In this document: piece after piece, positions 1 through 47,514 of the stretch
How positions within the stretch are numbered: position 1 is the first letter of the stretch
Layout of the letters: each line of letters begins with the position of its first letter
Assembly: GCF_028274965.1 (NCBI RefSeq)
Contig: NZ_JAQCNO010000004.1
Coordinates: 1 to 47,514, forward strand
Direction: 5' to 3'
DNA from: Natronomonas sp.
GTDB lineage: Archaea > Halobacteriota > Halobacteria > Halobacteriales > Haloarculaceae
DNA length: 47,514 nucleotides
The notes under the pieces: generated by a model
What the model was told of the DNA's origin: nothing
Database searches by the model: none
The model's input: the letters and a program-made list of their open reading frames with translations, nothing else
Translations under genes and position numbers: made by a program

Positions 1-4
1 CGCC

Positions 5-169
5 TCACTCCGCCGCGTCCGGCTCCGGAGCGAGGCCCCGCAGAAACTCGCGGAACCGCGTTCCGAACGTTCCGACGCCGAGCCCCGCGGCGAAGGCCGC
101 GAGCCCGGAGACGACCATCAACAGGAGGTTCGGATGTTCTGTGCCCGTATGCAGCGGTAACGCGAACAT
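5..169 (-). CDS. small single-span membrane protein, 54 aa
   Basis: A short open frame runs leftward from ATG at 169 to TGA at 5-7. It encodes 54 residues: a short N-terminus, one hydrophobic span at about residues 15-37 (rich in Leu, Val, Ala, Gly), a basic patch (RFREF) and an acidic tail ending PDAAE. A TATA-like ccttatcaaa (191-200 on the complement) lies 22-31 nt before the ATG, the spacing of a leaderless haloarchaeal transcript, which supports a real gene. It diverges from the aminotransferase at 457. I do not recognise a family and assign no function. It could also be a remnant of a longer membrane gene. Confidence 0.5.
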   Translation of the reverse strand: MFALPLHTGTEHPNLLLMVVSGLAAFAAGLGVGTFGTRFREFLRGLAPEPDAAE

Positions 170-190
170 ACGCCTACAACCGAACAGGCC

Positions 191-200
191 TTTGATAAGG
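191..200 (-). promoter_or_regulatory. TATA-like box of the 54-aa membrane protein
   Basis: The reverse strand reads ccttatcaaa, 22-31 nt before the ATG at 169. Confidence 0.4.
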
Positions 201-420
201 TGAGCGTTCGGGCGATATTTTCATGAAAACCCGACGAACCCGGACGAGCGTGAGATATATCGATCGATCGGTGGAAAAATTCGAGTATCGGACGGTATCG
301 GTCCCCGGAACTGACGAACCCTCCGAAACCGACCCGACGGCGCCGGGGACGGCCTCGCCGTCGGGCTCGGTTCGTCCGATCCGCGCGCCGTCGCCCGAAT
401 CTCGCCGCGGACGTGAGAAA

Positions 421-430
421 GTTAATAACG
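421..430 (+). promoter_or_regulatory. TATA-like box of the first aminotransferase
   Basis: The AT-rich gttaataacg lies 27-36 nt before the ATG at 457 in GC-rich surroundings. It supports that start over an open frame extending to 223. Confidence 0.5.
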
Positions 431-456
431 GCCCGTGCGCTAACGACGGACAACCG

Positions 457-1797
457 ATGTCCAAACAGAAACCACAGCGAACCGAGGCCGAGGCCCGCGA
501 CAAGCGTCACACGCTTGGGACGTGGTGCCGGCAGCGCGACTTCGACCCGACCGAGATCGTCGACACCGAGGAGTTCCGGTTCGTCACCGCCGAGGGGGAC
601 TCGATTCTCGATTTCAGCAGCCAGTTGGTCTGTACCAGCCTCGGGTACGACGCACAGCGCGTCAAGGACGCCGTCAGCGAGTCGATCCAGGAGATCCCCT
701 ACACCCAACCGGGTAACTCGACGCGGTACCGCGGGGAACTGGCCGAGAAGCTCGCCGAGATCACGCCGGGGACGCTGAACCGGACGTTCTTCTCGACGAG
801 TGGCACCGAAGCCAACGAGGCGGCCTTCAAGATCGCCCGCTCCTACACCGGCAAGGAGAAGATCATGTCGCGGTACCGCTCGTACCACGGCGCGACGGCC
901 GCCTCGCTCAGCGCCTCCGGCGATCCCCGCCGCACCGCCGTCTCCTCGTCTGTCCAGCCGGACGTCCCCGGCATGGTGAAAGCCCCCGATCCCTACGCCT
1001 ACGGCTCGTCGCTCGACCCCGACGAGAGCCTCGAGTACATCGACGAGCAACTGATGCTCGAGGGCGGCACGGTCGCGGCGGTCCTCGTCGAACCGCTCGT
1101 CGGCTCCAACGGCGTCCTCACGCCGCCGGACGACTACCTGCCCCGGCTGGCCGAGATCGTCCACGACCACGACGCGTTGCTCATCTGTGACGAGGTGATG
1201 ACCGGCTTCGGCCGCACCGGCGAGTGGTTCGCCTCGGACCTCTACGACGTCGAACCCGACATCATCACGATGGCGAAGGGCCTGACCGGCTCGTATCAGC
1301 CCCTCGCCGGCACGATCGTCAAAGAGGAGATCGCCGAGCACTTCGACGACACGCTGTTGAACCACGGGCACACCTTCTCCGGGCACCCGGTCGCGTGCGC
1401 CGCCGGATCGGCGGCGATCGAGACGTACCGCGAGGAGGGCCTCGTCGAGAACGCCGGCGAGATCGGCGCGTACCTCAGATCGGAACTCGAGGGGCTGGTC
1501 GAGCGCCACCCGAGCGCCGGCGAGCGCCGCGGCATCGGCCTGCATCAGGGCATCGAACTCACCCGCGATCCGGACAAGCGCGTCCCCTTCGAGGAGCGGA
1601 TCGACAAGGTCTCCGGCCGGACGACGGTCGTCGACGAGGTCGGCGCCAGGGCGTACGACAACGGCGTCTACTTCTACACGTCGATGAACACCGTCGTGAT
1701 CACGCCGCCGCTCGGCGTCGGCGAGGCGGAGGTCGACGAGGCCGTTTCGGCGCTCGACGACGCGCTTGAGCACTCCGACGGCAAGATGCTCGGGTGA
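457..1797 (+). CDS. class III PLP-dependent aminotransferase, 446 aa
   Basis: Class III (omega) aminotransferase, fold type I. It would move an amino group from an omega- or beta-amino acid to a keto acid in the cytosol. Visible motifs are TSGTEANE (about 119-126), the SYHG loop, the DEVMTGFGRTG segment with the PLP-binding Asp, and AKGLTGSY with Schiff-base Lys274. Length is normal for the family. The frame is open back to 223, but ATG 457 begins the conserved protein and has a TATA-like box in front. The region also encodes a dihydropyrimidinase and an M20 carbamoylase, so a beta-alanine or 3-aminoisobutyrate transaminase role would fit. That is inference. Taurine- or omega-amino-acid:pyruvate transaminase are alternatives. 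Confidence 0.88.
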   Translation: MSKQKPQRTEAEARDKRHTLGTWCRQRDFDPTEIVDTEEFRFVTAEGDSILDFSSQLVCTSLGYDAQRVKDAVSESIQEIPYTQPGNSTRYRGELAEKLAEITPGTLNRTFFSTSGTEANEAAFKIARSYTGKEKIMSRYRSYHGATAASLSASGDPRRTAVSSSVQPDVPGMVKAPDPYAYGSSLDPDESLEYIDEQLMLEGGTVAAVLVEPLVGSNGVLTPPDDYLPRLAEIVHDHDALLICDEVMTGFGRTGEWFASDLYDVEPDIITMAKGLTGSYQPLAGTIVKEEIAEHFDDTLLNHGHTFSGHPVACAAGSAAIETYREEGLVENAGEIGAYLRSELEGLVERHPSAGERRGIGLHQGIELTRDPDKRVPFEERIDKVSGRTTVVDEVGARAYDNGVYFYTSMNTVVITPPLGVGEAEVDEAVSALDDALEHSDGKMLG

Positions 1798-1925
1798 GGC
1801 CGATCGCGGCCGACGCGTCCCGGCGACCCACCCCGTTTTCGCGCGGCGAGCCCGTCTTTCGATCCGAACCTTCGCCGCTCCGTCGTACTCCCGTCGGTGG
1901 AATCCGGCCCCGTCGAGCGCGTGAG

Positions 1926-1936
1926 TAAAGCTTTAG
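1926..1936 (+). promoter_or_regulatory. TATA-like box of the deacetylase gene
   Basis: taaagctttag lies 30-40 nt before the ATG at 1966, as expected for a leaderless transcript. Confidence 0.45.
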
Positions 1937-1965
1937 TTCTGTCCGTAGGACCACACGCTCGTAGT

Positions 1966-2802
1966 ATGACATCTACAGTTTGCCTCTCGTACGACTTCGA
2001 CGCGGTATCGACGTGGCTGTGGTCCTACGACTCGTGGGACATGCCGACGCGACACTCCCGCGGCGTCTTCGGCGTCGAAAAGGGCGCACCGCGACTGCTC
2101 GATCTCCACGACAAGTACGACGTTCCGGCGACGTGGTTCGTTCCGGGCCACACGATCGACAGCTTCCCGGAGATCTGCGGCGAGGTCCACGACCGGGGCT
2201 ACGACATCCAACACCACGGCTGGAGCCACACCGGGCCGGCGACCTACGAGTCCAAGGAGGACGAGAAGGCCGACGTCGATCGCGCCATCGAGTCGATGGT
2301 CGATCTGACCGGCGAGAAGCCGACCGGGTACCGCTCGCCGGCGTGGGACTACTCGGCGAACACGCTCGACATCCTCGACGAGGTCGGCATCGAGTGGGAC
2401 TCCAGCAAGATGGCCTCGGACTTCGAGCCCCACTGGGTCTACGGCGGCTGGAGCGCCCCCGAGGACGGCGCGTACGACCGCGGCGAGCCCACCGACATCG
2501 TCGAGCTTCCGGTCTCCTGGCAGCGCGACGACTGGCCGGCGCTGACGTTCACGTGGTCCCGTCCCCACCGGATGGGCTACGTCAGCGAGGACTCGCTGTT
2601 CCAGCGCTACTACGACCAGTTCGACTGGATGCACGAACACGTCGACGACGGCGTGTTCATCATCACGATGCACCCGCAGGTCATCGGGCAGGGCCACCGG
2701 ATCTCCCGGCTGGAGGAGCTCGTCCAGCACATGATGCAGAAGGACGACGTCGAGTTCAAGGAGATGGACACGGTCGCCCACGAGTTCCGACAGAACAACT
2801 GA
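1966..2802 (+). CDS. polysaccharide deacetylase-family hydrolase (PuuE/PgdA-like), 278 aa
   Basis: NodB-homology (carbohydrate esterase 4) metal hydrolase. Metal-site features are visible: the YDFD motif (Asp10, Asp12) at the N-terminus and H-x3-H (His84, His88), followed by GYRSPAW, typical of motif 3. The C-terminal TMHPQ is also conserved in the family. There is no signal peptide, so it is cytosolic. The subfamily with short D-F-D N-termini includes PuuE-type allantoinases and the HpPgdA-like enzymes, which act on cyclic amides or acetamides. Among hydantoin and lactam genes a ring-opening or deformylating amidohydrolase is more likely than cell-wall work, but the substrate is unknown. The start was placed at 1966 because the upstream extension is not family-like and a TATA-like box precedes it. 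Confidence 0.8.
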   Translation: MTSTVCLSYDFDAVSTWLWSYDSWDMPTRHSRGVFGVEKGAPRLLDLHDKYDVPATWFVPGHTIDSFPEICGEVHDRGYDIQHHGWSHTGPATYESKEDEKADVDRAIESMVDLTGEKPTGYRSPAWDYSANTLDILDEVGIEWDSSKMASDFEPHWVYGGWSAPEDGAYDRGEPTDIVELPVSWQRDDWPALTFTWSRPHRMGYVSEDSLFQRYYDQFDWMHEHVDDGVFIITMHPQVIGQGHRISRLEELVQHMMQKDDVEFKEMDTVAHEFRQNN

Positions 2803-2823
2803 CCGACGACAGACGACCGACGG

Positions 2824-3471
2824 CTACAGCCGGTCGAGCAACTCCCGCTTTTTTTCGGCGAACTCCGCGTCGGTGAGCGCGCCGCGCTCGTTGAGGTCGG
2901 CGAGTCTCTCGATCGCCTCGAAGACATCCGTGCCCGCCCCCGTCTCCGTTTCCACCTCGGCGTTCGTCTCGGCTCGCGCCCCCGACGGCTTGGCCCCCTC
3001 GGTCCGCTCTCCGAGCCCCCGCAGGAACTCGACGGCGTCCTCGCCGTGGGCCTCCTCGGATCCGGACGTGTCGATGAGGTAGGCTCGATCGCCGGTCAGC
3101 AGCCGGAGCCGCGTGTTCGTACCGAGGGCGGCCTCGTGGGTCGCCTCCTCAAGATCCCCGACCGGAACCTCGATCACGTCCGGTTCCGCCGGCCGCTGGA
3201 CGACGACGAGCACCCGCCGGTCGGTCACGACGGTGATGAGGTCCGTTCCCTTCGAGGGGATCTTTCGGGTCTGGCTCTCCTCGACGACCGTCCCGCCGCT
3301 CACGTCGAAGATGTCCAACAGCCGCCCGCGAAGGACGTGGTGGGGCCGCTCGTCGTCGCCTACGATCGCGTGTAGCCGCCGGGAGCCGACCGACTCCGAC
3401 AACCGTTCTTCCGTCACGGACGCGCCCTCGGCGTCCGCGACGAACCGCTCGATCCGCTCGGCTTCATCCAT
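2824..3471 (-). CDS. PH-like domain protein with C-terminal SHOCT motif, 215 aa
   Basis: Soluble acidic protein. Residues about 40-145 look like a bacterial PH-like domain: beta strands with the VTDRRVLVVV segment typical of that fold. A Glu/Thr/Ala-rich linker follows (about 150-180), then a C-terminal SHOCT-type helical hairpin (LADLNERGALTDAEF...KK.ELL). SHOCT segments are short oligomerisation-type helices common at the ends of archaeal and bacterial proteins. No catalytic motif is visible. It converges on the deacetylase gene, with 21 nt between stops. The function is unknown. A membrane- or protein-binding accessory role is only suggested by the domain types. Confidence 0.75.
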   Translation of the reverse strand: MDEAERIERFVADAEGASVTEERLSESVGSRRLHAIVGDDERPHHVLRGRLLDIFDVSGGTVVEESQTRKIPSKGTDLITVVTDRRVLVVVQRPAEPDVIEVPVGDLEEATHEAALGTNTRLRLLTGDRAYLIDTSGSEEAHGEDAVEFLRGLGERTEGAKPSGARAETNAEVETETGAGTDVFEAIERLADLNERGALTDAEFAEKKRELLDRL

Positions 3472-3579
3472 GCGCGTGTCGACGCCGCGGGCTCACTTGA
3501 ACGCGACGCCTCGCCGGGCACCGACCGCCGCTGTGGCGTCGCGTCCCGAAACCGAGTCTCGGGATACCGCGTCACAAGG

Positions 3580-3586
3580 TATAATA
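3580..3586 (+). promoter_or_regulatory. TATA box of the racemase gene
   Basis: tataata lies 27-33 nt before the ATG at 3613 and is one of the clearest TATA boxes in the window. Confidence 0.6.
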
Positions 3587-3612
3587 CCGGCGTCACGCAA
3601 CCACGAGATGAC

Positions 3613-4383
3613 ATGACGATCAAAATCAAGGCGATCAACCCGAACACGACCCTCGAGATGACCGAGAACATCGGCCGGGTCGCAAACGAGTACACGAGCG
3701 AGGCGACGACCGTCGACGCCGTCTCCCCGGAGAAGGGTCCGATAAGCATCGAGTCGTACTACGACGACTACCTCGCGATCCCGGGGCTGATGGAGGAGAT
3801 CCGGGCCGACGCCGACGAGTACGACGCCTTCGTCAACGCCTGCTGGGGCGACCCCGGCATCGACGGCTGCCGGGAGATCACGGAGAAACCCGTCGTCGGG
3901 ATCGCCGAGGGCTCGATGTACGTCGCCAACATGCTCGGGGCGAACTTCTCGGTCGCGACGATCCTCCCGCGCGCGAGGGACTTCATCGAAGAGCGGGTCC
4001 GAACCACCGGCTTAGAGGGCCAGTGCGCCTCGGTCCGGTGTACGGACCTGACGGTCGTCGAGACCGAAACGACCCGCGAGGCGGCCGCCGAGGCGCTTTT
4101 GAAGGCCAGCCGCACGGCGATCGAGGAGGACGGCGCCGAGGCGATCTGTCTGGGCTGTGCCGGGATGGGCGGTCTCGACGCCGAGTTGGAACCGGAGTTG
4201 CCGGTCCCCGTCATCGACAGCGTCGCCGCCGCCGCCGTCCTCGCCGAGGGCGTCGTCCGCCTCGGCAAGTCGACCAGCAAGGTTATGACCTACAAGCGAC
4301 CGGAGTCGAAGGAGATCAAGGGCTACCCCGAGATCTACCAGGTCTCCGATCCGGCCGAACCGGCCGCGCGGACGGACGACTGA
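3613..4383 (+). CDS. Asp/Glu/hydantoin racemase family protein, 256 aa
   Basis: Cofactor-independent two-cysteine racemase of the hydantoin/aspartate-glutamate racemase family. The paired active-site cysteines are visible as NACWGDPG (Cys77) and CLGCAGM (Cys182), and the N-terminal INPNTT is the usual first strand and loop. Hydantoin racemases interconvert D- and L-5-substituted hydantoins so that stereospecific hydantoinases and carbamoylases can use both forms. The hyuA-hyuB pair starts 58 nt downstream on the same strand, and an M20 carbamoylase-type gene follows on the other strand, which supports hydantoin racemase over aspartate or maleate isomerase. The acidic tail after about residue 240 is not part of the fold. 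Confidence 0.85.
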   Translation: MTIKIKAINPNTTLEMTENIGRVANEYTSEATTVDAVSPEKGPISIESYYDDYLAIPGLMEEIRADADEYDAFVNACWGDPGIDGCREITEKPVVGIAEGSMYVANMLGANFSVATILPRARDFIEERVRTTGLEGQCASVRCTDLTVVETETTREAAAEALLKASRTAIEEDGAEAICLGCAGMGGLDAELEPELPVPVIDSVAAAAVLAEGVVRLGKSTSKVMTYKRPESKEIKGYPEIYQVSDPAEPAARTDD

Positions 4384-4407
4384 TCGGCCGCGGCCGCCCG
4401 ACGGCAG

Positions 4408-4417
4408 ATTATTTGTA
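4408..4417 (+). promoter_or_regulatory. TATA-like box of hyuA
   Basis: attatttgta lies 24-33 nt before the ATG at 4441, between the racemase stop and hyuA. Confidence 0.5.
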
Positions 4418-4440
4418 CGCCCGCGTCGTGGTCCGCTCAC

Positions 4441-6531
4441 ATGCGCATCATCGGCATCGACATCGGGGGCACGTTCACCGATGTCTATCTCGTCGACAAC
4501 GACGACGGGACACAGCACGTCCACAAGGTCAGCACCACGCCCGAAGACCCCGCGGCGGGCGCGCTCCGGGGTGTCGAGGAGGCCTGCGAGCGCTTCGGGA
4601 CGGCCCCCTCGGATCTCGATTACGTCCTCCACGGGACGACCATCGCGACGAACGCCGTCCTCGAACACGACGGCGTCGAGACAGGGATGATAACGACGGC
4701 GAACTACCGCGACATCACGCACATCGGCCGACACCAGCGCCCGCAGAACTACTCGGTCCAACAGGACATCCCCTGGCAGGCGGCCCCGCTCGTCGAGCGC
4801 CGCCACCGGAAGACGGTGCCCGAGCGGGTCTCGCCGGACGGAACGGTCGAGACGCCGCTCGACGAGACGGCGGTCCGCGAGGCGGCGCGAGACCTGCGGG
4901 CGGCCGGCGTCGAGTCGGTCGCGGTCTGTTTTCTGTTCTCGTATCTCAACGACGACCACGAGAGGCGGGCAAAAGAGCTCGTCGCCGAGGAGCACCCCGA
5001 GGCGTTCGTCACCACCTCGAGCGAGGTGTACCCGCAGTTCCGGGAGTTCGAGCGGTTCACGACGACGGCGATGAACGGCTTCGTCGGCCCGCCGGTCGTC
5101 GAGTACATCGAGCGGTTCAAGCGCGGGCTCCGCGATCTCGGCGTCACCGCCGAACTCCACGTGATGCAGTCCAACGGCGGGATCGGCACCGAAGAGAGCA
5201 TCAGGCGGACCCCCGTGAACCTGCTTTTTTCGGGGCCCGCCGCCGGGATACTCGGCGGGAAGTGGCGAAGCGAGGAGGCGACGCCGGGGGCCGACGGGAC
5301 GAACACGATCACTCTCGATATGGGCGGGACGAGCGCCGACATCGGGATCGTCGCCGACGGCGAGATCGTCGAGGCGAACGTCAGAGAGACCGACATCGGC
5401 GGGTACCCGGTCATGATCCCGATGATCGACATCGAGACGATCGGTGCCGGCGGCGGTTCGATCGCCTACGTCGACTCCGGCGGGGCCTTCCGCGTCGGGC
5501 CGCGCTCCTCGGGCGCGGTTCCGGGCCCGGCGAGCTACGGGCGCGGCGGCGAGGAGCCGACGGTGACCGACGCACACGTCGCGTTGGGTCGGATCCGCGA
5601 GGAGTTCTTCCTCGGCGGCGAGATGGGGTTGGAACGCGACCGGGCCGGGGCGGCGATCGATCGCGAACTCGCCGACGAACTCGGAATGGACACCGTCGAG
5701 GCGAGCCTCGGCGTCCTCGATATCGTCAACAACAACATGGCCAACGCGATCCGATCGAAGACGATCCAGAAGGGCAGAGATCCCACGGAGTTCACCCTCG
5801 TCGCCTTCGGCGGCGCCGGGCCGATGCACGCCGCCGACGTCGCCCGGGAACTCGACATCCCGCGGACGATCGTCCCGATCAGCCCCGGTGTGCTCTCGGC
5901 TGTCGGCCTCTCGACGACGGACATCCAGTACGACTTCATCACCACCGAGTTCACGCTCGTCGAGGACGCCGACCCCGAGGCGCTTCGGCGCGCGTACGAC
6001 GACATGCTCGATACGGCGCGCTCGCGGCTCCGGGCCGACGGCGTCCCCGACGGGCGGATCGGTCTCGAAACGACCGCCGACTGCCGGTACGAGGGCCAGG
6101 GCTACGAGCTCTCGATCGGCGTCGGCGAGGGCGGCCTCGACGACCTCGAGGCGGTCCGCGAGCGGTTCGATCGCGCCCACGACGCGGAGTTCGGCCACAA
6201 CTTCCCGGAGAACCCCGTCGAGATCGTCAACCTCCGGGTCACCGCTTACGGCGAGTTGCCCTCCTCCGAGCGCGTCGGACTCCCCGACGCGAACTCGCCG
6301 GCCGCCGAGCACGCCCTCGACGAGCGCGACGTCCACTTCCGGATCGACGGCGACACCGAGGCGTACGAAACGCGCTTTTTCGACCGGACCGCGCTGCGGG
6401 CCGGCCACCGCATCGACGGCCCGGCCGTCGTCGGCGAGAAGGACTCGACGACCGTGGTCCCGCCGGACTTCGAGGCGACGGTGCTCGGGTACGGTGACAT
6501 CGAACTGCGACAGAGGGGGAAAGCGCGATGA
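4441..6531 (+). CDS. hyuA: hydantoinase/oxoprolinase subunit A (HyuA family), 696 aa
   Basis: Large ATP-dependent subunit of the HyuA/HyuB family, which includes hydantoinases, N-methylhydantoinase, 5-oxoprolinase, acetone carboxylase and related enzymes. The N-terminus has the sugar-kinase-like phosphate loop (GIDIGGTFTDVYLV), then HGTTIATNAVLE. A second phosphate-binding segment occurs near residues 297-309 (LDMGGTSADIGIV), followed by GAGGGSIAYVD. It would activate an amide or lactam carbonyl with ATP together with HyuB in the cytosol. The ATG of hyuB overlaps this stop by 4 nt (ATGA), so the subunits are translationally coupled. Length is normal. Substrate (hydantoin, pyroglutamate or another lactam) cannot be read from the sequence. 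Confidence 0.92.
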   Translation: MRIIGIDIGGTFTDVYLVDNDDGTQHVHKVSTTPEDPAAGALRGVEEACERFGTAPSDLDYVLHGTTIATNAVLEHDGVETGMITTANYRDITHIGRHQRPQNYSVQQDIPWQAAPLVERRHRKTVPERVSPDGTVETPLDETAVREAARDLRAAGVESVAVCFLFSYLNDDHERRAKELVAEEHPEAFVTTSSEVYPQFREFERFTTTAMNGFVGPPVVEYIERFKRGLRDLGVTAELHVMQSNGGIGTEESIRRTPVNLLFSGPAAGILGGKWRSEEATPGADGTNTITLDMGGTSADIGIVADGEIVEANVRETDIGGYPVMIPMIDIETIGAGGGSIAYVDSGGAFRVGPRSSGAVPGPASYGRGGEEPTVTDAHVALGRIREEFFLGGEMGLERDRAGAAIDRELADELGMDTVEASLGVLDIVNNNMANAIRSKTIQKGRDPTEFTLVAFGGAGPMHAADVARELDIPRTIVPISPGVLSAVGLSTTDIQYDFITTEFTLVEDADPEALRRAYDDMLDTARSRLRADGVPDGRIGLETTADCRYEGQGYELSIGVGEGGLDDLEAVRERFDRAHDAEFGHNFPENPVEIVNLRVTAYGELPSSERVGLPDANSPAAEHALDERDVHFRIDGDTEAYETRFFDRTALRAGHRIDGPAVVGEKDSTTVVPPDFEATVLGYGDIELRQRGKAR

Positions 6532-8342
6532 GCCGAGCGAGCCGAACGGTCCGCGAGCAGACCCGGTGGTACGAGTACCCCGACGACCCCGGATCGGAGA
6601 TCGACCCGATCACCCGCCGGGTCGTCGGCGGCAGCCTCGTCAACATCTGCGACGAAATGGGGCACAAGCTGACCCGGACGAGCTACTCGAGCATCATCCG
6701 CGAGTCGGAGGACTTCGGCTGTGCGCTGCTCGACGAGCGGGCGCGACAGCTCTGTGAGACCGACAGCACCCCGCTGCAGATGGGGCCGATCCCGGCGTAC
6801 GTCCGGGGGGTCATCGAGATCTTCGAGGAGCGCAACGAGACGTTCGAGGAGGGCGACGTGATCCTCCACAACGACCCCTACCACGGCGCGAGCCACGCCC
6901 CCGATTTCGCCGTTGTCGTCCCGGTCTTCCGGGCGGGCGAGCTCACCGGCTTTTCGGTGACCACCGCCCACCACCTCGAGGTCGGGGCCGACAAGCCGGG
7001 GACCTGCATCATCGACACCGTCGACGCCTACAGCGAGTCCGTCCGGCTCGAGGCGATCAAGATCATCGAGGCCGGCGAGCGCAACGAGACCGCCTGGCAG
7101 CTCATCGCGGATAACATCCGCGTTCCGGACATGGTCATGGGCGACATCAAAGCGCAGATCTCGGCCGCCCGCGTCGGCGCCGAGCGGCTGACGGGGCTGT
7201 TCGACGAGCACGGCCACGACACCGTCAAGACGGCCGGCGCGGCGATGATGGACTACTCCGAGCGCGTGTTGCGAAACGAGATCGAGGCGCTCCCCGACGG
7301 AACCTACTCCGCGGAGGGCCGGATCGACGGCTACCTCGACGCCGAGAGCGACGCCGAAAAGGACGTGTTCCTCGGGGTCGATCTGACGGTCTCAGGGTCC
7401 GACATCGAGGTCGACCTCTCGCGCTGTGACGACCAACTCGACAACCGCCCGATCAACATGCCCTTCGCCGGAACCGTCGTTCCGGCCGTCCTCCTCGTCG
7501 TCCGATCGACGCTTCTGGACACGGAGACGTTCGAGGCGGTGCCGCAGAACAACGGCATCACGCGCCCGGTCTCGGTCGAGGCCCCGAAGGGCTCGATCGC
7601 GAACCCCCGGTTCCCGGCCCCGACGATCGCGCGCTTTTGCCCCGGCAACCGCCTGGCCGACCTGACGATGAAAGCGCTCGCGGAGGTCGTACCCGAGAAG
7701 ACGTGTGCGGGCATCGGGAACCTGAAGATCGCCACGAACAGCGGCATGACCGACGACGACGAGTACTGGGTGTACATGGACATCATCTCCGGCAGCTACG
7801 GCGCGCGCCCGACGAAGGACGGACTCGACGCCGTCGACACCCTCTATGCGAACACGCGGAACAACCCGATCGAGGACATCGAGAGCCACTACCCGATGCG
7901 CGTCACGCGGTACGAACTCCGCGAGGACGAGGAGGGCGCGGGCGAGTTCCGGGGCGGGTACGGGCCGATCCGGGAGTTCCAGTACCGCAGCGACGGCCGC
8001 GTCTCGATCGAGGGCGACGGCAGCAAGTACCCGCCGTGGGGCTTCGCCGGCGGCGAGGACGGCTCGCCCGGCGCGGTCGTCGTCGAGGGCGAGATCGACG
8101 AGTCCACGCCGCGCTCGAAGATGTCGAACGAGGCCATCGACGAGGGCCAACACATCCGGATGGTCGGCCCCTGCGGCGGCGGGTGGGGCGATCCGACCGA
8201 CCGGGACCCCCAGCAGGTCCGCGAGGACGTCCTCGACGGGTTGGTGAGCGACGCGCGCGCCGAAGCGGTCTACGGCGTCGTCCTCACCGACGACCGCGAG
8301 ATCGACGGGGCGGCGACGGCGGCGCTTCGCGAGGACGGCTGA
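6528..8342 (+). CDS. hyuB: hydantoinase/oxoprolinase subunit B (HyuB family), 604 aa
   Basis: Partner of HyuA and member of the hydantoinase B/oxoprolinase family. Family landmarks include DPITRRVVGG near the start, SYSSIIRESEDFGCALLD, NDPYHGASHAPDF and, toward the C-terminus, GAGEFRGGYG and CGGGWGDP. HyuB subunits carry the catalytic centre that works on the phosphorylated intermediate in related enzymes. ATG 6528 overlaps the hyuA stop by 4 nt. The gene ends 15 nt from the stop of the convergent M20 hydrolase. The two subunits probably form one ATP-dependent ring-opening enzyme. 5-Oxoprolinase is the main alternative to hydantoinase. Confidence 0.92.
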   Translation: MSRASRTVREQTRWYEYPDDPGSEIDPITRRVVGGSLVNICDEMGHKLTRTSYSSIIRESEDFGCALLDERARQLCETDSTPLQMGPIPAYVRGVIEIFEERNETFEEGDVILHNDPYHGASHAPDFAVVVPVFRAGELTGFSVTTAHHLEVGADKPGTCIIDTVDAYSESVRLEAIKIIEAGERNETAWQLIADNIRVPDMVMGDIKAQISAARVGAERLTGLFDEHGHDTVKTAGAAMMDYSERVLRNEIEALPDGTYSAEGRIDGYLDAESDAEKDVFLGVDLTVSGSDIEVDLSRCDDQLDNRPINMPFAGTVVPAVLLVVRSTLLDTETFEAVPQNNGITRPVSVEAPKGSIANPRFPAPTIARFCPGNRLADLTMKALAEVVPEKTCAGIGNLKIATNSGMTDDDEYWVYMDIISGSYGARPTKDGLDAVDTLYANTRNNPIEDIESHYPMRVTRYELREDEEGAGEFRGGYGPIREFQYRSDGRVSIEGDGSKYPPWGFAGGEDGSPGAVVVEGEIDESTPRSKMSNEAIDEGQHIRMVGPCGGGWGDPTDRDPQQVREDVLDGLVSDARAEAVYGVVLTDDREIDGAATAALREDG

Positions 8343-8357
8343 GGCCTCCGATCACTC

Positions 8358-9587
8358 CTACTCCTGTGCGAGTTCGAACGCCGCGGAGGCGAGCGTGTTC
8401 GCCGACTTGTAACAGTCCTCCCAGGAGGTGTACTCGTCCTCGTTGTGGCTCTTGCCGTTCTCGCTGACGGCGAACACCATCGCGGTGTCACAGACCGAGT
8501 CGGCGTGGGTCGCGTCGTGGCCCGCGCCGCTGAAAACGCGCATCGCGTCGTACCCGAGCGACTCGGTCGCGTCCTCGACGGCGTCGACACAGCGGTCGGC
8601 GAAGTACACCGGATCGGCGTCCATCCGGTCTTCGTGTTCCCACTCGACGCCCTCTCGTTCGGCCGCCGCCGCGGCCTCCGCGAGGACGTGGTCGTAGGCC
8701 TTCTCGAGGACCTCGCTGGTCGGGTCCCTGACCCCCCAGGTGAACGTCACCTCCTCCGGGATGATGTTGATCGAGTTCGGCTGTACGTCGACGTAGCCGA
8801 CGGTCCCGACGGTCCGATCGCCGAGCGTCCCCGGGAGCCGCCGGATCTGCGTGATGACGTCGGCGGCGGGCACGAGCGCGTCGCTCCGGTGGTGCATCGG
8901 CGTCGGCCCCGAGTGGTCCGCCTCGCCGCGGTAGGTGATCGCGCCCCACTTGAAGCCGACGATGCCGGTCACGATCCCGACGCTCTTGTCGTTTTCCTCG
9001 AGGTACGGCCCCTGCTCGACGTGGAGCTCTAAGTACGAGTCGTACTCGGCGGCGGGTTCGGCCGGCTGTTGTCCCTTGTACCCGATCCGTTCGAGTTCGG
9101 ACTCGAGGGTGTTGCCGTCCGTGTCGGTCTTGGCGTACTCCTCGTCGATGTCGTGGGCGCCGGCCCAGACGCCGCTTCCCTGCATCGCGGGCTGGAACCG
9201 CGAGCCCTCCTCGTTGGTCCAGTTGACGATCTCGATCGGGCGGGTGGTCGTGATGTCGCGGTCGTTGAGCTCCCTGACGAACTCGAGGGCGGAGATCACG
9301 CCCAACGCGCCGTCGTAGATACCGCCGTACGGCTGGGAGTCGAGGTGCGAGCCGACCATCACCGGCTCCCCCGACTCCTCGCCGTCCCGGCGGCCGAACA
9401 TGTTCCCGAACTCGTCGATGCGGACGTCGAGACCGGCCTCTTCCATCCGCTCGAGGAACCAGTCTCTGATCCGCTTGTCGTCGTCGCTGAGCGCGAGTCG
9501 GTGCAGGCCCCCGCCGTCGGTGCCGCCGATCTCGGCTTGCTCTTTCATCGTCGAGACGAACCGTTCCTCGTTCAGTTCCAGCGCCAT
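8358..9587 (-). CDS. M20 family hydrolase, N-carbamoyl-amino-acid hydrolase/allantoate amidohydrolase type, 409 aa
   Basis: Binuclear-metal amidohydrolase of the M20 carbamoylase group (AmaB/HyuC, AllC). Metal ligands and catalytic residues are visible: GSHLDS (His81), YDGALG (Asp92), NEEGSRF (Glu126-Glu127), ELHVEQGP (His189) and the C-terminal SGAGHDA and SHNEDE. The ELHVEQGP and SHNEDE signatures fit carbamoylases rather than peptidases. It would hydrolyse N-carbamoyl amino acids or beta-ureido acids to the amino acid, CO2 and ammonia. This is the step after hydantoinase or dihydropyrimidinase, both present in the window. It is convergent with hyuB. Its own TATA-like box (9611-9620) precedes it. 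Confidence 0.9.
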   Translation of the reverse strand: MALELNEERFVSTMKEQAEIGGTDGGGLHRLALSDDDKRIRDWFLERMEEAGLDVRIDEFGNMFGRRDGEESGEPVMVGSHLDSQPYGGIYDGALGVISALEFVRELNDRDITTTRPIEIVNWTNEEGSRFQPAMQGSGVWAGAHDIDEEYAKTDTDGNTLESELERIGYKGQQPAEPAAEYDSYLELHVEQGPYLEENDKSVGIVTGIVGFKWGAITYRGEADHSGPTPMHHRSDALVPAADVITQIRRLPGTLGDRTVGTVGYVDVQPNSINIIPEEVTFTWGVRDPTSEVLEKAYDHVLAEAAAAAEREGVEWEHEDRMDADPVYFADRCVDAVEDATESLGYDAMRVFSGAGHDATHADSVCDTAMVFAVSENGKSHNEDEYTSWEDCYKSANTLASAAFELAQE

Positions 9588-9610
9588 GGCCCCGATTTCA
9601 TCTCACTCGG

Positions 9611-9620
9611 TAATTAATAT
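9611..9620 (-). promoter_or_regulatory. TATA-like box of the M20 hydrolase
   Basis: atattaatta on the reverse strand, 24-33 nt before the ATG at 9587. Confidence 0.55.
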
Positions 9621-9679
9621 TCGTATGTCCCACCCGACGGACCCGAGGCCCCGACGGCGCGCTCGCCCGCGTTCGCTTT

Positions 9680-11233
9680 TTATTCACCCCCCTCGCGGAA
9701 CCGCTCGAACGCGGCGCCGATAGCGAGCGTCTCGGCGTCCTCGTAGTGTCCACACGCGAACTGGATCCCGACGGGAAGCCCGTCGATCCGGCCCGCGGGG
9801 ACGGTGACCGCCGGGACGCCGGCGATGTCCGCGGGGCGGGTGTTGACCGCCAGCGGCGGGGGCGCGTCCCCGCCGGCCGACGAGTACGAGTGCGGCGACC
9901 ACTCGCCCAACTCCGGGGCGGTCACCGGCATCGTCGGGGTCACCACGGCGTCGTGACCCTCCAGGGCGGACGCGAACTGCTCGGTGAACGCGCGGCGGAC
10001 GTTTCTGGCGGCGACGTAGTGGCGCGCGTCGGCCCCCTCGATGAGGTGGCTCCCCTCGATCGCCTTGCGCCGAACGACGGGGCCGAACGACCGCGCCGGG
10101 TCCCCGATCCCCGCAGCCGCGGCGCGGTGCCACTCGGGATCGATCGGCCCGCGGCTCGCCAGCGGCGCGCCCGAGAGCCGAAGCGACGTCGCGAACTCGA
10201 CGTTCGTGATCGCGTTCCAGACGTCGACGGCCTCGGAGAACAGCGGAACGGAGACGGACGCGACGCTCGCCCCGGCTCGCTCCATCGCGTCGATCCGCTC
10301 GCGGACGTGCGAGCCGACCGCGTCGCTGACGTGCGGGCCGAAAAACTCCGCGGGAACGGCGAGCGAGAGATCCTCGATCGACGGCGGGTCCTCGACGGCC
10401 CCGGCCGCCGACCGATCGATCCGCCCCGCGGCGGCCGTCGCCCCGTCGCGCTGGTCGAACCCGACGAGCGCATCGAACACGGACGCGGCGGTCGAAACGT
10501 CCGCGGCGAACTGTCCGACGTGATCGAGCGAGTACGCCAACTCGACGACGCCGAACCGCGAAACGACGCCCCACGTCGGCTTGAAGCCGACCAGCCCGCA
10601 AAACGACGCCGGGATGCGGACGCTCCCGCCGGTGTCGGTCCCGAGCGCCGCGTCCGCGTCGCCCGCGGCGACCGCGGCGGCGCTTCCCGAGGAGGAGCCG
10701 CCGGCGACGCGGTCGGTGTCGACCGGGTTCGGCGTCGGCCCGAACGCGCTCGTCTCGCTCGTCGGTCCGTACGCGAGCTCGTCCATGTTCGTCTTGCCGA
10801 TCAACCGCGCGCCAGCGTCGAGGAGCCGCTCGACGACGGCCGCGTCACACCCCGGAACCGCGTCCTCAAACACCGCCGAACCGCATGTCATCGGGACCCC
10901 GGCGACGGCGATGTTGTCCTTGAGCGCGACGTCGAGCCCCGAGAGCGCCCCGGCACCGCCCGATCGCTCGAAGCGAGCGAGAAACGCGTTGTGCTCGCCG
11001 GGCTCCGAGCGGGTCGTCTCGACGTCGAACGCCGCCCGGTCCGATCCGGGGGCGTATTCGGCGGCGTTTGCCGCCAGCCTGTCGTACCCCTTGAGCCCGC
11101 TCGATACCTCCTCGGCGATCCGCTCGGCCTCGGTCTCTGAGAGGTCGATCCCCAGCCGCGAGCCGTGCGCTATCACGTCGGTTCGGCGGATCGCGCGTCC
11201 GCGTTCGTGTTCGCGTTCGTGTGTATCGGTCAT
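9680..11233 (-). CDS. amidase signature family enzyme (GatA-like), 517 aa
   Basis: Amidase of the Ser-cisSer-Lys family. The triad regions are visible: Lys105 in ALKDN, the GGSSSGSAAA loop (about 179-187) holding the cis-Ser, and the nucleophile Ser204 in GTDTGGSVRIPAS. It hydrolyses a carboxamide to acid and ammonia. It is longer and more divergent than core GatA and has no gatB or gatC beside it, so it is probably a catabolic amidase rather than the tRNA amidotransferase. It lies 81 nt downstream of the acyl-CoA dehydrogenase on the same strand and may be co-transcribed with it. The first ~14 residues contain a His-Glu-Arg repeat encoded by a short tandem repeat, so a later start is possible. 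Confidence 0.85.
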   Translation of the reverse strand: MTDTHEREHERGRAIRRTDVIAHGSRLGIDLSETEAERIAEEVSSGLKGYDRLAANAAEYAPGSDRAAFDVETTRSEPGEHNAFLARFERSGGAGALSGLDVALKDNIAVAGVPMTCGSAVFEDAVPGCDAAVVERLLDAGARLIGKTNMDELAYGPTSETSAFGPTPNPVDTDRVAGGSSSGSAAAVAAGDADAALGTDTGGSVRIPASFCGLVGFKPTWGVVSRFGVVELAYSLDHVGQFAADVSTAASVFDALVGFDQRDGATAAAGRIDRSAAGAVEDPPSIEDLSLAVPAEFFGPHVSDAVGSHVRERIDAMERAGASVASVSVPLFSEAVDVWNAITNVEFATSLRLSGAPLASRGPIDPEWHRAAAAGIGDPARSFGPVVRRKAIEGSHLIEGADARHYVAARNVRRAFTEQFASALEGHDAVVTPTMPVTAPELGEWSPHSYSSAGGDAPPPLAVNTRPADIAGVPAVTVPAGRIDGLPVGIQFACGHYEDAETLAIGAAFERFREGGE

Positions 11234-11314
11234 CGGTCGGGTTCGTCGTTCGTCTTCGGTCTTCGGCCTTTGCTCTCCGATCGCGTCCGTCCCTCGACGG
11301 GGGCGTTCGGCGGG

Positions 11315-12520
11315 TCAGTACGACCGCGGGAGGTCGAGCGCGTTCTCGCCGATGTAGTTCAGCGCCAGTTCCTGTGCGATCGGGACGAGCCTGGTCAGGC
11401 GGGCCTCCCGGAGGTACCGCTCGACGTCGTACTCGCGGGCGACGCCGAACCCGCCGTGGGCCTGGACGGCGATGTCGGCCGCCTCGTGGCAGGCCTCCGC
11501 GGCGAGGAACTTTGCGAGGTTCGCCTGGACGCCGCCGTCGGTCCGCTCGCTCGTCTCCAGGCGTCCGGCCGCGTTGTACACGACCTCCTTTGCCGCCTGG
11601 ACCCGCGCGTACGCCTTCGCGAGCGGGTGTTGGATCGCCTGGTTCGTGCCGATCTTCCGACCGAAGACCTCCCGTTGGTCCGCGTACTCCGTGCCGCGTT
11701 CCAAGGCGAGCTCCCCAAGCCCGATGCACTCGGCTGCGATGACGAGCCGTTCCTCGTTGAGGCCGTCCAAGAGCTGATAGAAGCCGTTGTCACGCTCGCC
11801 GACGAGGGCCGACTCGGGCACGCGGAGGTCCTCGAACCACAGCTCGAAGGCGTGGACCGCGTTGCTCGCCGTCTTCTCGATCGGCTCCATCTGGAGGGTG
11901 CCCCGATCGAACGCCTCCTCGACGTCGACGAGAAACATCGAGAGCCCCTGAGTCCGTTTCTCGACGTCCGCCTTCGGCGTCGTCCGCGCGATGACCAACG
12001 CGTAGTCGGTCTGATCGACCCGCGAGGTCCAGATCTTCTGTCCGTTGATGACGTACCCGTCGCCGTCCCGCTCGGCCCGCGTCTCGATCGACAGCGAGTC
12101 CGACCCGGCGTTCGGCTCGGTGAGCGCCAGCGACTGCACGGCGGCCTCGCCGGTCGCCACCTCGGGCAGCAACTCGGCTTTCAGCTCCTCGCTTCCGTAC
12201 TTGACAAGCGGGACGCTGTTGTAGATCGTCCCGTGTATCGCCTGGGTCCCCGAAAAGCCGCCGCCGCCGGCCGCGACCTCCTCCATCATGACGACGACCT
12301 CCTCGGTCGTCATCCCGACGCCGCCGTACTCCTCGGGGATCAGTATCCCCAGCCACCCGCCGGCGGCGAGTTCGTCCACGAACGCCGCGGGGTACTCGCC
12401 CTCCCTGTCGCAGGTCCGCCAGTACTCGTCGTCGAAGTCGGTACAGACGTCCCGGACCGCGTTCTGCACGAGCTGTTGGGTCTCGGAGAGTTCGACGGAC
12501 CCGCGCAATCGAGATGCCAT
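11315..12520 (-). CDS. acyl-CoA dehydrogenase, 401 aa
   Basis: FAD-dependent acyl-CoA dehydrogenase that oxidises a CoA thioester at C2-C3 and passes electrons to ETF. The three-part fold is visible: N-terminal helices, a middle beta domain with LTEPNAGSD (about 133-141) and WTSRVDQ, and a C-terminal helical bundle with QAHGGFG. At the usual short-chain catalytic position (YEGT in many members) the sequence reads LVPI. Glu257 in GLNEERLV matches the position used by isovaleryl-CoA and long-chain dehydrogenases, so the enzyme is probably active with that alternative base. It has its own TATA box. The substrate is unknown, but a branched short acyl-CoA fits the base position. Confidence 0.9.
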   Translation of the reverse strand: MASRLRGSVELSETQQLVQNAVRDVCTDFDDEYWRTCDREGEYPAAFVDELAAGGWLGILIPEEYGGVGMTTEEVVVMMEEVAAGGGGFSGTQAIHGTIYNSVPLVKYGSEELKAELLPEVATGEAAVQSLALTEPNAGSDSLSIETRAERDGDGYVINGQKIWTSRVDQTDYALVIARTTPKADVEKRTQGLSMFLVDVEEAFDRGTLQMEPIEKTASNAVHAFELWFEDLRVPESALVGERDNGFYQLLDGLNEERLVIAAECIGLGELALERGTEYADQREVFGRKIGTNQAIQHPLAKAYARVQAAKEVVYNAAGRLETSERTDGGVQANLAKFLAAEACHEAADIAVQAHGGFGVAREYDVERYLREARLTRLVPIAQELALNYIGENALDLPRSY

Positions 12521-12541
12521 ACCGATCGGTCGGTCCCGAAC

Positions 12542-12550
12542 AATATAAAA
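12542..12550 (-). promoter_or_regulatory. TATA box of the acyl-CoA dehydrogenase
   Basis: ttttatatt on the reverse strand, 22-30 nt before the ATG at 12520. Confidence 0.6.
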
Positions 12551-12617
12551 TCGCCCGCCGGGCCGCCGCGGGTCGCGGCCCTTCGGGGTCGAAACCGGAG
12601 ACCGCGCGGTCGGCGGT

Positions 12618-13379
12618 TCAGACCTGCTCAGACAGGCTCGCCAACTCGACGCCGGCCTCCTCGAGGCGGCGGTGCGTCGCCTCGAGAACCTCGACCGCGT
12701 TCGGGTTGTCGCCGTGGATACAGATGCTGTCGGCCGGAACGTCGATCATCGTCCCGTCGACCGCCTCGAGTTCGCCCCGCGTTGCGATGCTGACGACGCG
12801 TTCGGCGACCTCCTCGGGCTCCTTGGCCGAAACCGACTTCTCGACGATGAGCGTCCGGTCCGGTCGGTAATCGATGTCGACGTACCCCTCGAAGACGGCG
12901 TCGAGGTCGTCGTACTCCGCGGCGACCTCGTAGATGTTCATGTCGGTCGCGAGGTAGACGAGTTCGGGATCGACCTCGAGGATCGCCTCCATGACGGCGC
13001 GGGCGTGCTCCTCGCTCGCGGAGAGCATCGAGTACATCGCGCCGTGGGGCTTGACGTGTTGAACGTCGACGCCGGCGTGCTCTGCGAACCCCATCAGCGC
13101 GCCGAGTTGGTACACGACGTAGTCGCGCACCTCCTCCGGGGTCGCGTCCATCTCCCGGCGGCCGAAGCCCATCATGTCGGGGAGCCCGGGGTGGACGCCG
13201 ACGCCGACGCCGTGTTCGGCGGCCAGCGAGACGGTCTCCCGGAGGACGTGGGGATCGCCGCCGTGGAACCCGGCGGCGACGTTCGCGGAACTGATGTAGG
13301 GCATGACCTCCTCGTCGCGCCCCATCGTGTAGTTCCCGAAGCTCTCGCCCATGTCGCAGTTGATATCGATCGTCGACAT
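12618..13379 (-). CDS. pxpA: 5-oxoprolinase subunit PxpA (LamB/YcsF family), 253 aa
   Basis: LamB/YcsF-family protein. PxpA works with PxpB and PxpC in bacteria as an ATP-dependent 5-oxoprolinase that opens pyroglutamate to glutamate. Landmarks are DINCDMGESFGNY at the start, ISSANVAAGFHGGDP (about 29-43), HPGLPDMMGFGRR, KPHGAMYS and ICIHGD near the end. The usual Cys in the xACGFHAGD signature is Ala here, and HPSYPD is HPGLPD. The start is set at 13379 because DINCDMGE must be N-terminal. The upstream open frame to 13739 overlaps the BCCP gene and is not family-like. It is the last gene of pxpB-pxpC-BCCP-pxpA, 89 nt after the BCCP. A weak TATA-like motif near 13403-13412 could give extra transcription. 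Confidence 0.88.
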   Translation of the reverse strand: MSTIDINCDMGESFGNYTMGRDEEVMPYISSANVAAGFHGGDPHVLRETVSLAAEHGVGVGVHPGLPDMMGFGRREMDATPEEVRDYVVYQLGALMGFAEHAGVDVQHVKPHGAMYSMLSASEEHARAVMEAILEVDPELVYLATDMNIYEVAAEYDDLDAVFEGYVDIDYRPDRTLIVEKSVSAKEPEEVAERVVSIATRGELEAVDGTMIDVPADSICIHGDNPNAVEVLEATHRRLEEAGVELASLSEQV

Positions 13380-13468
13380 ACGGGAGGGGTCGGCGCGTCC
13401 CGACTTGTATCTTCCGCGTGTCCGGGCTGGGGGGCTTCGATACGCCGCCGCGACCGCCGGTCGGACCG

Positions 13469-13714
13469 CTATGCGGTCTCGATCTCGATTACCTCGTCGC
13501 CCGCCTCGACGGCCTCCTCGTTCTCGAAGTTGATCGCGGCGATCGTCCCGTCGGTCGGCGCGTTGATGTCGTGGAAGTTCTTCATGACGCCGACCAGGCC
13601 GACCTTCTCGCCCTCTGTGACCTCGTCGCCGACCTCGACGAACGGCGGCTCCTCGGGGTCGGGCCGTCTGTAGAACACTCCTGGCATCGGGGCAGTCACG
13701 GATTCGGTTGCCAT
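13469..13714 (-). CDS. accB: biotin/lipoyl attachment domain protein (BCCP), 81 aa
   Basis: A minimal biotin carboxyl carrier-type domain without the N-terminal extension of bacterial AccB. It begins TAPMPGVFY, and the hairpin carries GVMKNFHDI with the candidate modified Lys45, then APTDGTI and GDEVIEIE. Canonical biotin domains read AMKM, so the flanks are changed (VMKN), though the Met-Lys pair is kept. It lies between pxpC (42 nt upstream) and pxpA (89 nt downstream) and has its own TATA-like box. A biotin carboxylase gene is divergent from the operon. It probably carries carboxybiotin for this set. A lipoyl-type modification is less likely but not excluded. Confidence 0.82.
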   Translation of the reverse strand: MATESVTAPMPGVFYRRPDPEEPPFVEVGDEVTEGEKVGLVGVMKNFHDINAPTDGTIAAINFENEEAVEAGDEVIEIETA

Positions 13715-13737
13715 ACGCGGCTTCCCGTTCCGCTGTC

Positions 13738-13745
13738 ATATATCG
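13738..13745 (-). promoter_or_regulatory. TATA-like box of the BCCP gene
   Basis: gatatatg on the reverse strand, 24-31 nt before the ATG at 13714, next to the pxpC stop. Confidence 0.5.
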
Positions 13746-13756
13746 TTACCGGGAAC

Positions 13757-14728
13757 TCACGGATCGAGGGACTCGACGATTGCCTCGAGGCGCTCGTTTC
13801 GGGCCGTTCTCGCCTCGACGGCCTCCTCTAACGTGACGGCCTCGAACGACACCGTCTCGTGGGTGCGCCGCTGTGCGAGGACGTCTCGATCGGTGCTGAT
13901 GACGGTCCCGACCGTCGCGTACCCGCCGCCGGTGACCGCATCGCGCATGACGACGATCGGCTGTTGCGGAAGCTGGATCGAGCCGATCGGGTAGCCGACG
14001 TCGACGACGTTCGAAGGGTCCGTTCCGGCGCCGAACGGCTGTTCGCGCTCGACGAAGTCCAACTCCGGCCCCTCGAGGCGGTACCCGACGCGGTCGGCCT
14101 CGGGGGTCACCGTCCACTCGGCGTCGGTGAGCTCCGCTCGGCTCTCGTCTGTCAGGCGGTAATCGAACAGGCCGACGATGACGCGCACCCCCTCCTCGGG
14201 GGCGACCCCGGCGACGCGTTCCTCGGCGACGCTGTTTCCGAGGACCGCCTCGGCGTCCGCCCCGCCGTCGCCGACCGGGAGTTCGTCGCCCTCCTGGAGC
14301 GTCCGGCCCTCGAGCCCGCCGATCCCGACGAGGGTGTACGTCGATCTGCTCCCCATCACCTCCGGCACGTCGATCCCGCCGGCGACGGCGAGGTAGGTCC
14401 GTGCGCCCTCCGTGGCGAACTCCGCGTCGAGCGTCTGGCCGGCCTCGACGCGGACCGCGCTGTACATCGGCACGGGCTCGCCGTCGAGTTCGACGGGCAT
14501 CTCCGCGCCGGTCAGAGCGATCACCGCGTCCTCGGTGAACTCGATCGTCGAGCCCTGATAGGTCATCTCGAGCGCCGCCGCGTCCTCGTCGTTGCCGACG
14601 AGCGCGTTCGCGACCCTATGTGAGAACTGGTCCATCGCGCCCGACGGCGGCATACCGATGTGGTACTGCCCGAACCGGCCGAGGTCCTGGACGGTCGTCG
14701 ACGTCCCGCCCTCGAGTATCCGCATCAT
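13757..14728 (-). CDS. pxpC: 5-oxoprolinase subunit PxpC (KipA, biotin-dependent carboxyltransferase family), 323 aa
   Basis: PxpC/KipA family protein, related to the C-terminal urea-carboxylase segment (allophanate hydrolase subunit 2) with a cyclophilin-like fold. It starts with ILEGGTSTTVQDLGRFG, followed by GMPPSGAMDQFSHR and NALVGN, all family hallmarks. Later are LTGAEMPV and RTYLAVAGGID. It forms the lactam-handling complex with PxpB. Its ATG overlaps the pxpB stop by 4 nt (ATGA at 14725-14728), so the two are coupled. A second in-frame ATG follows at once (14725). Length is usual. Confidence 0.92.
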   Translation of the reverse strand: MMRILEGGTSTTVQDLGRFGQYHIGMPPSGAMDQFSHRVANALVGNDEDAAALEMTYQGSTIEFTEDAVIALTGAEMPVELDGEPVPMYSAVRVEAGQTLDAEFATEGARTYLAVAGGIDVPEVMGSRSTYTLVGIGGLEGRTLQEGDELPVGDGGADAEAVLGNSVAEERVAGVAPEEGVRVIVGLFDYRLTDESRAELTDAEWTVTPEADRVGYRLEGPELDFVEREQPFGAGTDPSNVVDVGYPIGSIQLPQQPIVVMRDAVTGGGYATVGTVISTDRDVLAQRRTHETVSFEAVTLEEAVEARTARNERLEAIVESLDP

Positions 14729-15630
14729 TCGTACAACACCTCCGAGAGGCGCTCGTTGTACTCGTACGGCGACTCGAAGAACTCGTCGGGCTCGAACTCG
14801 GCCGTCGCCGTGTCGTACTCGTAGGTGCCGGCCTCGACCCGTTCGCGGACCGCGTCGTACTCCTCGCGGTCGACCGGGCGGTAGTTGAGGATGTCACCGG
14901 GGTTGGGGAAGACCATCGACTCCTCGAAGCCAGGGAGCTCCTGATCGACGTCGAGGACCTCGATCGGCGTTCGGCCGTACATCTGGTAGCCGCCGGCCCC
15001 CTGTACCGGGTAGATGACAGAGAAGGCGCCGCCGAAGCCGATCGTCCGGCTTGGGGTGTCGGTCCGGGGCTGTTTGTACTTCGGGACCTCCATTTGGTCC
15101 TCCTGTGGCACCATCTGGAAGCACCACGGCAGGCCCGGAACGAACCCGACCATCGTCACCATGTGCGGCGCCGAGACGAACGCGTCGATGAACGCCTCAA
15201 CGGAGTCGAACCCGTTGAGCTCCGCGGAGTACTCCAGATCCGTCGAGTCCGGCGTCTGGTGGCGGTCCCGGAACTCCATGAGCGTCTCGTGGGTCCAGGG
15301 GTCCCTGAACAGCACCGGCACGTCGATGATCCGCGTCTCCCAGGAGTACTCCTCGATGTCGGTCTCGGCGGCGATCTCGCGGAGCTCTCCGAGCACGGAC
15401 TCGGGGCGGATGACGTCCGGATCGAACTGCACCATGTACGACGCGTTCGCCGGCGCGATCTCGTTGATCCCCTCGATGTCCCGTTCGCGGATCTGCTGTG
15501 TGATCGCCATCGCCCTGAAGTTCGCGTCGAAGCTCATCGACTCGTCCAACTCCACGAAGACGTGGTCGTCCCCGCCGTGCTCGTAGCGCGCGTCGGGGAG
15601 CTCCGTCCGTTCTATTCGAGCGTCTGACAT
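14725..15630 (-). CDS. pxpB: 5-oxoprolinase subunit PxpB (KipI, allophanate hydrolase subunit 1 family), 301 aa
   Basis: PxpB/KipI family. Landmarks in the second half are FVPGLPWCFQMVP (typical GF.PGFPYL region), PRTDTPSRTI, YPVQGAGGYQMYGRTP and FPNPGDILNY. The N-terminal domain (about 20-115) carries the ELDES...FDANFRAMAI segment. The start at ATG 15630 gives a normal length for this long archaeal form. The frame is open to 15957 but that would cross the divergent promoter. A TATA box (tattaata) 28-35 nt upstream fits this start. First gene of the pxpB-pxpC-BCCP-pxpA set, divergent from the biotin carboxylase. Confidence 0.92.
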   Translation of the reverse strand: MSDARIERTELPDARYEHGGDDHVFVELDESMSFDANFRAMAITQQIRERDIEGINEIAPANASYMVQFDPDVIRPESVLGELREIAAETDIEEYSWETRIIDVPVLFRDPWTHETLMEFRDRHQTPDSTDLEYSAELNGFDSVEAFIDAFVSAPHMVTMVGFVPGLPWCFQMVPQEDQMEVPKYKQPRTDTPSRTIGFGGAFSVIYPVQGAGGYQMYGRTPIEVLDVDQELPGFEESMVFPNPGDILNYRPVDREEYDAVRERVEAGTYEYDTATAEFEPDEFFESPYEYNERLSEVLYE

Positions 15631-15657
15631 TAGTATGCCAGCGGTGACCACGAGAGG

Positions 15658-15665
15658 TATTAATA
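15658..15665 (-). promoter_or_regulatory. TATA box of the pxpB operon
   Basis: The palindromic tattaata lies 28-35 nt before the pxpB ATG at 15630. The 195-nt region to the divergent accC start holds no gene. Confidence 0.6.
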
Positions 15666-15794
15666 CTGCCGATGGGGCGGTCGGCGCCCCCTCCGGGACC
15701 GATCGCCGCGGCGATCGGGCCGCTCCCCGCGGGCGGTTCAAAGGTCGCTCTCTGCGGGCGGATCGGTGCCCGGCGTCCGCGGGGGACGTGGAAC

Positions 15795-15804
15795 AACTAA
15801 GTAC
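15795..15804 (+). promoter_or_regulatory. weak TATA-like box of the biotin carboxylase
   Basis: aactaagtac lies 22-31 nt before the ATG at 15826. It is weaker than the pxpB box in the same divergent region. Confidence 0.35.
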
Positions 15805-15825
15805 CGACTGCCCGATTACCCGACG

Positions 15826-17178
15826 ATGTTCGACAGGGTACTCGTCGCCAACCGCGGGGAGATCGCGGTGCGCGTCATCCAGGCCGCACAGGAACTCGGT
15901 ATCGGAACGGTCGCCGTGTACAGCGACGCCGACGAGGACGCGAAACACGTCCGTCACGCCGACGACGCCGAGCGGATCGGCCCGCCCGTCGCCTCACAGA
16001 GCTACCTCGACCAGGAGGCGATCGTCGAGGCGGCCCGCAGCGCCGACGCCGACGCGATCCACCCGGGGTACGGCTTTCTCGCCGAAAACGAGTCCTTCGC
16101 CCGGCGGGTCGGCGACTCTGCGTTCGTCTGGGTCGGGCCGCCGGCGGACGCGATGTCGGACTTCGGCGAGAAGACGAAAGCCCGCGCAATCATGGACCGC
16201 GCGGACGTGCCGATCGTGCCGGGGACGACAGACCCCGTCGAGGACCCCGAGGCGGTCAGGGCCTTCGCCGAGGAGCACGGCTACCCGGTCGCGATCAAGG
16301 CCGACGGCGGCGGCGGCGGGCGCGGCCTGAAGGTCGTCGAGGGCCCCGAGGAGGTCGACGAGCAGTTCGCAACCGCCAAACGAGAGGGCGAATCGTACTT
16401 CGACAACGACGCCGTCTACGTCGAGAAGTTCCTCGAGAACCCCCGGCACATCGAGGTGCAGGTGCTCGCCGACACGCACGGCAACGTCGTCCACCTCTAC
16501 GAGCGGGACTGTTCGATCCAGCGCCGCCAACAGAAACTCATCGAGGAGTCGCCCTCGCCCTCTCTGGACGACGACACCCGCGAGGAGCTCTGTGAGGCCG
16601 CGACCCGGGGCGTCGGCGAGGCCGGATACGTCAACGCGGGCACGGTCGAGTTCCTCTACGAGGAGAGCGAGGACCGGTTTTACTTCCTCGAGGTGAACGC
16701 CCGGATCCAGGTCGAACACACCGTCACGGAGGCGACGACCGGGATCGACATCGTCAAGGAGCAACTCCGGATCGCCGCCGGCGAAACGCTTGGCGTCTCA
16801 CAGGGCGAGATCGAGCCCCGCGGGTCGACGATCGAGTTCCGGATCAACGCCGAGGACCCCCGGAACGACTTCGCGCCGATGCCGGGGACCGTCGAGACGT
16901 ACCGCCCGCCCACCGGCATCGGCGTCCGGATCGACGACGGGGTCGACGAGGGCGATGCGGTCGCGCCGTTTTATGACTCGATGGTCGGCAAGTACATCGT
17001 CTCCGCGCGGGACCGCACCGAGGCGATCGCGCGCGGCCGGCGGGCCCTCGAGGAGACGGAGATCGAGGGGATCCCGACGACGATCCCGTTTCACCTCGCC
17101 GTTCTCGACGACGACCGGTTCCGGGACAACGAGCACACGACGAAGTACCTCGATCGGCAGTTCGATGGCCTCGAGTGA
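15826..17178 (+). CDS. accC: biotin carboxylase (AccC family), 450 aa
   Basis: ATP-grasp biotin carboxylase, which carboxylates biotin on a carrier protein using ATP and bicarbonate. Order of landmarks: [14 protein letters not shown] (N-terminal), [24 protein letters not shown] (Gly-rich ATP loop near residues 158-170), [15 protein letters not shown], and [14 protein letters not shown] with the Glu-Asn-Arg metal and catalytic residues. It ends without a fused carrier or carboxyltransferase domain. The ATG at 15826 begins the conserved fold. No acyl-CoA carboxyltransferase gene is in the window. The divergent PxpB-PxpC-BCCP-PxpA genes make it the likely activating subunit for that set, although it could also serve a general acyl-CoA carboxylase. 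Confidence 0.92.
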
Positions 17179-17226
17179 GGCGGCGTCCGGTCTGTCCCCC
17201 GTGAGTCCGGGCCGTCGGCGTCTCCC

Positions 17227-17238
17227 AAAAATACTTTG
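17227..17238 (+). promoter_or_regulatory. TATA-like box of the second aminotransferase
   Basis: aaaaatactttg lies 26-37 nt before the ATG at 17264. Confidence 0.45.
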
Positions 17239-17263
17239 ACACCGCTTACCAGATACCGGTAGT

Positions 17264-18676
17264 ATGACAGTCGGACCACCGATACACGAACTCCACTTCG
17301 ATGAAGCGCCCCACGTCGAGACGTCGATCCCCGGCCCGAACTCCCGGACGCTCCTCCGGAAACAAGAGGAGATAGACAGCAGCGCGGTCGCGTACCCGAA
17401 GGACGTGCCGATCGCCCTCGAGGAGGGCCGCGGTTCGACGCTCAAGGACGCCGATGGCAACGTCTTCCTCGATTTCTTCGCCGGGATCGGCGTGATGAAC
17501 GTCGGCCACTCGAACCCCTACGTGCTCGAGGCGGTCAACGAACAGACGAACAAACTCGTCCACACGATCGACTTCCCGACCGAAGCGCGCCTGGAGTTCA
17601 TCGAGGCGCTGGACGGCATCGCCCCCGATGGCCTACAGGGGCAAAACCGGATGGTCTTCGGCGGACCGACGGGGAGCGACGCCATCGAGGGCTCGATCAA
17701 ACTCGCCCGGCACAACACCGGCCGCCACGGGATGCTCGCCTTCGAGGGGTCCTACCACGGCGGCACCGCCGGCGCGTTGAGCCTCACCGCCGGCAAGGCG
17801 TACAAGGAGGGGTACGAACCGCTGTTGAACGATGTCGTACACACCCCCTACCCGTACCCGTTCCGGGAGCGACTCGACAACGGCGGCGCGACCGCGATCT
17901 GCCCCCGCGAGGACTGCTGTGGACAGATGTCCTGTGCCCGGGCGCTCGAAGCGGTCAAAGAGAAGTTCGACGGCCCCTACGGCGGCCACGAGACGCCCGG
18001 CGCGATCTGGGTCGAACCGATCCAGGGCGAGGGCGGCGTCGTCGTCCCGCCGAAGGGCTTTTTGAAAGGGCTCCGGGACATCGCCGACGACAACGACGCG
18101 ATGCTCATCGCCGACGAGATCCAATCGGGCTTCGGCAGAACCGGCGAGTGGTGGGCCTGCGAGGACTACGGCGTCACGCCCGACGCGATGACGATGGCCA
18201 AAGGGATCGGCGGCGCGGGACTCCCGCTCGGCGGCATGATGTACCACGAGAAGTACGACACGTGGGACGCCGGCGGCCACATCGGCACGTTCAGAGGCAA
18301 CATCCCGGCGATGCGCGGCGGGACCGCGGCGATCGAGTACATCCAGAGCCACGACCTGCTCGATCACGCGACCGAGGTCGGCGAGTACATGCGAGCGCGC
18401 TTCCGGGACGTCGATAACCCCCGCATCGGCGAGGTCCGCGGCAAGGGGTTGTTCATCGGCGTGGAGTTCGTCGACGCCGACGGGACGCCGGACGCGAGCG
18501 CCGTCAAGAAGATCCGCACGGAGTGCTACGAGAACGGCGTTCTCGTCTGGAAGGCCGGCCGCGAGGGCAACGTCCTCCGGCTGTTGCCGCCGCTCGTCAC
18601 CACGAAAGAACAGGCCGAGATCGGCATGGATGTCATCACCGACGCGATCCGGACGGTCACGAAACAGACGGTCTAA
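17264..18676 (+). CDS. class III PLP-dependent aminotransferase with a Cys cluster, 470 aa
   Basis: Class III aminotransferase of the GabT/diaminobutyrate group. Landmarks are [51 protein letters not shown] and [11 protein letters not shown] with Schiff-base Lys313. It would transaminate an omega-amino acid such as 4-aminobutyrate with 2-oxoglutarate. Unusually, four Cys occur in 12 residues (Cys213, 218, 219, 224 in [12 protein letters not shown]), in an insert before the [10 protein letters not shown] strand. Such clusters are rare in halophile proteins and could hold a metal or a disulfide. It has its own promoter-like element and converges on the DUF3830 gene. A role downstream of lactam opening (for example butyrolactam to 4-aminobutyrate) is inference. 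Confidence 0.9.
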
Positions 18677-18740
18677 ACCGCTGTGGGGCGACCGGAACCC
18701 CCGCCTGGGACCCGGTCGTCCCGATCGATCCCCGCCCCGA

Positions 18741-19148
18741 TCACTCCAGACGGACGTCGAGAACGCCCTCCCGAAGCGTCTTCTCCTCGAGTTCGGCGAG
18801 CGTCTCCGCGTCCGCATCGAGCGTTCCGACGTGGTTGCCGGCCAACTCGCCGGCCGGGCTTTTGAAACACGTCGGCCCGCAGGCGACGAGGATCTCCTGT
18901 TCGTTCTTATAACCCGGATACAGCAGGATGTCGCCGCGAGAGGGGTAGACGGTGTGGTTCTCGCGGGGGATCTCCGGGAGGTCGATCTCGTCGATGTTGA
19001 TCCACGTCGCGTGGCCGCTCCAGCGGACGTGCATCAACTCGGATTCGAGCGGGAGCAGTTCCTCGAGCGCGGCGACCGACTCGGGGGCCGCCTCGGGGTG
19101 CAGTTCGGCTTCGAACCGGTACTCGTCGGTCTCGAGCGTGAGTGTCAT
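18741..19148 (-). CDS. DUF3830 family protein (cyclophilin-like fold), 135 aa
   Basis: Small soluble protein resembling the DUF3830 family, which has a cyclophilin-like beta barrel. Visible features are alternating beta strands, HVRWSGHATWI in the first half, the SRGDILLYPG segment (about 70-79, like the pPGDilyYP strand of such barrels) and CGPTCFKSPAGELAGNHVGTL. No enzyme activity is established to my knowledge. It is co-directional with and 84 nt downstream of the MmgE/PrpD gene, so it is probably the last gene of that operon. PxpB and PxpC also contain cyclophilin-like domains, and a barrel that binds or processes cyclic amides would fit, but this is inference. Confidence 0.75.
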   Translation of the reverse strand: MTLTLETDEYRFEAELHPEAAPESVAALEELLPLESELMHVRWSGHATWINIDEIDLPEIPRENHTVYPSRGDILLYPGYKNEQEILVACGPTCFKSPAGELAGNHVGTLDADAETLAELEEKTLREGVLDVRLE

Positions 19149-19232
19149 GTGAGTTCTCCGTGCGTTCGGCGTCGGCTGTCGGCTCCGCCCGCGGTTCTCG
19201 CGGTCGGGGCGGCGGTCCGCGCTAGGGCGGTC

Positions 19233-20579
19233 TCAGACCGCATCGAAGACCTCCCCGACGTCGCCGAGTTCTCGGATGTCGTTCAGCAGTCCGTACAGTT
19301 CCTCTCCGTTTTCGGTGCCGGCCCGCCGGGCGCACCCGAGGAACTTCGCCTCGAGTTCCTCGTCGCTGAGGGGGTTTTGCGGCGTTCCCGGCGGCTCCTG
19401 TTGTACCCGCTCGAACGTCCGGCCGTCCTCGGTTCGGACCCGCACCGTCGTCTCGTAGGGGTCGTACTCGCTGTCGGCGTCGATCTCGAAGGAGACGCGC
19501 TCTCGGAGCGCCTGCACCGCTGGGTCGTCGACGGCCTCGTCGTCGAAGGCGGCCAGCCCGACCCGATCGCGAACCGCCCCGCAGGCGACGGTGTACTCCA
19601 TCGAGAACTTCGCTTCGAGCCCCGTGGTCGGATCGTCGTAGTGCAACGCGTCGGCCGCGCCCTGTGATCCGACGACGGTGATCGAGGCGATCGCCTCCGT
19701 GGCGAGCGATTCGGCCTCGACGATCGCCCGCACGGCCGCGATCGCCGGGTGCGTGAAGTAACAGCACGGGTACTTCTTGATCTGTACGCCGTCCTTGAGG
19801 AGCGCCCACCGCTCGCCGAGGCGGTGTCGCGCCCCGACCGACGGCGCTTGGCCGCCGCCGTAGAGGTCACAGAACCCGCCCTCGCCGTCGACCGACCCCG
19901 CCGCCGCGGTAAAGCCCTGTTCGGCGAGAAGCGCGGCGGTCGTCCCCGACCGCGCCGCCTGTCCGGCGTGCATCGGCTTCGTCATCGTTCCGAAGTTCCG
20001 CTTCAGCCCGGCGGGCGTCGACGCGGCGACGTTGAACGCGTGTCTCGCCTGCGCGGCGTCCACCCCGAGCAGGCTCGCGGCCGTCGCCGTCGCCCCGAAG
20101 GCGCCGAACGTCGCCGTCGCGTGCCAGCCGCGTTCGTAGTGTGCGGGCAACAGCGCCTCGGCCAGATACACCTGCGTCTCGTAGCCGGCGACGTACGCGG
20201 CGATCACGTCGCGGCCCGACAGGCCCTCGCGTTCGGCGAGCGCGAGCGCGGGGGCGACGATCGGGACGCTCGGGTGCCAGACCCCCCACGCGACGTCGTC
20301 GTAATCGAGCGCGTGGCCGGCGGTCGCGTTCGCGAAGGCGGCATCGGTCACCGACGCCGTTCCACGGTCCCCGAAGAGCGACGCCGGGCCGCCGGCGCCG
20401 AGCGTCGCGGCGACGCGACCGGCCACGTCGCCGGCCCCCTCCTCGGCGCCGGCGAGCGTGACACCGACCGTGTCGACGATCGCGCGCTCGGCGGTCCTGA
20501 CGGCCGCTTCGGGCACCTCCTCGAACGAGAGCTCCTCGACGAACGCGGCGAGTTCGGCGTCGGCATCGGGTCGCGTCAT
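19233..20579 (-). CDS. MmgE/PrpD family protein, 448 aa
   Basis: MmgE/PrpD family, which includes 2-methylcitrate dehydratase and cis-aconitate decarboxylase. Landmarks are an all-helical N-terminal half with TVGVTLAGAEEGAG, GHALDYDDVAWG (about 96-107), HPSVPIVAPALALAE, GYETQVYL, GWHATATFGAFGATATAA, and KKYPCCYFTHPAI near residue 275. The ATG at 20579 overlaps the stop of the upstream CoA transferase (ATGA), which chooses this start over one at 20591. It is the third gene of maoC-CoA transferase-mmgE. A dehydratase, isomerase or decarboxylase acting on a tri- or dicarboxylic acid is expected. The substrate cannot be assigned. Confidence 0.9.
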   Translation of the reverse strand: MTRPDADAELAAFVEELSFEEVPEAAVRTAERAIVDTVGVTLAGAEEGAGDVAGRVAATLGAGGPASLFGDRGTASVTDAAFANATAGHALDYDDVAWGVWHPSVPIVAPALALAEREGLSGRDVIAAYVAGYETQVYLAEALLPAHYERGWHATATFGAFGATATAASLLGVDAAQARHAFNVAASTPAGLKRNFGTMTKPMHAGQAARSGTTAALLAEQGFTAAAGSVDGEGGFCDLYGGGQAPSVGARHRLGERWALLKDGVQIKKYPCCYFTHPAIAAVRAIVEAESLATEAIASITVVGSQGAADALHYDDPTTGLEAKFSMEYTVACGAVRDRVGLAAFDDEAVDDPAVQALRERVSFEIDADSEYDPYETTVRVRTEDGRTFERVQQEPPGTPQNPLSDEELEAKFLGCARRAGTENGEELYGLLNDIRELGDVGEVFDAV

Positions 20580-22036
20580 CGCCACTCCCACCCCGCCGCC
20601 GCCTCGGGATCGTGGTGGATGTGCCCGCCCGACGAGCCGGCCGACTCGAGGTACGCCTCGAGGGCCTCGCGCGTCTTCGGCGCGGCACAGGACCCGATGA
20701 TCGCGTTCGCTCGCTCCATCGGCGACCGCCCCCGGAGGTCTGCGACCCCGTGGTCGGTGATCACGACGTCGATGTCGTGTTCGGTGTGATCGACGTGCGG
20801 GACCGACGGGACGATCGTTGAGACCGATCCCTCGACGGCCGTCGCGGGGAGCGCAACGATCGACACGAGCCCGTTCCGAACGAAGTCGCCGCTTCCGCCG
20901 ACGCCGTTCAACAGCCGCGAGCCCCCGACGTGCGTCGAGTTCGCGTGCCCGTACACGTCGACCTCCAGGGCGCTGTTTATCGAGACGACGCCGAACCGCG
21001 AGACGAGTTCGGCGCGGTTCGAGATGTCAGCCGGCCGGAGAACGACGTCCTCCGCGTACCGCTCGACGTCCTCGAACAGCCGGTCTTGGCCGTCCCTGCT
21101 GAGCGCGAGCGACGTCGCGCTCGCGCCCGCTATGTCGCCGTCCTCGACGAGATCCAACAGGCCGTCCTGAAACACCTCCCCGTAGTACGTGACGGTCCGG
21201 TCGCCGAAGGACACGTCGGACAGCGCGCCCGCAAGCGCGTTGCCGAGGCTCCCGACGCCGAACTGGACGCGCACGGCCGACGCCAGCGCGGGGTTGCGCT
21301 CGATCTCCTCTTCGAGAAACGCGCCGAGGTTCGCCGCGATCGCCTCGTCCGTCCCGGTCGGATCGCGGAACTCGTACGGCGAGTCGGGCTGTTCGGTCTC
21401 GACCACGCCGAGCAGCGTCTCCGAACCGAAGCGGATCCGAGGGTCGCCGATCCGCTCGCAGGGCGCCGTCAGCGGGACCGGCCCCCGTCGCGGCGGGGGC
21501 GCCGGGCGGTACACGTCGTGGAACGCGGCGAGCGAGCGCGGCTGTGCCCGGTTGAGTTCGACGATCAACTCCTCGGCGGCCTCGACGTACGCCGGCGTCT
21601 GCCCGATCGACGTCGAGGGGATCAGCCAGTCCTCGCCGACCGCGACGGCCTCGATCAGGGCCACGTCGGGATCGGCGAGGTGGCGGAACTGCACCTCGTC
21701 GGCGAGCCCCGCGATGTGGCGGTCGTGAAACGCGATCCGGTTGTCGTTCGCCGCCGCCCGCGCGGCCGCCGTCGCCTGGTATGGGAACCGGCGATCGACG
21801 CTGTTGCTCTCGACGAGGGCGGTGTCGATCTCCTCGCCGACGCTGCCCCCGCTGACGACGGTGAGCCCATATGAGCGGTCGCTCTCGGCGATGGCGGTCG
21901 GGACTGCCTTCGGGTAGCCGACCCGGCCGAACCCGCTCGTCAGGACCGTCCCGTCGGTCGGAACGCACTCGGCCGCCTCGGTCGCGGAGAGCTCCGGCAC
22001 CCGCCCCGCGATCCGGGACTCGGGCGTCGTCGTCAC
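20576..22036 (-). CDS. acetyl-CoA hydrolase/transferase family CoA transferase, 486 aa
   Basis: Class I CoA transferase of the Cat1/4-hydroxybutyrate type. The N-terminal half begins with PTDGTVLTSGFGRVGYP and the C-terminal domain has VQFGVGSLGNALAGAL. The catalytic Glu is predicted as Glu287 in YYGEVFQDGLLDLVEDG, matching the HTEMFSDG segment of 4-hydroxybutyrate CoA transferases. INSALEVDVYGHANS and ITDHGVADLRG are also conserved. It moves CoA from a donor such as acetyl- or succinyl-CoA to a carboxylic acid. Both ends overlap their neighbours by 4 nt (maoC upstream, mmgE downstream), a tight operon. Related CoA transferases activate itaconate in Pseudomonas and Yersinia beside a MaoC hydratase, so a methyl-dicarboxylate substrate is plausible. 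Confidence 0.9.
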   Translation of the reverse strand: MTTTPESRIAGRVPELSATEAAECVPTDGTVLTSGFGRVGYPKAVPTAIAESDRSYGLTVVSGGSVGEEIDTALVESNSVDRRFPYQATAAARAAANDNRIAFHDRHIAGLADEVQFRHLADPDVALIEAVAVGEDWLIPSTSIGQTPAYVEAAEELIVELNRAQPRSLAAFHDVYRPAPPPRRGPVPLTAPCERIGDPRIRFGSETLLGVVETEQPDSPYEFRDPTGTDEAIAANLGAFLEEEIERNPALASAVRVQFGVGSLGNALAGALSDVSFGDRTVTYYGEVFQDGLLDLVEDGDIAGASATSLALSRDGQDRLFEDVERYAEDVVLRPADISNRAELVSRFGVVSINSALEVDVYGHANSTHVGGSRLLNGVGGSGDFVRNGLVSIVALPATAVEGSVSTIVPSVPHVDHTEHDIDVVITDHGVADLRGRSPMERANAIIGSCAAPKTREALEAYLESAGSSGGHIHHDPEAAAGWEWR

Positions 22037-22614
22037 TCGAGATCAGCCGGCTGCGTGCCGACTCCCTCCGGCCATCCCGGCGGCTGTGCCGCGCTCGGCT
22101 CGGCGTACTCGCGTTTCAGCACCATCGGCGTCCGCTCCAAGGAGAGCACGAGCTCGTCCGACTCGTTGTACGCCCGCAGTTCCGTCGTGACGATGCCGAC
22201 GTGGTCCCTCGAGTCGCTCTCGCGCGTGTCGAGCACCTCGCTCTCGGCGAAGAGGGTATCGCCGTGGAAGACCGGCGCGTGGTGTCTGATGTCGTCGTAC
22301 CCGAGGTTCGCCGTCGCGTTGACCGAGACGTCGATGACGCTCATCCCGACGGCCAGCGCGATCACGTAGGTGCCGTCGACGAGGCGCTCGCCGAACTCCG
22401 TGCCGGCGGCGTAGGCCTCGTTGAAATGCATCGGGTTCGCGTTCATCGTCAGGTTGGTGAACCAGACGTTGTCCGTCTCGGTCACCGTCCGTCCGAACGG
22501 GTGTTTGTACACGTCCCCGACGGTGAAGTCCTCGAAGTACCGCCCGTGCCAGCCCTCCGCGAGCCGCCTCGGGCGCTGTGCTCCGGTGTCCGCGTCCTCG
22601 TTCGTGTCTGTCAT
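22033..22614 (-). CDS. MaoC family dehydratase, 193 aa
   Basis: Hot-dog-fold enoyl-CoA hydratase of the MaoC family. Landmarks are GRYFEDFTVGDVYKHPFGRTV, NVWFTNLTMNANPMHFNE (hydratase-2 motif) and DGTYVIALAVGM. The Asp of the R-hydratase motif is Asn here, but I recall the TMN.xPLH form from mesaconyl- and itaconyl-CoA-type hydratases, so this need not mean loss of activity. ATG 22614 starts an acidic leader before the fold. An in-frame start at 22683 is possible but adds an atypical segment. The stop overlaps the CoA transferase start (ATGA). It would hydrate or dehydrate the CoA ester made by that enzyme. Confidence 0.85.
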   Translation of the reverse strand: MTDTNEDADTGAQRPRRLAEGWHGRYFEDFTVGDVYKHPFGRTVTETDNVWFTNLTMNANPMHFNEAYAAGTEFGERLVDGTYVIALAVGMSVIDVSVNATANLGYDDIRHHAPVFHGDTLFAESEVLDTRESDSRDHVGIVTTELRAYNESDELVLSLERTPMVLKREYAEPSAAQPPGWPEGVGTQPADLE

Positions 22615-22773
22615 CTCTGGGTTTTGGGGTGGACCGTCGCTGAACGCTCCGTCGAAGGCTGTTTCGCGCGCAACCATAAACACCGATGCAAGCGCCGACT
22701 CCCCGGCGGACGGTCTCCCGAGGACGTCGGCGCTCGGAGAGGGACCGCGAGGGCCCCGCGTTCCCGGAGGAAT

Positions 22774-22783
22774 CTTTAATACC
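22774..22783 (+). promoter_or_regulatory. TATA box of the dihydropyrimidinase operon
   Basis: ctttaatacc lies 23-32 nt before the ATG at 22806. It favours that start over an open frame reaching 22686. Confidence 0.55.
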
Positions 22784-22805
22784 GTCTGCGGAGACCGCCG
22801 TACGT

Positions 22806-24185
22806 ATGACAGTCGACACGGTCATCGAGGGAGGAACTATCGTTACCGAACACGGGCAGTTCGAGGCCGGACTCGCCATCGACGACGGCGAGATCGCCGC
22901 GGTGGCCGACGAGGGGTCGCTTCCGGACGCCGAGGAGCGCGTCGACGCGTCCGGACACCTCGTAATGCCGGGGGCCGTCGACGTCCACGTCCACATCGAC
23001 GACATGTTCTCCGAGGACACCTACGAGACCGCGACGAGCGCAGCCGCGGTCGGCGGCACGACGACCTACGTCGATTTCGCCTGGCAGGCCTGGGAGGGCG
23101 AGTTGAGCATCTTCGACGGCGAGGGAACGCTCCTCGAGGGCGTCGAACGGAAGATCGAGAAGGGCGAGGACGCGCTCGTCGACTTCTCGCTTCACGGCGC
23201 GATCACGCGGGAGGACGACGCCGTCCTCGAGGAGATCCCCGACGTCATCGACGCCGGCGTCACCTCCTTTAAGATGTTCACCGCCTACGAGATCGGGCTC
23301 GGCAACGGCTTCATGAACACGGTGATGCAGGAGATCGCCGCGAACGACGCCGTCGGGGTGTTTCACACCGAGGACGGATCGGTCTGTGACGCCCTGACCG
23401 AGCAGTTCCAGGCCGAGGGGAAAGGCGACCCCGAGTGGTACCCGAAGTCCCGCCCGGACTACGCGGAGGCGATGGCCGCCGAGGACGCCGTGCGGATGGC
23501 GACCGAGGCCGGCATGAAGTACTACGGCATCCACACCAGCTGCCGGAAGTCCGCGGACGTCCTCGAACAGTTCCAAGAGGAGTACGGCGAGGGCCTCGTC
23601 AGGGCCGAGACCTGCACCCACTACACGACGCTTGACGACTCGATCTACGCGGAGATGGGCAACAAGCCGATGATCGCGCCGCCGATCCGCGCGGAAGACG
23701 ACGTCGAAGCGATGTTCGAACAGCTCGGCTCGGGCGTACTGGACGTGGTCTCGACGGATCACTGCGCGTACCGCCTCGATCAGAAGAACGTCGACAACTG
23801 GTGGGACAGCGCCTTCGGGGCGAACGCCCTCCAGGCGAGCCTGCCGGTGTTCTACGACGAGGCCGTCAACCGCCGCGGGCACGACCCCTCCTTCGTGGTC
23901 GAGCACATGAGCGCCAACCCCGCCCGCATCTTCGGCATGCCCGAGAAGGCGACGCTCGAGCCCGGCAACGACGCCGACATCGTCCTGTTCGACCCCGACG
24001 CGGAGTACACGATCACCGCCGAGGACAACGTCGGCAATGCGGAGTTCAGCATCTACGAGGGCCGCTCGGTCACCGGCCGACCGACAAAGACGTTCGTCCG
24101 CGGTGAGGTGGTCGCCGAGGACGGCGCGGTCGTCGGCGACGCCGGCTACGGCGAGTTCGTCGAGCGGGACATCCCCGAGTGGTGA
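22806..24185 (+). CDS. dihydropyrimidinase/D-hydantoinase family amidohydrolase, 459 aa
   Basis: Cyclic amidohydrolase that opens dihydropyrimidine or hydantoin rings to N-carbamoyl acids. All metal-site elements are visible: HVH (His61, His63) in DVHVHID, the carboxylated lysine Lys156 in SFKMFTAY, His187 in HTEDG, His243 in IHTSCRKS and Asp318 in STDHCAY. It also has the beta-sandwich N-terminus (VIEGGTIVTEHG) and the C-terminal RIFGMPEKATLEPGNDADIVLFDP. The isochorismatase-fold gene starts 3 nt after this stop, so they form an operon. The M20 carbamoylase could use its product. HAEN in most members is HTED here, so substrate choice may differ. Allantoinase is less likely. Confidence 0.92.
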   Translation: MTVDTVIEGGTIVTEHGQFEAGLAIDDGEIAAVADEGSLPDAEERVDASGHLVMPGAVDVHVHIDDMFSEDTYETATSAAAVGGTTTYVDFAWQAWEGELSIFDGEGTLLEGVERKIEKGEDALVDFSLHGAITREDDAVLEEIPDVIDAGVTSFKMFTAYEIGLGNGFMNTVMQEIAANDAVGVFHTEDGSVCDALTEQFQAEGKGDPEWYPKSRPDYAEAMAAEDAVRMATEAGMKYYGIHTSCRKSADVLEQFQEEYGEGLVRAETCTHYTTLDDSIYAEMGNKPMIAPPIRAEDDVEAMFEQLGSGVLDVVSTDHCAYRLDQKNVDNWWDSAFGANALQASLPVFYDEAVNRRGHDPSFVVEHMSANPARIFGMPEKATLEPGNDADIVLFDPDAEYTITAEDNVGNAEFSIYEGRSVTGRPTKTFVRGEVVAEDGAVVGDAGYGEFVERDIPEW

Positions 24186-24188
24186 GCC

Positions 24189-24824
24189 ATGTCAGACGAC
24201 AGAGAGCGGATCTACGAGCGGGCCGGGATGGACAACGCGATCGGCTACGGCGACAGCCCCGCGCTGGTCGTCGTCGACCTCCAGAAGGGGTTTACCGACC
24301 CCGAGTGCGCCCTCGGCGGCGATCTGACCGCCGTCGTCGAGCGCGCGGGCCGACTGATCGAGGCCGCACACGCCGGCGACGTGCCGGTCGTCCTCACGCG
24401 CATCGTCACCGACCACCCCGAGGGCGCGGACCTGGGGATCTGGATCGAGAAGATCCCCACGCTCGATGTCCTCGCCGCCGGCGGCGAGTGGGCCGAGTTG
24501 GACGAGAGACTCCCGCGGGCCGACGGCGACTACCGCCTCGATAAGAAGCAGGCGAGCGCGTTCCACGAGACCGAACTCGACTCGATGCTGACCGCGTGGG
24601 ACGTCGACACCGTCGTCGTCAGCGGCTGTACGACGAGCGGGTGCATCAGGGCGTCGGCCGTCGACGCCTGTTCGCACGGCTACCGCCCGATCGTCCCGGA
24701 GGAGGGCGTCGGCGACCGCGCCGAGGGGCCACACGAGGCGAACCTCTTCGACATCCACTCGAAGTACGGCGACGTCCGGCCACTCGAGGAGGTCCTAACG
24801 TACCTCGAGGCGCCCCCGCAGTAG
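24189..24824 (+). CDS. isochorismatase-family cysteine hydrolase (N-carbamoylsarcosine amidase-like), 211 aa
   Basis: Cysteine hydrolase of the isochorismatase superfamily. The Asp-Lys-Cys triad is visible: Asp30 in VVVDLQKGF, Lys119 (or 120) in DKKQASAF, and Cys152 in SGCTTSGCIRASA, following the cis-peptide region. Length and the long N-terminal segment before the first strand match N-carbamoylsarcosine amidase-like enzymes, which hydrolyse carbamoyl or amide groups. It begins 3 nt after the dihydropyrimidinase stop. This suggests a two-step module in which ring opening is followed by decarbamoylation. Biuret or nicotinamide hydrolysis are alternatives within this fold. Confidence 0.88.
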   Translation: MSDDRERIYERAGMDNAIGYGDSPALVVVDLQKGFTDPECALGGDLTAVVERAGRLIEAAHAGDVPVVLTRIVTDHPEGADLGIWIEKIPTLDVLAAGGEWAELDERLPRADGDYRLDKKQASAFHETELDSMLTAWDVDTVVVSGCTTSGCIRASAVDACSHGYRPIVPEEGVGDRAEGPHEANLFDIHSKYGDVRPLEEVLTYLEAPPQ

Positions 24825-24889
24825 CCGCCGCCGCCGCGAACCGGTGAGACTTAGACGAACTGGGCCCTCCTACCCGATAGGGACACGCG

Positions 24890-25321
24890 ATGATCGATAA
24901 GATCCTCTTTGCGGTCGAAGATAACAGGGACAGAATGGTACCGTTGGCATCACACGCCGCCGAGATGGCGGGTGCTCTCGACGCCGACGTGGTCTTGATT
25001 CACGTCTACGGTCGCGAGGAGTTCGAGGAGTACCTCGATCGAATGGATTATGATTCGAGCGACCCCGATGACGTCGCCAGGCGACACGAGGTCGTTGAAG
25101 CGTGTGCGTCGGAGTTTGCTGACCGCGGTGTCCGCCCGGATGTCGTCGGCGAAACCGGCGATCCAGCGGCAGAGATTACTGACCGCGTCGAGACCGACGG
25201 GATCGACCATGTCGTCCTCGGAGGACGCCGCCGGGCGCCCGTCACAAAGGCTGTCACTGGAAGCGTCTCTGGGTCCGTGCTCCGTTCGGTTGACGTCCCG
25301 TGTACGATCGGCATGGAATAG
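24890..25321 (+). CDS. universal stress protein (UspA family), 143 aa
   Basis: Single-domain UspA protein with a Rossmann-like alpha/beta fold. Landmarks are ILFAVEDN at the start, ALDADVVLIHVYG, and the C-terminal nucleotide-binding segment G-rrr-APVTKAVTGSVSGSVLRSVDVPCTI. Such proteins are often found near haloarchaeal transporters. Its codon use is more mixed than in neighbouring genes (for example gttgaa, tttgct), giving slightly lower G+C, a possible sign of later acquisition. It stands alone between the hydantoin genes and the ABC transporter genes. No specific partner can be read from the sequence. Confidence 0.88.
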   Translation: MIDKILFAVEDNRDRMVPLASHAAEMAGALDADVVLIHVYGREEFEEYLDRMDYDSSDPDDVARRHEVVEACASEFADRGVRPDVVGETGDPAAEITDRVETDGIDHVVLGGRRRAPVTKAVTGSVSGSVLRSVDVPCTIGME

Positions 25322-25392
25322 CACGTTTTATCATCCCAGACGCGCCGGTTCGACGCTCGTTCGGGATTCCATCGGTCCGCCGAGTAAACAGA

Positions 25393-25401
25393 ACTATGTA
25401 G
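25393..25401 (+). promoter_or_regulatory. weak TATA-like box of the ABC ATPase pair
   Basis: actatgtag lies 25-33 nt before the ATG at 25426. Confidence 0.35.
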
Positions 25402-25425
25402 CCCCACGACAGTTCACATCACATA

Positions 25426-26544
25426 ATGGCCGCGGCAATCACAGTTGACTCACTCGATCTCTCCTTCAGGAACGAGACCGTCCTTCGGGACGTCGACCTG
25501 ACGGTCGAGGAGGGGGAGTTCTGCGTCATCATGGGCCCGAGCGGCTCCGGAAAGAGCATGCTCCTGAAAAGCATCGTCGGCCTGGAGACACCCGATAGCG
25601 GCGACGTGTTTCTCAACGGCGAGAACGCGTCGCGGCTCTCGGTCGCCGACAGAGACGTCGGCTTCGTCTTCCAGGAGTTCGAGGAGACGCTGTTCCCGCA
25701 CAGAAGCGTCGGCGAGAACATCGCCTTCGGCCTCGAACGGCAGGGCGTCGACGCCGACGAGATCGAGCGCCGCACCGACGAGATGCTCGAGTTGCTCGCG
25801 ATCGCGCACACGAAAGACGACGCCCCGCCGGAACTGAGCGGCGGACAACAACAGCGCGTCGAACTCGCCAGACAGCTCGTTCGGCGCTGTGACACCATGC
25901 TGCTCGACGACCCGCTGGCCGACCTCGATTACAAGCTTCAAAAGCGCATGGAGATCGAGATGCGGCGGATCCACGCCGACCTCGAGAGCGCCTTCGTCTA
26001 CGTGACCCACAACCAGGACCAGGCGCTGAAGCTGGCCGACAAACTGGTGATCCTCAACGGAGGCCGCGTCGAGCAGATCGGCACCCCGTCGGAGGTGTAC
26101 CACCAACCGGCGTCGGCGTTCGTCGCCCGCTTTGCCGGCGACAGCAACGCCTTCAAGACCACCGTCACCGGGACGACCGGCGACGCCGTCCGGCTCGATA
26201 CGGACGTCGGCGAGATGCTCGCAACGCCGATGCACGGCTCGGGCGTCGACGCGACGGGCATCGCGACCGTCCGGCCGGAGAACGTCGCGATCGGCGAGGA
26301 CGCCGCCGACGCGGACAACACCTTCGAGGCGACGCCGGCGGGTAGCACGTACATGGGCGAGGAGACCGAGATGGCCGTCGAGATCCCGGGGCTCTCCCGG
26401 CAGCTGCTCGCGACCGAACCCGGGCAGCGAACCCTCCCCGATTCCGAGACCGTCCTGGTCGGCTGGAACGCGGCCGACACCCAGTTCTTCGAGAAGCTGA
26501 GCGTGACCGACACCGTACAGATAGACGACCTACTGGAGATCTAA
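25426..26544 (+). CDS. ABC transporter ATP-binding protein 1 (MalK/PotA type), 372 aa
   Basis: Importer ATPase with a C-terminal TOBE-like regulatory domain (about 240-372). Motifs are Walker A GPSGSGKS (37-44), Q-loop FQEFEETLFP, signature LSGGQ (137-141), Walker B ending LLDDP (Asp161-Asp162), D-loop ADLD and switch His195. The second Walker B residue, normally the catalytic Glu, is Asp162. It is followed 2 nt later by a second ATPase gene, so the two probably pair as a heterodimer. Matching permeases and a binding protein lie at 29.7-35 kb on the other strand. The general type matches polyamine, opine or thiamine importers. Confidence 0.92.
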   Translation: MAAAITVDSLDLSFRNETVLRDVDLTVEEGEFCVIMGPSGSGKSMLLKSIVGLETPDSGDVFLNGENASRLSVADRDVGFVFQEFEETLFPHRSVGENIAFGLERQGVDADEIERRTDEMLELLAIAHTKDDAPPELSGGQQQRVELARQLVRRCDTMLLDDPLADLDYKLQKRMEIEMRRIHADLESAFVYVTHNQDQALKLADKLVILNGGRVEQIGTPSEVYHQPASAFVARFAGDSNAFKTTVTGTTGDAVRLDTDVGEMLATPMHGSGVDATGIATVRPENVAIGEDAADADNTFEATPAGSTYMGEETEMAVEIPGLSRQLLATEPGQRTLPDSETVLVGWNAADTQFFEKLSVTDTVQIDDLLEI

Positions 26545-26546
26545 CA

Positions 26547-27746
26547 ATGGCTGAAACGACACAGACGATCGACGAACCGACCGACGAACCGACCGGCGCA
26601 CCGGCGACCGAGGACATCCTCAACGTGAACGGCCTCACGAAGGTCTATCCGGACGGGACGGTCGCGGTCGAGGACATCAGCTTCAGCATCGCCGACGGGG
26701 ACTTCTGCGTGCTGATCGGCCCCTCCGGTTGCGGGAAGTCGACGACGCTGCACTCGCTCGTCGGGAAGTTCCCGATCACGGACGGCGAGGTCCTCCTTGA
26801 CGGCGTGGACATCACCAACACCGAGACGTACAAACGCGACATCGGGCTGGTGTTTCAGGACTTCCAGCTGTTCCCGCATCTCACCGTCGAGGAGAACATC
26901 CGCTACGGGCTCGAACGGCTCGAACGGCCAGGCGACGAGATCGACCGCAAGGTCTCGGAGCTCGCCGAGACGATGCAGATCGACGGCATGCTCGAGCGCT
27001 CCCCCGAGGAGCTCTCGGCCGGACAGAAACAGCGGGTCGCCCTGGCCCGCAGTCTCGTCCTCGAACCGAAGCTCCTGCTCCTCGACGAGCCGCTCGGGGA
27101 CATGGACTACAAGCTCCAGAAACGCATGGAGCGCGAGCTTCTCCGGATCCACCGGGAGTTCGAGACGACGTTCGTCTACGTGACCCACGACCAGACGCAG
27201 GCGATGCGTCTGGCCGATCAGATCGTCGTGATGAACGACGGGAAGGTCGAACAGTCCGGCAGCAGCTACGACGTGTACAACGCCCCCGCGACGGCGTTCG
27301 TCGCAACGTTCGTCGGCGACTCGGACATCTTCCGCGGCGAGGTCGCCGAGATCTCCGAGGACGGCTCGCGGGCCCGCATCGACACCAACTTCGGGCGCTT
27401 CGAGGCGTCGACGGCCAACCTGGAGTCGGCCCCGGCGGACGTCGTCGGCGAGCAGATCCCCTTTTCGGTCCGCCCGCAGTACATCCGGATCGACGACGCG
27501 GCCGAGAACACCCTCGAGTGCGACATCCTGGACGTGATCAACCAGCCGGGGTCGGGGACCCAACTGCTGTTGGAGGCAAACGGGGCCGACGGCGCCGTCT
27601 CCGAACTCCAGGTGAAGCTGACCGAGCAGGCGACCTTCGACGAGGACACGGTGACGATCGGCTGGGACGCCGAGCACGCGACGATGCTCGAACGGACGAG
27701 CGTCCTCCCGGACATCGACCTCGAAAAGGACGTCCTCGGGGAGTAG
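26547..27746 (+). CDS. ABC transporter ATP-binding protein 2 (PotA type), 399 aa
   Basis: Second importer ATPase, starting 2 nt after the first. Motifs are Walker A GPSGCGKS (58-65), Q-loop FQDFQLFP, signature LSAGQ (156-160, normally LSGGQ), Walker B LLLLDEP with catalytic Glu181, D-loop GDMD and switch His214. An acidic Thr/Pro-rich leader of about 24 residues precedes the fold, and a TOBE-like C-terminus follows. Walker B is canonical here while the signature is altered, the mirror of the first ATPase. This fits a heterodimer with one strong and one weak ATP site. It converges on the SDR gene. Confidence 0.92.
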   Translation: MAETTQTIDEPTDEPTGAPATEDILNVNGLTKVYPDGTVAVEDISFSIADGDFCVLIGPSGCGKSTTLHSLVGKFPITDGEVLLDGVDITNTETYKRDIGLVFQDFQLFPHLTVEENIRYGLERLERPGDEIDRKVSELAETMQIDGMLERSPEELSAGQKQRVALARSLVLEPKLLLLDEPLGDMDYKLQKRMERELLRIHREFETTFVYVTHDQTQAMRLADQIVVMNDGKVEQSGSSYDVYNAPATAFVATFVGDSDIFRGEVAEISEDGSRARIDTNFGRFEASTANLESAPADVVGEQIPFSVRPQYIRIDDAAENTLECDILDVINQPGSGTQLLLEANGADGAVSELQVKLTEQATFDEDTVTIGWDAEHATMLERTSVLPDIDLEKDVLGE

Positions 27747-27785
27747 CCGGCCCGTCGGTTCGGCCCGAGGTTTTCTCGTCGCGTC

Positions 27786-28559
27786 TCACCGCGCCGTCCA
27801 GCCGCCGTCGACCGACAGCACCGTTCCCGTGACGAAGTCGCTCTCGTCGCTCGCCAAGAACAGCGCCGCGTCGGCGACGTCGTCCGGCTCGCCGAAGCGG
27901 GGCCACGGCGTGTCCCGATGCCACGCTTCGAGTATCTCCTCGTTGTTCTCGCGCCACTCGACGTTCTGTGCGGTCTTGATGATCCCCGGTGCGAGGGCGT
28001 TGATGTTGATCTCGTCCTCGGCGTAGTCCAACGCCATCTGCCGCGTCAGGTTCGCTACGCCGCCCTTCGAGGCGCAGTAGGCGGCGCTGTTCTCGCCGCC
28101 GACGAGCCCGTAGATCGACGCGAGGTTGATTATCTTCCCGTTGTCGCTCCGTTTGAGCGCCGGGACGGCGGCCTTGCTGGACAGAAACACCCCCCGGAGG
28201 TTGACGTCGAGGATCTCGTCGTACTCCTCGGTCGGCGTCTCGTGGGCCCGGTTCTGGTAGTAGATCCCGGCGTTGTTGACGAGGACATCGAGACCGCCGA
28301 AGCGGTCGACGGTGCTCTCAATTGCGGCCTCGACGGAGCCGTCGTCGCTGACGTCGGTCTCGACGAAGTGACTCTCCGCGTCGACCGCCGAGAGCCGATC
28401 GAAGACAGACCGCTCGTCGTCGAGTTTCGGCTCCCGCCGAATGTCCGCGACCGCGACGTTCGCACCCTCGCGGCCGAAGGCCGCCGCGATGGCGTTGCCG
28501 ATCCCCGAACTCGCTCCGGTCACCAGTGCCGTCCGCCCGGCGAGGCGCTCGGTTGACAT
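27786..28559 (-). CDS. SDR family oxidoreductase, 257 aa
   Basis: Classical short-chain dehydrogenase/reductase. Visible are the cofactor loop TGASSGIG (about 14-21), Asp in VADIRRE at the end of the second strand (favours NAD(H) over NADP(H)), NNAG, and the catalytic Tyr-x3-Lys in YCASKGG, followed by PGIIKT. The start at 28559 is just before the fold, and a TATA-like gctatttga (28586-28594, reverse strand) lies 27-35 nt upstream. It ends 39 nt from the convergent ATPase gene. The substrate, probably an alcohol or hydroxy acid, is unknown. Confidence 0.88.
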   Translation of the reverse strand: MSTERLAGRTALVTGASSGIGNAIAAAFGREGANVAVADIRREPKLDDERSVFDRLSAVDAESHFVETDVSDDGSVEAAIESTVDRFGGLDVLVNNAGIYYQNRAHETPTEEYDEILDVNLRGVFLSSKAAVPALKRSDNGKIINLASIYGLVGGENSAAYCASKGGVANLTRQMALDYAEDEININALAPGIIKTAQNVEWRENNEEILEAWHRDTPWPRFGEPDDVADAALFLASDESDFVTGTVLSVDGGWTAR

Positions 28560-28638
28560 ACCGCTCGACGGTCCGTCTGGCGAGATCAAATAGCTACCGG
28601 CGCCGCCGCGGTCGGTCCCGGTCGGCTACGGTCGGCCG

Positions 28639-29622
28639 CTACCGGTAGGACCCGAACCGCTCGGCGACCGACTCGCCGTCCCCGTCGCCCGCCGCCTCGA
28701 GCGCGAGCGCGAGTTTGAGACGCGCCTTGTGTGCCGGCAGGTCGTCGGCGAAGACCGCGCCGTGTCGGCTCAGCGTCTCGCCGCCCCCGCCCGTCCCGTA
28801 CACCGGGGCCGTCGCCCCGCCCTGACAGCGAGAGGTGACGACGACGGGAACGCCCGAACCGATGGCCTCGGCGACCGCATCGCCGAGCGCCGCGGTCGCG
28901 TTGCCAAGCCCCGTCCCTTCGAGGACGATCCCGTCGGCCCCGGCGTCGACGGCCTCCCGGAGCGACTCGCCGGCGACGCCGAGGCCGCTCTTTACCACCC
29001 GGACCGTCGCCTCGGGGACCGACCGAGGGAGATCCACCGAGCGACTCCCCGGCGAGCGGTAGATCCGCACGTCCGATCGGGTCAGGGCCGCGACGGGACC
29101 CTTATCGGGGGAGCGAAACGTCCCGAGATCGCTCGTGTGCGCCTTCGTGACGTCCCGGGCCGCGTGCACCCGCTCGTCGAACGCGACGTAGGCGGCGCCG
29201 GCCGACTGGAACCGGTCGTCCGCCGCCGCGCGGACGGCCGTGAGCAGATTCGACGGGCCGTCCGGGCTCGGCTCGTCGGGCCGCCGCTGTGCGCCGGTGA
29301 ACACGACGGGAACGTCGCCGTCGAAGGTCACGTCGGTCACGTACGCCGACTCCTCCATCGTGTCGGTGCCGTGCGTGACGACCACGCCGTCGGCCTCCTC
29401 GCCGGCGGCCTCGGCGGCCTCGATGACCTGGTCTATCGTCGTCCAGCCCATGTCGAAACTGGGGATCTGTGCGATCTCCTCGACTGAGAGGTCGGCGTGG
29501 TCCCCCAGCTCGGGAACCGACGCCACGAGCTCCTCGCCGCGCTTGCTCGGCGACGCGCCCGCCTCGCCGCCGGTGCTCGCGATTGTGCCGCCCGTGCTGA
29601 GAACTCTGATCGTGTCGGTCAT
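28639..29622 (-). CDS. ansA: L-asparaginase family protein (type I), 327 aa
   Basis: Asparaginase/glutaminase fold amidohydrolase. Both catalytic threonine motifs are visible: TGGTIAST near the N-terminus and HGTDTMEESA (about residues 84-93), plus FTGAQRRPDEPSPDGP. It hydrolyses L-asparagine or a similar amide to acid and ammonia. The start at 29622 begins MTDTIRVLSTGGT. The frame stays open upstream to 30597 across the permease gene, which is a G+C effect. No signal peptide is present, so it is cytosolic. The gene lies 77 nt downstream of the permease stop and may be co-transcribed, linking amide uptake and hydrolysis. It lacks the GatD N-terminal extension. Confidence 0.88.
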   Translation of the reverse strand: MTDTIRVLSTGGTIASTGGEAGASPSKRGEELVASVPELGDHADLSVEEIAQIPSFDMGWTTIDQVIEAAEAAGEEADGVVVTHGTDTMEESAYVTDVTFDGDVPVVFTGAQRRPDEPSPDGPSNLLTAVRAAADDRFQSAGAAYVAFDERVHAARDVTKAHTSDLGTFRSPDKGPVAALTRSDVRIYRSPGSRSVDLPRSVPEATVRVVKSGLGVAGESLREAVDAGADGIVLEGTGLGNATAALGDAVAEAIGSGVPVVVTSRCQGGATAPVYGTGGGGETLSRHGAVFADDLPAHKARLKLALALEAAGDGDGESVAERFGSYR

Positions 29623-29699
29623 GGGGCAACTGCGACGCAGGCCCGAATAGTCCTTGCGATGGACCGAATCCCAACCCCAACGGCCGCGGGGTCGGGCGA

Positions 29700-30530
29700 T
29701 TACTTCCGGACGGCCCTGAGGACGATCAGCCCGGCGATCACGAGAAGCAGCGTCGAAAAGACCGTCGTGACGCTTCCGAGCGCGAACAGCTCCGGCTCGG
29801 GCCTGTCGGAGGCGGCGGCCGAAAACACCTGAATCGGCATCGTCGTCTCCTGGCCGACCAACAGCAGGCCCCGTTCGGCCTCGTTGTACGAGAGGGTGAA
29901 CGCGAAGACGGCGGCCCCGAGGACCGTCGGGAGGACCTGCGGGAGCACGACCTCCTTGTAGGTCGTGAGCGTGCTCGCGCCCATCACCTGGGCCGCCTCC
30001 TCGTTCTGTTTGAGGTTCGGCGGGAACCCGGCGAGGATGACGATCACCGCGAACGGCAGCGTCCAGACGACGTGGACCGGGATCGCGAGCCACAGCCCCC
30101 TGGAGAAGCCTAAGAGTTCGGCCAAGAACAGCCGGGAGCCGATCCCGTACGTGACGCCGGGCGTGATGATGCCGAGGATGATGAGATAGAGCAGCCCGCG
30201 CTGGCCCCAAAAGTCGTACCGGTACGCGAGGCCGGCGGCCGTCCCGAGCACCGTGGTGATGACCGTGACGACGAGCGCGAGTTGCAGCGAGCGAACGATC
30301 GACTCCCTGACGGCCTCGTTGCTGAACAGTTCGGCGTACGCCTCGAAGGTGACCCCGGCGAACGGGGCGGTGATACCGCCTTCGTTGAACGAAAAGACGA
30401 TGAGCGAGATGATCGGCGCGTAGATGTACAGCGCGCCGATCCCGAAGTACACGACCAGCGCGCGCTTCAGCGTGACGCGCTCTGTCAGTCCCGAGAGGAA
30501 CGACCTGTCCGTCCGTTGCTGCGTTGCCAT
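29700..30530 (-). CDS. ABC transporter permease (PotC type), 276 aa
   Basis: Inner-membrane permease with about six hydrophobic spans (roughly 23-47, 82-105, 113-130, 146-168, 200-222, 250-272). The EAA cytoplasmic loop that docks to the ATPase is visible at about 177-200 (NEEAAQVMGAS...PQVLP). It matches the second permease of polyamine/opine-type importers. Its partners are the permease at 32541, the binding protein at 33597 and the ATPases at 25426 and 26547. The start was set at 30530 by the TATA box at 30552-30561, which also excludes the longer frame to 30584. Divergent from the chaperonin-like gene. Confidence 0.9.
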   Translation of the reverse strand: MATQQRTDRSFLSGLTERVTLKRALVVYFGIGALYIYAPIISLIVFSFNEGGITAPFAGVTFEAYAELFSNEAVRESIVRSLQLALVVTVITTVLGTAAGLAYRYDFWGQRGLLYLIILGIITPGVTYGIGSRLFLAELLGFSRGLWLAIPVHVVWTLPFAVIVILAGFPPNLKQNEEAAQVMGASTLTTYKEVVLPQVLPTVLGAAVFAFTLSYNEAERGLLLVGQETTMPIQVFSAAASDRPEPELFALGSVTTVFSTLLLVIAGLIVLRAVRK

Positions 30531-30551
30531 TGGCACTCTTAGATAACGGTA

Positions 30552-30561
30552 CAATATAAAA
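30552..30561 (-). promoter_or_regulatory. TATA box of the PotC-type permease
   Basis: ttttatattg on the reverse strand, 22-31 nt before the ATG at 30530. Confidence 0.6.
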
Positions 30562-30656
30562 CGTTGTGATGGACGATCGCACACCCGAGGTGGACATTAC
30601 TGCACCCGCGGGCGGTTACGGACGGCCGGGCGCCGTCGGGGCGGCCGTATCCAATC

Positions 30657-30667
30657 GGTTATATGCG
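30657..30667 (+). promoter_or_regulatory. TATA box of the chaperonin-like gene
   Basis: ggttatatgcg lies 21-31 nt before the ATG at 30688, back to back with the permease promoter. Confidence 0.55.
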
Positions 30668-30687
30668 CCGGTCGGCTAACGGCCGGT

Positions 30688-32442
30688 ATGTCGCTACAGG
30701 GCGGTGACGATGTCGGCGACGACATCAGCTTTCCGGAGGCGAACGTCGTTGCGGTCCGACAGCTGGCCGGCGCGTTGGCCACGACGTACGGCCCGGTGTC
30801 GATGGACAAACTGGTCGTGACGGAGGTCTCGACCGCCGAGAAACCCGACCCGAAACAGGTCGCGATCGACGACTACATCGTCTCGAACGACGGGGGAACG
30901 ATACTCGAGAAGATGCCCTTGGAACACCCCATCGCGCCGCTCGTCGAGGGGCTGATCGGTCCCGAACGCCCCGGGCGGACCGACGTCGAGGGACAGGACA
31001 TCCCCGACGGCGTCGTCGGGACGACCCTCCTGACCGCGGCGCTGTTGGACGAGGCCGTGACGCTCATCGAGCGCGGCCTCCACCCGACGGACGTCGTCTC
31101 GGGGTACGACGAGGCCCTCTCGATCGCCCTCGAGACCCTCACGGACGCCACGCGGCAACTCCCCGACGACGCCGACCGCGACCGGGAACCCGAGACGGCG
31201 ATCGCCCGGACGGCGATGACCGGCAACGACGTCGGCGGGAACCGCGACGCGTGGGCGCGGCTCGCGGTCGAGGCCGTCGATCAGGTCGGGATGCCGAACC
31301 AGTACTCCCTCGCCGTTCGGCGGATCAAACACGGCTCGCTTGACGACTCGCGGCTCGTTTATGGGACGATCCTCGACCGCAACGAGATCGCGAGAGACCA
31401 CATGCCGACGGCGATCGACGACGCGTCGGTGCTCGTCTTGGGCGGGTACGAACGCGACACCGCGAGCGACGGCCGAAGCGGCGGCCTCCGGGACCCGCAG
31501 TTGGGCGTCGACGCGACGCTCGACGTCGAGTCCCCCGCCGACATCGAGGCCTTCGACGAGCTCTACGGCTCCCGGCGCGACGAGATCGTCGCCTCGATCG
31601 TCGAGGCCGACATCGACGTCGTCGCCACGCGGCTCGGGATCTCCAACGAGTTTCTGGAGTTGCTCTCCGAGCGCGGGATCGCCGGCATCAGAGGCGTCAA
31701 CCGCCTGAAGCTCCGGCAACTCGCCAGGGCGACCGGCGCGACGATCGTCAACGACTCCGGGGATATCCGGGCCGAACACGCCGGAACGGCCGGGCGCGTC
31801 GAACAGCGCCGGATCCAGCGCCGCCAGCACCGCCGGAAGCACCGCAACATCGTCGTCTTCGAGGACTGTCCCGACCCCGATTCGGTCACCGTCCACCTCT
31901 CGGGGTCCGTCGGCGAGATCGGTGAGGAGGCGAGTCGACAGCTGCGGAAGGCCGCGGCCGCCGTCGCCATCGCCCGCGGCGAGGCCGACCGGCGGGCCGG
32001 GTTCGTCCCCGGCGGCGGCGCTATCGACGCCGCGATCGCCCGCGAGGTGCGCGACGCGGCGCCCTCTTTCGACAGCCGGTCGCAACTCGCCGTCGAGGCG
32101 TTCGCCGACGCGGCCGAAACGATCGTCCATGCGCTGGCGAAAAACGCCGGCGCGGACCCGCTCGGCGTGACCGCAGACGTCCGCGCCGGCGCCGAGACGT
32201 GGGGCGACGCCGCGGGGTTCGTCCTCCCGGCGGGCGCGGTCGGCGACGCCCTCGAGGCGGGCGTCCTCGACCCGACGGATCGCCGCCGGACCTCGTACCA
32301 GAAGGCCGTCCAGGTCGCGTCGCTCGTGTTGCGGATCGACGACGCCCTGGACGCGGAGTTCTCCGAGGACCCCGTCGATCCCGAGGAGTCGATCTACCCG
32401 GATCGGAAGAAAAAACAGATGGAGATGGCCGAGGAGACGTAG
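30688..32442 (+). CDS. degenerate group II chaperonin (thermosome/TCP-1 family paralogue), 584 aa
   Basis: Thermosome-related protein with all three domains. Equatorial N-terminal signs are ATTYGPVSMDKLV (31-43) and SNDGGTIL (66-73). The apical domain (about 214-360) has MPTAIDDASVLVLGG and RGIAGIRGVNRLKLRQLARATGA. Then come the intermediate region (about 400-450) with PGGGAIDAAIA and the C-terminal equatorial domain with SYQKAVQVASLVLRIDDAL. The GDGTT motif reads VVGTT (109-113), so the Mg-ATP Asp is Val110. The intermediate-domain catalytic Asp (usual LxDA) is Lys421 in LRKA. Inserts occur at 45-60 and near 155-170. It is therefore probably not an active ATPase. It might be an accessory subunit of a real thermosome or a specialised scaffold. 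It sits between two permease genes on the opposite strand. Confidence 0.85.
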   Translation: MSLQGGDDVGDDISFPEANVVAVRQLAGALATTYGPVSMDKLVVTEVSTAEKPDPKQVAIDDYIVSNDGGTILEKMPLEHPIAPLVEGLIGPERPGRTDVEGQDIPDGVVGTTLLTAALLDEAVTLIERGLHPTDVVSGYDEALSIALETLTDATRQLPDDADRDREPETAIARTAMTGNDVGGNRDAWARLAVEAVDQVGMPNQYSLAVRRIKHGSLDDSRLVYGTILDRNEIARDHMPTAIDDASVLVLGGYERDTASDGRSGGLRDPQLGVDATLDVESPADIEAFDELYGSRRDEIVASIVEADIDVVATRLGISNEFLELLSERGIAGIRGVNRLKLRQLARATGATIVNDSGDIRAEHAGTAGRVEQRRIQRRQHRRKHRNIVVFEDCPDPDSVTVHLSGSVGEIGEEASRQLRKAAAAVAIARGEADRRAGFVPGGGAIDAAIAREVRDAAPSFDSRSQLAVEAFADAAETIVHALAKNAGADPLGVTADVRAGAETWGDAAGFVLPAGAVGDALEAGVLDPTDRRRTSYQKAVQVASLVLRIDDALDAEFSEDPVDPEESIYPDRKKKQMEMAEET

Positions 32443-32540
32443 CGCCGCCACATTCGGGACGTCCGTTCTAAAACGAAAACCAAAACCGATCAGTGCCGCG
32501 TCCGACTCGGATCTCCCCTTCGATCGATGTCCGTCGGGCG

Positions 32541-33458
32541 TTAGGTCTGTGCGATGTCGGTGATGTCGACGAACCTGAGCAGCGCGAAGACGAACACGAA
32601 GATGACGACCAACAGCGCGACCGACATGGCCGAGGCGTTCGGGTACTGAAGCCCCCGGCTGACCTCCTCGTTGATCAGCATGCTGACGGTCCGCTCACCG
32701 CCGCTGAGGAACTGCGGGATGGTCAGGTTACCAACCGACAGCACGAACGTGAACAGACAGCCGATCGCGACCCCGGGGACGCTCAACGGGAGCGTCACGT
32801 TTCTGAACGTCTCGAGGGGGCCGCCCCGGAGCGTGTTCGAGGCGTCCAACAGGTCCTTGTCGATCTGCGACAGCGAGATGTAGATCGGCGCCGCCATGAA
32901 CACGATGAAGTTCTGGAGGTAGCCGACGATCTGCGAGAACGGCGAGAACAGCAGCCACTCGACCGGCGAGGAGGTGAGCCCGAGGCTCAAAAGCGTATAG
33001 TTGATCGCCCCGTTCGTGCCGAGGATCGGGAACCACCCCAGTGTCCGGATCGTTCCCGATGTCCAGAAGGGAACAACCAAGAACAGAAGCAGGATGATCC
33101 CGGTGATCTCGCCGGTGTAAAACCGGAGGAAGTACGCGAGGGGGTACCCGAAGATCAGCGTGATCACCGTCACGGCCAGCGCGACCACGAGCGTCCGCGC
33201 GAAGACCTGCAGAACGGTCCCTGAGAAGACGACCTCGGTCCAGGGATCGAGCGTGAACTCGAAGACGACGTTGAAATTGGAGTAGCTCATGAAGCTGTAC
33301 ACGACGACGACCCCCAGCGGAGCGATCAGGAACACCAGGAACCAGACGATGGTCGGCACCGACAGCAGATGCGCTTCCTGTAGTCCGAACCAACTCTCCC
33401 CCGAAAAGCGGGAGCCGGCGGTCGGGCTCGATTCGTTCGACTCGGTTTCGGTACTCAT
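32541..33458 (-). CDS. ABC transporter permease (PotB type), 305 aa
   Basis: First-type permease of a polyamine/opine-like importer. A soluble, acidic leader (about 1-28) precedes six hydrophobic spans (roughly 31-57, 86-110, 117-135, 172-196, 225-248, 277-298). The EAA-like loop is DLLDASNTLRGGPLETF...LPLSVPG (about 202-229). It would pair with the permease at 29700. The TATA box at 33483-33492 gives it a separate promoter. It lies 138 nt downstream of the binding-protein gene. Its stop is 98 nt from the convergent chaperonin stop. Confidence 0.9.
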   Translation of the reverse strand: MSTETESNESSPTAGSRFSGESWFGLQEAHLLSVPTIVWFLVFLIAPLGVVVVYSFMSYSNFNVVFEFTLDPWTEVVFSGTVLQVFARTLVVALAVTVITLIFGYPLAYFLRFYTGEITGIILLLFLVVPFWTSGTIRTLGWFPILGTNGAINYTLLSLGLTSSPVEWLLFSPFSQIVGYLQNFIVFMAAPIYISLSQIDKDLLDASNTLRGGPLETFRNVTLPLSVPGVAIGCLFTFVLSVGNLTIPQFLSGGERTVSMLINEEVSRGLQYPNASAMSVALLVVIFVFVFALLRFVDITDIAQT

Positions 33459-33482
33459 TCGGGCGTAAGATGTTAGCGATTC

Positions 33483-33492
33483 GGTTTATACC
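33483..33492 (-). promoter_or_regulatory. TATA box of the PotB-type permease
   Basis: ggtataaacc on the reverse strand, 25-34 nt before the ATG at 33458. Confidence 0.55.
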
Positions 33493-33596
33493 TTCCGATC
33501 CGGTGAACGACGGCGCCGAAACGTGTGGATCGATCGGCGATCCGTCGGATCACTGTACGAGCGTCAACCGAAAGCGGGACGCGGCGGGGTCGGCGG

Positions 33597-35000
33597 TTAC
33601 GCCGAGAGGAAGTCCCGCCAGCGGTCGGTCATGTAGTCGGCTTCGTCCGGCCAGATCTGGAAGAACCCGCTCCGATCGAACCGTTCGTCGATCGGGCCGC
33701 TGTCGCGGACGCCGCCGTCCGAGGAGGGCTCGCCCTCCTCGTCGGCCCACTCGTACTCCTGGGGATCGAACAGCGCCGGCTCCTCGACGGCCTGGTAGGT
33801 CGCCTCGCCGTTGTACGCCCAGTCGTAGTACTCCGGACCCATGCCCTCGCCGGTGTCGTCCGAGCCGTCGCGGACGAGTTCCGTGTTCTCGTAGTGCGGC
33901 ACCGAGTAGCCGTAGCCCTGGATGAACCCGGGGAAGGCCGCCCCGTAGTGGACGTCGATCAGGTCTTTGACGGCCTCGAGGTTGCCCCGGCTCGACGCGC
34001 CGGGGCTGGTCGGGACGACGCCGCCGTACCAGAACCGATACCCCTGGATACCGTCGGACATCGTCGCGTATGTACACGGCGTTCCGTCCCGCCGGATGTC
34101 CATCGCCGCGGGCTGCCAGACGTCCCCGAGGACGGCCTCCTCGCTGGACATCGTCGTGACCGACGAGCCGTAGGCCTCCCAGGACGACCGGAACTGCCCC
34201 GCCTCGGCCTCCTCGATGAGGAAGTCGATCGCGGCGTCCATCTGGTCCTGCGTCGGGTTGTTGAGCCCGCCGACCTCGGCGTCGAGCTGGTCGGTGTCGA
34301 GGAGGTGCATCAGGACCTCCGGGATCGTGATCGCCGCCGTCTCGCCGATGATCGTCTCGCCCTCGTACTGGTCGTCGAACATCGCGCTCCAAAGCGAGAC
34401 GTCGTCGACGAAGCCGGGGTTGTACCCGATGGCGTCGAAGTTGTACACGTGCGGGGGGAACCGGAGCTGCGTCCGCTCGTCGTCCTCCCACAGTTGTTCG
34501 GTCAGCGTGGCGGCCTGCTGGCCGAGGTGGCTGAGGCGCTCCTCGGGGTTGAGCAGCGCGTCGGTGATCGAGTCCGTGTCCCAGTTCTCGAGGTCATCGA
34601 CCGGCACCGGCTCCGTGACGTCGTTGTCGATCGTCATCGCGCCGCTGCCGGCGGTGTCGACCGAGATGGCGTCGATCGTCTCGTTCTCGCCGCCGAGGAT
34701 GCGCTGTTGTGTCGTCGGGATCGTCGCCGTCGTGATGTTGATCTCCCGACCGGTCACGCTCTCGAAGAGATCGCCCTGCGTCTCGCGGGCCGCCCAGGCG
34801 GGGCCGATCCACTCGACGGGGCTGGCGGCGTCGCCGCCGTCGCCGCCGTCGCCGCCGCCGTTGCCGCCACCGTTACCGCCGCCGTTGCCGCCGCCGTTAC
34901 CGCCGTTTCCGTTTCCGTTCCCGGAACATCCGGCGAGCATCGCCGCTGCGGCCGCACCGGAGGCGTACTTTACGAAGTTTCTTCTGCTGGGTTCCTCCAT
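33597..35000 (-). CDS. ABC transporter substrate-binding lipoprotein (PotD/F type, Tat-exported), 467 aa
   Basis: Periplasmic-type binding protein of a polyamine/opine-like importer, anchored outside the cell. The N-terminus has a twin-arginine signal (SRRNFVKYASG) followed by an Ala-rich h-region and the lipobox MLAGC (Cys25), as in haloarchaeal lipoproteins. A long Gly/Asn/Asp linker (about 26-57) follows. The fold starts near WIGPAW and includes FPPHVYNFDAIGYNPGFVDD, typical of PotD-like proteins. The start at 35000 is fixed by the Tat signal. The frame is open to 35123, but that has no function. A TATA box lies at 35025-35033. The ligand is unknown. Spermidine, an opine or a small cyclic amide acid are candidates. 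Confidence 0.9.
   Translation of the reverse strand: MEEPSRRNFVKYASGAAAAAMLAGCSGNGNGNGGNGGGNGGGNGGGNGGGDGGDGGDAASPVEWIGPAWAARETQGDLFESVTGREINITTATIPTTQQRILGGENETIDAISVDTAGSGAMTIDNDVTEPVPVDDLENWDTDSITDALLNPEERLSHLGQQAATLTEQLWEDDERTQLRFPPHVYNFDAIGYNPGFVDDVSLWSAMFDDQYEGETIIGETAAITIPEVLMHLLDTDQLDAEVGGLNNPTQDQMDAAIDFLIEEAEAGQFRSSWEAYGSSVTTMSSEEAVLGDVWQPAAMDIRRDGTPCTYATMSDGIQGYRFWYGGVVPTSPGASSRGNLEAVKDLIDVHYGAAFPGFIQGYGYSVPHYENTELVRDGSDDTGEGMGPEYYDWAYNGEATYQAVEEPALFDPQEYEWADEEGEPSSDGGVRDSGPIDERFDRSGFFQIWPDEADYMTDRWRDFLSA
34855..34920 (-). repeat. Gly/Asn-rich coding repeat of the lipoprotein linker
   Basis: A run of short imperfect repeats of the gccgccgttgcc type encodes alternating Gly and Asn. 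It forms the flexible spacer after the lipobox, a common feature of haloarchaeal lipoproteins. Such a tract may vary in copy number between strains. Confidence 0.6.
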
Positions 35001-35024
35001 ACAATGCCCGCTTGCGCTCGTGGT

Positions 35025-35033
35025 ACTTATTAG
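35025..35033 (-). promoter_or_regulatory. TATA box of the binding-protein gene
   Basis: ctaataagt on the reverse strand, 25-33 nt before the ATG at 35000. Confidence 0.5.
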
Positions 35034-35149
35034 TTGCCTACCGAGCAATACTCCGGCGACGATCCGGAACCCGATCCCCGATCGATCCGAACGAACGCGG
35101 GTGTCGTTCGGGGATTCGACCACGTTCGTTCAGTGCGAACCTCCGACGC

Positions 35150-35902
35150 TCAGTGCATCGCGTCGCCGCCGTCCGGCGAGAGCGTCTGGCCGGTGTAGTA
35201 GTCGCTCTCCTCGCTCGCGAGGAACACGGCCGTCGGGACGACGTCCGACACCGATCCGAGGCGATCCATCGGCAGTTCGGCCTCCTTGCGCTCGCGCCAC
35301 TCCTCGGTGATGTCGTCGAGAAGCGACGTCTCGATCGGTCCCGGCGCGATGGCGTTGACGTTGACCTCTGGCGAGACCTCGCGGGCGAGCGCGCGGGTCA
35401 TCGCGATCACGCCGCCCTTCGCGGCCGAGTAGTGGACCAGTTCCTCGGCGCCCTTGATCCCGAGTTGAGAGGCGACGTTGATGACGCTGCCCGACCCCTG
35501 TTCGAGCATCCCGGGCAGCGCGAAGCGGGTCGCAAGGAAGACGCCGCGGAGGTCGACCGCCATCGTCTCGTCCCACATCTCGACCGGCATCTCCGCGAGT
35601 TCGGACTGGGTGAGGATCCCCGCGTTGTTGACGAGGACGTCGACCGCCCCCTCCGCCGATTCGAACGCCTCGATCATCGCCCGGACGTCCGACTCGTCGC
35701 TCACGTCCGCCCCCAGAGCGAACGCCGATCCGCCGTCGGCCTCGATCGACTCGACGACCTCCCTGGCCCCGGCCTCGCCCTCGGTCGGGGGGTAGTTCAC
35801 CGCGACCGTCGCGCCGGCCTCGGCGAGGCCGATCGCGATACCGCGCCCGATGCCCTTGCTTGCGCCCGTGACGAGTGCCGCCTTTCCGTCGAGCCGTGAC
35901 AT
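35150..35902 (-). CDS. SDR family oxidoreductase (3-oxoacyl-ACP reductase-like), 250 aa
   Basis: Classical SDR. Visible are TGASKGIGRG (about 13-22), AVNYPP with no acidic residue at the end of the second strand (leans to NADPH), NNAG, and VASQLGIKGAEELVHYSAAKGG with the Ser-Tyr-Lys set. The end PDGG is conserved. The start at 35902 directly precedes the fold, and the TATA-like motif at 35927-35935 fits a leaderless transcript. It resembles FabG- or glucose-dehydrogenase-like members, but the substrate is not known. It lies 149 nt upstream of the binding-protein gene on the same strand. Confidence 0.88.
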   Translation of the reverse strand: MSRLDGKAALVTGASKGIGRGIAIGLAEAGATVAVNYPPTEGEAGAREVVESIEADGGSAFALGADVSDESDVRAMIEAFESAEGAVDVLVNNAGILTQSELAEMPVEMWDETMAVDLRGVFLATRFALPGMLEQGSGSVINVASQLGIKGAEELVHYSAAKGGVIAMTRALAREVSPEVNVNAIAPGPIETSLLDDITEEWRERKEAELPMDRLGSVSDVVPTAVFLASEESDYYTGQTLSPDGGDAMH

Positions 35903-35926
35903 ACCCCTACGGGAACGACACAGGAC

Positions 35927-35935
35927 CCTAAATGT
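35927..35935 (-). promoter_or_regulatory. TATA-like box of the second SDR
   Basis: aacatttag on the reverse strand, 25-33 nt before the ATG at 35902. Confidence 0.45.
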
Positions 35936-35940
35936 TCCCA

Positions 35941-35956
35941 CGGGCCGGTGGGCCCG
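35941..35956. other. perfect short inverted repeat between SDR and rps17e
   Basis: CGGGCC and GGCCCG surround a 4-nt loop (ggtg). The repeat lies between the divergent promoters of the SDR and rps17e, so it may be an operator or a chance G+C palindrome. Confidence 0.35.
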
Positions 35957-35990
35957 ACCGCCCCGGGGACCCCTCGCCGACCGATTCGAA

Positions 35991-36000
35991 CCTTTTTTGA
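35991..36000 (+). promoter_or_regulatory. TATA-like box of rps17e
   Basis: ccttttttga lies 28-37 nt before the ATG at 36028. Confidence 0.45.
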
Positions 36001-36027
36001 GTGCTACAGCGGTATCACACGGTAACG

Positions 36028-36222
36028 ATGGCTATCAAACCCGCCTACGTCAAGAAGACCGCCGCGCTGCTGATGGAACGGTATCCCGACGCCTTCGGCG
36101 ACGACTTCGAGCACAACAAAGAGGTCGTCACGGAGCTGACGAACGTCGAGTCGAAGGGCGTCCGCAACCGGATCGCGGGATACGTCACCAGCAAGCAGCG
36201 CGTCCCCGAAGAGGCGGCGTAG
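36028..36222 (+). CDS. rps17e: 30S ribosomal protein S17e, 64 aa
   Basis: Archaeal/eukaryal small-subunit protein S17e. The whole short protein matches the haloarchaeal form: [17 protein letters not shown] at the start, then [11 protein letters not shown] and [13 protein letters not shown]. Length (64 aa) is normal for archaea. It has its own TATA-like element and a hairpin-plus-T-run terminator, so it is a single-gene transcript. asd follows on the same strand, an arrangement I recall from other haloarchaea, which marks the core part of the chromosome. Confidence 0.96.
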
Positions 36223-36230
36223 GCGGCGCC

Positions 36231-36267
36231 CGCCCGACACCGGGCGTCCTCTCGAGCCCCGTTTTTT
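36231..36267 (+). terminator. terminator of rps17e
   Basis: A perfect 6-bp hairpin CGCCCG-acac-CGGGCG (36231-36246) is followed by a run of six T (36262-36267), 9 nt after the stop codon. Archaeal termination depends mainly on the T-run. Confidence 0.6.
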
Positions 36268-36398
36268 CATCAGCGGCCTCCTATCCGATCGCTCCGGCCG
36301 ATGCCGCCTCCTCGGACTCGCCTCCGTCGGCCTCGCTCCGGGCGAACCCGACATCCGTCCGTAACGACGCCCGCGACGGCAGTCGTTTTCCACAACCG

Positions 36399-36408
36399 TT
36401 TTTTATTG
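36399..36408 (+). promoter_or_regulatory. TATA-like box of asd
   Basis: ttttttattg lies 20-29 nt before the ATG at 36428. Confidence 0.5.
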
Positions 36409-36427
36409 TCTCGACGTATCGGTGTCA

Positions 36428-37462
36428 ATGTCTACTACCGTGGGTATCCTCGGCGCGACCGGTGCCGTCGGGCAACGACTCGTCCAACTGCTCGTACCGC
36501 ACCCGGAGTTCGAGGTCACGACGCTCACCGCCTCACCGTCGAGCGCGGGTCGGCCCTACAGCGACGCGGCGAAGTGGCGCATCGACTCGCCGATCCCCGA
36601 CGACGTCGCGGACATCAGCGTCGTCGAGACCGATCCGGAGGCGGTCCCCGACGGCGTCGAGTTGCTCTTCTCGTCGCTCCCCTCCGACGTCGGCGCGGCG
36701 GTCGAACCGGCGTTCGTCGAGGCCGGCTACGTCGTCTCCTCGAACTCCTCGAACGGGCGGATGGACGCCGACATCCCGCTGACGATCCCGGAGGTCAACG
36801 CCGACCACCTCGGGCTCATCGAGGTCCAACGCGACGAGCGCGGGTGGGACGGCGCGCTTATCAAGAACCCGAACTGCTCGACGATCACGATGGTGCCGAC
36901 CCTCGCTGCGCTCACCCGGTTCGGCCTCGAGCGGGTCGACGTCTCGACGCTTCAGGCCGTCTCGGGGGCGGGGTACTCCGGCGTCGCGTCGATGGAGATC
37001 ATCGACAACGTCATCCCCCACATCGGCGGTGAGGCGTCAAAAATGGAGACCGAGTCCCGGAAGCTGCTCGGCTCCTTCGACGGCGCGGAGGTCTCTCTTC
37101 ACGACGCCGACGTGTCCGCCTCGTGTAACCGCGTCCCCACGCTCGACGGCCACCTCGAGAACGTCTGGGCGGACCTCTCGGAGGACCCGACGGCCGACGC
37201 GGTCGTCGACGCCTTCGAGTCCTCGCGCGGCGTCGATCTCCACTCCTCGCCCGAGCGGCTCATCGAGGTGTTCGACGCCCCCGACAGGCCCCAGCCCCGA
37301 CTGGACCGGAACCTCGGAGACGGGATGGCCGTCGCCGCCGGCGGCGTCGAGACGACGACCCACGGCGTCCAGTTCAATTGCCTCGCTCACAACACGATAC
37401 GGGGGGCCGCGGGCGCGAGCGTGCTCAACGGCGAACTGCTGCTCGAGGAAGGCTACATCTGA
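36428..37462 (+). CDS. asd: aspartate-semialdehyde dehydrogenase, 344 aa
   Basis: Reduces aspartyl phosphate to aspartate semialdehyde with NADPH, a branch point for lysine, threonine and methionine. Landmarks are [13 protein letters not shown] (cofactor loop, residues 6-18), [10 protein letters not shown], the nucleophile Cys150 in [16 protein letters not shown] and CNRVP. Archaeal type, with typical length. ATG 36428 is preferred. A GTG two codons earlier (36422) is in frame but leaves little room after the TATA box. It converges on trm56, 15 nt between stops. Confidence 0.95.
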
Positions 37463-37477
37463 GCGGCGACCGCCGGC

Positions 37478-38020
37478 CTACTCGCGGTCGATCGGCTCAA
37501 GTTCCTTGCCGGTCGCCTTCGGGACGACCCGCCGCGTGGCGTTTCGCCACTCGCGGTCGAGTTCCGACCCCCCGAAGAACCGATCCAAGAAGACGGCCAG
37601 CCCCGCCACCTCCGAGTGCGGCTGGTTCGTCACGGCGACGTTGTAATCGGCGCGCTCGTAGACGTCGAAGGGGACCTTCCCCGCGCCGACGACGACGAGC
37701 ACCGGCGCCGTGCGGCCCTCGGCTCTGAGTTCGCCTTCGAGTTCCTGCACCGGAAGGCCGTACATCGTCAGATGGACGACGACCCCCGGCCACTCCCGGA
37801 GTACCCGCCGGTGGTCGTCCGTCAGTTCGACCCCGAAGGGGCCGCCGAACCGGGCGGTGATGTCCTCGATGGTGGCTTTCGGCTCCGAGGCGTCCCCGGC
37901 GATGATCACCCGGTCGGCGCCGAGCGCGCGCGCGGTCAACCCCACGTGCGTCGTCATCCGGTTGTCCCGCCCGGGTCGGTGACCCAAACGGAGGACGGCG
38001 AGTTCCGGTCGGTCGTTCAT
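37478..38020 (-). CDS. trm56: tRNA (cytidine(56)-2'-O)-methyltransferase Trm56, 180 aa
   Basis: Archaea-specific SPOUT methyltransferase that 2'-O-methylates C56 in the tRNA T-loop using SAM. The N-terminal VLRLGHRPGRDNRMTTHVGL is the family signature. Later come VVHLTMYG and VVVGAGKVPFDVYE (knot region) and NQPHSEVAGLAVFLDR. Length is typical of the short archaeal form. The start at 38020 is set by that signature. The frame is open to 38176, but that is not conserved. No strong TATA box is visible. A weak ctaac lies about 24-28 nt upstream. Confidence 0.93.
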   Translation of the reverse strand: MNDRPELAVLRLGHRPGRDNRMTTHVGLTARALGADRVIIAGDASEPKATIEDITARFGGPFGVELTDDHRRVLREWPGVVVHLTMYGLPVQELEGELRAEGRTAPVLVVVGAGKVPFDVYERADYNVAVTNQPHSEVAGLAVFLDRFFGGSELDREWRNATRRVVPKATGKELEPIDRE

Positions 38021-38082
38021 GCGCTCGCTTCGTCGCCCCGCGTTAGGGGCGTTACGGTCGGCGGCGACCCGGCTGGCGGTGT

Positions 38083-38409
38083 TCAGACCGAAAACGGCGT
38101 CCGCGCGCTCACCCGTCGTTCGCTGACGCGGAGGGTCGCCTCGGCCGTGTACCCGCCGGGTTCGGGGTCCGGCCAACCCGCCTCGAACGTCGCCGTTTCG
38201 CCGGGTTGGAACTCCGCCGTCGAGAGCGTCTGTGCGAACGCCCGCCCGTCGCTGTACCGCCAGCGCTCCCCGGCGTCGTCCGAGACCGCGAAGTCGGCCC
38301 GACAGGCGTCCCGGAAGGTGAGTTCGACGGGCGTATCGCCGGCGTTGACGACGGAGAAAGAAAACTCGACGTCGTCCCCGACGGTCACCTCGAGCGCCGC
38401 TTCAAGCAT
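38083..38409 (-). CDS. BsuPI-domain protein (intracellular proteinase inhibitor-like), 108 aa
   Basis: Single Ig-like beta-sandwich domain of the BsuPI type. Visible are FSFSVVNAGDTPVELTF, FAVSDDAGERWRYSDG, AQTLSTAEFQPGET and a final strand. BsuPI is an intracellular inhibitor of subtilisin-type proteases in Bacillus, though most homologues are untested. There is no signal peptide or anchor, so it would be cytosolic, where it could regulate an internal protease. It is a single gene between trm56 and the DUF2797 gene, with a weak TATA-like motif at 38430-38439. Confidence 0.8.
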   Translation of the reverse strand: MLEAALEVTVGDDVEFSFSVVNAGDTPVELTFRDACRADFAVSDDAGERWRYSDGRAFAQTLSTAEFQPGETATFEAGWPDPEPGGYTAEATLRVSERRVSARTPFSV

Positions 38410-38526
38410 ACCGTCATTTGGCGTTGCGTAACAAAACAGTTGTGCCCGCTGTGGGCCTCTCGCCCCGTTTCGACGCCCGCTCGCCCGGTAGTAACCCCTA
38501 AGCCGACCGGGGCACTACGCCGTCGT

Positions 38527-39294
38527 GTGCAGGTCGTCGGCTACGACACGGGCGTCAAAGCGTCGGCCGAGCCGGCGCTCTCGGTCGCCCGGGAGGGCAC
38601 CGTCGAGCGGATCCCCCTGAGAGCCGGCCGGGAGTTGGCCTACGCGCTCGGCGATCGCCGGTGTGCCGGGACGGTCGACGGCGACGAACACCGCGAGTGC
38701 GAGCGCCCGGCCGCCCCGTACTGCGAGGACCACGACCGGACGTGGATCTGCGCGCGCTGCACCGGGACGTGCCTGAAACGCGAGATGGACTGCTACGACG
38801 AACACGCGATCTACCTCGCGGCGTTCGCGCCGGCGACGTTCAAAGTCGGCGTGACGAAGCGGGCGGACCCGACGGTCCGCCTGCGCGAACAGGGGGCCGA
38901 CCGGGGGGCGATCGTCCGCCGGGTCGCAAACGGGCGCATCGCGCGCGAGATCGAGGCCGAGATCGCGAGCGCGACGCCGATCCCCGACTCCGTCCGGGTC
39001 GCACGGAAGATCGAGGGGATGGGGCGGTCCGTCGACGAGGACGCCTGGCGGCGGCTGCTGTCGGAGTTCGACGCCGAACCGGCCGGCCCCTTCGAGTACG
39101 GGCTCGGCCTCGAGGCCGCACCGGTCGAGGAGACGTTCGCCGCCGGCACCGTCCGCGGCACGAAAGGCCGCGTGTTGGTCCTCGAACGCAGCGGGCAGGC
39201 CATCGCCGTGGACATGCGTTCGCTCGTCGGCCACGAACTGACCAGCGGCGCGTACTCCGGACGCCTCCAGTCGAGTCTGGGCTCGTTCGGCTGA
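38527..39294 (+). CDS. DUF2797 family protein, Cys-rich putative metal-binding, 255 aa
   Basis: Haloarchaeal DUF2797 protein with a GTG start at 38527, the first codon before the conserved VVGYDTG. Residues 46-93 hold a dense Cys/His set (C46, C58, C66, H69, C75, C78, C82, C89, H93), probably for two zinc ions. Right after it, AIYLAAFAPATFKVGVTKR...VRLREQGAD resembles the strand-helix of GIY-YIG-like nucleases, which often precede or follow zinc fingers. That similarity is only by eye. A C-terminal beta-rich part (about 185-255) has GTKGRVLVLE. Function unknown. Confidence 0.8.
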   Translation: MQVVGYDTGVKASAEPALSVAREGTVERIPLRAGRELAYALGDRRCAGTVDGDEHRECERPAAPYCEDHDRTWICARCTGTCLKREMDCYDEHAIYLAAFAPATFKVGVTKRADPTVRLREQGADRGAIVRRVANGRIAREIEAEIASATPIPDSVRVARKIEGMGRSVDEDAWRRLLSEFDAEPAGPFEYGLGLEAAPVEETFAAGTVRGTKGRVLVLERSGQAIAVDMRSLVGHELTSGAYSGRLQSSLGSFG

Positions 39295-39351
39295 GTCGCC
39301 CCGGGGCGCAGAACCTGTGAACTTTTCCGTCGGAAGCCAAAAGAAGGGTGC

Positions 39352-39777
39352 ATGACGGACGAAGAGACACCGGACGACGAGGCCGAGGACGGCGACGAGA
39401 AGTCCTTCCGCGAGCGCGTCGAGGAGATCAGACAACAGCGCGCCGAAGGCGGTGAGGGCGAGGGCGACGGCGACGGCGAGGGGATGAGCCGCGAGGAGAA
39501 GATGGAAGAGATGATGGGCGGCGGTGGCGGCCCGGGCGGCATGGGCGGCAGCCCCTTCGCGCAGATGATGGGCGGTATGATGGGCGGCGGCGGTGGCGGC
39601 GGCCCGGGTGGCATGGGCGGTATGGGCGGCGGCCCGCCGGGCATGGGCGGCGGCCCGCCCGCCGAGGGCGACAGCAGCGACAACGAGGAGGTCGTCCGAG
39701 AGGTCCGGAAGGTCCGCGACGAACTGCACGACATCCGCCGCGAGATCGAGCGGATCGCTGACGCCTTAGAGGAGTAA
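39352..39777 (+). CDS. acidic Gly/Met-rich protein with C-terminal coiled coil, 141 aa
   Basis: Three parts are visible: a very acidic N-terminal helix (1-55, with SFRERVEEIRQQR), a low-complexity Gly/Met/Pro middle (about 54-103, GGM and GGPPG repeats) and a charged C-terminal helix (about 110-141, heptad-like VREVRKVRDELHDIRREIERI). It resembles small haloarchaeal hypothetical proteins I cannot name. The helix could oligomerise, and the Met-rich part could bind metal or membrane, but neither is shown. A TATA-like aactttt (39319-39325) lies 27-33 nt upstream, and a T-run follows the stop. Confidence 0.75.
   Translation: MTDEETPDDEAEDGDEKSFRERVEEIRQQRAEGGEGEGDGDGEGMSREEKMEEMMGGGGGPGGMGGSPFAQMMGGMMGGGGGGGPGGMGGMGGGPPGMGGGPPAEGDSSDNEEVVREVRKVRDELHDIRREIERIADALEE
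39535..39662 (+). repeat. GGM/GGP-encoding low-complexity repeat
   Basis: Imperfect repeats of ggcatgggcggc and related units encode the Gly/Met/Pro-rich middle of the 141-aa protein. They are candidates for copy-number variation. Confidence 0.6.
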
Positions 39778-39796
39778 GGCCCCGTTCCGGGCGAAC

Positions 39797-39824
39797 TTTT
39801 TTACACCGGCGAGTGCTGAAAAAA
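39797..39824. terminator. bidirectional T-run terminators between convergent genes
   Basis: Six T at 39797-39802 follow the Gly/Met-rich gene on the plus strand. Six A at 39819-39824 give a T-run on the minus strand after the aspC stop at 39841. Confidence 0.5.
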
Positions 39825-39840
39825 CCCCTGTTCGGACCGC

Positions 39841-40995
39841 TCAGAGGTAGCCGGCCTCGGCGAGTCGGTCGACGCCCTCCCGGAGCCGTTCTTCGCTCGC
39901 CGCGTACGACAGCCGCGCGTAGCCGGGCGTTCCGAAGGCGCTCCCGGGGACCGTCGCGACGTGGGCCTCTTCGATCGCGCCCTCACACCACGCTTGGTCG
40001 TCGTCGTCGACGGGCAGCATCATGTAGAACGCGCCGTCGGGGACCGGAACGTCCGTGCCGTGCTCGGCGAACAGGTCCACGAGCATATCCCGGCGCTTTT
40101 CGAAGGCGTTGCGCATCTCGGCGACGGCCTCGTCGGTGTTCCGCAGCGCCTCGACGCCGGCGTGCTGGACGAAGTTCGCCGCACAGGAGACCGAATGGGA
40201 GTGGAGCTTCCCGGCCTGTTCGATCAGCGGTTCGGGCGCGGCGACGTAGCCGAGCCGCCACCCGGTCATCGAGTACGCCTTCGAGAAGCCGTTGATGGTG
40301 ACCGTCCGATCGCCCATCCCCTCGAGCGCGCCGAGCGAGGTCTGTTCGACGCCGTAGGTGACCGCGTCGTAGATCTCATCGGAGAGCACCGTCACGTCGT
40401 GCTCGACGGCGATGTCGCGGACCCGCTTCAGCGCGGCGTCGGTGAAGACGGCGCCCGAGGGGTTCGACGGCGAGTTGACGACGAGCAGCTCGGTGTCGTC
40501 CGAGACCGCCGCGGCGAGCTCGCCGAGCGCCGGTTCAAGCTGGAAGTCCGACCCGGAGAGATCGACCCGCGAGAGGCTCCCGCCGGCCAGTTTCGCCATC
40601 GCCTCGTAGCTGACCCAGGCCGGATCGAGGAGGACGACCTCGTCCCCGTCGTCGATCAGCGCCTGAAACGTCTCGTAGAGCGCCTGCTTGCCGCCCGGGG
40701 TGACGATGATCTCGTCGGTCGTGTACCCGAGGCCGTCGCCCTCGAGTTTCTCGACGATCGCGCGTTTCAGCTCCGGGATCCCGTTCGAGGGCGTGTAGCC
40801 GGTGTGGCCGGCGTCGAGGGCGGCCTTGCCGGCCTCGACGACGTTCTCCGGGGTCGGGAAGTCCGGCTCCCCGACGGAGAGATCGACGACGTCGACGCCG
40901 TCGGCCTCCAGTTCCGAGGCGAGGTTGCTGATCGCGAGCGTGGCGCTCGGTTCGACCCGTTCGACGCGGTCCGCAAAGTCAAGTTGTCGTGTCAT
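39841..40995 (-). CDS. aspC: pyridoxal phosphate-dependent aminotransferase (AspC family, class I), 384 aa
   Basis: Fold-type I aminotransferase, probably aspartate or broad-range. Landmarks are SVGEPDFPTP (41-50), GYTPSNGIPELKRAI, NSPSNPSG (Asn for PLP), SDEIYD, Schiff-base Lys239 in INGFSKAYSMTGWRLGY, and the C-terminal GYARLSY with the carboxylate-binding Arg. It overlaps the ribH stop by 4 nt (ATGA at 40992-40995), so the two are translationally coupled. Aromatic or methionine transaminase activity is possible. Confidence 0.92.
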   Translation of the reverse strand: MTRQLDFADRVERVEPSATLAISNLASELEADGVDVVDLSVGEPDFPTPENVVEAGKAALDAGHTGYTPSNGIPELKRAIVEKLEGDGLGYTTDEIIVTPGGKQALYETFQALIDDGDEVVLLDPAWVSYEAMAKLAGGSLSRVDLSGSDFQLEPALGELAAAVSDDTELLVVNSPSNPSGAVFTDAALKRVRDIAVEHDVTVLSDEIYDAVTYGVEQTSLGALEGMGDRTVTINGFSKAYSMTGWRLGYVAAPEPLIEQAGKLHSHSVSCAANFVQHAGVEALRNTDEAVAEMRNAFEKRRDMLVDLFAEHGTDVPVPDGAFYMMLPVDDDDQAWCEGAIEEAHVATVPGSAFGTPGYARLSYAASEERLREGVDRLAEAGYL

Positions 40996-41414
40996 GATTG
41001 TTCGAGTTCCTCGGCGAGTGCAATAGCGCTTCGGACGGCGCTCGCGCCCTTCTCGATCCGCTCTTCGGCCTCCGCGTGGCTCATCCCCGGCCCGGTGATG
41101 CCGAGGGTCACGGGCGTATCGCGCCGCAGGGAGACGTCGGTGAGCCCCTGTGCCGCCGCGTCGGCGATCACGCGGTCGTGTTCGGTGTCGCCGGTGACGA
41201 TGGCTCCGAGGGCCGCAACCGCGTCGACGTCGTCGCGCCGGGCGAGGCGGTCGGCCGCGAGCGGCGCGTCGTAGGATCCCGGGACTTCGAGCGTCTCGAC
41301 GATCTCGGCGTCGGCGCCGGCCCCGGCCACCGCCTCCCGAGCCCGGGTCTCCATCTCGTGGGTCACCGGCCGCTCTTTGTTGAACTGCGCGACCACCAGT
41401 CCGAGCGCTACCAT
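40992..41414 (-). CDS. ribH: 6,7-dimethyl-8-ribityllumazine synthase, 140 aa
   Basis: Riboflavin pathway enzyme that condenses 5-amino-6-ribitylaminouracil with dihydroxybutanone phosphate. Landmarks are LGLVVAQFN at the start, VPGSYDAPLAAD, ALGAIVTGDTEHDRVI (phosphate loop and catalytic His) and PVTLGI. Length fits the archaeal pentamer or icosahedral subunit. TATA-like cttttagg (41437-41444, reverse strand) lies 23-30 nt before the ATG. Coupled to aspC by an ATGA overlap. Confidence 0.94.
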   Translation of the reverse strand: MVALGLVVAQFNKERPVTHEMETRAREAVAGAGADAEIVETLEVPGSYDAPLAADRLARRDDVDAVAALGAIVTGDTEHDRVIADAAAQGLTDVSLRRDTPVTLGITGPGMSHAEAEERIEKGASAVRSAIALAEELEQS

Positions 41415-41473
41415 GCGTTGTGGTGGGTTTCGGCTCCTAAAAGACCTGCCGGTACCGCCCGTCTCCCCGAACG

Positions 41474-41520
41474 CCGAACGGCCCGACCGCGCCCGACGCG
41501 GCGTCGATAACGCCGTTCGG
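41474..41520. repeat. structured GC-rich repeat, copy 1
   Basis: A 9-bp inverted repeat (CCGAACGGC at 41474-41482 and GCCGTTCGG at 41512-41520) encloses a GC-rich segment. Bases 41475-41506 recur with a single 1-nt indel at 42130-42162. It lies 15 nt past the doxX stop and may act as its terminator hairpin. Confidence 0.5.
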
Positions 41521-41534
41521 ACGCCGCGGTCCGG

Positions 41535-41924
41535 TCAGTCGTACGCCTCTCTGAGGAACACGAGCGCAGCCCCGAACATCGCGAGGTTCCCGAAAAAGGC
41601 GAGCCGCTCGCCGTCCCGGTCGTCGGGATCGGCGTTCCAAAAGTCGTGCATCGTCGCGGTCACGACGGCGAGGAAGGTGACGGCCGCGCCGGTCGCGACC
41701 CTCGGGAACCGCCACAGCGCCACCCCGAGTCCCGCAACGGCCATCATCCCCGAGGCGAGAGGGGCGGCGACGCCGGGCAGCGGCACGCCGGCCGACTCGG
41801 CGTACGCCACGGTGTCCTCCATGTCGCGGAAGTCCTCGGAGGCCTGAAGCGCGAGGCCGAGGCCGAACAGCGCCCGCCCGAGCCGCGACGGTCCATCGGT
41901 CGTGTCGTCTGTGGTGTCTCCCAT
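41535..41924 (-). CDS. DoxX-like membrane protein, 129 aa
   Basis: Small membrane protein with about four hydrophobic segments (roughly 15-30, 48-72, 76-95, 108-126) and the RLGRALFGLGLALQASEDF start typical of DoxX/SURF4-like proteins. A short acidic Asp/Thr leader precedes it. Family members are tied to quinone or thiosulfate chemistry in some organisms, but most are unassigned. A TATA-like gatttatgt (41949-41957, reverse strand) lies 25-33 nt before the ATG at 41924. It is flanked by two copies of a structured repeat. Confidence 0.8.
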   Translation of the reverse strand: MGDTTDDTTDGPSRLGRALFGLGLALQASEDFRDMEDTVAYAESAGVPLPGVAAPLASGMMAVAGLGVALWRFPRVATGAAVTFLAVVTATMHDFWNADPDDRDGERLAFFGNLAMFGAALVFLREAYD

Positions 41925-42062
41925 ACACGGCCCTGTCCCGCCAGCGACATAAATCGGGGTGTCGGTCCCGCCCCGGACCCGGCGCGTCGGGCGCGTTGTG
42001 ACCCGGAACCTGCTAGAGACTCACTCTCCATTAATGACTGAAAACAGTATACCCGATATTAA

Positions 42063-42076
42063 CATTATAATTCATA
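42063..42076 (+). promoter_or_regulatory. AT-rich promoter region of aceA
   Basis: Bases 42031-42083 are the most AT-rich stretch in the window and include cattataattcata. This would place a start near 42095-42105, leaving a leader of about 145 nt before aceA. The 323 nt between doxX and aceA otherwise hold only a repeat copy and a possible 43-codon frame. Confidence 0.45.
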
Positions 42077-42113
42077 ACAGTTTTGTACCAGTCGGCACTC
42101 CCCCCACACGCGC

Positions 42114-42245
42114 ATGACGAGTGACACGACGAACGGCCCGACCCGCGCCCGACGCGGCGTCGGCGCCGTCGTCCGCTCTCACTCAGGAACCACCGCCGTC
42201 GGACCGAACGGATCTCCCGTCGAAGACGGCACGCTCACTACCTAA
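42114..42245 (+). CDS. possible 43-aa leader peptide upstream of aceA
   Basis: ATG at 42114 opens a 43-codon frame ([15 protein letters not shown]...DGTLTT) ending in TAA at 42243-42245, only 2 nt before the aceA ATG. Position downstream of the AT-rich promoter and the tight junction suggest translational coupling. Against it, the product is basic and unlike haloarchaeal proteins, and much of the frame is made of the structured repeat found also at 41474-41520. It may be a structured untranslated leader instead. Confidence 0.35.
42130..42173. repeat. structured GC-rich repeat, copy 2
   Basis: Bases 42130-42162 match 41475-41506 with one extra C. The flanking arms (acgaacggc and gccgtcgt) still pair for about 8 bp with one bulge, so the hairpin is kept. 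This copy lies in the aceA leader. Confidence 0.5.
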
Positions 42246-42247
42246 CT

Positions 42248-43315
42248 ATGGCACACGACAACGACGAGACGGACGAGGTCGCAAGCCGCGTCCAGAACAC
42301 CGAATCGATCACCAGAGACGTCGACAACCCGGCCGCCCGCGAACTCCGACGGAAGTTCGACGAGCAGGACTTCACCTTCGCGCCCGGCCTGTATCACGCC
42401 CTCGACGCCCGCCTCGCCGAGATGGCGGGCCTCGACGCCGCGTACATGTCCGGCTACTCGACGGTCCTGGGACAGTTCGGCTTCCCGGACCTCGAGATGG
42501 TCACGATGACCGAGATGGTCGAGAACGCAAAGCGGATCGTCGAGGCGACGAACCTGCCGGTCGTCGCCGACTGCGACACCGGCTACGGCGGCGTCCACAA
42601 CGTCCGCCGCGCCGTCCGGGAGTACGAGAAGGCCGGCGTCGCCGCCGTCCACATCGAGGACCAGACAACCCCGAAGCGCTGTGGGCACATCGCCGGCAAG
42701 CAGATCGTCCCCCGCGAGGAGGCGAAGGCCCGCTTCTCGGCGGCCGTCGACGCGAAGCAATCGGAGGACACGATCGTCATCGCCCGAACCGACGCCTACG
42801 GCTCCGCGAACGGCGACTGGGAGGAACACCTCGAGCGCGGCCGGATCTACGCCGACGCCGGCGTCGATCTGGTCTGGCCCGAGATGCCCGACCCCTCCCG
42901 CGAGGACGCCGTCGCGTACGCCGAGACGATCCACGAGACCCACCCCGAGTTGGATCTCGCGTTCAACTACTCGAGTTCCTTCGCGTGGTCCGAGGAGGAG
43001 GACCCGCTCACCTTCCAGGAGCTCGGCGACCTCGGGTACCAGTACATCTTCATCACGCTGTACGCGCTTCACTCCGGCGCTCACGCGGTGTACGAGGACA
43101 TGAAGAACATCGCCGACAACGACGAGCGCGCGCAGTTCGACCTCGAGGACCGCTACCTCGGCCACGAGACCGAGAGCCACCACGAGCTTTCGTTCGTCTC
43201 GCGGTTCCAGGACATCGAGGCGCAGTTCGACCCCGAAGCGCAGGCCCGGATGGAGCAGTCCGCGGGCTTCACCGAAGAGGAGAGCGACCCGCTGACCTCG
43301 GGCGACGACGACTGA
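42248..43315 (+). CDS. aceA: isocitrate lyase (haloarchaeal type), 355 aa
   Basis: Glyoxylate-cycle enzyme that splits isocitrate to glyoxylate and succinate, needed for growth on acetate. Member of the isocitrate lyase/PEP mutase barrel superfamily. Landmarks are [27 protein letters not shown] (Mg-binding Asp108, Asp110), [13 protein letters not shown] with the catalytic Cys145 in KRCGH, and ARTDAYGS. It is shorter than bacterial AceA, as in other haloarchaea. aceB follows 190 nt downstream. A terminator-like hairpin and separate promoter between them argue that aceB can be transcribed alone. Confidence 0.93.
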
Positions 43316-43332
43316 GACGAGACCCACAGACC

Positions 43333-43377
43333 GGGAGCTTCGGAGCTCCCAAACGCGGGGCCGACGCCGGTATTTTT
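43333..43377 (+). terminator. hairpin and T-run after aceA
   Basis: A perfect 7-bp hairpin GGGAGCT-tcgg-AGCTCCC (43333-43350) is followed after 22 nt by a run of five T (43373-43377), 17 nt past the aceA stop. Confidence 0.5.
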
Positions 43378-43467
43378 CTGAGACGTGCGGAGCCGGACGG
43401 AGCGCCGCCTCGGGGTTTTACGCCGAGCGGAGCCCGCGATACGCCGAGCCGTGAGGTGATTCGGCCA

Positions 43468-43477
43468 CCTTTAAGAC
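43468..43477 (+). promoter_or_regulatory. TATA-like box of aceB
   Basis: cctttaagac lies 29-38 nt before the aceB ATG at 43506, downstream of the aceA terminator. Confidence 0.5.
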
Positions 43478-43505
43478 GCCCCGAACCGACCGTATTAGTG
43501 ACTAT

Positions 43506-44816
43506 ATGACGGAAATAGACAAGCGTACGCACGAGCGGAAGTTCGTTCGGACCTTCTTTACCACCCCGACCGCGGTCGAGGGCGAGGACGATTCGGCGAA
43601 GATGCTCGAGGGAGCCGCGGGGCTCTCGGGCATGGAGGCGCCGGACGTCTGGGTGCCCGACAACGAGGACGCCACCGCGCCGAACATGCGCGACGAGGGC
43701 GCACAGAACATCATCGACGTCGTCTCCGAGCACGGCGCCGACTACCCCGGCGAGATCCACCCTCGCGTCGTCTGGCACCGCGACAGCCCACAGACCCGAT
43801 ATCAGGGCTTTCAGCGGATGCTCGAGATCACCGACCCCGACAACGGCGCCATCGAGTACATCGACGGGTTCGTCATCCCCGAGGTCGGCGACATCGACGA
43901 CTGGAAGAAGGCCGACGAGTTCCTGACGATCATCGAAAACGAGTACGGCTTCGACGAGGGCTCGATCAAGATGTCCGTCATCGTCGAGAGCGGTCAGTCC
44001 GAACTCGCCATGGAGAAGCTCCGCGACGAGATGGGCAAGCCGACGAACAACCTCGAACGGCTGTTCATGCTCGTGATCGGCGAGGTCGACTACACGAAGG
44101 ACGCCCGCGCGATCACGCCGACGGGCGCGCTCCCGCCGTGGCCCGAGCTCCGTCACAACACCTCCCGAGCCGCGAGCGCGGCGGGGCTCATCGCCGTTGA
44201 TGGCCCATACGACGACATCCGCGACGTCGAGGGCTACCACGAGCGGATGACGGACAACCAGGCCAAGGGGATGCTCGGCATCTGGTCGCTGACGCCCGGA
44301 CAGGTCGTCGAGGCCAACACCTCCCCGCTCCCGCCCCAGGAGGGGTACTGGCTCTTCGACGCCGACGGACGGGAGGTCGAACTCGACCGTCGGGACGGCG
44401 TCGAGGTCTACGGCGGCGACCGCGTCTCGCTTGTGGAGACCGACGACGGCTACGTCCTCTCGGTCGGGAACGACGACCTCGAACTCGACGAGGCGGAACT
44501 CAGAGAGGAGCTGCTCGACCTGCTGGATTACGTGCCGAGCCTCGACGACATCGTCGACTCCATGGAGGAGTTCGAGGCGGCCAAGGAGGCCGGCAAGGGC
44601 GCGATCGCGATGACGCGGTCGGCGACAGTCGAGATCGACGGCGTCCGGGTCGACGTCAGCACCGATCGGATGTGGGACGAGGCGACCTACCAGGCGTTAC
44701 AAACGCCGATTACGCTGTTCCAGGACGTCTACGAGAACCGCCCGGACCAACACGAGGGCCTCGCGGAGCTGTACGACGAGGACGTCGTCGATCGGGCGAT
44801 GGACGTCGGCAACTGA
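43506..44816 (+). CDS. aceB: malate synthase type H, 436 aa
   Basis: Haloarchaeal malate synthase, which joins glyoxylate and acetyl-CoA to malate. It is shorter than and unlike the bacterial A and G types, and belongs to the CitE-like barrel superfamily. Landmarks are TFFTTPTAVEG, VWVPDNEDATAPNMRDEG (metal region), GFVIPEVGDIDDW, SVIVESGQSELAME and FMLVIGEVDYTKD. A C-terminal helical part (about 320-436) is special to the haloarchaeal form. Pairs functionally with aceA upstream. Converges on the geranylgeranyl reductase-family gene, 40 nt apart. Confidence 0.95.
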   Translation: MTEIDKRTHERKFVRTFFTTPTAVEGEDDSAKMLEGAAGLSGMEAPDVWVPDNEDATAPNMRDEGAQNIIDVVSEHGADYPGEIHPRVVWHRDSPQTRYQGFQRMLEITDPDNGAIEYIDGFVIPEVGDIDDWKKADEFLTIIENEYGFDEGSIKMSVIVESGQSELAMEKLRDEMGKPTNNLERLFMLVIGEVDYTKDARAITPTGALPPWPELRHNTSRAASAAGLIAVDGPYDDIRDVEGYHERMTDNQAKGMLGIWSLTPGQVVEANTSPLPPQEGYWLFDADGREVELDRRDGVEVYGGDRVSLVETDDGYVLSVGNDDLELDEAELREELLDLLDYVPSLDDIVDSMEEFEAAKEAGKGAIAMTRSATVEIDGVRVDVSTDRMWDEATYQALQTPITLFQDVYENRPDQHEGLAELYDEDVVDRAMDVGN

Positions 44817-44856
44817 TCGTCCGGCCCACCGGATATCTTATACGGACGCGTCGCGG

Positions 44857-46227
44857 TCAGTACTTCGGGTCCGCGCCGGTCTCGGCGTAGATGTCGTCCA
44901 TGATCGCGTCGCGCTCGCGTTGCCACTCGGGGAACGCCGCCGGCGTCGAGGGGTACGACTCGTAGTGTTCGAGCAGGCGGTCGGCGAGGGACTTCGTCTC
45001 GTAGAGGCTCTTTAACGTCCCCCAGTGGCCGAAGCTCTTTATCAGCACCCGGAGCTTGAGCCCCCAATCGATGCTCGCCGACCCCGAGTACAGCGCGTCG
45101 GAGAGCTTCTCGGCCGGAAGGGCGGCCAGCAGGCCGAGCAGTTCGTCGATGTCGTACGCCGTCGAGAAGACGTTGTACACGTCGAGGGCGGCGTAGCGAC
45201 CGCCGTAGTGCTCCATGACGCGCTCGTTGTACCGCCAGAGGCTGTCCTCGCCGACGTCGGCGTCCTCGATCGCCTCGATCGCCTGCTCGCCGGCGTACTG
45301 ACCGGCGTAGGCGGCCCCGGCGATCCCGCCGCCGGTACAGGGGTTGACGTGGGCGGCGGCGTCGCCGATGGCCATGTATCCGGGCGCGATCGCCGAGTCA
45401 TAGGGCCGTCGCGTCGGCAGCGCCGCGCCGAGTTTGTCCGTGACGGTCGCGTTTTTCAGCTCCGGCCGCCGGCTGACGTCCTCCCGGAGGTCGGAGACGA
45501 GCTGCATCGGCTCCTCGTTCATCTGAAAGCCCAACCCGACGTTGATCTCGGTCGGCGTCCGCGGGAAGTACCAGAGGTAGCCCGCCGAGCGCTTCGTCGG
45601 CTTGAACACCAACGCGTCGGACCACGACACGGGCTCGTCCACCTCGATGACCTCGCGGTACGCCGAGGAGAACTGCGAGTACCGCACGTTGGTGTCGAAG
45701 GTCGTCCCGGCGAAGTCGGCTTTGTCCTGCAGCAGCGACAGCGCCCCGGCCCCATCGAGCACGATCTCGGCCTCGTAGCGGCGGTGATCGCCCTCCGTCG
45801 TCGCCTCGAACCCGAACACCCGACCGTCGTCGCCCTGGAGGACGTCCTGAACGACCGTGTCGTAGTGAAACTCCGCGCCGGCGCGTTCGGCCCCGTCGAT
45901 CAGCCGCCGGCCGTACTCGAGACGGTCGATGACGGCGAGTTCGCCCGGCACGGGGATGTCGAGAACGGCCCCCTCACGGGGGATCTCGAACTGGCCGTGG
46001 TCGACGTCGGTGTTGGTGAACGCGCCCTCGATGTGGGATTTCGGGATCGACTCCGGGAACTTGTCGGCGCCCTTCAGCGCGTCGCCGCAGGCGATGTGTC
46101 CGGCCTCCGACTCGGTCTTCCGTTCGACGATGACGACGTCGTACCCCGCGTCGGCGACGGTGGCTCCGGCGTAACAGCCGGCGGTCCCGGCCCCGACGAT
46201 GGCGACGTCGTACTCGAACGTGGTCAT
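44857..46227 (-). CDS. geranylgeranyl reductase family flavoprotein, 456 aa
   Basis: FAD-dependent reductase of the digeranylgeranylglycerophospholipid/geranylgeranyl reductase family, which saturates isoprenoid chains of archaeal lipids. Landmarks are VAIVGAGTAGCYAG (dinucleotide loop), VIVERK, GHIACGDALKG, YLWYFPRTPTEINVGLG, and the second FAD motif IGDAAAHVNPCTGGGIAGA. A helical C-terminus follows. The start is at 46227, or 46233 two codons earlier (MTMTT). An AT-rich aataaagag (46254-46262, reverse strand) lies about 27-35 nt upstream. Menaquinone-side-chain or lipid reduction cannot be separated by sequence. Confidence 0.88.
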   Translation of the reverse strand: MTTFEYDVAIVGAGTAGCYAGATVADAGYDVVIVERKTESEAGHIACGDALKGADKFPESIPKSHIEGAFTNTDVDHGQFEIPREGAVLDIPVPGELAVIDRLEYGRRLIDGAERAGAEFHYDTVVQDVLQGDDGRVFGFEATTEGDHRRYEAEIVLDGAGALSLLQDKADFAGTTFDTNVRYSQFSSAYREVIEVDEPVSWSDALVFKPTKRSAGYLWYFPRTPTEINVGLGFQMNEEPMQLVSDLREDVSRRPELKNATVTDKLGAALPTRRPYDSAIAPGYMAIGDAAAHVNPCTGGGIAGAAYAGQYAGEQAIEAIEDADVGEDSLWRYNERVMEHYGGRYAALDVYNVFSTAYDIDELLGLLAALPAEKLSDALYSGSASIDWGLKLRVLIKSFGHWGTLKSLYETKSLADRLLEHYESYPSTPAAFPEWQRERDAIMDDIYAETGADPKY

Positions 46228-46309
46228 GGTCACTCTGGGCGCCGGGGGCGCAAAACTCTTTATTCACGCCGGGCGCGTCGGGCGCCCCGAGCCGACGGGG
46301 ACCGCCCGG

Positions 46310-46807
46310 TCACAGGAGAAAGCGCTCTTCGTCCTCGCTGAGATCGAGCGCCGAGTCGGCGGCCCCGAGCAGTTCCTCGGCCGTCGAGGAGCCGAACCCG
46401 ACCACCTCGGTCCGGACGCCCTCGTGTCGGAGGTGCGTACACAACCGCGCGAAGTCGCCGTCGCCGCTGCAGAGCACGACGGTGTCGACCTTCGAGGCAA
46501 GCGTGACGGCGTCGAGACACATCCCCAGATCCCAGTTTGCCTTCTTCGACCCGTCGGCGAAGGTCTTGATCTCCTTGATCTTCGTCTCGAAGCCGATGTC
46601 GTGAAGCGCCTCGAAGAACTCCTCCTCGGCGGGCGAGTCGGCCCTGATCACGTACGCGATGGCCCGGACGAGATCCCGATCGCCGACGGCGGCGGCGAGC
46701 ATCTCGGTGTAATCGACGTTCCGGGAGTACAGCGTGTGCGCGGTGTGATAGAGGTTCTGGGAGTCGGCGAGAACGGCGACCCGCTGGGAGGCGTGGTTCG
46801 GTGACAT
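46310..46807 (-). CDS. NYN domain (PIN-like) protein, 165 aa
   Basis: LabA/NYN-type PIN-like fold, often RNA-processing nucleases. Acidic active-site candidates are Asp in VLADSQNLYHTAH near the start, Asp in KKANWDLGM (about 88-96), and SGDGDFARL (about 114-122). Length is usual for a single NYN domain. Stand-alone gene with a TATA-like gcatatgt (46831-46838, reverse strand) 24-31 nt upstream. A 6-bp GC hairpin (46270-46287) downstream may help termination. RNA target unknown. Confidence 0.88.
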   Translation of the reverse strand: MSPNHASQRVAVLADSQNLYHTAHTLYSRNVDYTEMLAAAVGDRDLVRAIAYVIRADSPAEEEFFEALHDIGFETKIKEIKTFADGSKKANWDLGMCLDAVTLASKVDTVVLCSGDGDFARLCTHLRHEGVRTEVVGFGSSTAEELLGAADSALDLSEDEERFLL

Positions 46808-46847
46808 ACCGGATCTGGCCCGCCCTCGGGCATATGTCTTGGTGTCG

Positions 46848-46856
46848 AGTCTTTTT
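46848..46856 (+). promoter_or_regulatory. TATA-like box of the MOSC gene
   Basis: gtctttttg lies about 25-33 nt before the ATG at 46881, in the region shared with the divergent NYN promoter. Confidence 0.4.
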
Positions 46857-46880
46857 GTCCCTCGGGGCTCTCAATCGCGT

Positions 46881-47390
46881 ATGCGTCTCGAGGAGGTCTA
46901 CACCGCGCCGGCGGGCGGGGAACCCATGCGGCGACACGACTCGATCGACGCCCTCGAGGGCGGGCTCGCCGGCGACCGCTACCGGAGCGGCGACGGACAC
47001 TACTCGCCGTACGACGTCTGTGAAATCACGCTCGTCCGGGCCGAGGCGATCGAGGCGATCGAACGGGAGGCCGGGATCGACCTCGCCGAGGGCCGACACC
47101 GCCGGAACCTCGTCGTCCGCGGCGGCGACGTCCACGACCTCTTGGACTGTCGGTTCGCCCTCGGCGGCGCCGTCCTCGTCGGCACCCGCCCGCGGCCGCC
47201 GTGTCGGTACATCGAACAGCTGACCGGAGCCGAGGGCCTGATGCGCGCGCTCGGCGAGGGCCGCGGCGGGATCTGCGCCCGCGTCGAGGCGCCCGGCGAG
47301 ATCAGCGTCGGCGACGAGGTGTCGGTGCTCGAACGGAGAGACGACTTCGAGGGGCTCATCGCACGCATCCGGGACCGCGCCGGGCGGTAG
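46881..47390 (+). CDS. MOSC domain protein, 169 aa
   Basis: Single MOSC (molybdenum cofactor sulfurase C-terminal) domain, a beta-barrel that may carry sulfur or bind molybdenum cofactor. Landmarks are EGGLAGDRYRSGDGHYSP, GRHRRNLVVRGGDVHDLLDCRFALGGAVL (residues shown by segments near 75-103), RPRPPCRYIEQL with the conserved Cys, and GRGGICARV. Stand-alone small MOSC proteins are related to YiiM and mARC-like N-hydroxylamine reductases. The start at 46881 is right before the fold. A frame to 46839 exists but lies over the promoter. Confidence 0.9.
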   Translation: MRLEEVYTAPAGGEPMRRHDSIDALEGGLAGDRYRSGDGHYSPYDVCEITLVRAEAIEAIEREAGIDLAEGRHRRNLVVRGGDVHDLLDCRFALGGAVLVGTRPRPPCRYIEQLTGAEGLMRALGEGRGGICARVEAPGEISVGDEVSVLERRDDFEGLIARIRDRAGR

Positions 47391-47429
47391 CGACAGCTAT
47401 TTTTGGGTCATGGGAGTACGGTGGTCCGC

Positions 47430-47514
47430 GCGCGGGTTGCCGAGCCAGGCCAAAGGCGCAGCGCTTAGGACGCTGTCCCGTAGGGGTCCGCCGGTTCGAA
47501 TCCGGTCCCGCGCA
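47430..47514 (+). tRNA. tRNA-Leu (anticodon UAG)
   Basis: Complete type II tRNA of 85 nt with no intron. The acceptor GCGCGGG (47430-47436) pairs with CCCGCGC (47507-47513), and the discriminator A is the last base of the window. The anticodon stem CAGCG/CGCTG encloses the loop CTTAGGA, giving anticodon UAG (decodes CUA). A long variable arm (cccgtaggggt) marks the leucine class, and the T-arm is CCGG-TTCGAAT-CCGG. No CCA is encoded as far as seen. The ctatttttgg at 47397-47406 may serve both as the MOSC T-run terminator and as the promoter. Confidence 0.93.

Follow-up and report, generated by a model that had tools for sequence, protein, structure and literature searches.

Chaperonins are commonly regarded as general ATP-driven folding machines. 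In the window analysed here, a stretch of 47,514 nucleotides of DNA from Natronomonas sp., a gene for a chaperonin-like protein of 584 amino acids (30688..32442, + strand) lies between two PotABCD-type permease genes, of which one is transcribed away from it and the other towards it, and several residues of its nucleotide site depart from those of canonical thermosomes. The locus raises the question of what a chaperonin with such a site does, and whether its role is tied to the transport genes around it.

The chaperonin gene and its nucleotide site

An intact frame of 584 codons and a full thermosome layout had been claimed for this locus in a sequence-only reading, and both were borne out, as were the coordinates and the strand. 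The Pfam domain Cpn60_TCP1, which at full length marks the group II chaperonin (thermosome/CCT) superfamily, matched residues 26-554 of the 584 with 293.6 bits (cut-off 34.3), and solved group II chaperonins aligned across nearly the entire protein in HMMER comparisons, the best matches being a reconstructed group II ancestor (227 bits) and the Thermoplasma alpha subunit (189 bits). The NCBIfam equivalog cut-offs for thermosome subunits were missed both for alpha (282.7 of 450 bits) and for beta (279.7 of 400 bits). An AlphaFold2 model based on a 19-row alignment reached a mean pLDDT of 81.5 and a pTM of 0.79, with low-confidence stretches at residues 1-13, 92-107, 256-263 and 553-560. Six chaperonin places, including the gene studied here, were found in the source assembly (2.28 Mb, 73 contigs); four of the others scored 477-613 Pfam bits and carry the canonical Asp and the GDGTT motif in the alignment, and the remaining one is a fragment at a contig end. 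Judged by homology, 30688-32442 encodes a thermosome (group II chaperonin) paralogue of full length that belongs to a haloarchaeal family.

A TATA-like element (TTATAT, 30659..30664, + strand, judged by eye) is located 29 bases before the ATG, in agreement with the TATA box attributed to the gene earlier, and AT-rich elements were seen by eye at a similar distance upstream in most relatives; the chaperonin gene presumably has a leaderless start. The long antisense open reading frame at 30694-32451 (- strand) was dropped as a gene on a rule of thumb for GC-rich coding DNA. A PADLOC search for known defence proteins gave no match for the paralogue.

Active-site residues were read from an alignment of 63 rows, namely 19 family members and 44 canonical haloarchaeal thermosomes, the latter being near neighbours returned by the search together with the four of the same genome rather than a random sample. 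The rows exclude L006 (a fragment), L011 and L038 (both repeats) as well as L005 and L007, which are loci of the window itself. As had been claimed, the catalytic Asp of the intermediate domain is replaced by a Lys, K421 (31948..31950, + strand): this position holds Asp in 44/44 canonical rows and in none of the 19 family members, which have Lys (18) or Gln (1). The companion claim, a Val110 in place of the GDGTT Asp, proved to be a register error, since the reading VVGTT was shifted by three residues. D107 (31006..31008, + strand) of the stretch IPDGVVGTT aligns with that Asp, both against solved chaperonins in HMMER and in the 63-row alignment, and is kept in 19/19 members. Of the supposed loss of both ATPase aspartates, the replacement at position 421 therefore stands, but the GDGTT Asp is retained. 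The NDG Asp of canonical thermosomes is present as well (D68, 30889..30891, + strand, 19/19 in the same alignment) and corresponds in position to one of the pair of acids for which activation of the attacking water has been proposed.

Changes at S38, V109 and N180-D181, all encoded on the + strand, were absent from the sequence-only reading. S38 (30799..30801) replaces the P-loop Gly of GP[KR]G, with Ser in 13 and Pro in 6 of the 19 members and Gly in 44/44 canonical rows, and V109 (31012..31014) replaces the GDGT Thr, the family having Val (17) or Ile (2) and the canonical rows Thr (44/44). At N180-D181 (31225..31230), the Lys-Gly of the nucleotide-sensing TGKG loop, found in 44/44 canonical rows, is replaced in 19/19 members, leaving Asn at the place of the sensing Lys throughout the family. 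We take this Lys to be K161 of Mm-Cpn. Seven further loci, five of them new, also show TGND and R[KQ]; among the seven, L090 is L051 over again, and one and the same gene seems to underlie L085 and L101. Gln rather than Lys at 421 was observed in both L039 and L086.

According to the available part of PMC5019054, the D386A variant of Mm-cpn binds ATP without hydrolysing it and stays trapped in an open, ATP-bound state. For the chaperonin Ch-CPN, the excerpted text of PMC5635000 places Asp56, Asp87 and Asp373 at the site, with Asp87, Thr89 and Thr91 binding the phosphates, and reports that 4.7% of basal activity was left in D373A after 1 h at 65 °C and that activity was severely diminished in R155E and R155L. 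From its conserved position, the TGKG Lys is probably the group II counterpart of Ch-CPN Arg155, and it presumably corresponds to Lys165 of TKS1-CPN, a residue named in the same excerpt.

On this alignment, one of three acidic active-site residues is gone from the paralogue, and the Mg-binding Asp and one of the acids proposed to activate water are kept. The second acid, the presumed gamma-phosphate sensor and a phosphate-binding Thr are missing, so that a loss of ATP hydrolysis is the likely outcome, one that the mutants of other chaperonins strongly imply. Nucleotide binding by the paralogue may persist. Some residual ATPase activity is possible given that D68 and D107 are intact and that D181 could perhaps act as a substitute acid. 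The paralogue might even still be an ATPase with a re-arranged active site, in which an Asp has moved into the TGND loop and a Lys onto the intermediate-domain helix in a reciprocal acid/base swap. Such a swap would be in line with the conservation of N180, D181, D68 and D107 (19/19 each) and of K421 (18/19), but it fits poorly with the Gln at 421 in L039 and L086, with the additional loss of the GDGT Thr and the P-loop Gly, and with the severe drop of Ch-CPN activity after acidic or neutral replacement of the sensor Arg (PMC5635000, excerpted text). We therefore consider a working, swapped ATPase quite unlikely.

Distribution and constraint of the paralogue family

Among 146 genomes of the family, the search returned the window and three relatives at 466-527 bits, the other chaperonins listed reaching at most 201 bits. 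When 392 genomes of the order were searched with a profile, the window plus 14 more scored 602 bits or above, followed by a drop to 318 bits. In this search, three candidates per genome were scored for the chaperonin and four for the substrate-binding protein (SBP) of the neighbouring importer, so that carriers could be missed; a repeat with 10 and 13 candidates, respectively, revealed no missed carrier among the genomes of family group f7 in that draw. The 125 genomes of f7, searched with ten candidates each, contained nine carriers, seven known and two new. A draw of 294 genomes from the phylum, some of them belonging to the order, added no carrier, the best match besides the window being 380 bits.

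The carriers in the 392-genome draw fall in six family groups (f1, f4, f5, f7, f12 and f17), and Halorientalis pallida and Halorarius halobius are among the named carriers. Eight plasmids of Natronorubrum, Halarchaeum, Haladaptatus, Haloarcula and Halobellus carry copies annotated as 'TCP-1/cpn60 chaperonin family protein', of which at least four (Haloarcula litorea, Haladaptatus QDMS2, Haladaptatus halobius and Natronorubrum bangense) seem to be the same as G017, G249, G310 and G708. Among the genomes searched, the paralogue family was found only in Halobacteriales. With at least 19 aligned members, the gene being unique to the window was ruled out. Searches of the open-access literature showed no publication on such a clade.

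In a 46-row tree that contained haloarchaeal rows and no eukaryotic ones, the 19 members form one clade (support 100/100), which is placed among the haloarchaeal thermosomes (88/88) on a stem of 1.47 changes per column that drew the program's long-branch warning. Constraint was shown in close relatives: dN/dS, calculated according to Nei-Gojobori over 18 members with L051 left out, was 0.11-0.17 for the six pairs among L043, L044, L047 and L049 and 0.15 for L045-L048, and it went up to 0.28 in the pairs that follow. For the five pairs nearest to the window (identity 50-52%, third positions 91% GC) it was 0.39-0.58, values that are unusable since dS is near saturation, so that for the window copy constraint is supported by the fixed motifs and the intact frame. 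The dN/dS comparison, which had been suggested earlier as a check, can accordingly be read for the close relatives, but divergence is too high for a verdict on the pairs that involve the window.

The claim that the gene is not simply decayed held up, given these low ratios in close pairs and the fixation of K/Q421, S/P38, V/I109 and N180 across the 19 members. A pseudogene was ruled out by the intact frames in the aligned members together with the close-pair dN/dS. A shortened C-terminus was seen only in L051 (G310/Haladaptatus halobius).

Co-occurrence with a PotABCD-type importer

The gene divergent from the chaperonin gene encodes the PotC-like ABC permease C (29700..30584, - strand, exact start uncertain), and the convergent one the PotB-like permease B (32541..33458, - strand). 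Further importer genes code for an SBP bearing a Tat signal and a lipobox (33597..34994, - strand, with an uncertain start upstream of 34994) and for two ABC ATPases on the + strand, ATPase 2 at 25426..26544 and ATPase 1 (ABC_tran, TOBE_2) at 26547..27746. The left three quarters of the window (199-35941) are mostly taken up by a catabolic cluster for cyclic amides of the hydantoin, pyrimidine or 5-oxoproline type. Its genes, named by similarity to annotated plasmid genes, include a PuuE-like deacetylase, an Asp/Glu racemase, HyuA/HyuB, a carbamoylase-type hydrolase, PxpABC, a biotin carboxylase, a dihydropyrimidinase-type amidohydrolase, an asparaginase and others.

The gene content of the cluster varies widely across 24 loci, a number that includes some places twice. 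Little beyond the importer is left in the Haloarcula litorea locus, and the deacetylase was absent from the approximately 17 kb looked at in the Haloarcula litorea and Halorarius loci. In many loci having it, the polysaccharide deacetylase (1918-2799) shares 78-98% identity with its Natronorubrum bangense counterpart, against 34-39% in three; compared to this very slowly evolving neighbour, the chaperonin is only about 50% identical across loci. A tRNA-Leu gene occupies the window end (47430-47514) and, as the cluster has relatives on plasmids, might serve as a site of integration.

Strict co-occurrence of the paralogue with the SBP of the importer, a matter outside the scope of the sequence-only reading, was shown in the genomes searched. 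The chaperonin was present in 15 of the 392 order genomes and the SBP (E 1e-30 or better) in the identical 15 and in 0/377 others, whereby the relatedness of genomes inflates any probability attached to such a co-occurrence, although these carriers come from six family groups. In f7, both were found in the same nine of the 125 genomes, seven of them shared with the order set, and in 0/116 others. Among 72,556 plasmids, chaperonin and SBP lie on the same eight, with SBP scores of at least 456 bits and a next-best record, out of 137 with a match, of 155 bits; at least four of the eight seem already counted among the genomes, so the sets overlap. The gap between chaperonin and SBP gene is about 1 kb in 14 of the 17 carriers measured and 16-18 kb in the other three.

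Permeases, deacetylase and HyuA were followed in 14 carriers and 60 hand-picked non-carriers spread over the family groups. Permease B scored at least 350 bits in 14/14 carriers and at most 156 bits in the non-carriers, and permease C at least 327 and at most 114 bits, respectively. In contrast, a close deacetylase (at least 541 bits) was present in 11/14 carriers, with up to 474 bits in a non-carrier, and HyuA was matched in 71/74 genomes, with its best match in a non-carrier. Since the permeases are exclusive to carriers and both enzymes are not, the link is one with the importer rather than with the deacetylase or HyuA, and these two catabolic genes, the ones tested, were ruled out as the common denominator.

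These data bear on the possibility that one of the catabolic enzymes in the cluster is the client, with the paralogue as its dedicated chaperone or scaffold; MmoG of the methane monooxygenase operons, for which such a role has been proposed, would be the precedent (PMC9324122, available part). The cluster is rich in multi-subunit or metal enzymes such as HyuA/HyuB, PxpABC, the dihydropyrimidinase-type hydrolase and the deacetylase, and related alphaproteobacterial clusters have a CobW-type GTPase and no annotated chaperonin. However, neither of the two catabolic genes tested is common to all carriers, the deacetylase is also fairly close in some non-carriers and lacking within about 17 kb in the Haloarcula litorea and Halorarius loci, and HyuA is widespread. 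An enzyme client thus appears unlikely.

The distances among chaperonins and among SBPs of 16 carriers were correlated in a Mantel-type test (r 0.885, 0/5000 permutations as high), a value that cannot separate interaction from co-inheritance because the latter alone would give the same. Genes moving together on plasmids co-occur without interacting, which counts against reading the paralogue as a dedicated accessory. It could instead be a duplicated thermosome gene that rides on catabolic plasmids and has no role in transport, being plasmid-borne in several species and in clusters of varying content. Against such a passenger speak the constraint in close pairs and the presence of the gene in every importer carrier found despite the varying clusters, even where 16-18 kb separate it from the SBP gene, and we regard it as extremely unlikely.

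The next plasmid relatives of the SBP are about 30% identical and, among the names listed, mainly rhizobial or other alphaproteobacterial. In loci of Pararhizobium, Thioclava and Agrobacterium, the genes are arranged much alike (ATPase, permeases, SDRs, SBP, ATPase, deacetylase) and are followed by those for a small unknown protein and a GTP-binding protein, which is of the CobW type in the two scanned. An annotated chaperonin was absent from these three alphaproteobacterial plasmid loci, and a twin-arginine motif was found in the two alphaproteobacterial SBPs read at the N-terminus. In the alphaproteobacterial clusters L104 (12422-13817) and L105 (12150-13456), the related importer is accompanied by a CobW-type GTPase and by a small protein that has no Pfam match, and these two possibly fill the accessory role in bacteria. 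A more distant importer is present in G170, a haloarchaeal genome that lacks the paralogue, which suggests that the general transporter type needs no such chaperonin. Like the three plasmid loci, G170 counts against a dedicated accessory role. With its next plasmid relatives being mainly rhizobial and other alphaproteobacterial, the importer may have come from bacteria.

Proposed role and comparison with known chaperonins

The insert noted earlier near residues 45-60 was found as an enlarged stem loop of the equatorial domain (30820..30867, + strand), of variable length in 19/19 family members and in 0/44 canonical rows. The one placed at 155-170 amounts to about three to five residues relative to solved chaperonins, and the clearer inserts are these: besides 45-60, the family insert GPERPG (with variants) at residues 91-98 (30958..30981, + strand) before the phosphate-binding loop, and a further one at about 252-264 whose length differs between members. 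A conserved family tail at the C-terminus, with the majority form DATFxxEPxxPGDxIYDE... (32353..32439, + strand), stands where the canonical rows have a Gly/Met-rich end and is missing in L051. In the N-terminal tail (residues 1-14), mean pairwise identity is 15% within the family versus 69% within 15 of the 44 canonical rows. L051 and L090 (Haladaptatus halobius plasmid), which lack the C-terminal tail, have a TGA reported inside the match.

In Ch-CPN, the inter-subunit sheet is built from the stem loop together with one strand from each terminus, as far as the excerpt of PMC5635000 describes it. Because the corresponding elements, namely the N segment, the C end and the stem loop, are remodelled in the paralogue, this comparison argues against a simple mixing with Cct1-3. 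The sequence-only reading had proposed a non-ATPase role, either as a regulatory subunit in hetero-oligomers or as a scaffold for another protein. A non-hydrolysing regulatory subunit that joins a Cct thermosome would find potential partners in the four other chaperonin places of the same genome (477-613 Pfam bits, plus the fragment), and hetero-oligomeric archaeal rings are known (available parts of PMC5983026 and PMC4746591). However, the N segment and the C end are replaced, the stem loop is enlarged, and the paralogue tracks the importer and not the thermosome, which matched in 392/392 genomes. Nothing found points to a regulatory Cct subunit, and we judge it very improbable; the exclusive link with the importer favours the other half of the proposal, a scaffold or chaperone for another protein.

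We suggest, with a probability of roughly 0.4, that the hydrolysis-deficient chaperonin is a dedicated holding or assembly factor for the PotABCD-type importer, most likely for its Tat-exported SBP. On this reading, the clade has dropped part of the hydrolysis chemistry, has retained its fold along with the Mg-binding Asp and some of the nucleotide site, and has turned into a dedicated accessory of one importer in variable, often plasmid-borne clusters. Most likely, it would then hold or assemble an importer protein as a chaperone that does not cycle and that binds nucleotide at most. The client would most probably be the SBP, for which folding in the cytoplasm is required ahead of Tat export; both the holding activity and the identity of the client are what we infer from this arrangement. 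Twin-arginine signals are present in the SBPs of the carriers, and the SBP otherwise looks ordinary, with PF13416 in 9/17 members, which speaks against the proposed role. The SBPs of L078 (10083-11447) and L083 (4008-5372), both of f17 (G307 and G310), have the twin-arginine motif and no lipobox Cys.

A more far-reaching version, which we offer as a tentative and rather doubtful possibility, is that this group II chaperonin has become indispensable to one ABC importer, as an obligate part that serves its biogenesis or its operation without any hydrolysis. The charge swap near the gamma-phosphate, from Lys-Gly to Asn-Asp in the sensing loop and from Asp to Lys on the intermediate helix, would here give rise to a nucleotide-locked clamp or cage. 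Since cultured haloarchaea are among the carriers, direct testing is feasible, and the family would be a manageable system in which to explore what the chaperonin fold can do without ATP turnover and why a transport system would need a chaperonin of its own.

With the archaeal thermosome (Cct1-3, Mm-Cpn), the paralogue shares near full-length homology and domain order as well as Gly-Pro, the NDG Asp, the GDG Asp, GGGA and RIDDAL. It differs by the change from Asp to Lys at the intermediate-domain acid, by the loss of the P-loop Gly, the GDGT Thr and the TGKG Lys, and by the stem-loop, GPERPG and apical inserts together with the new C-terminal tail. The group III chaperonin Ch-CPN likewise departs from group II in the nucleotide-sensing loop, but it is bacterial and an active ATPase that retains Arg155, Asp56 and Asp373, according to the excerpted text of PMC5635000. 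MmoG, encoded in soluble methane monooxygenase operons, is a similar case of a chaperonin gene beside the genes of one system whose client it is thought to serve; in contrast to the paralogue, it is GroEL-like, has an enzyme as its client and was modelled by homology without a built-in lid (PMC9324122, available part).

The vertebrate proteins BBS6/10/12 and CCT8L are, as described in the accessible portion of PMC2846930, also fast-evolving group II paralogues with an altered hydrolysis motif, a retained Gly-Pro and a specialised role. They derive from CCT8 in eukaryotes, whereas the clade described here is archaeal, linked to an importer and located in variable, often plasmid-borne clusters. 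An entire archaeal clade in which some of the hydrolysis chemistry is gone, whose genes remain intact and which occurs only together with one importer would represent a prokaryotic parallel to the BBS chaperonin-like proteins.
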